Assembly (NCBI GenBank): GCA_020466095.1
Contig: CM035806.1
Location: 61,640,229-61,704,228, forward strand
Reading direction: 5' to 3'
DNA from: Chlorops oryzae
Lineage: Eukaryota > Arthropoda > Insecta > Diptera > Chloropidae
Length of the DNA: 64,000 bases
The position numbers and the translations under genes are program-made. Every line of letters begins with the position of its first letter. Position 1 is the first letter of the stretch. This document shows positions 1-64,000 of this stretch, piece after piece. Under the pieces are notes generated by a model. That model was not told where the DNA came from. It did not search any database and was given only the letters and a program-made list of their open reading frames with translations.

Positions 1-449
1 GGAATTTTTAAATTTTGTTGAATTTTCGATAGGTGCCATCTAAAAACACTGTGGAGACTACGTTTTAGATTTTTATTTTGAACGGTCCTTGAAATATCCT
101 TAAAAATCCTTTTTCTAAAATTTTATATCTCAAAAACTAATTAAGATAAGAAGATGAAACAAATGTTGGTTGGTTGCTAATATAACAGGAAATCAAAAAA
201 AAAAATTTAATTTTTACACTGAGAAAAATTTGCCCACAAAACTAAAAAGACAATTTTAACAATTTTTTTCAGTGAATTCCTAGTTGGACGCCACTCTACA
301 AAAATTTTTTTTTAAATACCTCTAAGTATTTGCTTTCATTTGAAAAAAAGTTTTATTCAAATTAAATGGCGCAACAGTGAGATATTCAAAAAATTACAAG
401 TGCACATAGATGCTCACGAAAGTCCACTAAATAATGGTCATTGGATTTA
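1..449. other. AT-rich stretch, no gene seen
   Basis: No coding frame, RNA gene or paired terminal repeat could be recognised here. The TA at 448-449 is the left target-site copy of the Tc1-like element that follows. Confidence 0.5.
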
Positions 450-2057
450 CAGTCGTGTTCAAAATAATAAGAACAAACATTATAAGATTGCAAACAGGCT
501 CATAAGACTTTCCAAATGACTTTTAAAAATATTTCTTTATTTCTTATAAACAGTCTCAGATATTGAGCTCATAAAATTGAAGGTTACGACAGTCTGGAAA
601 GTCTAAATTTTTTATTAGGAGCAACTTTGGCGCTTGAAGTCAAAAAATGCCTGTTCGAAAAAATAAGAACAACTCCAAAATTGCAAAGATTTGGGTTTGA
701 AAACAAGCAGTGAATATTGGCACATCCTTAGAAGTGCAGTTGGCATAGTTTTCAGTTGCTATTGTTATAAAATAATTGTGATTTTAACTGAACAATGAGA
801 TAAAACAAAAATTGTAGACCTGAGCTTAGAAAATCCATAAAAAAAGCTGCTCCATAAACGGAAAACTTTTGATTTTATTAGGGAGACTCTCGTCATTTCT
901 AATGGGATGATAAACGACAACAAACGTTCACGACAGGTCGAAAATCGTGGTAGACAAAAGAAATACACTGCAACCTAAGACAAATTGATCAGGAGAACTT
1001 TCACGCAGAACCCCATTATTACCACTACGCAGATCGAACACGAACTAGAACTACCCATAGCTACTTCCACTATAAGGTAACGTTTTACCCTAGCTAACCT
1101 TAAAGCTAATACTCCAAGAAAATTACGTGTGATACACTCACGAAATTTGAAAACCAGAATCAAAATTTTGTTAAGGAACCCGACACAGTTTGGCGTAACA
1201 TATTGTGGACTGATGAGACTGAGGTTGTGCAGCTTAATCACGGTAAGGAAAAGCAATACGGTAGACATCATCAGAAGCAAGAATTCAAGGCAAAGTTCAC
1301 TGCCGAGACAGTGAATTACGGAGGCCGGAAATTTATGTTTTTGGGATGTTTTTCACGGAATGAAATTCGACCGATTGCTAATATCCTGCGCAATATGAAC
1401 GCCAACTTTTATGTTCAAAATGTCCTTGGAGCTATTGTCCTTGCAAATTTTGAAGAAAAAATGGCTTTTTCAACAAGACAATGACCCAAAACACACTTTA
1501 AAGAAAGCAAAAGGTTGCCTTCGATCAAACAATAAACGTTTTGAAATGGCCGGCGATATCACCGGTTATTTTTTTTTACCGAAAATAACATTTGGATGGA
1601 TGTTAAAAAAGGGGTTAGGTATATTATGCTCAAAACTCCCAAAGAATTATGGCAAACAGGGTAGAAAACTGCGAAAAATATCTCGGCCGCAAGATGCCGC
1701 AACCCTTAAAGGGTCAATGAGCTCCAGATGCGCCGAAGTAATTGGAAATGATGGGGAACACTCCATATTAAAATGTGACGTAACTTGTTACCATTTCTAA
1801 AACATACAATTCAAACAAAGCTCATTTTTCTTCCATTGTTCTTATTTTTTCGAACAGGCATTTTTTGACTTCAAGCGCCAAAATTGCTCCTAAAAAAAAT
1901 TTAGACTTTCCAGACTGTCGTAACCTTCATTTTTATGAGCCCAATATCTGAGACTGTTTATAAGAAATAAAGAAATATTTTTAAAAGTCATTTGGAAAGT
2001 CTTATGAGCCTGTTTGCAATCTTATAATATTTGTTCTTATTATTTCGAACACGACTG
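450..2057 (+). mobile_element. Tc1-like DNA transposon with long terminal inverted repeats (defective)
   Basis: The element is 1,608 bp, starts CAGTCGTGTTC and ends with the inverse, GAACACGACTG. It is flanked by TA at 448-449 and 2058-2059, the target duplication of the IS630-Tc1-mariner superfamily. The inverted repeats are unusually long, about 223 bp (450-672 and 1837-2057), and differ by only a handful of substitutions and small indels. The plan recalls the long-TIR Tc1 elements of flies (S, Paris or Minos type), but I cannot name the family. It sits in the presumed intron just upstream of the FGF-like exon. Confidence 0.9.
795..1800 (+). pseudogene. Tc1-like transposase relic
   Basis: A degenerate Tc1-family transposase, spread over several frames by indels and stop codons. 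Around 800-1140 there is helix-turn-helix-like sequence, including a readable FTQNPIITTTQIEHELELP. Around 1190-1480 follows a catalytic-core piece with WTDETEV, the position of the first catalytic aspartate, and KFMFLGCFS. A +1/-1 shift near 1450 then leads to FQQDNDPKHT, the classic second-aspartate motif (QDNxPxH). The expected downstream SPDLNPIE-type block with the third acidic residue is not readable. The protein therefore cannot be made. Family membership rests on the two motifs plus the TA-flanked inverted repeats. Confidence 0.8.
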
Positions 2058-2354
2058 TATGTGTGTCGGATATTGATTTGTCAGGCTCGCCTATTTGTAA
2101 CACGCTCATGTGCTATAAACCCAAAAGCGGCTTGCTGGTGCTTTTCAACGTCAACCCAAACTTCAGCGTCAATCCAGTTTCGTTAAAGTGCTTTGAATCC
2201 CAAAACTAAGGGAGGTCGCTTTCTAAAGATATTTTGTCCTAGATATTGAGTACATTATAAATTTCAGCTGGTGGATCCTTTTTTTTTACTGACCTTTTAT
2301 TTTAATTGAAAATTAATGAAATAATATTTTTTTATCCATTTTGAATTTGAACAG
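2058..2354 (+). other. presumed intron upstream of the FGF-like exon
   Basis: No other gene is seen. The T-rich tract near 2279-2340 followed by TTTGAATTTGAACAG fits a polypyrimidine tract and a 3' splice site ending at 2354. Confidence 0.5.
2340..2354 (+). promoter_or_regulatory. splice acceptor of the FGF-like exon
   Basis: The T-rich stretch ends in AACAG at 2350-2354. From 2355 the frame is open and reads FGF-like sequence without interruption. The same frame is closed upstream by a TAA at 2322-2324, so coding sequence must be spliced in from an exon to the left. Confidence 0.65.
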
Positions 2355-5300
2355 AAAGAACTCCAAAATACCTGCTACTTCAACGAGACAATCGTACATG
2401 GTTATTTCGTTTTCCGATCCGTGCTCGATTTACAGCGTCGCGTCGGTTTTACCCACCGAGGTAAAGCGGTTGGCCCGAAGAAAAATGTGAACGACGCTTG
2501 TTATTTATTTACGAAAATTCAAGCTAACGAATTTTTCCATCAACACAACAACTATTTTGCACATAAGACAACAACAGCAGCAGCAGGAGCAGCACCAACA
2601 AAAGCAACAGGAGCGTTATTAGCATCGTCAACTGTAACGACAACGATTGCAAAGGGCGTACCATTGCCATCGAGTCCTTCGGAAGTGCAACGCAACAAGA
2701 ATAGACGTCGCAACAATAGCAAAAAAAGCAACTACCGTAACATTAACCAAAATGTGCATAGACTCAATGGCCATAATAGCAATATAAGTTCGAATTTAAG
2801 TAGCAACAGCAACAGCAACAAACAACAGCAACGCGCCCAACAACCGCAGCAAGCAGAACAAAATGAAAAATTAGTTTTAGAAAAAGGAAAAACACACAAC
2901 AAAAGTCGCAAACACCATCATGATCACCACCATCATCATCATCATCATAGCCAAGACCATGATCGTCAACAGCAACATCAGCATCAGAATCATCACAGAC
3001 ATCTTCAGAAGCAACACTCAGTGCGACATCATCATAACAATCCGGATATTATTGCGCGTAGACAACAACATGTACAAAAGCAAAAGAGAAGACCGAATAA
3101 TCGTTTGCATATGCCAAGAATGGCATCAACATCAACATCAACATCAACGTCAACGTCAAAAGATAACGCTACTTATCGGTCTGAAACACCGAAAACTACA
3201 ACAAGTTTCCCAATGACTTTATCTAAGTGGAATCAAGCTGCCTTTTCGACCTTAACATTAGCAGTAACACCAAGTCAGAAATTGCTTTCAACATCAATAA
3301 CGCCAAAAGTGACAAGCGATGAGAGAAAATTGCTAACGACAATTTTGATGCCCACAATTTCATCATCATTATCGTCATTGTTATCATCATCATCGCCAAA
3401 TCTACCATCATCATCAACATCACTATCATCATCATCACCATCATCATCAACATCACTATCATCATCATCATCATCATCATCGCCATCATCATCACCACCA
3501 TTATCAACTCCATCATCATCGTCGTCAAAGTATAGAACTAGTAAGACACCATCAACCTCTAAACGTAAAGGTCTACGCCGAAACTATAAGAAACATACAT
3601 TTAAACAACAAAAATTAACTAAACAACAGCCGCAACTGTTAAAACCAACTGTGCAAGCTACTGATGATCAACCGATTTTTATAACAGATGAAAATGGAAA
3701 GCCGTTTTCTCTATCAACACTAGCCTCAACGACTTGGAGTGACTTAACGAGCATTGCAAGTTTTCTTGATGAATCTAAATTGTATTATGGAAATGAGTGG
3801 CCATCAACAGCAACAGCAACAGCAATATCATCACAACCATCAGATGAAAACTTTGCTGTCTCACCAACAGCGATGCAATTATTGAGTGAAACATCCACTT
3901 CAAGGAAAGCCACTGATTTTGAAAATGAATCGACGAGCTTTTATTCTGCTCGATTTCCTTTTAATGGAAGCACAAATGCTGCGTACACCACCACCACCAC
4001 CACCACCACCACTACAACAAACAGTATTAAAAATCGAAAAAAATCAACCACAAGTTCATCAACGTCACTATCAACACTAAAAGACGAAGACGACGGCGTA
4101 GAATTAAACGAAAACGAAGAACAAGAAGAAGAAGGAGGAGGAAATAAAGAATTGTTCCCCGATGAAATTGAGTCATCAATAAATGAGATGATTTCGCTCC
4201 CTGGTCCTACTGATGCTTTGCCAAAAATGAAAGCAACCACCAAAGTCAATTTAAAAACGCAGCACGATAAAGCTGCAACAACATTACCTAGTAAGTCAAA
4301 ATCAGCAACGAATACCTCTAGTAACAAAACTGTTAGTTATGTTAAAAGCCATGTTGAACCGGATGCATTAAATGTCACTTCAATGGGTGAAACTTCAACA
4401 GCAACAACACCAATCAGAAATGTTATTAGCAAAGACGCAGCAAAATCATTTACTGCAAGTACAACTACGCAACAGCAACAGGAGCAGCAGCTGCACGGAG
4501 TGACGCCAACACTAATGAGCGACGCAGTTATAAATGTCAACTACAAGAAGTGGTTGATGAACGTCAAAGCCAATCAAAGCAATGAAAATATCAATATCAA
4601 TAACAATAAAAATATTTTGAGAAACTCCATGACTGAATTAATTAATAGCACTAGAAGTAGCAATTCATGCAGCAGCGAAGAAAATGGTACATCTATTAAA
4701 TATCAAAATGGTAGCTTACAACAATATCAAACAAAAGCACAGCTCACCACGGATCGAAACGTTGAACTGAATGTTAATAAAACGCCAATTTGGACTTTAT
4801 CAAACAGTAATTCGCTGACAACATTGATGCCAACAACGAAGCTTACAATATTCAAGGCTCAAGAAGTCACTTCCACAACAACTTTGAGTCCATTGTTGCA
4901 ACTGTTTTCACCATATTACGTAACGGAAAGTAACAATTTCATTGAAATGGAAAAGAACACCAACAATGGCAATATCAATGATATTATTGAAAATAAAACG
5001 CCTGAGACGACAACAGAATCAAATGCACAAAATCAATTCATCAATGCAATAGCAACGACGAATTCATTTGCATCGACATCAACGACGACGTCATCCGTTG
5101 TGCCATCAGTAAGGAAAGCCATACGAAAATCGACGCAAAAGTTGCTTGCAACACCATTTCATCAAATCACCACATATGTACGCAATGAAGCCGGCGATAT
5201 CGACATTGATAATATTGACAACATAAGCGTCTATCCCGATGTTTTAGAAAGCGAGACCGATTTCACCGATGACGCAGTCCAGTTGAAAAAACACCAACAT

Positions 5301-5471
5301 GTCAGTAATAATAATAAGAATAACACCAATAGTCGATTGATTGTTGTTAGTGGTTACCTACCTACGTCAGCGTCCGCTGTGCTCCCAGAATCCATACAAA
5401 TCGCGAAAATTAAAATAAATAACGAACGTCAACGACTTTGGCCACAACGTTTTGTTGGCAACACTGCGTAG
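2355..5471 (+). CDS. FGF8-like ligand (thisbe/pyramus type), last coding exon
   Basis: This exon is open for about 1,038 codons to TAG at 5469-5471. No ATG opens it; it continues from an upstream exon. Its first ~67 residues look like the end of a beta-trefoil FGF of the FGF8/17/18 subfamily: CYFNETIVHGYFVFRS followed by GFTHRGKAVGPKK and ACYLFTKI. These align in order with the FGF8 blocks around CVFTEIVLENNY, AFTRKGRPRKGS and VHFMKRL. In flies this subfamily is thisbe and pyramus, secreted ligands of the Heartless receptor in mesoderm and muscle development. The rest is low complexity: His/Gln-rich (about residues 186-215), a Ser run (335-391), a Thr run (544-555), an acidic patch (577-595) and Ser/Thr/Asn-rich sequence. 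I see no transmembrane segment. The tail is longer than I recall for Drosophila proteins of this type. Thisbe versus pyramus is not decided. Confidence 0.8.
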   Translation, partial: KELQNTCYFNETIVHGYFVFRSVLDLQRRVGFTHRGKAVGPKKNVNDACYLFTKIQANEFFHQHNNYFAHKTTTAAAGAAPTKATGALLASSTVTTTIAKGVPLPSSPSEVQRNKNRRRNNSKKSNYRNINQNVHRLNGHNSNISSNLSSNSNSNKQQQRAQQPQQAEQNEKLVLEKGKTHNKSRKHHHDHHHHHHHHSQDHDRQQQHQHQNHHRHLQKQHSVRHHHNNPDIIARRQQHVQKQKRRPNNRLHMPRMASTSTSTSTSTSKDNATYRSETPKTTTSFPMTLSKWNQAAFSTLTLAVTPSQKLLSTSITPKVTSDERKLLTTILMPTISSSLSSLLSSSSPNLPSSSTSLSSSSPSSSTSLSSSSSSSSPSSSPPLSTPSSSSSKYRTSKTPSTSKRKGLRRNYKKHTFKQQKLTKQQPQLLKPTVQATDDQPIFITDENGKPFSLSTLASTTWSDLTSIASFLDESKLYYGNEWPSTATATAISSQPSDENFAVSPTAMQLLSETSTSRKATDFENESTSFYSARFPFNGSTNAAYTTTTTTTTTTTNSIKNRKKSTTSSSTSLSTLKDEDDGVELNENEEQEEEGGGNKELFPDEIESSINEMISLPGPTDALPKMKATTKVNLKTQHDKAATTLPSKSKSATNTSSNKTVSYVKSHVEPDALNVTSMGETSTATTPIRNVISKDAAKSFTASTTTQQQQEQQLHGVTPTLMSDAVINVNYKKWLMNVKANQSNENININNNKNILRNSMTELINSTRSSNSCSSEENGTSIKYQNGSLQQYQTKAQLTTDRNVELNVNKTPIWTLSNSNSLTTLMPTTKLTIFKAQEVTSTTTLSPLLQLFSPYYVTESNNFIEMEKNTNNGNINDIIENKTPETTTESNAQNQFINAIATTNSFASTSTTTSSVVPSVRKAIRKSTQKLLATPFHQITTYVRNEAGDIDIDNIDNISVYPDVLESETDFTDDAVQLKKHQHVSNNNKNNTNSRLIVVSGYLPTSASAVLPESIQIAKIKINNERQRLWPQRFVGNTA
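3358..3528 (+). repeat. coding TCA trinucleotide microsatellite (poly-Ser)
   Basis: Imperfect TCA repeats inside the FGF-like exon encode a long serine tract. Shorter coding tracts are CAT (His, about 2913-2950), TCAACA (3126-3156) and ACC (Thr, about 3986-4010). All keep frame, as expected of trinucleotide slippage in a coding exon. Confidence 0.85.
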
Positions 5472-5619
5472 TAGTAGTAGTGATGACAATTTTCACTCGT
5501 CAATCCTTCAGATGAGATTTTCTGGGTAAGTCGAGACTAAAGCACATTTTCTAGAAAAAAATTTGCCGCTCAAGCCGTTTAGTGAACATTACTTGCAGAG
5601 AGGAAATCGCTGGTAATTC

Positions 5620-5656
5620 AGCGCGAGAGAGAGAGAGAGAAAGAGAAAACTACAAA

Positions 5657-5700
<44 letters not shown>
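5620..5700. repeat. (GA)n and (TA)n microsatellites
   Basis: A GA-rich run at about 5622-5647 is followed by an uninterrupted (TA)20 at 5661-5700. They lie in the presumed 3' untranslated region of the FGF-like gene and provide the TA target of the next element. Confidence 0.9.
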
Positions 5701-5703
<3 letters not shown>

Positions 5704-5907
5704 GGTGTCCCGAAAACGTTTGTAAAAAATTAATCCATCGATAGGTCGAGTCAAGAGAAACTTTTTTTGTTTTCAGACAAAACTCTCTTACGAGCTATAG
5801 CTCCTAAACGGTACCAGTAAGAGAGTTTTGTCTGACAACAAAAAAATTTTCTCTTGACTCGACCTATCGATGGTTTAATTTTTTAAGAATGTTTTCGGGA
5901 CACCCTG
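5701..5907. mobile_element. palindromic MITE, CAGGGTGTCCC family
   Basis: A 207-bp fold-back element beginning CAGGGTGTCCCGAAAACG and ending with the imperfect inverse. The arms are about 90 bp and extend through an AGACAAAACTCTCTTAC block. TA on both sides (5699-5700, 5908-5909) fits a Tc1/mariner-superfamily MITE. A second, much less palindromic element with CAGGGTGTCCCGTTG ends is at 19840-20261. Confidence 0.85.
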
Positions 5908-7329
5908 TATATGTACATATATATGGGAAAAGTTTTATTTTGAAATTTTGAAAAAAGCTTAGCAAACGATTTTCTCGATTGAAATAATCAAACTTAAAAA
6001 AATTTAATATAAAAATTAGTTGAAAGTGGTTAATAGCAAAGAAAATATTCTTAATTTTATAGGAGAAAAAATTGATATTGAAAGCTTGAAAATTAATATT
6101 TAAAGAATAAAAAAATTTAATGCAAAAAAAATTTGTATGTCTGACAATCTCAAAAAGAAAAGAAAAAAAATAAAAAATGAAAAAAAGCGTACATCGACGA
6201 ATGGATTTTGTAATAACCGAAAAAAGTTGATTATAAATAAAAGTATAAATACGTAGTAGAATACCGAAACCTGTATAACATTAAACAAGATAGAAGAAAA
6301 TGTACTTAAAAGTTAGGTTTTCAATTAATCCATTTAGTATCATGAAAATTGAAACGATTTTTTTTTTTTTTTTTTTGTTTTTTTGTTTTCTTTTGTTTTC
6401 TTAGTGTTTCCATCTGTTAATCTTTGTAAAACTTGGTTGCTCAATTTCTTCTAACTCCCCCCATTGACGGTTTGAACATTTTTTTGCTCGGCATTTCAAA
6501 AAATTTCTTGATGCCATGCTTGTATATTCATGTTTCCAACCATTCTTGTGAAAAAAAATGTAACAAACAGATTTGGGCCTCTTAGGATTCGATTAGTAAC
6601 ACACCGTAACGTAACGATAACATAACAACATACACACTTCAGTAAATCTCCCCCACCCCCCTATATATAAATTTTTCAGCTGTGGTGGCAACTTTTCCCT
6701 TTCTTTATTAACCCAAAACTTTGAACAATCTACTTGAATTTTTTTGTTTGATTTATTAACAATCGTATTCCTCATGTTGATCCACTTTAGTATCGAAAAA
6801 GCGATGTTGTTTGAATTGTTTATTTCTTACTTTCGTCATTTCTTTTATCGCATTGTCCATTCTTTATTCATATTGCGGTGTCCTTTGTTTGAACTTTCCC
6901 TTTTTGCATTATTTGTTTTTTTTCTTTTTTCTTACAAATTTTTAAGTTTGATTGTCAATTCGAAATTGCGAAACAAAAATTAAAAGCAATAAAAAATGAA
7001 AAGGAAAAAAAAAACCCAAACTTAATTGAAGTTCACTCATGTTCATCAAGCCAGACAATAATGTTAGATATCTGATTTCTGTATATAAAATTGAAATCAA
7101 AATGAAGAATTTTGAAACTAGATTATAATATGGGTTTTATGAATAGAGAAAATGCTACTTAGCAATTTTGTGCAAGAATTTCATACAAGTAGAGCAAAAA
7201 CCTAATATGAAAATTTAAATTAGGAGGCTTTTATAACAAAATAGTTAAAAATTTAAATATATACATACCTATAGCAAATAAAAATTCTATTACATCTACA
7301 AAAAAAAAATGCAAAAATTAATAAGTAAA
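5908..7329. other. AT-rich stretch, possible 3' UTR, no gene seen
   Basis: Very AT-rich with a T tract at about 6358-6376 and scattered AATAAA motifs (for example 6236-6241), any of which could end the FGF-like transcript. No coding sequence recognised. Confidence 0.4.
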
Positions 7330-7335
7330 ATAAAA

Positions 7336-7379
<44 letters not shown>
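7330..7379. repeat. (AAT)n microsatellite
   Basis: About 15 AAT units between A-rich flanks. Confidence 0.9.
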
Positions 7380-7385
<6 letters not shown>

Positions 7386-8123
7386 CAGATCGCACACAAA
7401 ACCACTTCCAAAAATTATATTTATTCTTAAAGTTATAAATCGAAGCATCATATGTAACCTGAAATATACAATATATAACGACTGGCGAGACGAGAAAAGA
7501 AGAGAGAAGAACCGAAAAGAAGAGAAATCAAAAACGAACGAAATAAATTGCTACCAACCACTGAAATGATACGAGTATCATTCACATTGGCCATTCAATT
7601 CGAAAAGAGTATGTTCGCGCGAAAATATCCTATGATATACAAATTACCCAGGATAGGTATCTATAAATCACGAAATTTTGGTATTGCAGAGCTGGAAATG
7701 TGAAATTTCCCATTTTGCATAGCAACCTTACAAATGTATTAGGAAGAAATAAGTCTACGCTTAAAATATAAAAATATCCTGAGGCTTCAAAACTTTCATG
7801 TTATTATGCTCATATTCGGAAATTGCATCCATATATTGTGTGTCAAGTTCAATTTGATTTGCTTTGCAATTCGAAATGCTAATTAAAACTTTGCATCCAT
7901 CCATCGGTGCAAAGTGAGAACGCCCACCCACGCTGAGATCATTTCTAAGGCTCGATCGGATTATATGGATTCCGATTTTTCTGGCCCATTTCAAGGAATA
8001 ACTCAATATATATACAAAAAAAAAAAAAAATAATACAAAACAAAATTATCAGCCCCGATTCTAAATATTCATGCGAAATTTTCACCAGGGAACCTGAAAA
8101 AACCCCCGCTATTCTAAACACAT
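7380..8123. other. no gene recognised
   Basis: Short frames only, none with recognisable motifs. Confidence 0.4.
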
Positions 8124-8385
8124 CCCAGCGGCCAACCGTGCCTACCGCCTTCAAAGAATACGAGACTGTAAGCGGCCTGCCTATTATTAGCTTATAAAGT
8201 ATACGAGACTGTAAGCGACCTGCCTGTCAATAGCTTACTTAATGTGGTGGTGGTAGATGTTCACTCTACAAAACGGCCACGCTCGCACAAAAGTATATAC
8301 TAGGATAGTATATGAGGTCATATGCATTACCGCCTACGGCCTACAAAATGTGTTACTATTCATCGCATCTGTACCTAGGCAGCTT
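8124..8385. mobile_element. CCCAGCGGC-family MITE, diverged copy
   Basis: Begins CCCAGCGGCCAA and carries the same internal words as the element at 55720-55947, in the opposite orientation: TGCCTACCGCCT, AAACGGCCACGCTCG, TATATGAGGTC and TACCGCCTAC. The distal end is too diverged to place exactly. Comparing the two copies defines the family. Confidence 0.75.
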
Positions 8386-8416
8386 ATATTATTATTGACG
8401 CTTAGAACCGTTCATC

Positions 8417-8966
8417 CAGAGAAAAAAACCACTTAAAATCAATAAAATAAATAAAAACCACATTGATTCAACAAGAAACGGTAATGAAAGTCTAGTAACG
8501 TAGAACATTTTTATTTCAATATGGAACAGCATTAAATTAAGGTGGCACAATATCGACGATTTCAATTAAGAAACAATATATTATATAAATAATACTCTTC
8601 GGAATTGAATTAATATTCGATTCATATTGAACTATATTGTTGTCTTATTAAAGTAATGTGGTTTCTACATTGACTCGAACCGTTGCCATATCGATTTAAA
8701 AACGTTTCTTATTTCATTCAATTCCATAATTTGAAACGTAAATTTCAACGCAAAGCAAGAATTAATATTAAAGCAAACTTAAATCAATATCTTTAAATTT
8801 CAAAGCAATGTAACTTCAACATACTCCACGAAATTTATAGAAACTACATCAAATCAAAGTTGAACATTGTTATTTTAATATGTTTCAGTATTATATTTCT
8901 TCAATGTTGAAAATTATTGAATTAATATGGCTCCTTATTGATTTTAAGGTGCAGTTTTTCCCTGAG
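8417..8966. mobile_element. non-autonomous TIR element, CAGAGAAAAA family (copy 1)
   Basis: Left end CCAGAGAAAAAAACCACTTA followed by AAATCAATAA. The right end is the rough inverse, ending GTTTTTCCCTGAG. The interior is AT-rich with repeated ATTAAT/TTGAA words. Copy 2 lies at 17134-18311. The superfamily is not determined and no coding sequence is visible. Confidence 0.5.
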
Positions 8967-9697
8967 CGGGCTCTATAAGGACAAGCACCATTAAAACTAG
9001 ACAATTCGGAGTTACGGAGGTCTACACAAATCCTAAGTTTTTAGCTGAAGATAAGCAGAGCGTTTTATATATGATGTTTAGGTATATTTTACATTTCTCT
9101 TCTTTTGTCAGATAGATGGAGAGGTGGCCAATAAGTACACCGGAAAAACTTTTTCTGTACTTACTTTCGAAAAAAATAAAACCTTCGTGGAAGGATTCTC
9201 TTTGTTCGTTTACATATTTATACATGCTGTAAATATACATTTGTAAATTAGTCGCTCGCCGCCAATAAAACAGCCAGTGGAGTCTTAAACTCCCGCAGAA
9301 GGTGTGCTAGGACTTTTCACGATCATCTCTCGAATGGCGCGAAATAATGTGAATCAAACCCAAAAATAAAAATAAAAATAAAAAAAGAATTAAAATTAAA
9401 TTGCCAGCCCGAAAGTTAAAAAGAAAACACGATTGACACGATTGCAACGATACGATTAAAAAATGTAACAAATTAATTGTCTTCTTTTTAAAAACAACCG
9501 AACATTTATGTACATACATACCTAGGGTATGAATAAAAATGGCTCTTTACGATGAGTATTTAAGCGGAGAAAAATCAAAATGATAACAGATTTGTGTGAA
9601 ACAATTGAAAGTTCTTAAGCCGTCAATGGAATGGTAATGCCTACCATTCATAATTAATTCAATAAAAATAAGCGAGAAAAAATTACGAAGCCCCTTA

Positions 9698-9698
<1 letters not shown>
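8967..9698. other. no gene recognised
   Basis: No readable coding region or paired repeats found. Confidence 0.4.
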
Positions 9699-9750
<52 letters not shown>

Positions 9751-9753
9751 TAT
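9699..9753. repeat. (TA)n microsatellite
   Basis: TA repeats with occasional CA interruptions. Frames reading poly-Ile/Tyr across it are artefacts. Confidence 0.9.
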
Positions 9754-10324
9754 AGTATATACATAGCATATATTTAATTATGTTGTACAATGAAGTCTCT
9801 ATCATATCTTAAAGGAACATCATATTGATTTTATCTTTAAATCACACTGTATATAGTTTGGCATATTATTAAAAATTCCTCAATTCTGTCTTATATTTCC
9901 TGAGTGTTTAAGTTCTTAAGTATTGTTATTTTTTGTAAGTTAATTAAATAATTAGTATAGAAAAGCACAGTAATTCCTCAGTTATGTTTGCAATGAAACG
10001 TAGATTTCCTGGTGTTCTTAAATTATGTAGATATGTTTATTTGTGTGATTGAAACGAAAGTCGAAAGTCGAAGTCTCTGCAAATTGTTTGTGAAACGTTC
10101 GGGTTGAAATGACCTTAACAGTTGAATTAAAAAAAAAAAAAAACATAGATATCGATTAACAATTGAATGAGAGGCAGAATAATTTCCTAATGCACCATTT
10201 TCTTTTTTTTTTTTTTTTTTTTGTAATCAATGCTTTTGATCGTCTAACAAGCTTGGGGATATTGTGAAATCCATTAACAAGAAATGACCTTTGTAAAATG
10301 CCTCATCTTAAAGTGTTATTCGAT
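9754..10324. other. no gene recognised
   Basis: AT-rich with A and T homopolymer tracts near 10130 and 10205. Nothing recognised. Confidence 0.4.
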
Positions 10325-10470
10325 ATAAGGGCCTTGGGCCATGGTACGTCATGGGAGATAGGAAATAACCTACGATGAAGTTTGATGCATACATACGGTC
10401 TTTATTTTTTAACTCAAACACCTCTAACCAAATTCTATCCCTTGTGACGTACAATGGCCCGAAGCCTTAC
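10325..10470. mobile_element. fold-back MITE
   Basis: Inverted arms of about 36 bp: the left arm has GGGCCATGGTACGTCA, the right arm TGACGTACAATGGCCC, with further matching outside (TAAGGgCcTT / aagCCTTA). About 146 bp in total, no coding capacity. Confidence 0.7.
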
Positions 10471-10605
10471 GGATTGATCTGCTAAAGCCCGATGGTATTG
10501 AAAGACGTTGAATTGTTTTTTTAATTTTTATTATTGCTTCAATTATTCGAATGGCATTTGAAGCCTTTGTAAAACTTGATACATAAATCCATGACTCAAA
10601 ACAAA

Positions 10606-10607
<2 letters not shown>

Positions 10608-10684
<77 letters not shown>

Positions 10685-10694
10685 ATATAAATAT

Positions 10695-10741
<47 letters not shown>

Positions 10742-10785
10742 ATAAACAAATATTGCATATATATGAATATATATATATATTTATG

Positions 10786-10852
<67 letters not shown>

Positions 10853-10868
10853 AGTTATATATATGTAT
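10608..10868. repeat. long interrupted (TA)n tract
   Basis: About 260 bp made almost only of TA, with a few single-base breaks and an ATAAACAAATATTGC interruption near 10742. Confidence 0.95.
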
Positions 10869-11467
10869 AAAATGTTATCTTCATATTGAAAAAGCAATTC
10901 TCTTATCAAACTCCATAGTTTATATAAAAAGCAAAACGAAATCGAAAACGAAAGAATATTTATTGCTGCATGTTTTGTTACAATTCAATATATATATATG
11001 AAATTAAAAAACGCATAAAAATTCCTTGATGTAAATTAAGGAGAAAAAAAGGGGAAATCAAATATTTAAAAAACAAAAAATTAAATTAAAAAATTGATAC
11101 AAAATTAACAAGCAAGAAAAAAAGGAATGCAATGAAAACGAAAGGAAAGTTAATATTTGAAAGAAAGCTACTCGTATCTACGAAAAATTATATACATATG
11201 TATATGAAACTATCTATAATTTGCTTTGTTTTGAGATAATTTTATTTCAGAAAGGAAAATCTTTTAACCAAAACTCAACAACAATGAAATTGAGCGCAAA
11301 AGAAAGTATAATAAATAAAAATCAATTGAAAATATATTGCGAAAAACTATTCGTTTCTTGGACATAATTCCAAAAAGGGACATTCAAAAACGTAAGTACA
11401 TAAACATAAATTTTCATTTTAAAATACATATAAGTGATATCGATTGAATTTCATTTTCTCTCAACAC
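10869..11467. other. no gene recognised
   Basis: AT-rich, no supported feature. Confidence 0.4.
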
Positions 11468-12064
11468 CAGTGATGTACCATCGGGAAAATACCCAAAATA
11501 CCCTTTTTTTTCCGGGTATTTTCCCGAACCTCTTAAAAACACCCGAAATTCGGGCTTTTTCTTTTTTTATATTTTACAGCTGAAAAATATTATTTTTCTA
11601 TCAAAAATTTCATTCCTGGCTTTTTTATACTATTTAAACATCACTATCATAAATGGAAAACGGAAAGAACCTTTAGCACTTTTGGATGGATACACAATAA
11701 GAAACGAAATCGATTAACTACAGAAAGGGCAGGAAAACTGACTTATCTCTCTTACAATTTTAAACTGTGCAAAGAAGTGTTGGATGGGCACTCTGATGTT
11801 GATTCAAATGATGAACCCCCCGACTTTTCGGACAGTTCCGATAGTCAGTAAAAACTTTTTCAATAAAAATACCGTCAAAAAAATTCATAAATTTTCGTAA
11901 ATTACGCTTTTATTAAAAAATTTTCAATTTATTAAGATTTTATCGCCAAATTAACTGACCAGTTGGAAAAAACCCAATTTACCGGCGAAAACACCCAATT
12001 TACCGGGTTTTTTCGTCGGGAATTTACCCCGAAGATGAAAATACCCATTTTGGTACATCACTTG
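11468..12064 (+). mobile_element. internally deleted hAT-like element
   Basis: Ends CAGTGATGTACC at the left and GGTACATCACTTG at the right, with subterminal repeats built on ATACCC/GGGTATTTTC and TTTACCGG. It still holds the last part of a hAT-type transposase (11666-11851). No clean 8-bp target duplication is seen, so the outer boundary is good to a few bases. Confidence 0.75.
11666..11851 (+). pseudogene. hAT transposase C-terminal fragment
   Basis: 62 codons ending in TAA. The readable RLTTERAGKLTYLSYNFKL resembles the C-terminal dimerisation end of hAT transposases of the type that read NRLTxERAxKLxYI. A short acidic/Ser tail (DSNDEPPDFSDSSDSQ) follows. The catalytic parts are gone, removed by an internal deletion. 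No start codon belongs to it. The assignment rests on this one motif plus the CAGTG-type terminal repeats. Confidence 0.7.
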
Positions 12065-12236
12065 TGAACTTCTACTATGCTAACCTTTCAAACGCTCAGG
12101 TGCTTATGTTGCTGATTTTTAGAAAGTTGAAAATTGTGTCACTGTGTTATGTTCCGAGGATTTTCAAGAACGGGATAAGCTGTGTCCGTGCCTTGTTCGT
12201 GTCCATTATTATAGACTGTTATGTCGTTAAATTGTC

Positions 12237-12483
12237 CAGTGCCGTAGCAACCATAGGGGCAAGAGGGGGCTTTTCCCCCCCACGCATTTTTGTTTTTGCC
12301 CATTAAAAAAATTAAAAAAGGAGAAAAAATAAATGACAATCGAAAAAACATGCATTGAAAGCGTGCATGTAATGTGGTTTTAATTAAAATAGACGTTAAA
12401 ATTGAAAAAATAATTTGGAGCCCCCCACGCAAATTGAAAAAATAATCTTGTCCCCCACGCAAAACAGAATTGCTACGGCACTG
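12237..12483. mobile_element. hAT MITE with exact 8-bp target duplication
   Basis: Starts CAGTGCCGTAGCAA, ends TTGCTACGGCACTG. It is flanked by identical AAATTGTC octamers (12229-12236 and 12484-12491), diagnostic of hAT-type insertion. Three CCCCCACGCA subterminal motifs. 247 bp, non-coding. Confidence 0.92.
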
Positions 12484-12760
12484 AAATTGTCAGCAGATTC
12501 TTGGTCAGTCCCTTAATGAAGCTAAAATTTCCTTGATTAGGAGTTTATTTTTAAAAAATTTACAGTTCGATTTTTTGATGTTCAGTTGATCCAATAGGAA
12601 TATCGTTCCACTGATGATGACGCTAATTCTATAACAACTCGTAGTTGTGACAAACAAATCGAAATGGTGACTGCTAAAAAAACATATAAAAGGAAGAAAA
12701 ATTCTCATGCATTAAGGAGATGCTTAAACCAGTGTTGTGCAAGCCATATGATCTCCATAA

Positions 12761-12901
12761 GGGGCTCGCTCCAGTTCTGTCAGAAATGAAACAGAAATGA
12801 AAAACTTCATATAAAAAAACACTTCAGAAAATTTCAGATTCATTTCTGAAGCGTTTTTTTATATGAAGTTTTTCATTTCTGTCTGAACTGGAGCGAGCCC
12901 C
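12761..12901. mobile_element. near-perfect palindromic MITE
   Basis: 141 bp with arms from GGGGCTCGCTCCAGTTC inwards. Transcribed, it would fold into one long hairpin. No clear target duplication. Confidence 0.8.
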
Positions 12902-13331
12902 AAGCTGGGATTTTTTGGCATTTGTTTTAGTGTCACACGGATAGTGTACGATACAAATTCACGTTGCCCCTAGCAACACCCCATGATTGATATTTTAGGT
13001 ACTTTTTTCCTTTTTTAAAGTACACATTTTCCATTCAATTATCGTTATTATCAACAGATTTTCATGACGGAAACTATTGACTTTTCTTAGCTTTTTCGGT
13101 TCGTTTTAATTAAGAACGTAGTGTTTTTGAAGTTAAAACAAATAATTGGTATCTATCTATTATCGAAACATATTTTTTATTATAAAACTTATATGAAAAA
13201 AAAGTAGGGCCAAAATGTAAGAAAAATGTATTTTTTTTTTTTAGACCATTTAGGAGTTTTTGGAAAAATTAAAATTTCAACCATGCAACAGACGATTTAT
13301 TTTGAAAGCGAATAAAACGAAATGCTTCATA
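12902..13331. other. no gene recognised
   Basis: Nothing supported. Confidence 0.4.
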
Positions 13332-13643
13332 CCCTGCAGTAATATGGACTGACCCAAGTGTAGCCTTCGGTCAGTCCTTCAAGTTACCAGTACTAGTCCC
13401 CTCATAATTTCACTTCTAATGTATTCAACTGCCCGTTTTAACATGGGCCTGTCCTAGGGGAGGGACTAGTCCGCAAAACGGCTGATCATAGGCCAGTTTT
13501 TTGGGTCAATTGTCCGAATTTTGTCTGGTTTTAGGATAGTAAAATGAGGAAAATAAATAACATATTTCTTATATATATTAACAGTTGATGAAAGTGCCAT
13601 TTACAGACTACCCATGAACTAACCCCTTTATTACCGACCGCCG

Positions 13644-16600
13644 CACACTGGGTTGAAAAGTCTCAAAACTGGCGCTTAATTCAAAAAGTAACTTTCCCAG
13701 CAAGTTTTGGCACCGAATTACAGTGAATTAATTGCTACATCACTAAATGCCAAAAAAAAGTTGATAGCATGCTTACAACAACAGTACTCGCTTGTCAAAG
13801 TTGACATTTTGTTTACAAGTTTCTTAAAAGCGTAAAATAGTGAATTTGAGCGATTTTTAAACCAATTTTTTTCTGAAGATAACCCACGATTCTATATTTT
13901 GGAAATGGAACCTTCAACTTCGGGTATTTATTTGTTTAAAAACGAAAAAATAATTTTAAAAAAGTGCAAACATATATTTTAAAAAATAGTTTTTTTAAAT
14001 GGCATAAAATTACGGCTTTTTCAATATTCATGTAAACTTTCAAATATGAGTTTAAGACAGTTCAGTGAAAGTGCTTATAAATTCAGAAAAGCGGAAGTCT
14101 TAGCTTTCAGAATCAGGAAAAAAATCTTGCGAACTTATTGCGAAATCGCAAAATATTTAACGTTTTGTGAAACAACTCGAATAAAAAAGCATAAATGTTA
14201 AATTCTTTGCACTAGCATTCCTAAGTATAGCGGTACATATACTGTCAATTGTTTGTTTTGCTATTTTTTGTTTGTTTTCTTTGTGAAAGAGAAATAAAAT
14301 GCAAATGTTATTGCTTGTGCATATTACACTGGTTAACAAAAAAATCTTTGAAGAAGCTTTAAATGTGTCGATGTACATTTTCGCATCTGTTTAAATTAGT
14401 AGATGTTTTGATGTTAATAAATAAAAAAAAGTGGCTTTAAAAAATAAATATTTTTTATTATTTTAGGAATAAATGCAACCAAAAATTTTATTTGTCGTCG
14501 CGAACTACACAACATTATGAAAAATTCTGAATGTTCACAGTTGGCCGATAAATTTAATTTTTTGAGAGAAGAAATTATTAAGCGTTGCAACCCGTTGGAC
14601 ATAACAGATTTCGATCTGAGGTTTAAAAACTTCTGTCACAACTTTAAAATTCGCTGGCAAAAATGTGGCAGACATGAAGGTCGTTTTTTCAAACAGAATG
14701 ACATATGGTTGAACTCATCGATATCTTTTATTCCTTCACCTTCAATGCCAACCAAGCGGATCGAAAGGAAATTAATTTTGAAGAATGCTGTGATAAGACA
14801 AAAAACAAAAAAACAAAAGTCTTAAGAACAAGTACACCTTTATCAGAGTTAGCCCATGCCACCCAAATGAGTTTAAGAGCTTCAGGTCAAACTGAAGCAT
14901 CAAAACTATTAAAAGAAGTAACAACCACAACTCCAACCAGGGCGGAAAAATATAGAAAAAGTTTGATGAAGCAAGATCGGTTCGAAATGACTCCTGAAAA
15001 GGCGTTATCAGTCTTAGTTGACGCAAAACTGAGCAGACATCAGTATAATATAATAAGAAAGTCTGATCCTGAGAAATTTCCTTCATATACACGTGTTCAA
15101 TTTGCCAAAAAAAGAATGCTATCCTGGCAGTGAAAGTATAATTATTTGTGAAACTTCAGCCAAAGTTAGCCTCCAAGCTCTTTTGAACCACACAGTTGAA
15201 CGTTTGTTCTTACTTCAAAAGGCTTTAGTAGACACTTTAGATGACAACGAATTATCAAGAATGATTTTACATTGTAAATGGGGATTTGATGGAAGTTCAG
15301 GTCATACTTCTTATAAGCAAGCGTTCCATGGTCCTGATGCTACTGATTCTGCTGTTTTCATAACATCAATTGTGCCATTACGATTAACAACTGGCGACAA
15401 AATTTTTTGGCAAAATTCTCGCCCTGATTCTACACGGCTCTGTAGGCCCCTCAAAATAGAATTTATTAAAGAATCTGCAATTGTTTCAAAATTGGATAAA
15501 GAAAGAGTGGATAAAGAACTAAAAGAACTTGAAAACTGCGTTATTTCGGTGGGAGACAAAACCATAATTGTGAACTATAATTTAATGCTAGTTATGATTG
15601 ATGGAAAAGTATGTAATGCTATTACAGAAACAACATCGACCTAAAAAATGTTATTTGTGTGGTGCTACCTGTAAAGAGTTCAACTTTATTGAAAAGATGA
15701 TTGCAAATGACGTCAAAACGGACAATTTGAATTTCGGCCTATCAATTCTTCATGGGTGGATACGATTCTTTGAGTGTCTACTACACTTGGCGTATAAACT
15801 CCCTATCCAAAAATGGCAGGCGAGGTCAGACTATGACAAACAAGTTGTTCGTGACAACAAAATGCGGATTCAGAAGGAATTCAGAGAGTAAACGGGTCTG
15901 ATAGTTGATCAGCCCAAACCAGGTTTTGGAAACTCTAATGATGGCAATATGGCCAGACGATTTTTTAAGAATGAAAAACTATCGGCTGAAATAACAAAGG
16001 TAGATCTACAGCTAATTGAAAAAATGCCTATTATACTTATCGTTGTTTCCTGTGGCCACAAAATAAACTATGAAAAATATAGGGATTTTGCTCACACTAC
16101 CGCGCGATATTTTGTTGAAAAATATCCCTGGTATAATATGTCTCCAACATTACATAAATTTTTGATACACGGACCTGAAATTATAAAGCACGCTTTGTTA
16201 CCTATCGGTCAATTGTCGGAAGAGGCGCAAGAAGCTCGCAACAAAGACTTTAAAAGTTACAGAGAGCATTTCTCTCGTAAATGTAGTCGTGAAAAATCAA
16301 ATGAAGATATCTTCAACCGACTTCTTCTTACATCTGATCCCGTAATTTCAAGTCTAAGGGAGCAGTTAAAAAAAAAAACGTCAATCTCTACCCAAATTAG
16401 CATTAGAGCTTTTAATTATAGATAGTGACTATGATTCCGAAAATGAAGATGATCGTGGTCAAAATGAAGATAGTGATGATAACTGTGATGAAGATGATGA
16501 TGATTACTCAAGTTCTCAGGAATTGGGGCCTTATTAATGTCACACAAAAAAATCCAAAAATGAGATTTTTATAATTAGCAAGGTGTCATGTTTGTTGATT

Positions 16601-16940
16601 TTGATAAAACTCCACTTCATTTGTAGCCAAATACAACAAAAAATGTTCAACCTAGTTTTATTTTATTAACTTGTGTATAAATAAAACACAAAAATGTGAT
16701 ATCATTATTTTTAATCACACTCTAAAATAGTCGTTTCCTCTTTGTTTCAAAAACTGAAACACTTGTGAAAAAATTTAAATGCCTTTTTTATTTTTTATTT
16801 TATGAAAACAGCCTCAAATATACTCGAAAATATATTTATTTTAGTAAGTTGTGCATAACTAAAAATACAAAACTTATAAATCATGGCTCCAGCATTCGGT
16901 TGAATTAATCGCCATTTTCGGGCCCATTCAACCCACTGTG
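13644..16940 (+). mobile_element. Transib transposon, full length but broken
   Basis: 3,297 bp, beginning CACACTGGGTTGAA and ending TTCAACCCACTGTG, so the right terminus read inwards is CACAGTGGGTTGAA. The target duplication is an exact 5-bp CGCCG (13639-13643 and 16941-16945). A GC-rich 5-bp duplication with CACAGTG-like ends is the hallmark of Transib, the superfamily related to the RAG1 recombinase. The terminal repeats share blocks over about 40 bp (GGTTGAA, then AAAATGGCG / AAAACTGGCG, then TTAATTCAA). The transposase relic inside confirms the class. Confidence 0.93.
14517..16537 (+). pseudogene. Transib (RAG1-like) transposase relic
   Basis: The reading frame is nearly complete but broken: shifts near 14750, 15110, 15630 and 16370 (the last in an A run), plus one in-frame TAA at 15889-15891. 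In order one reads an N-terminal region, then LPLSELAHATQMSLRASG-like sequence; KWGFDGSSGHTSYKQAF with the first catalytic Asp; MIDGKVCNAITE with the second; a zinc-binding KCYLCGATC; the RAG1-like NDGNMARRFF; and SEEAQEARNKD with the catalytic Glu. The tail is acidic (DSENEDD... to TAA at 16535-16537). In Transib these residues form the DDE site that cuts at the CACAGTG end; RAG1 uses the equivalent set. The Met at 14517 is the first in-frame one; more N-terminal sequence may lie upstream. Confidence 0.88.
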
Positions 16941-17133
16941 CGCCGGCTAGCCGAATTCGATGGAGCGAACTGCCATAATTTAACCGGTAGGGCTTGGACC
17001 GGTCAAAGGCCAGTCCTTCTTAGAAAACTGACCGGCTCATTACTGCAGGGTACATTGTAAAAAATGCTTAATTTTATATGTGTAAGTTATGCACATCACT
17101 GGCTTAAACACACGATGAATAAATCTTTTCATG

Positions 17134-18311
17134 CACTCAGAGAAAAAATCCCGTAAAATCAATGCGAATCCCATTGTTCCAATGGTTTTTTACGATTAAA
17201 ATTAGTCAATGTGACTTGGACCATAACCGCAATAGTTTTGAAATAGTTATTATAATAGTACATTTGTACTATTATTATAATAGTCTTACCGTTTTAATTT
17301 TATAGCATGTCTTATTAAAAATCAATAGGCTGTACTATTAAACCGCAAAATTAAACCAACATTGAAAATTAATATGAAGATCCTATTGATACAATAGCGG
17401 AATATCATTATTAAACTTCGAAATTCGATTTCGAATTTATGTATTCGAACTATATTGGGCATATGAATGCAACGAAAAGAACGAAACGAAAACGAACGTA
17501 AAACGAAATGACAAAAAGGGAGAGAGATATGTTAGATATAAAAACATAATATCTTACTCATTTATGCGTATTACTTCAATACAAGAAAGAAAGAACGAAT
17601 TTCTATGAAGTGTGTCTTATGAATTAAAAACGAAATAATTAATAAACAAAATATCGACTTCATTTAAAAATGTTTTGCGATTCATAAGTCCCAAAAGCAT
17701 ATGCCAGCTTAGATTTATGGTGAAAGTGTTCTTTGTACTTCTTCATTTTCCAAGGGTCATCTCATCGATGGAAATTAAATAAATTTTTCATAATAAAAAT
17801 ATTTTTTTCTCACAGACAAAACAGATTCAGACGGATAATTCTCATTTCGCCATTCGAAAAACATGGCGGAACGTGAAATCATAAATCAACAGGATAAAGC
17901 ATATTAAATTAATAGTTGTTTCTGATTATTTTAAAAATGTGTACCTTATTTCAAATAATATTAGCAAAGTTATTGAAATAATATGCAAATAATATTAAAC
18001 TAATCGTTTCTCACATTGAACTAATGGTATCGATCCCATTGAAAATTAATGGTATCGTACTATTAAATTAATATTTCGTGCTATTAACTATTAATGGTAA
18101 AATACTATTAAACCTATCGTATTTCTTATTAAACTAATAATGTGTGTCCTATTTATAATAATAATTTCAAAACTATTGTTATAATAACCCGATAACCATT
18201 GATTTCATTAGAAAACTAGATATTACTTTAATAGCAAAATACAGTTGAAAAGCCTCCTATTAAAACAATGGGCGTACTTTTAATATTTTTATGGGACGTT
18301 TTTCTCTGAGA
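17134..18311. mobile_element. non-autonomous TIR element, CAGAGAAAAA family (copy 2)
   Basis: Left CACTCAGAGAAAAAATCCCG followed by TAAAATCAAT. The right end is the rough inverse, ACGTTTTTCTCTGAG. The 1.2-kb interior is a patchwork of ATTAAACTAAT, AATAGTA and TTATTAAA words with no coding sequence. Same family as 8417-8966. Confidence 0.6.
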
Positions 18312-18634
18312 GTGGGTATAAACCTTATACTATAAGGAGACTGGTCGGTAAGTCACAAATATCCAGTGTGAGGTATTTTTGTATGTGCGAAACGTAAACT
18401 TACAATCCCGCTCATCTGAATATGTTTGATATTTTCGGCATGTTTAACTATGGCTCTCTAAGACTGTGCTCCGATTATACATTCATACTGCTGTGGCAAA
18501 AAAACATTGATACAGCCATGTGTTTACAGCGCTTAGCTTATATGGTTGCTTTTTTTAAAAAAAGTAGGTACCAAAACTTTGAAGAATTTTCCAGCTCTTC
18601 GGAATATATTCAATAGCATTATTTTTAATTCGGT
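18312..18634. other. no gene recognised
   Basis: Short frames only. Confidence 0.35.
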
Positions 18635-19205
18635 GCACCTAGAGCCGGTCGAGATAGACCATACAAAATAAATATAGAAATGATTAGCGTCACAAGGAGA
18701 TTCCATTTAGCCATGTCCGTCTGTCTGTCCCTCTGTTTGTATACAGTTTTCTTATCGAAGGAGTTGAGCTCTCTTGACGAAATTTTTTATGCGTGCTCAC
18801 GGTTCAGGGTTCACGACATGAGTAAGAACAAATTCGAGAATGGAGCCGATCGGACCATTTTAGGGGTACCTCCAGTACTAGGGACTCTTATGAAAATAAC
18901 AAAAACTGCTCTAAAACCGGAGTTTTTCAAGATATTTTGATGAAGTTTGACATGTGAACATATTTAAAGGCACTGAATGTTATTTCGAAAAATTGGACCT
19001 GAACTATGGCTATTGGCATTTATGCTTCCTTTGTAGCCATAAACAACCTCTCAAAAACTATTAAGGGTACCTCCAGCACTAGAGTGTTTCACAAAAATCG
19101 CAAAAACTGGTCTCAAAATAGAGCCTTTCAAGAGTTTTCAATGAAATTTGGAATTTGAGCGTATATTTTACCCACCCATTGAGAAATCTAAAGCTTACTG
19201 CTTAT
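18635..19205. repeat. mini-me/HINE-like repeat with GTCY tract (forward copy)
   Basis: Contains GATAGACCATACA, AGCGTCACAAGGAGATTC, a short (GTCY)n run (GTCCGTCTGTCTGTCC) and TCGAAGGAGTTGAGCT. The same blocks occur in reverse at 20719-21040 and in part at 37940-38170. Downstream, a roughly 200-bp unit is tandemly duplicated; both copies start near GGGTACCTCCAG (about 18867 and 19066). GTCY tracts are typical of dipteran mini-me elements. Confidence 0.5.
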
Positions 19206-19355
19206 CTGTGTCGGATATTGTATGGTGAGCTTCAGCTGAATATAACACCCTTACTTGTTCCTTTTACAATGACGTCTCCTAAAAATTTTTATAAGCCAAG
19301 TAAGAGTGCTAAGCCCCGAACCTGACAAAACAATACCCAACACACATAAATGAAT

Positions 19356-19440
19356 AATATATCGCACACTAATCACTAAATCGGCACAGCTCAAAATTTT
19401 GCATTCCTCGGGCCAACAGCCAATAACTCTCGAACCCTGT
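19356..19440. repeat. fragment of the TCGGCACA inverted-repeat family
   Basis: Matches the termini of the element at 39146-39399 (ATATCGCAC ... ACTAAATCGGCACA ... TCAAAATTT). Only one end is present. Confidence 0.5.
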
Positions 19441-19505
19441 AAAAACAATTTCGTTTCTAAATAGATTTATAGATATTATTCTTAAATAACTGCAGAATCA
19501 ATATA

Positions 19506-20419
19506 CAGTACACTCGGGATAACGTCAACTAATTAAAACCGCGGGTGTTGACGTTTATGATTGCCCTCATTTTAGACCAAAATAAAATTGGAATTATTGA
19601 TTTAAACGTTATTTTAGTATTCATACTAAAACCAACCAATAATCTGATTCAAACAAATTTTTATGTATTTGGAAAAATGGAAAAAAATATTTTTTATGAG
19701 ATCATGCCACTTTCGGTTTTTAGAGATCATTTTATACGCGCAACGTCAACAAGTTCGAAAACACAACTGAACAAAGAGAGCAAAAATTACATTGTACGCA
19801 CAATGGGAGATTCCCGGAATTCGGAGAATTCGTATCCTACAGGGTGTCCCGTTGGGAATTACATTCCTTAAAAGGGGTGGTAGGGGGGTCCAAGATGAAC
19901 AAAAAATCGTATGTGGGTGCACCCCTGAATTATGTGGCTTTAAAGTTTTTTGACACTAAGTCCAGAAAAACAATTCTCCCACACCAATGGTTAATTGTAG
20001 AAAAACAATTTTAATGCAGTTTGAATGCCAATTGTATGTGCTTTTAGGCAAAATTAAATTAATGGTAAAAATTTGACCCATTGAGGGAAAAATAAACGGT
20101 CAAAGTGAAAAATTCTGAAAAAAACTTTAATTTTTTTTTTTACTTGGAAGCCATTTTGGTATGAAAAGTGTCCAATTAACACCCAAAATTTTTATTTTAT
20201 CATCAAAATGCTGGATCGATTACCTTTAATTTGGCACTCCATATGTCAACGGGACACCCTGTCTACGTAATTCCAGCCAACATTTTCTAGTAAACAGAGT
20301 TTACCTTTTGGAGCTTTTAGGTTTTGTTGACGTTTTAGAATAGTCAATGTAAATAAAAAAAGTGTTGGCGTTTTGGGGTGTTGACGGAATACGGGGTTGA
20401 CGTTATCCCGAGTGTACTG
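19506..20419. mobile_element. pogo-like MITE
   Basis: Left CAGTACACTCGGGATAACG, right the exact inverse, flanked by TA (19504-19505, 20420-20421). Subterminal GTGTTGACG repeats at both ends. It contains a second element at 19840-20261. No transposase is readable. Confidence 0.8.
19840..20261. mobile_element. nested CAGGGTGTCCCGTTG element
   Basis: 15-bp terminal inverted repeats CAGGGTGTCCCGTTG / CAACGGGACACCCTG. Left flank TA, right flank TC. 422 bp, non-coding, inserted in the pogo-like MITE. Confidence 0.75.
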
Positions 20420-20536
20420 TATATAGATGTTAATTTTCCACGTGTTCCTCCTTCTGCAGTAAAATGTTGGCAAACATGGAAAAATATGGATTAAACAGGT
20501 CCACAAGGCCACGCACATGAAGACAAAGTACTGTAA

Positions 20537-20654
20537 GGTTGCAATTATAGTGAAGCTGTCATGTGTTTGTTGTATTTTCGCAAACAACAAATTACAACAA
20601 ACACATGACAGCCTGCGTTTCAGCTTCAACTGTAACTTCACTATAATTGCAGCC
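20537..20654. mobile_element. fold-back MITE
   Basis: Arms GGTTGCAATTATAGTGAAG / CTTCACTATAATTGCAGCC, plus an inner pair CTGTCATGTGTTTGTTGTA / TACAACAAACACATGACAG. Confidence 0.75.
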
Positions 20655-20718
20655 GAAGGATTTTCAAGATCATAAAGAAACTTCACATGCTTGCCTCTGT
20701 TCAATAATTCGAATTTAT

Positions 20719-21040
20719 TCAATTAATTCGATGACTTGTATAAAATCTCAAATATAAAATTTCATTGAAATAACTAAAAAACCGTAGAATTGGAGGTACC
20801 CGTGAAAGGGGTCCGAACTGGGACATTTTCGAACTTATTCTAACCAATAGTGTCTTTGCCAATAAGCATAAAAAATTTCGTACGGAAAGCTCAACTCTTT
20901 CGATAAGCAAGCCGTATACATACAGATGGAGATGGCTATATCGATTCTCCTTATTACGCTGAGCCGTTCTACACACATTCTGTATGGTCTATCTAAAACG
21001 CAATTTACGCTCGACACAGAGCGTGTCGGGTATAAAAAGA
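20719..21040. repeat. mini-me/HINE-like repeat (reverse copy)
   Basis: The reverse complement shares GATAGACCATACA, AGGAGAATCGATATAGCCAT, CTTATCGAAAGAGTTGAGCT and GGGTACCTCCA with 18635-19205. The two copies thus face each other around the pogo-like MITE. Confidence 0.5.
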
Positions 21041-22070
21041 AATTGCAATGCTTTAATCATCCTCGACCACCCATATCGACTCGATTGATACATACCTAAA
21101 AGGCAGCCTTCATTCGAAAAAGTACCTCTTCATTTTGTTCGCTCGCATTTGCGGAGTTTAACTGATCGAGCTGCCCTTTTTGTTTTAGCAAAATAAATTG
21201 CTGCATGCATATTCGATTTTTTAATTAAAAATGTAGTTCGAAATTCTGCATAAAACGGTTTTGTGCTTTCCTTTTCATTTCTTTCGTGAAATATCTTGAA
21301 TTCATTAAAGACTTTTAAAATTTGCAAGGTGCAACGAACTGAAGCACGCTATGCAGCTTACAGGAAACACTGGACACTGGACACTCGATGCTCGATGCTC
21401 GGGTCTTCAAAGAAGGCTTTTAAGCTTTTCAAAATATTTGTGCAGTTCCTTTTTCTGTTTTGTCTTCATTTTCGTCGTCTTATTTTCGTTTTTCTCAAGC
21501 CGAGTTTAATTTGTCGGCAAAACTCCTTTTTGTTGTCCTAAGTTGACGTTGGCCGCCGTTGCCGATACCTCACCGAATAATCCATAATGTGCCGCTTCGG
21601 ACTTCATTTCGTTTTTAAATCGTTCGCTCTACGCTACGTGTGCCCGTGTTTTGTCATCTTTATTGTGTAGTTCCCCGTTTCGCTCTCGGTCCTCCTTGGC
21701 ACATTGGACGGACGGCGGGCAACGGACGATGGACAACGGACGACGTGAGACGATATCTCGTCCATTTAGTCGCGCATGTGCCAATGCTGCTAGCAATATA
21801 GCCAAAGATAAGAAATGTCATGTCATGGTAGCTATGATTATCTGCGAATAACTTGGCCTCACTGTCAGTGGGACTGAGTTTTAATATTGCTTTTGTGCTT
21901 TTTTTCTTTTCCTGCAATTTATGAATGACAGAATATATCAAGGAGTTACATCAGGCTCGCAGGTTAGCAGGTTCGTAGGGTTTCTTATTTTCGGCTTTTA
22001 AATGCCTACGATTTGTTTATCCACCAAAAGGTGCGTCGGGCGACTGCTTTTGAGTATAAACATATATATA
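21041..22070. other. no gene recognised
   Basis: Somewhat less AT-rich around 21340-21850, with short tandem GGACACT/CTCGATG words near 21370. Frames up to 93 codons exist on both strands but none shows a domain, signal peptide or splice context. Confidence 0.35.
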
Positions 22071-22616
22071 CAGTTGAACTTCGATTAACCGTGACTCTAT
22101 TAACCGTGAATATCTATTAACCGTGATGCTGAGTGGTTGATTTTTTACCTCCATTAACCGTGATTTACCTCTATTATCCGTGATGCACATGTCCATATGA
22201 CTGCTTGATTCAAATTCCGAGGAATCAGATGGAGAAAATGCGGACGAAACGCCTACATTGGCTCAGGCAATAGAGGCTAGTAGTATTTTGTTAGGTTTTT
22301 TAGAAAACTTTAATTGTCCAAGTACAATTTCAGAACCAGATAAAATGCAAATATATCGCATACAAACTCATTTGTTGGAAGAACAATCAAAAGCTAAAAA
22401 CATAAAACAGACTTCCATAAAAGATTTTTTTAAATAAATGTTTGTATTCCTAGAGATATGATAAGTTGTTTATAGACGCAGATTTACATGTTTTTGTCAA
22501 AAATAAATAAAAATAATAAAATTTATACATGTAAAATTTTACCTCTTTCAACCGTGATTTTCGGTTATCCGTGATTATCCCGGTCCCGAGCATTACGGTT
22601 AATCGAAGTTCAACTG
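22071..22616 (+). mobile_element. pogo/Tigger-like element, internally deleted
   Basis: Starts CAGTTGAACTTCGATTAACC and ends with the inverse, flanked by TA (22069-22070 and 22617-22618). Subterminal repeats of ATTAACCGTGA. It keeps a transposase C-terminus. Confidence 0.85.
22207..22437 (+). pseudogene. pogo/Tigger-like transposase C-terminal fragment
   Basis: 77 codons ending in TAA, within the terminal repeats of the pogo-like element. It reads an acidic start (DSNSEESDGENADE) and a helical end with QIYRIQTHLLEEQ and SIKDFFK. The last block resembles the common SIxDFFK ending of Tigger/jerky-type transposases. The DNA-binding and DDE catalytic domains are deleted, so this is a non-autonomous remnant that would depend on a full-length relative. 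Confidence 0.65.
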
Positions 22617-23822
22617 TATTTGTAAATAAGATTTATGGAAAGGTTTGCGACATTAGAGTGCGTACTGTAATCTCCGTTCTCCGTTGATGTCATGCGCAAA
22701 GAACTTTGTCGAATTTTCAATAAATATCCTTAGAATTCTTCAAAGACTGTGCTCGGCTTCGGCAAAGCAACCGGTCCCTTAACACAGAGGACAATCGCTG
22801 CACAAATTGCTTACCGATAATAGAGCCATAAAAACATAATTGCTAAGAAATTACGAACAACTTGTCACTTAGGACAAAATGGATCAGTTTATGAATAAGT
22901 GGCGAAAAATGCAAAAAAACCGGCAATGCCAATCTTCGGAATTGTTGTTTGGCCAGCTTTTGGTGGCCATAGCACCATGTTCTTTTATGATTGTGTCTAA
23001 AATTAGCTAAAATCAAATTATGTTGTGTAAAATTCTTACGGTAAGAAAATTGAACCGTCCAGTCTAGCCGCTTGAATCGTTCCGTCTCCAGTGTCAAGTG
23101 CCCAATTTCAGTTGCTCATGTGCAGGGCGTTGTAAGTAAAAAAAAAAACAAAAAAAAAAAACGAACCAAATTCATGCAAAGTCCCCATAATATGGAATGC
23201 AGCTTTTGATTCCGGGGCGACGGCACACAGTGTTGCGTCTCCAGGCCCGTGAGCAAGAGGAAGGTTTTGGGGCTCTAGTTGCTAAATATAGCACTAATGA
23301 ACCCCCTGAAAATCCTATTAAAATTTCAAAAACATTCTCCAATGTTATTTAGAGCTGTAAAATATCGTTACTATTCGGTAAAAAGTAATGATTAATCTAG
23401 TCAGTAATCAATAACGTCTCGTTACTGATGGAAGTATCTCGTTACTAGAACTTTTTTTGCACACATGCCAGCTGATGGTTGCCAGAGTAATAAAGTACTA
23501 ATGTAATGGGTCCACAAAACAGTATGGTAGTAAAGTGAGTTGAGTTGATATTTGGTTACTAAATACTGGGTGAAGATTCAAATAGCATGAAAGATTTTTG
23601 ATTACATGTTGATAACATTGTTATTTATTCGTAAAACTAAAACCAAAATTAAAATTTACACCAATCTCATACGTTTGATACGAAGATTTTCATGGATTTT
23701 AGTACATTTTCGGCCGTATTATCGCAAGCTTGTGCATTATTTCATACAAATATTTATAAAAACTATATATCGTAGAAAAGATAAAAATTAATTTTCTTTC
23801 ACGCAGTATATAATATGTACAT
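22617..23822. other. no gene recognised
   Basis: Contains A runs near 23140 and a single CACAGTGTTGCGTCTCC (23226 on) resembling the right-hand terminus of the Transib-like elements at 55 and 57 kb, without a partner end. Otherwise nothing supported. Confidence 0.35.
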
Positions 23823-23877
23823 AAGGACTGTCCCAGAAATAACTGTCCTTTTGTTTTTAAGCTATTATTGAATAAAG

Positions 23878-25134
23878 CAGGGACCGTAATCATAAGTTTT
23901 ATTTTAAGACTCGCCTTTTAAGGATTTAATTATTTGATGAGATTTATTTAAAACTCAATATTTAATGACTATTTTTGAGTTTTATTTAAAATTCAAAAAA
24001 CTAAAACTTACTTTTGAGTTTTATTTTTGAATTCAAAAATAAAGATTTTTTTTGCATTTTATTTTTTTACTCGGAAAATAAAACTTTTTTTTTTGAGTTT
24101 TATAATATTCCTTAAAAATTGAATTCATTGGGCGATTTCAAGGAGATGGATAGACTGAAATATTAGAGGACGTGCTACTTAACTACTTTAACAATGTTCA
24201 TGGCATACTGGTTTGTGTTGAGTGTGCAATTTGGGTATTGAGACCCGTATAATATGTCAAAAATCTATTGATATATTCTTCATTTCTAAACGAACAAAAA
24301 TGGATCGCAAACGTGAAAATTATTTTTTATTAACTAGAGGACAAAGCACGACAAAGCATATAAACTTTTTGTCCATTGAAAGTAAGAAAGCCGTCACCGA
24401 GGTTAAATTTCCCTCCGCTTCGTTATTCAATAAAATGCCAAAATTTTTAATGCTGGATTTAGTCCGAAAAAAAAATTCGAACCCATTTGACAGAATTTTT
24501 TCCGAGTTTGTGAAGAAAAAAATTTTCAACTTCATCTTAATTTTTTATAAAAATAATTTATGTTTTTTGAAAAAACAGTAATTGATTTTTTTATTTAGAT
24601 ATACATTTCTGTGTTAGATTAAATCGCTAAATCATAAGAATGAGATGGTCGAAAAAATCTATTGTTTCCGCTGAAATCATATTATGGTGCGCACCAATTT
24701 TATAAAAAGTTTTTCAGGACCCCTACCAAGGAAATTTCAAAAAGTCCTTTTTGAGGCCTTAGCTAATGTACAAGCACTTTAACACAAATATTTCCCAAAA
24801 CAGTTTCACGTACATTTAAAAATTAAAGCTGGGATTATAGAAACTTTAAAAAGCTGTCCAAGGACATATAAGTATATAATAAAAATTGGTCTATCCACCA
24901 CGGAGAAAACGCCGATTGGGTTTTATTTTTATAGAATATTATAAGACTCAGAAAATATGTTTTTTTTTTTCAAGTAAAAAAATAAAATTCCAAAAATAAG
25001 CTTTATTGTTGAATTCAAAAATAAAATTCAAAAGTAAGTTTTATTTTTTTGAATTTTAAATAAAACTCAAAAATAATCATTAAATGTTGAGTTTTAAATA
25101 AAGTCTGTACAAATATAAATCATGGGATTTCCTG
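23878..25134. mobile_element. hAT-like element with long AT-rich inverted repeats
   Basis: Starts CAGGGACCGTAATCATAAG and ends near ATCATGGGATTTCCTG. The arms pair over about 200 bp: 23935-24115 with TTTGAGTTTTATTTAAAATT blocks, against 24920-25110. No recognisable protein inside. The left terminus recurs alone at 28303 (CAGGGACCGTAACGG). Confidence 0.55.
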
Positions 25135-25629
25135 AAAGCCTGCCATTTGAAAATATGTTTGGCATAGTTTTCACATTGGTAGCATAACTCTTTGTGTGTG
25201 ATTTTTTTGGTAAAAAAACACAAAATAATCATTATATTCGATCCCTCGAATAAAGTGTTTATTCTATAGCAAAATATTTAGTACCTAAATAAAGTATAAA
25301 TATTGCAGATTCAAAAAAAAAAAAAATACTCATTAGTAAAATAAAAGGGCTATTGAAAAGATGTCATCTCAACAAGAAAAAAAGCGGAAAGCAATTATTC
25401 GCAAATGCAGTAAAAGTCGGTTGTAACGATACCGCTTATAACGATTATCGGATATAACGATGGATTTTTGCTGGTCCCTTCGACATCCTTACAACCGATT
25501 TTCACTCTACCTGGAAAATCCAAACACCACGTACAAAAAAATTGCTAAGGAATTTGGCGTGTGCGTACAAAACTGTCGGAAGGACCGTAAAACGATACAA
25601 ACAGCTTACCCCTTTATCAAAAACACCAG

Positions 25630-25890
25630 CATGGGCGTATCCAGAATTTCAGTTAGGAAGGGGCATGATACAAAAAGTTTGTTCTATATGTATGGTAGGA
25701 ATTTTTGCGTATGTTCCTAGGTGTTGCCACATGTACGCATATGTTTTCTTCTATCTTCAGAAAAACGATTTTGGGCAACCGTATCTCATTTCTTGATACT
25801 CTTGGAAAACTCTTTTGCGGTGTATACTGAGCAGAAACTAATTAGAGGGGGGCAGCTGCCCCTCCCTTCCCTACTGTAAATACGCCCATG
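25630..25890. mobile_element. hAT MITE inserted in the DD37E transposase
   Basis: Ends CATGGGCGTA / TACGCCCATG, flanked by identical AACACCAG octamers (25622-25629 and 25891-25898). Removing it and one octamer restores continuity of the transposase text. Confidence 0.9.
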
Positions 25891-26009
25891 AACACCAGGT
25901 TCGGGTAGAAAAAGTGGTTCGTGATATGTCAGCTTAAGCGGGAAGATCGAAGTCAACTGTACAACGGATTAAAAAACCTTACAATGTTAGGAGCTATTCG
26001 TATAAATAA

Positions 26010-26649
26010 AAACAAGTAAGAAAGCTAAAGTCGGTCAAGCCCGACTTTGAAATAACCAGCGTTCCGACATTATTGGCGCACTATGTTTTGCCTCTCCATT
26101 TGTGGGCGTGGCATTAGGCGGGCCACATAAATTTTTTCCTACACTTTTCATTCGCCTTGGTCCACCGATGTTGCGAATTTGAAGCTTCTACGCCTTTTAC
26201 TTCACAAGTTACGATAAACCCTTATTTGTGGGCTTATTTGTGGGCGTGGCTCGAGCAGGGCGGCGTCCATTTTTTCCAGAATATATCCCTTTATGTAGTT
26301 TACCAGTACACCAAATATCAATGGAATGTGTTGAGTGGTTCGCAAGTTACAATAATATTACTGAAACCACAATAAATTCATTTGTGGGCGTGGCAGTGGG
26401 CGGATGTATCCCATTTTTACTTAGGATCATACTCGGACCCCGATATACATGTGTGCCGAATTTCGACTTCATTGGTTGAGCCGTTTCGGAGAAGATCCGG
26501 ACACGGACGGACGGACATGTCTACATCGATTCAGTTTTTGATCCTGATCAAGAATATATATATATATATATATATGTATATATCTACGAAACTTAGTTCT
26601 GGGTGTTTCGCACAAAATTAATATACTCTGCTTACGCTGGGTATAAAAA
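26010..26649 (+). repeat. HINE/mini-me-like element, copy 1
   Basis: Begins ACAAGTAAGAAAGCTAAAG with a small hairpin (AAGTCGG-TCAAG-CCCGACTT). It has GTGGGCGTGG motifs, a GGAC run (the complement of GTCY), (TA)n at 26556-26574, and ends CTGGGTATAAA. Copy 2 is at 37174-37889. Two proto-microsatellites in one small element is the plan of mini-me/Helentron-associated repeats. Confidence 0.6.
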
Positions 26650-27437
26650 GTACACGATATGTTAGAAGAAAAACATGCAGAAGCCAAGAGGAGGGCTCGA
26701 AAACTGTATCGCGATCACCTGACCTAATTTAACTGCGTGATCATGGACGATGAAACGTACTGCAATGCGGATTTCAAGCAGTTACCTGGACACGGATATT
26801 AAACTGCGGTTAAAAGGGATGAAGGATCTTCTAAATTAACCACAGAAAAACATACCAAATTTCGAAAGAAATACATGGTTTTTCAAGCCTTCGAAGTAAG
26901 GAATTTGTGACGGATCGCACCATCAACACCGAAATTTACATCAGTGAATGTCTGGAGCGGCGTTTGTTGCCTTTTATACGTCAGTACCTAAGTTCAGTAC
27001 TATTTTGGCCGGACCTAGCAATATCTCACTACGCCCATAGAATGATGGATGGGTACAAAGCCAACAATGTCACTGTGGTACCAAGAGAAGCAAATCCTCC
27101 GAATTGCCCCGAACTACGCCCAATCGAAAGATATTGGGCGTTAATGAATGGAAATCTTAAGAAGACCAAACAAACTGCGAAAAACATTGAAATCTTTCGA
27201 CATATGGCGTCGGGCATACACTAAAATAATCGAAAGGTCGGTAAAAAACCGAATGAAAGATCTTAATCAAAAAGATCGAAATTTTCTTTAAGTGTATTTT
27301 TTTCAGTGTAACTAAAATTTTGATATATTTTGTAATGTTCCTTTAATAATAAACTGCAACAATTAAAAAAAAAAAACATAAAGGGTTTTTGTGGAATAAA
27401 AAAGAACAAAAGGACAGTTATTTCCGGGACAGTCCTG

Positions 27438-30400
27438 AAAACGAGGTGGTTGACCTATGGTCGCATATTAATAAAATGTATCTTCTATTTTACTACTGAA
27501 TATTAAAACTACTTGCTCAGATATGCGAATATTTTAATTTTCGAATTCGCCTAGTCCTTAAACGAAAAAATTACCATGGGGCTGGATTGGCAGATCTAGA
27601 TAGGTCCTAGACAGATGTGACAAGCTAGGCCCATTCTAACCAAAGCATTTACAAATTAGCAAGGGCCTTGGTGGACTTTACTGGGCAGACCCAAAATATA
27701 AACTTGGCGAATCTAGCCAGGGCCCTTGCAAAATCTGCTTAATATTTCCAGCCGGGCTCTGAATAGCAATAGGCTTTCTCTTCTGATTGGTGCTACAACA
27801 CCTCTTTTACTTTGAAATCCTCTTGCGAGTATTCCTATATTTGCAAAACTTTCTTTTTCTTTTGCGGACTCGAACTCAGCTTCAGCCACTACTGGCTGTG
27901 TCTTTCGCATTCATGTTCAAGAAATTCCAACCGTAGTCGCCTCGTTGACATTGTCAATAGAGATTTATTGCACCTAGGATCGTTAAAATTTTTCTAACGA
28001 CTGCCGCCAAATACTGCTGAAGATTGAACTAGTTCTCCAATGGCTGGGGAATCTTATTGACGCATTATTTATCTACATATGTGCATACATAGATGGCAAT
28101 GATCAATTATAAGATCCCGTTTTTCGTCCATTGCCAAAAAGCGCATTCAGCTGATCCCATTCTTTTAGGTTCACCATTTAATAAGCCAACTAGCAAAGTA
28201 GTGCGAAAATTGGCCATTTCATCACTATTTTAGGGCAGTAAATTTTCTGCCCAGTTGAACGAGAAATCAGCTGAGAGCAGTGATGCCAGATTATGTGCTA
28301 AGCAGGGACCGTAACGGCTATAACGTTTATAGATAAACGTCACTTGATAACTGTTATGTTAAGACGTAAATCTTTTTCAGCCGCAATAACCGTTATTTTT
28401 TGCCATTTATTATATTCAGCCCGAATAATGGTTATTCTGGGCTTTTTATTTTTTCCAGACTGAATAAAAAGTCTTTTTCCGATTTAGCAATACGTCATTT
28501 TGGGAAACTTTTGATGCAATAGTATACTTTATTACTTCCTTTTTTAGAATTTATCAAAAATAGGCGTGGCCGCCCCTTTTTAAAGGCATTTTTAACATCT
28601 ATTTTTCCAAAAGGCATATTCACTTGATACTCGAGAACAGCAGTGCTCTGCAGTATATTTTTTGGTATGCTTTACCCGAATCTGTGGTCAGAAATCACCC
28701 ACGACCCTGACCTTTGTTCAAAACCACTCAGCAACGCCCCTCCACCCTTAAAGAGGACCCCCCTTTCCCGAATTTGGTCCATATGCCCTAACAAATTTAG
28801 ATACCTAATTTGGAAATCAAAGTTAGGTCACTATTACGGAATTTAAGAGGGAATTTTTTTTTTACTTATTTTCGAGCAAAAATATCCTTCAAAGTCGGAT
28901 TTACTTTGAAGTCCTAACAGTGGTCGAATACAGATAATTTGGACCTCGAAAAACTGACTTTGAAGTGAGGTAATTTTAAAGGCAGAAATTAGGTTAGAAA
29001 AAGGTTAAATTTAACGAAAATGGGTCGAATGGACGGAAGGCTGGTCATATTTCCCAATTTTGATTGTTGGGCCGTGCGAAAAATATTCATTACCCACAAC
29101 AATGTTAAGAAAGTTAGTGATAATCTGTCAAATCGACAGCAATAAATTCATCAAATGCAATGAAATTCATTTTCAATCAAAATTCGCTGAAAGCCGCGAA
29201 TATTTTTTTTTGAGGTGCGACCACTGATTGACAGTCATGCAATATAACATGCACATTACATGTGGGATTTTGACACTCGCGCACAATGTGAATAATCGCA
29301 ACAGTAATCACGACGTGTACTCAATAATATACAATATGTCAATCGCGTCACTTAACATGATGAACGACCTATTGGCCAGGCTTTGTCGCCTTGCCGGTGC
29401 CGCAGTCGGTGCGGTGTAAGCGGTTCCCACAATAGAAGACTATAATTTGCAATAATAAAGGTTGTAATAGCCATGGATATTGGTTATAAATGCTGGCATT
29501 TACCACCATTGACAGGGTGCTTAAAAATTCTGTTTGTTCAGTTGTCGAGATTTTTGGCACTTAAATTGGGAACATGAATGATGTAACTGCAAAGCTGAAC
29601 AAACAATGAATTTTAATATTTATAGCCAGCTTGATCTTTTTTTTTGGAAAACGTGCTTTAGTCATTTCTAAGCTTAATTGCTCAATACAAAAACCAAAAA
29701 CGAAAACAAAAATATATGTAGGTATATATAAAAATCTAAAAGAGCTGTGCTAGACATGCTGAAGAAAAAACTCCGATACAGTGCATATTCAAAATCATAC
29801 CTTATCGTTGTGACGCAATCATTGCAGTGTCTCCATGGAGCTCATAAATAAAATTTTGAAAACTCTGCCTTTTGGTTGAAATCAAATCGGTATTTACATT
29901 ATTTAAACATCAACAAATCAAGCGAAAATTTGTTAAATCGTAAAAACAATTTTCGTCCGACACGAGTTCGTTCGAGTCGGCTGTTTAATGAAATGAGCAG
30001 CTCACTGGCGAGCCTGCTTACACGAATCGAGTTAATTCGGTTACTCCAGGCAATAAAAATTTCGCATAACAAGCCTAGTAAGTTAGACTGGTCTGCAAAT
30101 ATTTTTACTCATTTTTTTTTTATTTATTTTTTCGTTTCTCTCTTTTCGGAAAATTTGAACAAAAAGATTGTGCGTTTTTAATAAGCACGCAAAGGATGTA
30201 GTCCAAGAAAGCTAAATACATATGAATGTTGGCGCCATTGAAAGCGGTAAAAGAGAGTAGATTTATTCCGGGTTCGGATTTGTTTAGAAACTGAATGACC
30301 TTGATGGTTTCTTTCCACTTGCAGTTAATTGCAAGGCACACGATTTTGTAAAAAAAGGCCCGGAATTTGTCCCTGTTTGCCTGGCTAGGGATATCCCAAA

Positions 30401-31794
30401 ATCATTCTGTATAGCAATATTGTTATTTCTATTCTGCTGCAATTTCTGGCAGACGAATTTAGAACCAAACCAAACTAAAATCCAATCAAATCATTCGTCT
30501 TTGAACCGAACATAGCCGGGCATAGAATAACACATCACATGTGTATAAAAGCAATCTCATATGTCTTTTTCCGCTTTTCAAATATTTTTTCTATTTCATT
30601 TAATTAGTTAAAAATGTTTTCCTACTCGGTCTGAATTAACTTTTTATATGTATAAAATATTGTAAATAAATTAAAAAGGAAAAAACTCAAATGGGTAACG
30701 CTGCATATACAATTTCTGTAATGATTTGCAATTAATTATTTTGTTTTTCGTCTATTTTGCAATGGTTTAATTTAGCCTGCGCTGATAAACAGACTTGCCT
30801 TAAAAATATTTGATGGTGTTTTTTTTTTGTTTTTTGTTTTTTGATTTACTTTCAAAAACGGCCGTAGAAATGCCACGATAACTTGTTGAAATGCTTTTAA
30901 AACTAATGAACTGCGGTTTTATTTTTGAAATTATTAACTTAAGAGGACTGCCTTGGGGATATTTTGACAGAGCCACTCCTCGTGCAATTTAAGGCATTTC
31001 GATTGAAATAATTTATTGAGTGACGTTCCAAATTTAATGACTTCATTTTGACGCAACAAAAGGAACGTCAAAAGCATGCTTTCGGTTTTGATGTTTCGAT
31101 GTGAGCATTCTAGTCCACAGGCACCTGCCCAGAAAGCTCGCTTAACAAGACGTTGAGACGGCCTCTACAGGAGCAAGCAAACTCAAAAAAAAACGCTTAA
31201 AAACATTTTACCAGGGATTGAGTAACACTATTCGAGCAACGCCGGACAGCACACTGTGCAGCATTGCCAGACATGCCAGGATGCTTGAAATAGCAACGCA
31301 TATTAGAATATGTAAGCCCAACACGGCGCTAACATCGGGTAATATATTCACGAACATTGAACAATGTGTCCATTTCATCCCAACCGAAAATGTACCAATG
31401 ACAGCATCGATGACTTCAGCATGACATTGGGGCGCGATTACTCCCAGTTCAAACCCTCACTTCTAATGACATACATATGTACATGAGCCGAAAGCCAAGA
31501 GTGCTTTCATTCAATTTTATGCAATCATTTATTTATTGCTCAAATGAATAGATAATATGAATAATAATAATTATAATAATAATGAAATACATATCTACAT
31601 GAACGGCATTGGCGTTCACTAGTGACACACGTTTTTGCGTTGGCCACCGAAGTTCGGAGTAATTGCCGACATTCATGATGACCATGTCATCGTTAGGGAA
31701 TAGGAATAAATTGGGAATGAAACGTTTTAGTTTTTTTGGGTGTTTTGTGTCATTTTTTGTTTTTACTTCCTTTTAATAAGTCCATGTTAGTACA
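27438..31794. other. long stretch without a recognised gene
   Basis: Contains a lone hAT-like terminus at 28303 with subterminal AACCGTTAT/ATAACGG words, and a region (28640-28980) with repeat-like text. On the minus strand at about 31205-31440 an open frame includes a hydrophobic run (LGLHILICVAISSILACLAM), but no acceptor, start or known family could be tied to it. Confidence 0.35.
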
Positions 31795-31866
31795 GGCACG
31801 CCGTGGCCCAGTGGATAGAGTGAGTGCCTAGCAATCCGAAAGGCATGACAGTGAACTCATCCATGA
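31795..31866 (+). repeat. tRNA-like module (degenerate)
   Basis: A-box-like TGGCCCAGTGGATAG and a weak B box (GTGAACTCATCC). Its likely convergent partner is the module at 33459-33522, with a hAT MITE inserted between. Confidence 0.4.
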
Positions 31867-32169
31867 CTCTTCTATGACATCTTAATAATAAATTCGACAG
31901 CGTTGTGGATAGGCGAGGGACTGATACACGCCAACAGGGACTGGTGGTGGCTCGACTGACAGCAGGTGAGTCGCTGTGACTTACACTGATTTGCATTGAC
32001 AAAGTTTGATTTTTACTACACACGAACCCAGCAGAAAAAGTCTCTGATGGAGTCGATATGATGTCAGGGTGACTCTGCAGCCAGCATGCATGATAGTTTA
32101 TAGGACACTTTGTATGAAATTTGTACACAAACTGACAGTGCCTTCTCCGGTGAATTTGTCACCCTAGAT

Positions 32170-33379
32170 CAGGGGTGCCCAAATGTCTCTTACGGAGGAG
32201 TAGAAACAAATACTTATACACTTAGGCGATTCGAGTATCAATACATACATACACAATTTTATGAATAAAAAAATAAAAAAAAACTTAGTTGACCCAGCCA
32301 ACCATCTGAGTCCGCACGGTTCACCTTTACGACTCCCAATGCGGTTCGTTTACGCTCCTAAGAAGCCTCCTAAAGGAATCCTAAATGAGCGTGTTGGCGG
32401 GAGAAAATGGCCTCCGTGCGGACTCCTCTATTAGCCTACAAAAAAAAACCGACTCCTTAATTAATCCAAAGATAACCCAGAAGGAGTGTTTTTGCATTGC
32501 TTGATTGCTTATAAACTTGAGAAATAATGTATCGTTTTTCATGTTCCCTTTGATAGAGAAATTCCTGTAAGCCTGCGTCACTGCTTGCCTTCGAATTTGT
32601 TGGAAAGCCCCATAAAGAATGACAAAAACATTGCCAACTAGATAATTGAATTTCAAAGCATGACTCCCTGAACGCTCATCAACGGAGGATCCCATTGTCG
32701 GAACTCTCCGAAAACTCTCCCCCTTTTACACTCCTACTTCGGAGCGCTCCGCATATGGTTGGCTGGGGACTATGACAATTTCTACCAATACAAATTTCGG
32801 AAACTATTTGTTTCATTTCTTGTTAAGGTATCCAAATTTTTAAAAGGAAAGGACATACCATTTTCCGTCAATTATGGAACACATTCAAGACACGGAAAAA
32901 CAGAGAAACTTTTTTTATTGTTATTTTAATTCAATAATTAAACTCATTTTATTCGAGGGCTAAATAGGTACCCATAATTCGAATTATTGATGCTAAAAAG
33001 TATATACAACCACCGATTCAAAAAAAAAAAAAAAAACCAATACGGCTAAAAACAAAATAAATGGTCACCTTGGTCACAGGCCAGTGGCAACCACTGTTGC
33101 CAACAAGGCAAAAATTTATTAAAATTTAACTATTAAGTATTACTAAAACAAAAACTTGGTCCCATGAGGTCCCGTAAAAATTTCCCTGACCACTTTTCTG
33201 GCTAAAAACTCCACTAAAGATCATAAATGTCTTTTTAATTCCGAGGAGATCCCGCTAAAATGGCAACAGTGGTGGCAGAGAAAAAAAAATCAAAACCAAA
33301 TTTGTATGTTATTCCGTATTTCACAATGAGTTTTACAAAAACAAATGAGCACTGAGAGTATAGGGCCTGTGCACCCCTG
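32170..33379. mobile_element. hAT-type non-autonomous element
   Basis: Ends CAGGGGTGCCCA / TGCACCCCTG. Flanking octamers CCCTAGAT (32162-32169) and CCCTAGGG (33380-33387) agree at 6 of 8 positions. It carries a nested CCCAGC element at 32293-32767. Confidence 0.65.
32293..32767. mobile_element. CCCAGCCAACCAT-TIR element, copy 1 (nested)
   Basis: Left CCCAGCCAACCAT...GTCCGCACGG and right CGCTCCGCATATGGTTGGCTGGG-type inverse. The interior matches copy 2 (33773-34565) over CTCCCAATGC, CCTAAATGAGCGTGTTGGCG and GGGAGAAAATGGCC. Confidence 0.75.
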
Positions 33380-33458
33380 CCCTAGGGGAAATTCTCTTCG
33401 TGTTTTCTCTTTGTATATTCGAATATTTTGGGAAATTTCATTTTTACAATTATTGTTT

Positions 33459-33522
33459 GCCTAAACGAGGATTCGAACTCGCAATGTTCGGACTGTTAGG
33501 CGGGCACGCTACCCCCTGAGGC
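33459..33522 (-). repeat. tRNA-like module
   Basis: Read on the minus strand: GCCTCAGGGGGTAGCGTGCC (A-box region) and GAGTTCGAATCC (good B box). GCCT at the 5' end pairs with AGGC at the 3' end. Probably tRNA-derived repeat rather than a working tRNA: the anticodon arm is irregular. Confidence 0.55.
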
Positions 33523-33772
33523 TGAACCGACGATAAATCCTAACTCATCCTCCTACGAAGACATTGTCCACCAAGGACTCATGCGTGATAATGTCACCGT
33601 TATGTTCAGGTGAAATCACGACTGTTTTATCCTGCAAGAGATATGTATGTGCTCTCTTGGTTACGCTGTACTTGTGCTACTCCTGCATCGACAGAATTTT
33701 GTTTCTTAAGCACGCGTGCTAGGGAAATCGAATTTTGGACATCACTGGCGTATAGAAAAAGGCTCCCTATAA

Positions 33773-34565
33773 CCCAGTCAACCATTGAAGTCCGCACGGT
33801 GCACCTTTAGGACTCCCAATGCAGTGCGTTTACATTCCTAAGGAGCCTCCTAAAAGGATCCTAAATGAGCGTGTTGGCGGGAGAAAATGGCCTTTTCAAA
33901 ACATATGAAACGAGTGTGCCCTGCGGACTCCTTAATGGAGTGTTTTCGGCGTACTAAAATGTTCCCTCAGATAAACCGCAAGGACTCTGTGCGGACTCCT
34001 CTGTTAGCCTACCATTTTTAAAAAATAGGACTCCTAAATTAATCTAAAGATAACCCAGGTGGAGTATTTTAGGATTGCTTGATTTCCTATACATTGAGAA
34101 ATAATCAAGAAACAACCATTTTCCCTTATAAAAATTTCTAAGGCATTCCAAAAAAAATATTATTTTTATTAACTACTTTTACTTAGGACATTGTAAAATG
34201 TTAGTTTCTAAAAAGGTTTTTCAAAAAAGGTTTTCTCCCCTAAATCTCTATTCCATTTAATAAAGGGAAATTCCCGTAAAGTTACATCACCATAAGTTGC
34301 AAAAAGTTGCAAACCATAAAGAATGAAAAAAATAATGCCAACTAAGTAGATAATGCAATTTTAAGCATGACTCTCTGAACGCTCCTTGACGGTGCACTTG
34401 AGGAGCCCATTGCCGGAGCACTCCGAAAACGCTCCTTCAAGGAGTCCAAGTGGGAGTCCTTTTACACTCCTACTTCGGAGCTCTCCGAAAACGATCCTTC
34501 AAGGTGTCTAGGTGGGAGTCCTTTAAAACTCCTGTTTCGGAACGCTCCGCATATGGTTGGCTGGG
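33773..34565. mobile_element. CCCAGCCAACCAT-TIR element, copy 2
   Basis: Same ends as copy 1 (left CCCAGTCAACCAT, right ATGGTTGGCTGGG), longer interior. Near the right end a unit of about 70 bp with ACTCCGAAAACGCTCCTTCAA is repeated in tandem (34395-34555). Confidence 0.75.
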
Positions 34566-35510
34566 AATATTCTTATTATATGTTATTGTATTAAACTTAG
34601 TAGTCTTCAATAGAAGATGGAAACGACGTGCTCTCAAGGTTCTATCTAAAAAATATAACAATTTATATACTTATATACATTAAATTAGATAATAAACAGA
34701 TGAATGCAAAATGTAAAGAAGCCGTTTTGAAGTGATTCAAAATTATTGTTAAGTAAGTACCTACTTTAATCCCAGTTCGTAAGGACGATGCGGCAGATGT
34801 AGCACTTTTATTCTTACTCTTGTTCTTATTATATCATACGCATCCAATCGTCTTCCTTTTTCTCGATACGCTCCAGCCAATTCATAAACTCTTCACACCA
34901 GAAACAACATGTGATCTTTTATGTTTAATTATAGTAATTGAACAGTTCAATGCATGCGACGAGGCATGCGTGATCGTGATCCGAAAGCCCACAGCGCCAC
35001 CGTAATTACGGAGTAATTATGAAAGCAAATGAGCTTGCTTAAAAGTTGGCTATAGAATGTTGATTCCTGGCTGTTGAATGTTGAATGTTCACTGTTCAGT
35101 GTTCAGTGTTCACTGTCGTCTGTTGAATGGGAATTGATGATATTAGTGATTTCTTGAATTATAGTGTTTGTAGCAAAAACACTTAACGCGTTGAAAATGA
35201 ATGCTTAAAGTAATCTTAGGTTATCCAATGTGCTAAATGAGAAAAATCACTTTTCAAAGTAACGATAAATGACTCATTAGATGACAAGCACTCTTTGTTA
35301 ATGGCGTTTGTGCGCAATGCAACTGTCTTTGATATACATACTTTATTTCACTGAACGAATATATTTAGGTTTAGGATTTGATCTCAAGTGGTTAGCCATT
35401 GTTCCAAAAATCATTTCTTATTATAAAATAATTTTAAAAAATACAAAAAAAATCACAACGCCCAAGTCCATTAAACCTCCATAGGCCCTCACACCTTGAC
35501 TTATTTATTT
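34566..35510. other. no gene recognised
   Basis: A short tandem array of GTTCACTGTTCAGT words near 35085-35115. No supported gene. Confidence 0.35.
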
Positions 35511-35524
35511 ATTAATGCTTCGCA
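35511..35524 (-). promoter_or_regulatory. candidate polyadenylation signals
   Basis: On the minus strand this reads overlapping AATAAATAAATAA, about 130 bp past the stop codon of the candidate exon at 35650-36041. Confidence 0.35.
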
Positions 35525-35649
35525 AAATACGAAAATACACAGTATAAAAAAGTTTCCGCATCAATGCATTTGAAGTTCATAAATTAAATCTCCAGCAATG
35601 TGTTGCTGTTGTGAGGCGATACCTTAAATTTGTACATTCAGTAAAAGTG

Positions 35650-36041
35650 TCAAAAGCATTTTGTCAACATCGCACACGAGCTAATGATGCTCGAACCCAT
35701 GTCGGTATTCTGATCATCATCAGTCGATTCATTGTTTTTCCACACTGTGCTCTTGTCATTGGATGCTTGTTGCTGATGGCTGCTTGCTAGTCCGTGCTTG
35801 TCTGGATTGTGCCATTGTTTTTGCGCTCTTGAAAGTTTGCCTTTGACCATATAGAGCTTTATTGCGAATGATGATGTTTTCAGCTTCATTGAGTTGTCAG
35901 AGAGCATCGTCCGGCCAGGCCAGACAGACATTGGCTCAGTTTCAGGGATATCATTTACAGAATGGTGTTTAAGTGTGATGAAATAATTTATACCAAGCTT
36001 TTCAATTTTTTCTTTCAATTCACATTTAACACCATTGAAGT
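35650..36041 (-). CDS. candidate terminal coding exon, unknown product
   Basis: On the minus strand a frame is open from a poly-T/AAG acceptor-like site (36061-36042) to TGA at 35650-35652, about 130 codons. It reads FNGVKCELKEKIEKLGINYF, then a middle part with PMSVWPGRTM and SFAIKLYMVKGKLSRAQKQW, and a hydrophilic end with HQQQASNDKS and ESTDDDQNTD. Composition is mixed and gene-like, unlike most frames here, and AATAAA motifs follow. There is no suitable ATG at its start, so it would be a 3' exon of a gene extending to the right. I do not recognise the family; no transmembrane segment or known motif is visible. It could be a chance frame next to an A-rich tract. Confidence 0.35.
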
Positions 36042-36061
36042 CTTAAAAAAAAAAAAAAAAA

Positions 36062-37173
36062 TACCGCGGTATTGAGAGGCCATTCTATTTAAGCTCATGG
36101 CAAATTAAGAAAAATATGACTGGTTTTTGAGTGTGCTAACGTCTGAATTTGCTAATCCTGAATAAATTTGTTTTCGCAAACAATCCGTTACGATTAATTA
36201 TGTTTGTGAAAATATTTTGAAACTGACTTTCATCTCAATGAATGGGTGATATTTATCCATGTGTCCACGTGCAGCGAGTGCAATGTGAAAGCAAATTATC
36301 TTAACACATGGTGATGGTAATGGTGTTGGAGGTGTTGGCGTCAATTGAATTACAATTGGCTCTAGCCGATGTGACAGCATTCGATTAAATGCTGTTGCAT
36401 TCGGTGAAGTCCAGTGCTAGAAACAGTGGACGGTGAACGTAGACCGGTGACCGTTGAACGGAAATGGTGCTGGGGGTGTCATTTATGTAATTTATATCGA
36501 TGTGTCTGAAGACAGGACGAAACGTTCGGTTCAACTGTTCGACGTTTTAGGAAGCCATTACATCGAGGCCGCTGTTGAATGCCCCAGCAAAAGCAATTAC
36601 CTTCGATAATTGAATTAATGCGCCAAATTGATTGGATTTTGAACAACACAAAATTTATTAAATGCCTGTGAATAGCCTTTTGGAAAGAGGTTTTTTTTTT
36701 TATTTCGCTTACGCTGCATTCATATATGAAATCTCACAGAAATATATAAACATGTTCGTGTTGCTATAATCTATCCTTTTATTCTTGATTTTTCTGCAAC
36801 CGGTTTACTTTTGCAGACTCCAATATCATTCAATTTTGATTTATTGAATATTTTCAAGTGTGTGTTTTCCGTGCTAAGAGGACTTTGAAAGAGTTCGTCG
36901 TTCGTCATTCAAATTTCAAATAAAAACATCCGCACTCATAATAAGCAGTAATCGAAATCTTATCGGCTAAGAATAAATCTTAACGTTTGTGCATAAGTTG
37001 GCGGCGTTTTTCAATCAAATTTCCGTCATGGCGTTAAAATTGACAGCAATTGCATTTGTTTACCCGTAATGCACGGGAATTGTTTTCCCTTTATTTATTA
37101 ACACGCATCTTTCCATTTATGTATGATTTTTAAGTCGCCCATTCTTGTTGTCGTGCATAGAACTGGAAAAATA
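36062..37173. other. no gene recognised
   Basis: Moderately complex sequence, possibly intronic if the exon to the left is real. No further exon could be identified. Confidence 0.35.
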
Positions 37174-37889
37174 AACAAGTAAGAACGCTAAAGTCGGTCA
37201 AGCCCGACTTTCCCAGCGGAAAAACGTAAGACATACTAGTAAGGCTAAAAAGAATATTTCATGTTTAGGTGCATTGATCGCAAAATACATTATTTTTAAC
37301 ACGGCGAGGTCATAGTGATGACACATTACTCTTCTGTTCATCATTTATTGCATTCCGTTTCGTTTCGTTTCGAATGAATAAAATAACTCATATTAAATAA
37401 TTGTTCTTAAAATCATGCACGTTTTAAGGCCTTACGCAAATTCCCTCTGGGTTGATATGACCAGCTTCCCAATAATATTGGCGCAATAATTTTTTTTTCC
37501 TTCCGTACGGAAGTTACAGAAAGGCAATTCTTGTGGGCGTGGCAGTGGGCGGACCATACACTGCGTACTTTTCACGTACACCAGATGCATTGTGGTTAAT
37601 CTTTATTTGAAATTAAAGGCTCCTACGCCTTTCCATACCTATTTCCTATTATCACATGGATCATCCTGGGGGAACGGTATGGCGTATGCCATATCAAAAC
37701 TAGAATGGTCCAGCCGTTTTGCATCAGATGCGAGCACAGATGGACAGAAGGCGACGTTGAAATAGATTCAGTTTTCGATCCTGAACAAGAATATAGATAT
37801 AAATTTGTCCGTCTCTGGAGAGCTTAGTTCTAAGTAGCTGTTACAAGATGCAGATTAAACAAATATACCCCGCTTTTGCTGGGTATAAG
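37174..37889 (+). repeat. HINE/mini-me-like element, copy 2
   Basis: Starts AAACAAGTAAGAACGCTAAA with the AAGTCGG/CCCGACTT hairpin, contains GTGGGCGTGGCAGTGGGCGG and TTCAGTTTTCGATCCTGA, ends TTTGCTGGGTATAA. Homologous to 26010-26649. Confidence 0.6.
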
Positions 37890-37939
37890 AATTACATGAG
37901 ATCGTTTAAGTGTCACCCTCTGTCTCGAGGGTATATTGC

Positions 37940-38170
37940 GTTTGTGCGGTTGATGTAGCAGCCAGAAATATTCGAAATAAACCGTACTCAATGTGTATTG
38001 CTAGAAGGGTTAGCGTCATCAGGAGAATCTATTTAGTCATATACGTCAGTCTTTCTGTCTGTTTGTCTGCATATCTGTCTGAATGTCTGTTTGTCTATCT
38101 GTCTGTCTGTCTATCTGTCTGTCTGTCTGTCTGTTTGCCTGCTTGTCTGTGTGTATCAGACATGGGCACT
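37940..38170. repeat. (GTCT)n microsatellite within a mini-me-like repeat
   Basis: GTTAGCGTCATCAGGAGAAT as in the copies at 18.7 and 20.9 kb, followed by about 110 bp of GTCT/GTTT units (38051-38155). Reading frames of Leu/Ser/Val/Cys across it are repeat artefacts. Confidence 0.7.
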
Positions 38171-38726
38171 TTCCACTACCGCTAGATTTCAACTAACCTA
38201 ATCATTATACTCCAGGGCAGGCACGTAGCCAGGATTTTCAGACGGGGGGTTTTTATATTTCCAATTTTTTGCTGCGTAACAATTTACATTCTTTCGATTT
38301 TTCCTTTTTACAGTTAACTCTCAACATATTAAGGTATTTAATAATAGAAAAAAAATTTTTGGATTTTTTTTTGCAGTTCTAAAGCAGAGTTGCACAAGTT
38401 ACGCTATTCAAAAAAAGTTGATGTCGAATAAAAACAGTCTTCAATCAATGATTTCGATTCGACGAACTAGGCGTGCAATAGCATAGCATATAAGATTCGT
38501 TTTATTGGATATCAACTGAACTTATATTCAGGAAAGTCGGCTATACGAAATTTTGAACTTTTGAAAGTTAAGAAACATTGTAAAAAATCCAAGAATTAGA
38601 AACAATATATAAAAACTGCTGAAGGGTCGCACCCTGCAAAAGCGTCTTCGCTTATTCATCGAATTCACTTTTGTATGTGGTGTATTTTTTAAAAGCAATA
38701 TTTCTTTAATTATATCTGAAAATTAC
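38171..38726. other. no gene recognised
   Basis: GCACGTAGCCAGGATTTTC near 38219 resembles a hAT-type terminus, but no partner end was found. Confidence 0.35.
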
Positions 38727-38953
38727 AACCCAAAAAAGCGAGCTCGAGGCGAGCTCGGTGCAAACGGTTCGAATTCTTATCGATATTTCTCTTCGATTCG
38801 AATTCTTTAAAATATTTGTGTTTAGTGCGTGCGAAACTTTAATTCTCGAAAGTAGTTTTGTTAATTTGTTTCCAAATCGCAACGAATTCGAGGTAAATAT
38901 AGACTCAAGCTAAACTTATAAACGAAAAAAAGTGATTTATTTGAATTCGGCGA

Positions 38954-39030
38954 AGACGGCGTAATGGGTAAGCAAACTAGAAAAATGACTAGAAATCGAG
39001 AGGTTCGGTGTTCAAATCCAACAGCGGGTG
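38954..39030 (+). repeat. tRNA-like module
   Basis: A-box-like ACGGCGTAATGGGTAAGC and B box GGTGTTCAAATCC at pol III-type spacing. Stems imperfect. Confidence 0.45.
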
Positions 39031-39145
39031 GATTCTCAAAAGCGTGGTTACCAGCATTAGAACCGTTTTTTTTTTATACCGAAAATAGTCTTATTTGAAT
39101 TTTACATTAAATATAAAAATTAATGATTTTTTTTGCTATTCGAAT

Positions 39146-39399
39146 ATATCACACCCTTGCTAATAAATCGGCACAATTCAAAATTTTTTTAATCGATTTT
39201 TTTTATGTTCGATTGCATTTTTCTGTAAGAAACCCAACACCTACAAAATTAACGCTTGTATTGACTGATGCAGCATTCGATTGAGAGTAATATAAAATAA
39301 GAAAAAATATTATTTCTCCTTAGTGTCAAGAGAGATTGAATGATTTTTGAGAAATGCGAAATTTTGAATTGTGCCGATTTAGTAGCAAGGATGCGATAT
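39146..39399. mobile_element. MITE of the TCGGCACA family
   Basis: About 40-bp terminal inverted repeats containing CCTTGCTA, AAATCGGCACAATTCAAAAT. One-ended relatives at 42241 and 19356. Confidence 0.75.
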
Positions 39400-39769
39400 G
39401 TTAATAGAAACTTCTACAAGAAGGCGAATCGATATGATAAAAAATTCAAATAAAGCGCGATAGCAAAACGATAGCAAAATACGAGTCGCGCGCGATGCGT
39501 AAACGATAAAAAAAATTCGATAAAAATATTATACGAGTCGTGTAAAAAGGTGACTCCCTCACGAATTCGAATTCGATTCGAGCTCGCCGCGAACACTCGC
39601 CGCGAAGAGTTTGCACGTCAAAACGAATTCGATTCGAACTCGTTGTGCTTATTGGGTTAGTGCACAAAGTAAATATGAATGTGAAAATTTCTTATATTAC
39701 TTCCTCAGTAGGTAAGTGAAAACCGCCAAATCAAAAACTTTAAAACAATTTTTTTTTTTAAAGGAGGAC

Positions 39770-40310
39770 GTAGATGGATCCAATTTCTTTGGTATATTTA
39801 TGAGAAAACTGTTCTTTTTATTATGAAAGTCTCAGCGCGTGATATACAAGGGTGCAGTATAGCAATTCCACCCTACTGGGGATTATTGATCAGGGGTGTT
39901 GAGGGAAATTAAGGGTCGTAGCGTAATTTCAACTGCATATTCTTGATCAGCGTACCCGAAAACATATTCCGGGACACGTATTTCGATTTCTTACATTTTG
40001 GAGAAATTTCACCTTTTTAGGGTGGTTTGATAAGGGATGCAGAGGGGCGTTGAGGGAAAATTAAGGGTCGCAGCTTAATGTTGACTTCAAATTCTTCTTC
40101 AGGACACTAAAAATGTATGTTCGGATACTTAATTTTTTTTATTTTATGGCTCCAAAAAACTAAGCCTTTTGGGGGGCGCTGGGCCAAAAACTGAGGGTGA
40201 TCGGGGAAAAATGACCCCGGATTCGTGATTAGCACTCCAAAAAACATAAGTTACGATGTGTCACCCTGCTGTAACAGGACTTTTTTTTGTGTGCCGGTGT
40301 AATGGTTATG
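39770..40310. repeat. diverged satellite-like tandem repeat
   Basis: At least two units of roughly 130 bp sharing GTTGAGGGAAA and TTAAGGGTCG with TTCAACTGCAT/TTGACTTCAAAT, then a shorter related unit with GGATTCGTGATTAGCACTCC. A matching piece is at 53281-53345 (AGATTCGTGCTCAGCACCCC). Confidence 0.55.
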
Positions 40311-40636
40311 GATTAAAAAAAAAAAAATTTCTTTTAATATTAATCGAGACTTAACAGCTCTGGATTTACTTTGAAGGTCTTACAAAGGTAGAAACAATTG
40401 CTTGTTGGGGCTGTTCCCTTTAAATTTTTTCTTTACGATATTCTCTCCAAATTTCAATATTTTCATAGAATTTTTTTTGTTTTTTTTTTTCCGAACGAAA
40501 AATTTCATCGAAACAGTAGCAAACGGGCCTAAGCATTTTTTAGCTCAATGTGTTCGCTAAGCATCTGGCAAATAGCATTGATCTAAGTCTGCACATGCAT
40601 TTTTTTTTTAAACCGTTTTGGTATGCACTCGTGACA

Positions 40637-40905
40637 CTATGCGGCGGTCGTGGCGGCTTGGTATATCCTGCCATCTAGCGCGTGTCGTAAGTTTAGCATA
40701 GCTTTTTGATTGTCTACTGCTTGTCGCATTTTCTCTTTGTATTTAATGTTAACAATCAACATTGGCATGTCGATATACGATGTTGATGATGTTGATGGTG
40801 GCATGGCGCATTGTCTGGCAATTGATAGTTTCATTTTGCGCATGCGTGCATGCCACTTCAAAGATTTGGTTGATGGCACAGCGGGTGCTACATGCCAAAT
40901 ACAAG
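40637..40905 (-). other. weak candidate coding exon, unknown product
   Basis: Minus strand, from an acceptor-like GGCATGTAG preceded by a T-rich tract, open to TAG at 40637-40639: KWHARMRKMKLSIARQ ... MPMLIVNIKYKEKMRQ ... LNLRHALDGRIYQA. The other frames here are also open on both strands, so chance cannot be excluded. No family recognised. Confidence 0.2.
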
Positions 40906-41189
40906 AAAAAAAAAACACACACAAAAAACAAAAACAACAAACAAAAAAAGACGCCAATCCGAATAATGTAGAAGGTCGAAATGAAAATGTGCTTCCAAGA
41001 GAAACAAAAATGTTAATACAAATTACCTTATCATGCCAGACGATGTTGTTACGGTCTTTCGGACAAGCACACTAAACTCTCAACTGTTGTCATCATATTT
41101 CAGTTTAATCCTGATTAACTATCGAAAAACTGAGTGTATGTATGCCACAACACTTTATTAAACGTTTTTCCTTGAAAATGTTGCTCATA

Positions 41190-42120
41190 CAGTGGAGGTT
41201 AAAAAAAGCTGCACCAATTGAGCCACAACCATTCGGTTTGGACAAAAATCACCGAATGTCGGTTTTGTTCTTTGTCACTGAAACGAATTTTGTTGATGTG
41301 CTAAATGCGAAACATATATGTATGCAGTTGAACTGTCATAAAAAAATTTCCGATTATTTTTTGGCGACGCTAGGATTGTCTTATAGAGCAATTGCTAGGA
41401 TAATAGGCTTTTTTCAATTTTCTGTGGTACGTTTTTGAAAATAAAAAGTACTTACGTTTTGGTGACCCTGGAACGGCAAAGAATTTTGTCGCAAGAGTTC
41501 AACAGGGGAAAAAAATTTGACGACATCATAAAGAAGAGAAGCATAAAAGATTGACTGGAAATTGCTGCTGCAAACACACAATACGGAGTGAAAATATGTA
41601 CGGGAACGGTTCGTTGAAGATTGCAAGAACACGGAATTTTCGTAAGCTTTATTGAGAAATATATAAATGAACCGATGCTGTCCAAACAATTAAAAATTTG
41701 CGTCTTGAATGTGCTGGCAAACATACGAAATGGACACTTTATCTATGGCTAAATTGTTTGTGCTGGTCGAAGGCAAATTTAATTTTCAGCACTTCAAGAC
41801 ATGAGACGTTTACATTGATTGTCGCACCCTCCGATATCATAAAACTAAAACCAATTAATTGAAAAGAGAATTCTTATTTTCCAACTGATTTGGTGTCGTG
41901 AAACTCCGCCGACCTGAGCCCAATCGATTACCGGTGGCACGTTTTGAAGCATAAAGTAGCCGAAATCAAGTCGGATGACAAAGAAAGGACTTTATCATAA
42001 TGTTCTAACTGTGGAATCACTACAGGACCTTGGTGAATCATTGCCGTTAAAGAGCCTAAAGGAGGTGTGACATCATATAAATATCCTATATTTCAAATAA
42101 TTTAATCGATAATCCCTTAA
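41190..42120 (+). mobile_element. Tc1-like element relic
   Basis: Left end CAGTGGAGGTTAAAAAAAGC after TA (41188-41189). Inside, GLSYRAIARIIGFFQFSVV is a helix-turn-helix start and NSADLSPIDYRWHVLKHK (about 41902-41955) matches the SPDLNPIExxW block around the third catalytic acid; here the usual Glu is replaced (PIDYRW). Many stops and shifts. The right end was not found. Confidence 0.6.
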
Positions 42121-42240
42121 ACGAATTTCATTCTGAAAAATGAATTGAATTTGGTTTCGAGTAGGTATGTACATATTATATAGAAATGAGTAGGTATTTT
42201 ATTCCGGAATTTCTTGTTTCAAAAAAATGTTACTTACAAA

Positions 42241-42470
42241 TCGCACCCTTGCTACTTAATCGGCACAAATCAAAATTTCGAATTTCTCGAAAATCATGCA
42301 ATCTCTCTTGAAACTAAGGAGAAATAAAAAATTTTCCCAAACTTATATTACTCTCAATCGACTGCTGCATCAGTTCTCAAGCCTCGATTCTCAAGGCCTT
42401 GGGTTTCATACGGAAAAATGCAATCTTCCATATGAACTTTTAAGAATAACTTTTCGTGATATTTTGAAGT
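42241..42470. repeat. one-ended copy of the TCGGCACA family
   Basis: TCGCACCCTTGCTACTTAATC and TCTCTTGAAACTAAGGAGAA match the element at 39146-39399. The opposite end is missing. Confidence 0.55.
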
Positions 42471-42599
42471 GGTGCGTTTTTCATGACCGCCAGTGTAGAT
42501 AGACCATGACAAATTCTTATACATATTAGTTGTAGTAACAGAATCCAGTTAATTTTATGCATTAAATTGAGCGCTTTATTTAAGTAGTTAGAATGACCC

Positions 42600-43640
42600 G
42601 ATTTAGGTCAAATATGCGCGTTGTTCGATAAATGGTCCATCTAAAGGTTATTTTATTAAGCCTCTTCTTAGAAGCCCTCGTTTCCTATCGCAAAAGTTGA
42701 GACAGTCGAATTTCACAAGCCTCTCTTGAAGCGAATGCTTTCACCAGCAAAATTGTTCGCCATTGGTAAGAAGGGTAATGGCTGGTTTCGAGGTCAGGAC
42801 TAGATAGGTGGAATGAAGAACCTTCCAACCAACACCCGGAGCTTCTGGCGAGTCACTATCCTTGCGTGGCCTGGCGTTTGTCCTGATGGAACACAATTCC
42901 TCTCCTATTGGCCAAAGCTTGTCGCTTATGGGCGATTGTCTTCCTTCAGACGGTCCAATTGTTGACCAGTGAGTTCAAAATTAAGAGGCTTTTCCGTGTT
43001 CCAAACTCAAGTAGATTAGTCCCTGCCAATCCCACCAAACACACATCGGAAACCTTCCTAGCGTCAATTCTGGAATGGCCACCGTTTCCAAATGCACCGT
43101 ATTCGACCATCCCGTTTTCGACTTGACGTTGTCGTAATGATCTCAATTTTGGTCACCAGCCACCAACCAGCTTCAGAAATGGGTCGATTTAGTTGCGGTT
43201 TCAGCAGCGATTCGCAGATGGAAATTCGGCTATGAGGTTTTTTTCGTTAACTCGTGTGGCACCCATACATCGAATTCTTTGTGTATCCAGCCTTATTCAA
43301 ATGGTTCCAAACGGTTTTTTGTGCAATCTGTAGCTCTTTTGCAATCGAAACAGTGCTAACATGACGGTCGGACTCGATAATTTCCAGGATTTTATCGACA
43401 TTTTCGACAATTGGCCTTCCAGTGCGTGGTGCATCCTTGACATCGAAATTAACGGAACGGAATCGACGAAACCAAAATTGCGCTGATTGGTTGTTGCAGT
43501 ATCAGGTCCATAAACGCTATTCACATTTTCAGCCGCCTGGCTTGCGTTTTCTCCTTATCGAAGAAAAACTGTAAAATGTAGCGAATTTTCTCTTTGCTGA
43601 TTCCATCTTTGAAAGCTCTCAAACAAAAACTGAATCAATC
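42600..43640 (-). pseudogene. mariner transposase relic, mellifera-like
   Basis: Read on the minus strand from about 43607: GISKEKIRYILQFFFDK, then after a one-base deletion AENVNSVYGPDTATTNQ, VDSVP, TIVENVDKI-like sequence, SDRHVSTVSIAKELQI and TVWNHLNKAG, then RISICESLLK. These are the DNA-binding domains of DD34D mariners of the mellifera type. The C-terminal half is scrambled by shifts and stops, ending near KWQ/EQRAYLT-like sequence at about 42615. Terminal repeats were not identified. It is far older than the Himar1-like copy at 49 kb. Confidence 0.7.
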
Positions 43641-46341
43641 AATCAAAAAAAGTGTCAAAAAAGCTTTTTTAGTAGGAACTGTCATCTTTCTAATGCCCCC
43701 CTAGCGGAACACGATCGACTTATACAACGCGAGATGCAGATAAATAACGCCATCTATTGGAAAAATAATGGATTTCTTTTTACTATACCTAATATGTACA
43801 TATATGGTATGCCAGCACCAGTCAATAGCTTGTAGGTCTATTTAGGACCCTTTTTCCTGTTTTATTTGGTTTTCGCTTTTTTACAACAATACCAGAGCTA
43901 TAAAAGGAACCTATCCGAATATTTTGGTTTGTATTGAAAAGGTTTTTTGTTTTGTCTTGTTTTCTCGATCGAAAACGTAGCAGTTTCTGTGAATTACCGA
44001 CAAGGTGGGAACAAACCGCTTCTAAAGATTGTACCTCATTTTGTGTTTGAGAAGGCGTTTGGCTGGGATTTCGATGGCCTCAGTCTGATAGCGAAAATTT
44101 ATGACTTCATTAAAGTAACAACCCAATATGTTAATCTTCGCTGTCTCCTTGCGTGGCTACTTAGCTTTGTTTTTTTTTTTTTTTTTTTTTTGAAGTCTTT
44201 TTTCGCTTCATCATACGAAAAACTTTTGTAGTTTAAGTGGAAATTTGCTTGACCCATATCAAAATTAAGTGGCTGCCCGTTCACCGTGTTCCACTAACCG
44301 ACAGAGAGGTTGAGTGCTTGGGCTGTACCATTGAACGGCTTCGGAACCACTCAGATTTATTAGCTGTGAATGCGCCAAATGCGAATTCCAAATGGCAAGC
44401 TATTACATTCCCTGTCATAAATTATTGTCTCAATGTTCAAATTTTGGTCCTGTTTCGGTGACCACAGTCACGCAATTAAAATATCAATTTTTAGCTCTTC
44501 GTTGCTAGCAGAAGAGAAGCATTGATTTGCAGCAGTTATTTTGTTATTTCGAATTAAAAATAGCTTTCTTAGGTGGTCATAATTTCAATTTGATTACATA
44601 CATATGCATATATACCTGCATATATGTTGAAGCATCACAGACTTATCGTTGAGCTTACAGCACCAACATATGTAGCTTATGAAAATGCAGTCAAAGTCTC
44701 AAAAAATTATAAAAAGTAATAAAGAAATTGCATATCGGCACAGATGCCCGCCAGCGGCTTAATTCATTTGGGTTTAATCACTGCAGGTTCATCTGCTTAA
44801 TAACGCCCAAAAGCGGGCGGCGTAGTTTCGCCTGTAATTCACACCATGATAGCTACGATACCATCGATCCGCTGCAATCTACATGAAGCTTCCGATAGAG
44901 TAATGCTGCTATGGCTTGGTATAACCGAACAAGCGTAACTATCCATGAGCGAAAAATGAACTTGATTAAACTGCATTCATTGCTGTTTATCAAATTTTTT
45001 TAAAATTCCAAGTCGATTGAGAGCGAGTGTCTCTTGATATTTTGCTTCTGCTTCAAACTTAATTGGTGTAGTGTTTTTTTGAAATCGGGTAAGTTTCCAA
45101 TTAATAAACTTCCGATCATCGTCGAATATAATTCATGTGTATATCCAGTTAGAATGTGTCATTTTAGTTCGATTTGTTGTTATTGCAATGGTCCTAAGAT
45201 TTAATTATAGCAGAAGGCTCTGCTAAAGGTAACAGCTTTCTTTGATGGCAACAACACTTTGAGAGAAATATTTATTGCATAAAGGTATCCTCTAGAAATC
45301 GAATCCCCATAAAAAATTCGAAACACCTTCGATTTGTATTGAAGTCACATTGATTTGGAATTTTTTTATTCTTCGATTTCTAGAGCATGCCTGTTAATCG
45401 AATTTAGGATTTCGTCATATACATATACTCATAGGTTAAAATATTTTCATTGGTCTCAGGAATTGAAACATTTTCCAATAAAAGGTTTTCTTGATTCCTT
45501 TTTTGAGATATATACATATGTACATTTTGTAGAGAACTCGTGATGTCTTTGAATTAACGGAGGTTTGAATAAGCGAGAGTCGATTGTAGATAAATACTAT
45601 CAGAATCCGGCCAACTTTGTTTCGCCCCCGACGAAAATAATCTGTCAAAAATCAATACCTACATAAATAAAATGCAAAAATTCAAGTTTCCATCTTCTGA
45701 TAAACGTGCTCCCACACAATATGTATCGAGCAATGTGACCTGTCCAATTTCATTTCGTATTCCTGTCAAAATTGGATTGGAAGATGGCATTTTTTGCACT
45801 CACACGACACATACATATATGTATGTCATGTCGATGAATTCCTTTGCTTTAAAAATATCAATTAACTAAAAAGCAAACTATACCTATTTACCGTTGCCGA
45901 CTCCATTTCGCGCAATTTTTATTGTCAAAAGAAAACAGCTGTTTTCGCATATGCACACATACGAATAACACATTAGTTTGAAAATCGAATAATGGAAGAT
46001 TCACAGCCATGTGGCTCGGTCATATGCAGAGCAACCAAAAATATGCCCGAAAAATTCAAAAAAATTCGCATATAATATGCACGAAAAACGTATAAAAATG
46101 CCCGAAAAAATGCACCAAATTTATTTTAGTCTCTTTGACGAACACTTTATTAACACTTGTGAGCTCCTCAATAATGTTTGTTTGAAAAATTTGAAGAAAA
46201 AAAATTTATAAGTAGTATAAAAATCATAATGTCTTGTCGCATAATATGAACGGCGACTATGCAACTCTTTCATCTTTTTACAACAAACACAAGCCAATTA
46301 CTGAGATCAATACACACCCATACAGACGTTATTTATAATTA
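43641..46341. other. no gene recognised
   Basis: A T homopolymer of about 22 nt at 44169-44191 and scattered short frames. Nothing supported. Confidence 0.35.
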
Positions 46342-46542
46342 CCCTGCAGGAAGCCTGTCGGCACATGACCCAATGTCTACAATAAGTCAATAGGTATAGT
46401 TCATCTCTGTCGACCATGTCAACAAGAAGTCTATATATTTAATTTTTTGTGAGTTTTTGCTGCAGTGAATGCGATAGAAACAATCAACGAGGTTTCACAG
46501 CTAGATTTCATTCATTTAACATATTTGCTGAACACAGCTCAG

Positions 46543-46616
46543 AGGCCCCAATACCATAGAGCATGCGTTCTCGCCCAGCAGTCTGATGGTTCCCGGTTCA
46601 AACCACAGCGAAGGCG
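46543..46616 (+). repeat. tRNA-like module in element A, forward
   Basis: A-box-like AATACCATAGAGCATGC and B box CGGTTCAAACCAC. Degenerate stems. Confidence 0.5.
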
Positions 46617-46930
46617 GATGAAAAATTTAAAAAAGCGGGTAATAGTTGATTTATAAAAATAATTTAAGTTATTCTTCCGGCTAAATGTCAACGCATTTCT
46701 GTTATGAAAACTAATTTAAAAATAATTAAATATAAAACAATTCCTACGCTTAAGGATGAAAAAACAAATTATATGCATAAAAGTTGTTCAAAACATCATG
46801 TCTTGAATTGAAAAAATTTTTAATTTGTTACCATAAATATTTTTCCTCAAAACTTTTTGGTTTCTAAACTATTAATTACTTTTAAAAAAGTAAATATATA
46901 ATAAAATAAACAAAAAAAACAAAAAATCTA

Positions 46931-46998
46931 GTGCTCGCGCGAGATTTGAACCCGCGATCTTCAGAGCTCAAGCCAAGCACTCAACGCACCATGGGCAC
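46931..46998 (-). repeat. tRNA-like module in element A, reverse
   Basis: Minus strand: GTGCCCATGGTGCGTTGAGT at the 5' side, GCGGGTTCAAATCTCGC (good B-box arm) and a 3' GAGCAC that pairs with the 5' GTGC. The most tRNA-like of the set. Confidence 0.6.
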
Positions 46999-47222
46999 GC
47001 GAATGGATCTTGCTATTGACATCCTAAAATAAATGCCTTCATAATGGTTCCCTCGTCAATAGTTCGTCAATATTTCTTCGGACAATTGTTGACATGCAAT
47101 GCCCACTCAATGATAAAATGTCAATAGGGCAAAGCATTGCGGCGGGTATAACTGGTCAGTAGTGACGTTGACGAGGTCAGTAGAAAAAAAGTATAGATTC
47201 AGTATTGACATTTCCTACAGGG

Positions 47223-47262
47223 TACCCTGCAGTAATTATCACTACCCTGCAGTAATTATCAC
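47223..47262. repeat. exact 20-bp tandem duplication at the A/B junction
   Basis: TACCCTGCAGTAATTATCAC occurs twice back to back, so element B has two copies of its own left terminus. Confidence 0.95.
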
Positions 47263-47456
47263 TAGTGACTGATTCAATCTGTCACTAGTTCCTCCGTCAC
47301 CGTCACTAGTGACCAACTGTACCCGTGCCAATGTATTCTCCTATGGACACTTTGTATGAGCATATGTTCGAGCGGACACCAGTCGACGATTGAACTGGTG
47401 ATGCTGTAGAGGCAGCTCATTAGCTATAGTACGTAAATGGAAAGCGCCGCGCACAG

Positions 47457-47528
47457 GGCTCGAATGGCTCAGTGTGAAGAGTCTGGTCTAGCGACCTGGA
47501 GACCCGTGTTCGAATCTCGCTCGGGCGG
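47457..47528 (+). repeat. tRNA-like module in element B, forward
   Basis: GGGCTCGAATGGCTCAGTG (A-box region) and CCGTGTTCGAATCTCGC (B box). Confidence 0.55.
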
Positions 47529-47789
47529 GTGCCAATTTTTGTTTTTTTAAGTGATAAGATAATATTATAGTAGATAATATTATACATAGTAGTCTAACAG
47601 GCTTTAAAAAAAATTTTTTTTTGCGAAAAAATTGGAAATATTAAGTTATTGAAAATATAATTCATGAGAATTTTCGCACGAACTGTGAAAGCATTCACGA
47701 GAATTCAGAATGGCAACTTTTTTTTCTCTCTTCTCACCCATAAGAATCCATAAGAATAATCCTCCGAATTTTACAATTTTCCACTTTTT

Positions 47790-47863
47790 CTCGCCTGCCC
47801 GGGGATTCGAACACGAGTCTTCGGAATGATGATCGGACATGCTAGCCATTATGCTACGGAGCC
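47790..47863 (-). repeat. tRNA-like module in element B, reverse
   Basis: Minus strand GGCTCCGTAGCATAATGGCT and CTCGTGTTCGAATCCCCG. It shares the 5' GGCTC and the CGTGTTCGAATC block with the forward module. Confidence 0.6.
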
Positions 47864-47994
47864 TTCTGATTCTCGTGCAGCAAATTCATTTTATGAATGC
47901 TCAAGAAAATTGAACTGTGGACCTCCTCGTTGACCATGTCTATAGAATGACAGTGGTGACGCAGGGGTCAATTTGCCCAGCATTTTCTGCAGGG

Positions 47995-48593
47995 TATGTA
48001 CTATACTTTGAAGAAAAACAAAGTTGTATTTTTTGCAGTATAAGAAGTTTTATGTAGGCCATAGCTAAAATTTGTTCATAAATGCATGAAATTGCCTGAA
48101 ACCCCTAAATATGCTTTAAATCGCCAGAAAATGCAATTTGCATATGCAATATGCATTTGCATTTTTTCGGTTGATCTGGTCATATGTATCGATTTTCTTG
48201 CATTCACACTACACACAGTGTCGTGACCGCATACTTACATCTTGTGTTCAAAAATAGAAGGAGTTGCATTTGACGGGGATCAAGCCGCATTTAATAAGGT
48301 GATATCAATAGGGGTATTGTCTTCTTCTTCCCCATTTTGTTTCCATGACAACGAATTAAGATTGTCAAAATTATTTTGAAACATTTTTTTCCATGCAGGA
48401 TATGGGACTAGTTAGCTCTAGCATTGTACTAGTTCAAACTTCAACAGTACTTGTTCTTCGTTTTAGCTTTTCAAATGTTTTTGGATAATTTTACCGTTTT
48501 AAAAATAGTGAGTTATTCGACAAATAAAGGGTTGAATAAAACATTTTTCCCATCGGGCCTATTTCCACTAGTCTTTAATATTTGATAAATTGT
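47995..48593. other. no gene recognised
   Basis: Nothing supported. Confidence 0.35.
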
Positions 48594-48709
48594 CGGGCAT
48601 GTGACAGAAATCGAATACGACAGAAAACGTTCGATTTCGGTTAAATTTTCATACAAATGTAAGCGAAATCGAACGTTTCCTGTCGTATTCGATTGCTGTC
48701 ACATGCCCG
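48594..48709. mobile_element. palindromic MITE
   Basis: 116 bp, ends CGGGCATGTGACAG / CTGTCACATGCCCG, arms of about 50 bp containing AATCGAATACGACAG and CGTTCGATTTCG. Confidence 0.85.
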
Positions 48710-48870
48710 TGTGTGCTTACTACACAGAAAAAACAATACATAATACATGGGCCAAAATTCTTTTTAATGCCTTCTGTCCCTGTCAATGAAATTCAGTTTT
48801 TCTGAAGGAGCAAACCAAATTAATAAAAATTTAGTTTTAACAAAAAAATTATGAATAACGAAATAAAATA

Positions 48871-50162
48871 ACAGGTTGGCTGATAAGTCCCCGGTCTGAC
48901 ACATAGATGGCGTTGCTAGTATTAAATGCATATTATTTTTATATAGTGGCAACCTTCAAATGATTCGTGTCAAAATTTGACTCTGTAAGTCAATTAGTTT
49001 GTGAGATAGAGCGTCTTTTGTGAAGCAACTTTTGTTATTGTGAAAAAAATGGAAAAAAGGAATTTCGTGTTTTGATAAAATACTGTTTTCTGAAGGGAAA
49101 AAATACAGTGGAAGCAAAAACTTGGCTTGATAATGAGTTTCCGGACTCTGCCCCAGGAAAATCAACAATAATTGATTGGTATGCAAAATTCAAGCGTGGT
49201 GAAATGAGCACGGAGGACGGTGAACGCAGTGGACGCCCGAAAGAGGTGGTTACCGACGAAAACATCAAAAAAATTCACAAAATGATTTTGAATGACCGTA
49301 AAATGAAGTTGATCGAGATAGCAGAGGCCTTAAAGATATCAAAGGAACGTGTTGGTCATATCATTCATCAATATTTGGATATGAAAAAGCTCTGTGCAAA
49401 ATGGGTGCCGCGCGAGCTAACATTTGACCAAAAACAACAACGTGTTGATGATTCTGAGCGGTGTTTGCAGCTGTTAACTCGCAATACACCCGAGTTTTTG
49501 CGTCGATATGTGACAATGGATGAAACATGGCTCTATCACTACACTCCTGAGTCCAATCGACAGTCGGCTGAGTGGACAGCGATCGGTGAACCGTCTCCGA
49601 AGCGTGGAAAGACTCAAAAGTCCGCTGGCAAAGTAATGGCCTCTGTTTTTTTGGGATGGGCATGGAATAATTTTTATCGATTATCTTGAGAAGGGAAAAA
49701 CCATCAAAAGTGACTATTATATGTCGTTATTGGAGCGTTTGAAGGTCGAAATCGCGGCAAAACGGCCCCATATGAAGAAGAAAAAAGTGTTGTTCCACCA
49801 AGACAACGCACCGTGCCACAAGTCATTGAGAACGATGGTAAAAATTCATGAATTAGGCTTCGAATTGCTTCCCCACCCACCGTATTCTCCAGATCTGGCC
49901 CCCAGCGACTTTTTCTTGTTCTCAGACCTCAAAAGGATGCTCGCAGGGAAAAAATTTGGCTGCAATGAAGAGGTGATCGCCGAAACTGAGGCCTATTTTG
50001 AGGCAAAACCGAAGGAGTACTACCAAAATGGTATCAAAAAATTGGAAGGTCGTTATAATCGTTGTATCGCTCTTGAAGGGAACTATGTTGAATAATAAAA
50101 ACGAATTTTGACATAAAAATGTGTTTTTCTTTGTTAGACCGGGGACTTATCAGCCAAACTGT
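48871..50162 (+). mobile_element. Himar1-like mariner (irritans subfamily)
   Basis: 1,292 bp with ends ACAGGTTGGCTGATAAGTCC and its inverse, mismatched at one base near the right tip (CAGCCAAACTGT). TA on both sides (48869-48870, 50163-50164). Length and ends match Himar1 of the horn fly as I remember it. The near-perfect state shows a recent insertion. Confidence 0.95.
49049..50095 (+). pseudogene. Himar1-like mariner transposase with two single-base indels
   Basis: ATG at 49049 to TAA at 50093-50095 spans 1,047 bp, exactly the 348 codons plus stop of Himar1. The frame breaks twice in homopolymers: an A run right after the start (six As where the intact gene has seven) and a T run near 49649 (one T too many). 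The net shift is zero. Between them the frame is fully open (49072-49689) and after them again (49721-50095). Domains in order: paired helix-turn-helix with a GRP-type linker (SGRPKEV); first catalytic Asp in TMDETW; second in HQDNAPCH; third in YSPDLAPSDFF, giving the D,D34D triad. Family knowledge: cut-and-paste at TA. As read it makes no full protein; if the indels are base-calling errors it could be intact. Confidence 0.9.
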
Positions 50163-50164
50163 TA

Positions 50165-50346
50165 CTCTAGTCGAATTGAAAAAAATCAATTATTACCAAA
50201 ACTAAATTTTTTTCCTTCGCAAATTACGGTAACATTGTTGTGTTATCTTGTCTTGTCTTGCCAAAAAAGACAACAATGTTACTGTAATTTGCGAGTAAAC
50301 AAGATGGAAGTTTGGTAATATTCGATTTTTTCCAATTGAACTAGAG
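50165..50346. mobile_element. fold-back MITE next to the mariner
   Basis: Ends CTCTAGTCGAATTG / CAATTGAACTAGAG, with inner arms TCGCAAATTACGGTAACATT / AATGTTACTGTAATTTGCGA. TA on both sides; the left TA is shared with the mariner. Confidence 0.8.
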
Positions 50347-51006
50347 TATTTTATTTCGTTATTAATAAATTTTTTGGTAAAATTTATTTGTTATTAGAAA
50401 TTTAGGCATTAAAAAGAATTTTGGCCCACATACCTAATAAAATAGAACAAAATTAATAAGATATCTCTATGGTTTTGTTTTCAAGAAGAAAGTCTCATTA
50501 TTGTAATAAGGAAAACCTTTTTGAATAAGTCAAGAAGAAAACTTGTTGCTTTTATTATGAATTCTTATTGATTTTTTCAAAAAGGTTTTCCTTATTAAAT
50601 ATATTAAGAAGATTGTTTACCCATAATCTTACAGGAACCTAATGAAATCAATAAGAATACCTTTTTGAAAAAATCAAGAAGATAGCCCAATGAATTCAAT
50701 AAGAAATCCATTTTTAATACAATTCAGTATAAAACCTAATGAAATCAAGAAGTGTTTCTCTATGGATTGTTTTTTTGGTGCCAAAAATAACAGAAATTGA
50801 GTGCAAAAAATTGTGAAAAACTAGTTTTCTTCTTGATTTCATGTGTTTCCCTTCTTGATAAAATTAAAAAGATTTACCACATTAAAATAATAAGGAATCT
50901 CTTCGGAACAATCTTCTCTTCTTTCTGCTGGGGTACCCCTTAGCCTAAAAACGTTTCATAGAGAAAATCTTCTTGAATCTATTAGGCAGTTTTGGCTCTG
51001 TGTAGT

Positions 51007-52174
51007 GGGCTTACCTCTGAATTCGTTGATATTTTACGTTCCAAATTTAATTTTTCGAATAGCATTAATTTTTATGATTCAAGTCTATATAAAAAAATAA
51101 ATAAAAATACTTTGAGGATTGACTTGCATGCAAAGCGTCTAAAAAGGAATTATTCAAACGCCTTTCGAATATATTTTTCCGACTGGGGTCAAACAATTTT
51201 GAAGAAATATTTAAATTCAAAAATAATTTTATGAAAAATAAAAATTTTAGATTTTGACAATCAAAATTCTTTGCAAAAACAAAAAAGTATGTTGTTTTTG
51301 TTCGAGTTGAAGTTGTTGTACTAGTGATATCATCTTATTAAATACGCCTTGGCAGGGATGTTTCTTGGTATCCCGAGTAAAAATATTTGTATTTATTTTG
51401 CACGCCCAAACCGGGCCCAAATACTGAACAGTATCGCGGCCAAATCGAGCACAAACCAGGCATGTGTAGTGAACAAACGCGCCCAAATCTAACAAAAACG
51501 CGCCCAAATTGAGCCCAAAAAAATCAAAATGGGCCCAAATTGATTTTAAAATTCAATTTAAAAAATCTGAAATTATAAAAGTGCGGTTTTATTGAGTTTA
51601 TTAAGGCGGTAATGTCTTAGGTTCCTTCAGCTTCAAAAATATCAAGTTCCGTAGAACAAAGTTTTTAAGTTGGACGTATTTAAATCAAAGTGAAATCGCA
51701 ATCCGTTTTTGTCACATAGAACACAATAACTTACGAACGACGTTATGTCAAGAGCTGTATTTTTAGTTTTGGACCACTAGTCTAAAAGTTACCATTATAT
51801 ATACACAGGGTGTATATTATGTTAAAAAATTCGCCTTACAGGCTTCGTAGAAGATGGGTTACTTTTTCGAGAACTGCTAAATTTTGAGTTTTGACGATTT
51901 TATGATTTATGTGCGAAATGATCTGAGCTGTATACGTTTTACGAAACACATTTCACCGTATTTGAAACCAAATCGAGAGCTGAACGATCTCTAGAAACGT
52001 TCTGTTTGTAAAATCTGAAGCCATTTTTATCCCTTTTTGGAATTTTTTTTTCATAAGACAATAAAGTTCAATCGTTTTAATTTTTTATCTTGTTTTTATT
52101 TGTAACTTACATGTTAATATAGTTTTTTTTTATATACTTAGTTTTTTTTTAGTCAAAATACATATACACTAAAC
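51007..52174. other. no gene recognised
   Basis: 51400-51550 has repeated GCCCAAA/GGGCCCAAA words, possibly subterminal repeats of an element whose ends I could not find. Confidence 0.35.
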
Positions 52175-52639
52175 CAGGGAATGAAACCGTTACCTTTACC
52201 GTTACCGTTACCCCTTAAATACCGATTCGTTTTGATTACCCTTATCCTTACCGTTACCGATATAAATACTTAGCTACCTTTACCGTTACCGATACCCTTA
52301 TAGCTGTGTTACCGGTAAAATTAAAAAAAAACACACAAAACTAGCTTCCCTGCAAGAAGGCTGCCACATGTGCCCCAAAGTCTATACTGTAATCAATACA
52401 GACAAGACAACTAGTCCAAATGTTGTTAATATAAGATGCAATTTTAACAGCCTAAAATAAGTATTTCAATTCCTAAGGGACAACTTTGAAATTTATTCCG
52501 TTACAATTACCGGTATATACCGGTAAAACCCTTACCGTTATACAATAAAAACCTTTATCTTTACCGATACCGATATTCGTAAATTATTTGTTACCGTTAC
52601 CCTTACCGCTACCGTTATTCGTTTCGGTTTCATTCCCTG
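52175..52639. mobile_element. hAT MITE with exact 8-bp target duplication
   Basis: Ends CAGGGAATGAAACCG / CGGTTTCATTCCCTG, flanked by identical CACTAAAC octamers (52167-52174 and 52640-52647). Many TTACCG subterminal repeats on both sides. 465 bp, non-coding. Confidence 0.92.
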
Positions 52640-55076
52640 CACTAAACCAAAAGTGAGTCGTTGGTGAACATGGTCAAGACGGGTTAGGTTGTCTGAAACA
52701 AAAAACTATGGAACGGATTATTGTTAAGTACGCCCGTCCTTATCGACGCTACCAGAATTATTGAATTTCATAAAAAACAAAAACATAAAGGAAGGTCGAA
52801 AAAGAGGATCTATCGAAAATCTAAATTTTTTTTTTCAAAAAAATCATTAAAAATTTATAACAAAATATTTTCGGAGAAACCAATTCTGGTACCTTCGAGA
52901 ACTCCTAGTAAGTGGAAGAATATATTAAAGTTTCAAAGAAATCGGATGGATATTCGGTTCCTTACAATGTTGACCAATAAGGAAAATGACGTTTCGAGTA
53001 AGACGTGTTTAAAGTTTCAAGCGACGAGCAAGTTGCTTAGGGCGCGTCGGCGATTATGGGCTGTAACTTTTTGAATACTTGGAAAATCAGTCAGATTTTT
53101 TCATAGCACATAATAGCTTTTCCTATCGGAATATGAGAAAAAAAAACCACTTTTATATGAGTTAAAGCCAAGCTCATGTTGATTTCGATTGTTATGAATT
53201 TGTCCCAGATAAAAAGCTTTTCAAGTGGCAACCTTAAAATTACACTAGTTTACGAAAAGTCTGACCTGTACCATCTGAAATCTGACTTCAGATTCGTGCT
53301 CAGCACCCCAAAAAACCTAAGGCATCGTACTTGATATTTCAAGACCTTTATTTTTTATTTTCCGGTGCAATCAGTACTCTTGGTAAAATTATGTTTTGAG
53401 TATTTTTACTTTAAATACTTATATATGCCACATTTTTAATGCAAATGTTATCAACATGGGCTGCCTTTCTTCCTGATAGATCATTCTATGATGTCAAAGG
53501 AAGAAACAAAAAAGAAAAAAAAAATTTTCATGGTGTAATTTAGACCAAAAGTGATTTTTTAAAAGAAATTTTGTTAAAAATGAAACAAATTTCTGGAAAA
53601 GTTCATTTACATCTACTTAGCCAATGGCTGGATCGAAAATGGTTCTAAGCGTCATTGATAGAAAATTTCATTACCCTTAATTTTATAGCATAGAACTTCA
53701 AATCGGTTAATTATCTCCGGAGATAATTGGAATTTACCAACCATACTTTTTTTCAAAACTCAAAAAACGGAAAACAGCCTACATCTCGAAAACTGTTCTA
53801 CTTAAAAATTTTCTGACTACATATTCGGACTCAGCAGAAAATTTTACTAAAAAACTGATCATCAAAAGCCGAAGGTCGCAAATTTTTTTAATTTTCGTAA
53901 GCTAGTGTTATTATCCCTTCCAATTTATTAAAGACACCACCCAATAATGTTTGAAATGGCAAGAAATTGCACGCGATAGAAAAAGTTTAAGCTCCCCTAA
54001 GAATATACTATCATGCAATTACGAAAAGCATATATCCTGTGAAACATGGTGGAAGCTACAGTGTTTGAGCATTTTTTCAGATAACTGGCGTTCACGTGCA
54101 AATGCAACATGTCGCATGACATAAACGGCTCTTGTAACAAGTTTGACGCGACGTCAAACGACTTTTTAACAACGCTCTGTTAAAATTTTGGTTCGATTTT
54201 GAAAGATATATTTTCACTTTTGACGTGTTTGATTCATAATTAATCATTTGCTTTACAGAAGAAGAAGGCACTTTAAGGTCATGGCTAATTTGGCCATTAT
54301 TTAAGCGAATAAAAGCACGATGGTTGTTATTTTTTTTAAAATTATATTTCATTCGTCTTAATGGTGTGAGCAAGGAAACCTGTATTGCCTTGCCTCTGCC
54401 TTCTTTTGTAAATACTCCTGGAGCTGATGGCATGTGCGTCATTTCATGATCTCAGAATGTTTCAAAACATCTGCGAGCACTACAAACAGCACCCGAACCT
54501 GTGTGCACGAGTTTTTATTTTTATTTTTTTATGCAACTGCGAATAGTATCGAACTGCATAAAGGACATCAAATATCATTACCGAACTGCATCGAAATCGA
54601 AGACCTTTTGCAGGACCGTGCTACGGCACTCAGCGCAACACAACACAAGTTAAAACTGACAAAGCGGCGGGTGGTATTGAAATAAAACTTGAAAAAAAAA
54701 AAAAGAACAAACAAAGAAAAAGAAAAAAAAAACAAAGCAAAAAACTGCTCAACCTCAACTGTTCGAGTTAATAGCTAGCTGACGTAGTGTACGTCTGTTT
54801 GACCGAATGCTTCGATGGACAAGCAAGCATTTTGTGTGGACTTTGAAAGCTAGAGATAGCAATGAGTATATGCTACTACAGATAAAATCTTGTCCCTTTG
54901 AAGGGGAAATTTGCTAAATTAGCAGCAAAAGCCACGCTGCTTAGGCAAGCAGCTCTATCAAAATTTTCGATCGAATTGGCTCTTGTTGGGAGAAAAAAAT
55001 ATGATGCAATGCCTGCGATATCAGCAGATTCCCTCAGAATGGCTTTCTAGGCGAGTTATATGAGAGCCACACGTCG
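52640..55076. other. no gene recognised
   Basis: Contains one satellite-like fragment (53281-53345) and A-rich tracts near 54690-54745. Frames up to 117 codons show no domain. Confidence 0.35.
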
Positions 55077-56719
55077 CACAGTGTACTGTGAGCGGCTAAA
55101 AGCCCCACAAATCGAGATTTTAAATATTTAAATATCTTAAGCAATAGTATTCCTGTTAACAAAAGTCAAAAAGAATTTTGAAATACTTACATATTTTAAC
55201 CCGTTTTAGCACAGTATCCCTTTAAAGCTGTAGGTGATGAAAAGTGTTGTTTTGCAATATTAGAAATTCATTTTAAATGCTCCGTATTGCTCAATTGTGG
55301 TTTTTATATAATGTTTTATATGTGAAATTAAAATACGAATTATGTTTAATCTGGAAATCTCAATATTTTCCTTTGCATCTGAGAATTGCCATTGCATTTA
55401 AGTAAACAATTAAAATAATGAGAAACTTGTTTGCATTTTGCAGTTTTTTTTTTTTTTTTAAACTAAATATACTAAATTTTTTTGGCAAACTTAGTCAGGA
55501 GATCATAAAAGTATTGAAGCTGAAATTAAGTAGAATTTATTATATACTTTCAAAATGTTAAAATATCACAAGCTTGGACTTGTAAAATGGTTAATTAGAC
55601 AACAATTACCTAATAGTATTAAGTATAATTTAGAACAATCACCAATGGAAAATATGATTGCTGCCATTGTTTTAGTGTCATAATATACCCCAACCTCTGC
55701 TCTTGCAACAACAATACAGCCCAGCGGCCAAAATTCTGCTTACAGAAGCGATGAACCGCAACACATTTCGTAGGCGGTAGGCGGTAGTGCGTACGACCTC
55801 ATATACCATCCTAGTATACTTTTGTTCGAGCGTGGCCGTTTTTGAAAAGAGATCGCCTACCGCCTCGTATACTTTGTAATCTATTGGTGAGCAGATCGCC
55901 TACAATCTTCTATACTTTGTAGGCGGTAGGCACTGTTCGCCGCTGGGAGTCAATAACAGTTATTCAGATTTGTTTTATTATGGTTACAAAACAAAAGTGT
56001 AAATTTTTAATAAAATTTACTTGAATTTCTATTGTTTAAAGCCTTATATTGAAGCATTTATCCATTGAAATAAAATATTTGTTTGTTTTTATGTGTGTTA
56101 AATTCTGCCGCTGACTAATTTAAGAAGATAGTTTAATTACTTTTCGAGAAAAAAAAATTACCACTACGAAAAATTTACCACTCAAAATTGAATTTCTTGT
56201 TGAATAGCAGTGATTATTGAATGAGCGTTTCGGCCGAAAGTGCTTCAATTATTTTTATTGAATTTTCATGCATTTTCAATGCATTGCAATTTTCGTAAGT
56301 CGTATGTTAGACCAAACTTTACTTTTATCGAAATTATGATAAAACTATAATTTGAGTTTTTAAATACACTCGAACTTTGTCAAATTTTGAATGGATCAAA
56401 AAAAAATGTCCATATGAAGGTATTCATCTGGTATAAATCTTTCAACTTTGGGAGGGGTGAAGTTTGTATAGGAAGCGTGGCACTCTAAAAGTTTTTTCAT
56501 CCTAAATAAGCTGCATAGTAAGTTTCAGCAGACTTATGTTAAGGTTATTAGAAAATGACTTGTGCGGAAGGTGGGTGTGGAATATTTTATTTATTTTATA
56601 TTATAATTCAAAATTTCTTAATTTGAGCTATAGGGAGTATTAACTCGGATTTAATTTCCTTGCTCTGCGATCACTGGTTGTATTTTTGGCCACAGAATGC
56701 ATGGATATGAAACACTGTG
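55077..56719. mobile_element. Transib-like non-autonomous element 1 with 12/23 RSS-like ends
   Basis: 1,643 bp with CACAGTG at both ends. Target duplication CGTCG (55072-55076) / CGTCT (56720-56724), 4 of 5. Left: heptamer, 12-nt spacer, CTAAAAGCC. Right, read inwards: heptamer, 23-nt spacer (56712 down to 56690), CCAAAAATA. Interior non-coding, with the MITE at 55720-55947 inserted. Confidence 0.75.
55720..55947. mobile_element. CCCAGCGGC-family MITE, complete copy
   Basis: Ends CCCAGCGGC / GCCGCTGGG, 228 bp, with internal GATCGCCTAC and TATACTTTGTA repeats. Homologous in reverse to 8124-8385. No clear target duplication. Confidence 0.8.
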
Positions 56720-57780
56720 CGTCTTCTTATTGTAGTTTAAAAAAAAATCGCTTTAATAAGCGACGTAAAATACCACAATAAATAAATGACAATTATGAAT
56801 TGCTCCCCTGCACGACGAGAGACGTGAAGTGAGCTCCACAAATGCACGTCACACAAGAGATTCTTTTCAGTTAAACCTTGGCACATGACTTTAGCAGGCG
56901 TACTTTCCGGACCTGGAACACTCGCACTTCTCCGCCTATCTGCATCGTTTGGCTTGCCTCATTAATTTGTTCTTTATCGCACCTTTTTTTAAATGGCATA
57001 AATATGAATATAAAATTATCAGGCAAAAATGTGAGAAAAAAAAACCACAAAAAAAAAAAAAAAAACGAAAACATCAAAAACAACAGCAACAACAACCGTT
57101 TGTGTTTTCGAGCTACGGAATTTTATATCCAGCAAGGTTTTCTTCTCTTAAGACTGTGTATCGCCCAGCGATGGAATCCTGAATGACAAGGTGTTTTTGG
57201 TTCGATCGAATTTGCATGGCACGAACTTATACTGCAGATGCAAGCAATGATAAGATAATAAGATTTAACCACTGTTAATTCATTACCTATAATCAATTGA
57301 ACATTTTTACACGCAGAGGAAAAAAATCATATCACCAATGGGAACACTCACTTTCAAAGTTTCAGCTCATAACAATTCAAAGATCGGAAGGTTGTTATTC
57401 AATTTCAACTTCAATTTCAATTTATTTAATACTTGGAAATCCTAGCACAGGAAAAATAATCTTAAAGTAAGTGCTAGTCAGTAGCGTAGTGCAGTGAAAT
57501 GGGTCTTCCTTCGAATTTCAATTTCAGTTTCCATTCCCCGCTTGCCTCCATTCCATTCCCCCGAATCAACGAAAATTTTTATGATTTTAAGCAATTCTAA
57601 AAATGTTTCCCTCTATTTTATGTTCCTCGCAATGTGCTTTATAGAACAACCACGGAGCTCAAAGCGTTCCTAGGGCTGCATTGTATTGTTTTCTTTTATA
57701 TTCAATGAAAAAAAGATTATATGAATAATGCTCGACGTCCATAATGCCAAAAATACATAAGACAAATATTTGCAACGTCG
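56720..57780. other. no gene recognised
   Basis: A/C-rich low complexity near 57040-57090 and TTTCAA words near 57395-57425. Frames over these are compositional. Confidence 0.35.
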
Positions 57781-58005
57781 CACAGTGTCACTCTTGCGGC
57801 CAAAAATGATAAAAATCAAAAATATCCGTTTCGAAATTTTTTTATTGCAGAATTCTTCAGAATACTCTAAATAAGTAAAATGCTAAATTTCAAGTCCCTA
57901 CGTATTTTAGTTAAAATTTTTTACGCCCTTAAAGTTACGCATTGTGCGAAGCACAGTTCAGCAAACGTTAACAAATATATACATATGTGTTATATAGAGT
58001 GAGTA

Positions 58006-58930
58006 AGGGCGGGTAATGTGGTATAGTAGCTTTTCTCTTTAACTAAACACACAGGGTTAACGGAACTACGCTTAATAGCTTCAGGTTTTAATAAAACTAT
58101 GAAAGCAAGACAGTTTTTTATTTTTGCAAGTCATGCTATAAATCAGTTGGGAAGAAACTGCGTGGAAGTGTGTTCGTGTTTTTTTTGAGCTCAACTAAAA
58201 ACTGAATTTTTTAATTTAAAAAATTTTTCAAACTTCATGAAGCTTACATTTATGGAACAAGAAACTGTTTTCTTAAGGCAGGGTATAAATCGTAGTTTAA
58301 AAAAAATTAATACTTTCTTGAAAATCAGTATTTCTTTGAATCAACACGAGTGCGGGTATTGTGGTATAGGCTACCGATAGTGGCGAAAACATAATATTAA
58401 ATGACACAACAGGTGAGGAATTTTCAGATTTTCCACCAACAAAAGAAGCTCTGTGTAATTATGGCGATAAAGTCTATGGGGACGATGCAGTTATTATAGC
58501 ATGGGTCACATGTCTGCAATGCGAGCTCGTTTGGGCTCATGAAAAATGTATTCCAAATCGCAGTGCCATTTTTCTTTGCAATTCTTGCAAATAATCTTTT
58601 ATCATTCTAAAAACATAAATAAATAAATAAAACATAAACCACAACTTATTTATTAGAAGAAAAAAAATTAATTACAGGTGTTGTGGTATACTATACCACA
58701 TTACCAGACCTGGTGTACCACATTACCCTCCAAATTTTGCAATTGCCGATATTCGAGTTTTTTTATAAATTGATAAATATGTCAAAAACAAGGAGCCCCA
58801 ACGCTTAAACAGTTAAGGTAGTGTGTGCCTAACATTCATATCATATCAATAGTTCAACAGTATTTTAATCAGATAAAAATTGTAGTTGTTGGCAGCAAAA
58901 AACTATTAGGTATACCACATTACCCGCCCT
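58006..58930 (+). mobile_element. nested pogo-like element relic
   Basis: Terminal inverted repeats AGGGCGGGTAATGTGGTATA / TATACCACATTACCCGCCCT. Internal copies of TGTGGTATA and TACCACATTACC. Carries a PHD-like zinc-finger fragment. Target duplication not clear. Confidence 0.7.
58370..58594 (+). pseudogene. PHD-finger-type tail of a transposase
   Basis: 75 codons to TAA at 58592-58594, opened by a stop at 58367. After an acidic lead (FSDFPPTKEALC) comes a cysteine/histidine pattern: Cys-Asn-Tyr-Gly-Asp, then WVTCLQCELVWAHEKC and FLCNSCK. This is the C4HC3 order of a PHD finger, with one first-pair Cys apparently missing (CNYG instead of CxxC). Some pogo-like transposases end in such a finger. 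The DDE part is absent. Confidence 0.55.
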
Positions 58931-59694
58931 TCCTCTATGTTATCAATGAAAAATATTAAAAAATTTTAATATTATTCCAAAAAGATTTTTTTTTGAATTC
59001 AAATCATCATAAAAAGTAGCGTTAGTTAGAAAAATTGAGTATTTGGGAGTAAAAGATTAGGACTTCACAGACCTCTCCAGATTTTATATATATATTTTTT
59101 TTTAATACTATTTTTTACAAAACAAAAAACATATTGAAAGAATTCGCTTGCAGATTCGCAAGGTTTGATGCCTATTTCAGATGTCTTAAAATGCACTATG
59201 TATTTTTGCGAAAATATACATAACTTATGCCTATAATTTATTTTGCGTGTCAGGTCACTATAGAACTGGATATCCTACTTATATGTTAATTAAAAGATGA
59301 AAATCTATTCTGTTGAAGAAAAATAAAACCTTACAAAAATGAAAACCCAAAATTGTGAAATTTTAGTTCGACTTGTGGGCTTTGCAAGGGAATATTACAA
59401 TTTTTTGATAATTTTCAAATCGAGTTAAAAAAAAAAAAAATTAAGAAAAAGACCTTCCCTATTTTGGATCACAACAGTAAACTCTGTTCCGAATTTAAAG
59501 TCTCTAGGACTAAAAGTGCGGAATTTGGGTCCCCCCTTTACATGGGGGTAGGGGTTGGCGTGGTTCGATTTTCAAATTTTTTTCCACATTTCTTAATTTT
59601 ATGAAAATAAACCTCCATGCCAAATTTCATTGCTCTAGCACAACTCCTTCTATTTTTGGCCACGAGATGTATGGAGACGCGACACTGTGCGTCG

Positions 59695-60622
59695 CTAACG
59701 CAGCGTCCTAAACACCTATTTGACTAAATAACTAGACGAATACATCAAAAGGTTAGTATCCATAGTATTTTTTTATCATTGCCAATTTCACGGAAATCGA
59801 AGAATTTTTATATTGATATGAAAAACACTTCAATTTATTGGAGCGTCCGCAACGGCCACTCTTTCGACTGAGGTGTTCTTATTAATGAAAGTTATAGTTT
59901 TAATCCCTATATTTTCAATAAGCCTGATCCTTACCTAACTTTCAACTGAAGCAAATCTAAATTATAACATTCTTTTCATATTGAAAACTGGCCTTAAAAT
60001 GTACGAAAGCAGCGTCCCTAACGTTTGGATTTGTCCATATTTATGAGTAATTTTTTGCAAGTTCTGGGATAGATTTTTCCATAGGCGAACTGCATGTAAG
60101 TATAAAAAAATTGCCTCTCAGTATCAAATTTTCATATCTGATTGGGACAATAATATTGTTTCGATTTGTTCTACGAAACTGTAACTGATGGTGAGTATGT
60201 ACATATATTCTGGTGACTTCGATGAAATTGTTTTATGCAGGAAAGATATCACTCTGCATTGCAATAGATTATCAAAACGCATTCCACATATGAGTTGACC
60301 AAAAGAAGTTCATAATATGAATCATTGCCTCGAATAACGTTGTAGGCGAGAAATTTCACATTTTTGGAAATTTGTCATGCCATACAGTGCCAACGAACAA
60401 AGTCATTTCCCTTGCTTAATGTTCTGAAATGAAATGTTGAGAAATGTCCAAGGGTTGACCAAATAAGAACACATTTTTGATAGCTAAAGGGCTAGAGTAT
60501 TATTGAAAGTGAGAGTAAAAAAAAAATAGCAAAAAACAATTTGTTACTTGCAACGTTATTCGAGGCGATGATTTATATGATCAGAGCGTTTGCGATTATA
60601 TGCATAACGAGCTACATATGTA
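59695..60622. repeat. inverted-repeat region, no gene
   Basis: Arms at about 60309-60345 (ATTGCCTCGAATAACGTTG) and 60549-60588 (CAACGTTATTCGAGGC) suggest a further TIR element. The rest holds nothing recognised. Confidence 0.45.
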
Positions 60623-60658
60623 CAAAGAGTATTAATATATATATATTAATACTCTTTG
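60623..60658. repeat. perfect 36-bp palindrome
   Basis: CAAAGAGTATTAATATAT followed by its exact complement in reverse. ATGTAC words just outside extend the symmetry. Confidence 0.9.
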
Positions 60659-60673
60659 ATATGTACGAGTATA

Positions 60674-60964
60674 TTACTTATTAAAGGCAACATTGAGGTT
60701 GTGTCGATGAATGGAGTCGCAATTAGCGAACTCTTCGCGTTCATATAATAGGGTAGGCAATAAGTAACTCTTGCAGAGAAGTAAACGAATTTTCATCGGT
60801 GCAAAAGTACGAGCAATGCAAAGAGCTCGCAACATACCAAAGACTTCACCTATAGTGGCTGTGATGTGGTTATTCGATGTTAGTGTTCTGTTAAAAATTA
60901 AAACAAGATTTTTGGCTTGATCGCCGTACAAAATGCATTGACCATTGAGAAACAATAATCTCAA
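60674..60964 (-). pseudogene. non-LTR retrotransposon reverse transcriptase fragment
   Basis: Minus strand, about 96 codons: GDQAKNLVLIFNRTLTSNNH, then VFGMLRALCIARTFAP, KIRLLLCKSYLLPTLLY and HRHNLNVAFNK. This is the thumb-side end of a jockey/I-type reverse transcriptase (compare KxLGVxxDxxLxWxxHI and KxxLxPxxxYG in such proteins). The upstream catalytic FADD region is not in the adjacent sequence, so it is a fragment; the terminal stop may or may not be natural. Confidence 0.7.
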
Positions 60965-61190
60965 GGATATAAAAATTTGAAAACGTCTGAAATACTTAAC
61001 TGGCTGTGATGAGTGTGACCTGTTGAGCCACGTTTTGCGTTGAATTGTGCATATGTATTTAGATGGCCTTTAATTATATTGAGAATTGGAAGTCGAAATT
61101 TAATGCAAGATTGTGTTGTAGTGCCAATCAATTTATAAATTACATCAATTCTGAATTCGTAAGTATTTGTAAATATTCGGACTGAATTTT
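60965..61190. other. no gene recognised
   Basis: Nothing supported. Confidence 0.35.
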
Positions 61191-61282
61191 AGGGGTATTC
61201 ACAAGGAAGGTGGAATTCTTTCGGAAAATGTCGACGTCGGATTATTTTCGATTTTAATTCGTCAATCCTTGTGAAGACCCCT
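61191..61282. mobile_element. short palindromic MITE
   Basis: Ends AGGGGTATTCACAAGGA / TCCTTGTGAAGACCCCT, 92 bp. Confidence 0.75.
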
Positions 61283-61714
61283 ATTATATTGGTATACAGA
61301 ATGCAATTCTATAAATCATAAATTCGAATAAACAATTATAGCAGTCGCTGTGAGAGTATATGAGCTAAGCTTCTCTTTATATAGCGAATCAGCAGATTCC
61401 TATTTTGTTGCATTTTTGGTCCCATTTTGGTGACTCTTTTCTGCAACGAAAGTTTTTTTTCTAGAAGAACAATAATTAATTTATTAATGTGAAATTTAAT
61501 TTTCAAGCGATGCTTGAAAAAGGCATCCATAAGCGACTATTTGCTGACGTACGTTTCGACCTGCCGTCAGGGGTCTTATCAGAGCAATTTTTACGGATTG
61601 GCTGACTATTGAGTCAAATTTCGGTTTGCGTATTAGAACTACATTTGACTGCAATTCATACCCTTGAAATTATAGCAGTCATCGGACAGGATCAATATTT
61701 TTAATTTTGATATT

Positions 61715-61822
61715 AGGTCTGTTCCCGTACTGCACGAAACTGCCAAAAACTACTCAATTTTGCCCAATTTTCATACAGTTTTCAAAAAATTCGACAGTTT
61801 CGTGCAGTACGGGAACAGACCT
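61715..61822. mobile_element. short palindromic MITE
   Basis: Arms AGGTCTGTTCCCGTACTGCA / TGCAGTACGGGAACAGACCT, continuing through CGAAACTG. TATTA-like sequence on both sides. 108 bp. Confidence 0.85.
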
Positions 61823-63095
61823 ATTATGTATATTGTCATTGATTCTGATTTAAAACAAAAGCCGGGAAAAGTCTCCGACTGCAATTGGTTGGAATTAACA
61901 TAGGTATCGGGAACTTATTTATCACCGTGTATTTCTTGTGAACAAAATCCCATGCGCGACAGATTATTCAACGCCTGGAGTTGACGGCAGGATATCTGCA
62001 ATCAATACCAAGTTCAGTGAAATCCCTCAAGAATGAGACTTTCTTAACGGCATGTACGTTTAGGGACCACTACGGTCATTTGATTTAAGTTCGGATAAGT
62101 GTTAAATAACCTTCAACGATAACTGTACTACATGCATCGTTACATACATACGTACATATGCAAGAACCAAAAATCTACCTAACAATGCTGATCTTAAATT
62201 ATAAATTTACCGTTTACAGCATTTAACCACTTATCAAAGTAGGTATTGCGCAACATTTGCGAAGCATGCAAAAATTCTCAACACCATGTCATTTTGTGGG
62301 AGTGTTTTTCTCATGTAAACGGAAAATATTTATGAAATTTGAAAAAAAAAAAAATAAAGAAAAACAATAACAAATATATGTATGTATGTATATGCAATAT
62401 TTTTCCAATATTTATATAAACTTGCATATTCCGAAGACGACGGCAAGTTAATTTGTGCAAGTGCGCATAATGAGTTTCCAGCAAATGCGCTTCGAAATAT
62501 TTGCATATTCAAACAAAAATCAAAATGAAAAGCTCAGAAACTTCAATTCATTGTAAATGCGTTAAAATATGAGAAAAATAATTAAACGCTGCTTAGCGAA
62601 ATTGTAAAAAAAAAAAATTTCCCAACTGATGTGTCAATATTTACGAAATATATACATATTTACTGCTTTTGTGCAGAAGCTCTGAGGAGAAAAAGGGTCG
62701 AATTTATTATTCAAAAATAATTTTCCTCTGAAGTGTCGTAGAAAAATATCGATGAGAAAAAAAAAAAAAAATCAAATCAAATTCTAAGATGAACACCAGC
62801 GGTTTGCATTCGACATCTGAAAGCCTGTCAGCATGCTACCATGAGTTGACGATGGAGAAATCTAGCAATTTGTCATTTCTGTGTGGGGAAATAAGTGGAT
62901 GCGAAATTATTCTAGAGCAATTTTATATGGCAATATTCTTGTTTAGACATTCTTCGAAATTGTGGAGTTTCCTTAACGAAGTTTAACATCTTTCTTAACC
63001 CACGAGTGCCACCGCTAGTTATTTCGACAAACACTGCTGATATTATATTAATAAATTTTTTGATACACATCCAATGACCTCTTTTGTATTTAATC
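61823..63095. other. no gene recognised
   Basis: AT-rich, with A runs near 62341, 62610 and 62758. A 65-codon frame at 62789-62986 has no recognisable features. Confidence 0.35.
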
Positions 63096-63320
63096 TAGGG
63101 ATCCCAAAATCCCGGGATATCCCGGGATCTCGGGATTAGTCCCGGTCGTTTTCTTGGCTATTCAACAATAGTTTGATTAACACATCCATATAATTCATAT
63201 ATTTTAACTTCGACTAAACGATTTAACAGATTTAAACGATTTTGTCCGATTTTTTCTATGAATTTAACGATTTATTACTATTTTTTTTTTAATCCCGGGA
63301 TTCCGGGATTGGCATGCCTA
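63096..63320. mobile_element. hAT MITE with exact 8-bp target duplication
   Basis: Ends TAGGGATCCCAAAATCCCGG / the near inverse ending GGCATGCCTA, flanked by identical ATTTAATC octamers (63088-63095, 63321-63328). ATCCCGGGAT subterminal repeats. Confidence 0.88.
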
Positions 63321-63328
63321 ATTTAATC

Positions 63329-64000
63329 ATATGTAACAAGACGGGCTTTGGGCAATGGTGTTTTCGTTAAATTCCAGCACCATGAAATATGACCAATTTT
63401 GAATGTGTGCTATCTTAAGCTATTAGAGCAGTTCTGTATAATAAACAATCAAAAATATTTCCTTACTGAGAAATAATAAGTCACGCACCATTATCGCCTT
63501 TCTCAGATTGGCATTGGCCTCGTAGAAGACAAGAGAAAAATGTTTCCCGATTTTTCTATGGCAAGTCCATTACCTTGTTGAGATAGAGTTTCACGGCGAA
63601 GGTGAAAAAAATTCCCCTTTTGAAAATAAGTGGATGCTTTTTCTGTCAGAGGTAAGATTAACCCCTAAAATGCAGAAATCTTTTTAGAACGAAGTTCTTT
63701 ATGAAACGATAGCGACAGGGGACCTAGTCGAGAAAAAGTGAAAAACCGCTATAAAATCCGCGTTACCTAAATTGAAGTTCGCAAAAAAGGGTATAATAAC
63801 CTTTGCAAAAAGAAAGAAATATACATATATTTACGTAAAATGACTTCCTGATGCGGCCGAGATATTATACTTTTTTAGGCGACACTTATTTCCGACGATA
63901 TCCGAAAAAAACAATTAATTATTAAATTCAGAAACTACACAGACACATACAAGCATAAATGCATTCAAACAAAACAAAACAATATGTGGTGCTGCCAGAC
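63329..64000. other. no gene recognised
   Basis: Nothing supported. Confidence 0.35.

Follow-up and report, generated by a model that had tools for sequence, protein, structure and literature searches.

A non-autonomous Transib transposon of Chlorops oryzae with one 12-type and one 23-type end, and its transposase-encoding relatives

We describe a 1909-bp element (E1) in the fly Chlorops oryzae whose two ends are unlike, the heptamer CACAGTG being followed by an A-rich block after 12 nt at one end and after 23 nt at the other, and whose features point to an internally deleted, non-autonomous cut-and-paste transposon of the Transib superfamily. The overall best explanation, to which we give a probability of roughly 0.84, is that E1 moved in trans by a transposase of the clade formed by two autonomous relatives (L079 and L082), with one 12 end and one 23 end used. 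The question at stake, as posed in the accessible text of the cited papers, is whether the 12/23 rule of V(D)J recombination came from an ancestral transposon or arose with RAG2.

Structure of E1 and other Transib features of the window

In the window (the whole stretch of 64,000 nucleotides that was analysed), E1 comprises the following features:

57781..59689, plus strand: E1, non-autonomous Transib copy (family F1), 1909 bp
57776..57780, no strand: left target-site duplication, CGTCG
59690..59694, no strand: right target-site duplication, CGTCG
57781..57808, plus strand: left (12-type) end, with CACAGTG at 57781-57787, 12 nt at 57788-57799 and CCAAAAATG at 57800-57808
59651..59689, minus strand: right (23-type) end, read inwards, with CACAGTG at 59689-59683, 23 nt at 59682-59660 and CCAAAAATA at 59659-59651
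57997..58940, no strand: nested insertion (E1 positions 217-1160, boundaries approximate), with inverted arms at 58001-58025 and 58911-58935

Re-reading these coordinates bore out the CACAGTG termini, the 12/23 layout and the perfect CGTCG duplication given in the preliminary description, and its assignment to a Transib-type insect element likewise held: the termini start with CAC and are heptamer-like, as the Transib superfamily requires, the perfect duplication is 5 bp long and CG-rich, and homologous ends occur on transposase-encoding relatives. Because these autonomous elements with homologous ends encode a transposase, we file E1 as a non-autonomous Transib derivative. E1 positions 217-1160 are missing from the other F1 copies compared and therefore represent a later nested insertion; conversely, roughly 480-590 bp that are present in three F1 copies (L013, L018 and L022) are missing from E1. 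The nested element is bounded by inverted arms of 25 bp (GGGCGGGTAATGTGGTATA); its 58370-58591 stretch contains a cysteine-rich frame of 74 aa that is PHD-like by eye and matched no Pfam family.

The window holds further elements of this kind:

55077..56719, plus strand: E2, second 12/23 element, with CACAGTG-12-CTAAAAGCC on the left, CACAGTG-23-CCAAAAATA on the right and flanks CGTCG and CGTCT
48214..48256, plus strand: E3, lone right-type end with a 27-nt spacer and no partner seen
13644..16940, plus strand: AUT, decayed autonomous element of a different Transib lineage; inverted ends near-symmetric, flanks CGCCG/CGCCG
14702..16422, plus strand: broken AUT transposase gene in pieces 14702-15130, 15057-15641 and 15892-16422, the last two matching HzTransib

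The two matching AUT pieces align with HzTransib at 9.3e-31 and 1.3e-47, and the GRP motif (see below) is absent from the AUT pieces read. A-rich blocks (TCAAAACTG and CCGAAAATG) stand at +12 on both AUT ends but are weak. Comparison with the AUT transposase pieces revealed no Transib transposase inside E1, whose frames are short, and 0 matches in the window outside AUT.

Abundance of 12- and 23-type ends in the genome

Searching the genome (442 Mb, 1044 contigs) with the pattern CACAGTGN{8,32}CCAAAAAT gave 886+875 = 1761 matches versus 4+6 = 10 for the reversed pattern; in the window the pattern matched three times, at both E1 ends and at the 23-type right end of E2, versus 0 matches in 100 dinucleotide shuffles. 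When CACAGTG-N(k)-CCAAAAAT was counted by spacer length, 352 places had k=12 and 415 had k=23 (0 for the reversed control in each case), with 32 places at k=24 (control 0) and 8 at k=13 (control 1). Further spacing peaks, judged from the first 100 of the 1761 places, lie at 28 (31 places), 14 (12), 21 (9) and 22 (5) nt, and those with the 28-nt spacer include six convergent 28/28 pairs of 441-566 bp. On contig C1 (for instance at G000:C1, 4972680-4973133) we noted a short family, ~450 bp long, whose two ends are symmetric and both read CACAGTG-28-CCAAAAAT; a further group has a 14-nt spacer.

A motif that is short and A-rich might arise by chance in AT-rich DNA, and the pattern does occur in unrelated viral contigs at many spacings, where a looser version returned at least 120 stretches with spread spacings, except for one repeated sequence at 23. 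Against such an origin stand the excess over the reversed pattern, the duplications and the whole-element homology described below, and we regard chance, already refuted by the family data, as having practically no probability. In the same viral contigs, the 23-end pattern gave a single match (L001), in phage coding sequence, which we dismissed as chance, and patterns from the L079 transposase gave none.

Two families that share the 23-type end

With the first 301 bp of E1 as query, 40 of 159 candidates were scored, and E1 and 39 others match, mostly over positions 1-178. The 39 loci were fetched, and exclusion of eight that share flanks and three without a heptamer left 28 independent left ends of family F1, whose spacer is 12 nt in 27/28 and 11 nt in one (L038). 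Both ends are present in 15 F1 copies including E1 (two of them, L029 and L043, have a left flank in common), with right spacers of 23 nt in 13 copies, 24 nt in one (L020) and 12 nt in one (L044). Among the F1 left ends, conservation of the spacer equals that of the block. L044 (G000:C1:67115250-67118750) is a 597-bp F1 element in which the spacer is 12 nt long at either end and the TGCCG duplication is perfect; its right spacer is exactly 11 nt shorter, reflecting either a later deletion or a 12/12 element that transposed.

The right-end search returned 1592 first-look candidates, of which 40 were scored (40/40 match) and 20 of the best fetched, and these 20 best-match loci all carry the 23-nt spacer and CCAAAAATA (20/20). 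A partner end, with a duplication that is equal or off by one, was found in 17/20, reading CACAGTG-11-ACAAAATAG in 16 and CACAGTG-11-CCAAAATTG in one (family F2). The E1-type right end is common to more than one family. F2 has 14 full-length copies of 1274-1278 bp that are 97.6% alike on average, a likeness that speaks for probably recent activity.

Almost every complete copy, in diverged families as well, retains both spacings, the exceptions to one 12 with one 23 being L038 (11), L020 (24), L044 (12/12) and F2 (11 left). Identical 5-bp duplications (consensus CGNCG) flank 30/40 complete elements, a count that is biased upwards by L044, L076, L078, L079, L082 and L083, all chosen by their matching duplications.

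Autonomous 12/23 relatives encode a Transib transposase

A transposase search of the genome gave 1108 candidates, of which 150 were scored as Transib transposase matches, many with open frames of 500-730 aa; according to the available text of PMC4411706, a genome typically has one autonomous copy or a few. Eight loci were fetched, and element ends were sought in them as heptamer pairs with equal or nearly equal flanking 5-mers. The search for autonomous relatives and their transposase succeeded with two elements, both 12/23 and with uninterrupted frames:

L079, locus positions 323-4564, 4242 bp: CGACG duplication, 12/23 ends, 557-aa stop-to-stop frame
L082, locus positions 97-3495, 3399 bp: TGTCG duplication, 12/23 ends, 565-aa stop-to-stop frame

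The 12 end lies upstream of the gene in both, and the two transposases are 53% identical, with both spacings kept in both elements. L079 matches E1 over 110 bp on the left (70%) and 68 bp on the right (82%), and both E1 ends match L082 too, whose right end is GGCCAAAAC. The right 549 bp of E2 match L082 at 66%, and the E2 left end matched neither L079 nor L082.

CAC-starting ends and 5-bp duplications are found in RAG-like (RAG1L-RAG2L) transposons as well as in Transibs, according to the accessible part of PMC7204232, but the transposase itself makes membership of the RAG-like group very improbable: that of L079 matches HzTransib (6pqn) at E 1.3e-99, the corresponding values being 0.001 with a RAG1L chain (6b40) and 0.0054 with RAG1. 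Moreover, a search for a RAG1L and RAG2L gene pair, covering reading frames >200 aa, revealed one transposase frame only and no second frame of that size in L079 or L082. The catalytic acids of L079 align with D126, D225 and E436 (constant offset of 17 by our reading; numbering from the available text of PMC6941560). A GRP motif lies N-terminal to the core in 7/8 transposase frames; in L079 it is GRPR at residues 7-10, ahead of residue 55, where the alignment with the HzTransib PDB chain sets in. Protein matches to the L079 transposase with E no higher than 0.001 number 805 (7987 candidates), and named sources among the best 120 of the 805 are Rhagoletis, Stomoxys, beetles, a moth and a bee, most others being short contigs.

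The remaining loci are more varied. L085 is a second copy of the L079 lineage with the same 23 end, its left end not being found within the 701 bp fetched. L080 has a 23-type end downstream that is repeated in three siblings (4 copies, different flanks); its other end was not found. The ends of L078 and L083 are 24/23. In L076 the pair has CTCTG flanks but no clear block, and L077 and L081 lack a heptamer pair with equal or nearly equal flanking 5-mers. In the transposase tree, L079 with L082 and L078 with L083 are joined at full support, the rest being open.

Transposase fragments in L014, L025 and L026, on the opposite strand 2.4-2.9 kb inside F1 left ends, were also considered as the autonomous partner and dropped: the extended loci showed no heptamer-type far end with a matching duplication (the far end of L014 is 23-type, but its flanks are CGGCG vs GGACG), and the fragments have a polarity opposite to that of the 12/23 elements L079 and L082. 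At G000:C1:57365078-57369087, the ends of a 12/23 pair, 4010 bp apart, enclose a transposase match at 57365888 in the L079 polarity as well as the F1 copy L022, which may thus sit within an autonomous element.

Conservation of the end blocks

End profiles were built from four left and six right family representatives chosen by us, families with an 11-nt left spacer being excluded from the left profile. The left profile (4 families, 12-nt spacer) has its peaks at positions 1-7 and 16-25 (GCGGC.AAAA) and rises less strongly at 31-39, and the right profile (6 families) peaks at 1-7, at 15-24 (CCATACAT, within the spacer) and at 28-42. On the left the best 9-mer windows span 16-25, with averages of 0.74 over the exact 9 nt at +12 and 0.60 over the spacer; on the right the best windows fall in 28-42, with averages of 0.89 over the exact 9 nt at +23 and 0.63 over the spacer. 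The block at +12/+23 proved more conserved than neighbouring positions across families (4 left, 6 right), the check that the preliminary description had proposed. It extends beyond the "nonamer" (GCGGC.AAAA left, TGGC.AAAAATAG right) and starts 2-4 nt ahead of the "nonamer" position, so that the labels 12 and 23 are best taken to denote a difference of 11 bp, close to one turn of the helix. The two ends have the motif GGCCAAAAA in common, located at +12 in one and at +23 in the other. The 12-type left ends of F1, L079 and L082 also carry a second, shorter A-run at about +23 that is conserved in the left profile and lies exactly at +23 in L079 and L082 (AAAAAATGA); the left end is therefore not purely 12-like and may be read two ways.

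Pairing of 12- and 23-type ends

Pairing was scored on contig C1 up to 80.13 Mb, the part for which the lists of exact ends of both types are complete, with 86 12-type and 100 23-type exact ends and convergent partners within 5 kb. We counted 38 convergent 12/23 pairs (74 distinct ends), one 12/12 pair (L044) and no 23/23 pair, with pair lengths of 223 to 4915 bp, besides seven pairs in other orientations; 110/186 ends lack a convergent partner of either exact type, the exact pattern missing ends such as those of F2. In 2000 label shuffles, 12/23 pairs averaged 19.4 (maximum 30) versus the 38 observed, a significance that is overstated since the shuffle treats copies of one family as independent. 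When two exact ends of these types converge as neighbours, they almost invariably comprise a 12 and a 23.

This pairing may reflect descent, as the ends are inherited together within a family. The asymmetry could even be an inherited accident, in which an 11-bp insertion was fixed in the 23-type end of one ancestor and the transposase needs the heptamer and the first ~15 bp whatever the spacing, or in which A-runs near +23 are read at both ends. The common descent of the ends of a family, the second A-run near +23 in left ends, the 24/23 or near-symmetric ends of other Transib lineages in this genome and the 12/12 copy L044 with its perfect duplication all speak for such an accident, as do the symmetric TIRs of most Transib families and the little nonamer similarity of HzTransib reported in the accessible text of PMC8289069. 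It is harder to reconcile with the common motif at +12 on one end and +23 on the other, with the persistence of spacing and motif between L079 and L082 despite changed spacer letters, with L080, which has the same kind of 23-type 3' end outside the L079/L082 clade, and with the rarity of the neighbouring spacings 13 and 24 (the two counted alone). On balance we consider an inherited accident doubtful, albeit a serious contender.

Proposed mechanism and relation to the 12/23 rule

We favour movement of E1 in trans, in which transposases of the L079/L082 clade would act as a dimer whose catalytic core most likely reads the CAC heptamer, and an N-terminal domain with the GRP motif, the positional counterpart of the nonamer-binding domain of RAG1, would read the A-rich block. 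The distance from heptamer to block is greater by one helical turn at one of the two ends, and one end of each kind would be cut and then joined into CG-rich 5-bp targets, with a presumed requirement for one 12 and one 23 end. Enforcement of 12/23 synapsis by the transposase is a plausible hypothesis. The further step, that a single Transib transposase might enforce 12/23 pairing without RAG2 and that the 24/23 and symmetric sister lineages would mark a rule gained or lost within Transibs, is a tentative proposal that we hold possible at less than even odds; if true, the 12/23 rule would be a transposase property older than RAG recombination.

The supposition that the family keeps an asymmetric 12/23 layout stands, whereas this layout is neither new among Transibs nor universal. 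The accessible part of PMC8355894, citing Kapitonov and Jurka 2005, lists 12/23 asymmetry in some Transibs, namely Drosophila melanogaster Transib5 and Anopheles gambiae Transib2, N1, N2 and N3, which by their description are alike in heptamer, nonamer-like block and one ~12 with one ~23 spacer; compared with these descriptions, what differs in the present genome is that 12- and 23-type ends number in the hundreds, that there are several families, and that some copies are autonomous, their transposase frames being uninterrupted. What is new is an unusually rich member of a known group, with dozens of neighbouring end pairs that nearly all join a 12 with a 23. Since L078 and L083 have 24/23 ends and AUT is near-symmetric, the 12/23 layout is lineage-specific, and its presence alone is no proof that the rule predates RAG.

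HzTransib (PDB 6pqn and others) has a homologous transposase whose catalytic acids align with those of L079, but differs in its symmetric TIRs and little nonamer similarity (available text of PMC8289069). V(D)J 12RSS and 23RSS with RAG1/RAG2 are alike in the CACAGTG heptamer, the 12/23 spacing, the A-rich block and the GRP motif upstream of the catalytic core; they differ in that here the nonamer is matched at 6/9 positions (CCAAAAATG and CCAAAAATA each against ACAAAAACC, counted by eye), a conserved GG precedes the block, there is no RAG2-sized second frame, and the element is a transposon with duplications. Amphioxus ProtoRAG TIRs share asymmetric bipartite ends but have 27/31 spacing and a different inner element (same text of PMC8289069). 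Invertebrate biochemistry in the accessible portions of the cited literature concerns HzTransib, ProtoRAG and sea-urchin RAG1L, and the literature covered, to which most subscription papers do not belong, yielded no genome-wide end-pairing count or biochemical test of a 12/23 Transib. Autonomous 12/23 Transibs beside other end layouts in one genome make spacing preference comparable between related enzymes.

Additional observations in the window

At window positions 23226-23363, CACAGTG is followed by TTGCGTCTCCA, close to a 23-type end, and the nearby sequence matches F2 at 71%, perhaps as a decayed relative. The frames at 49024-50095 have what we take to be mariner-like transposase features. 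The best matches to a long frame at 2325-5471 come from Drosophila and from tephritid and muscoid flies, which places the host among the higher flies; relatives of this frame contain an FGF domain and in some flies go under the name thisbe.
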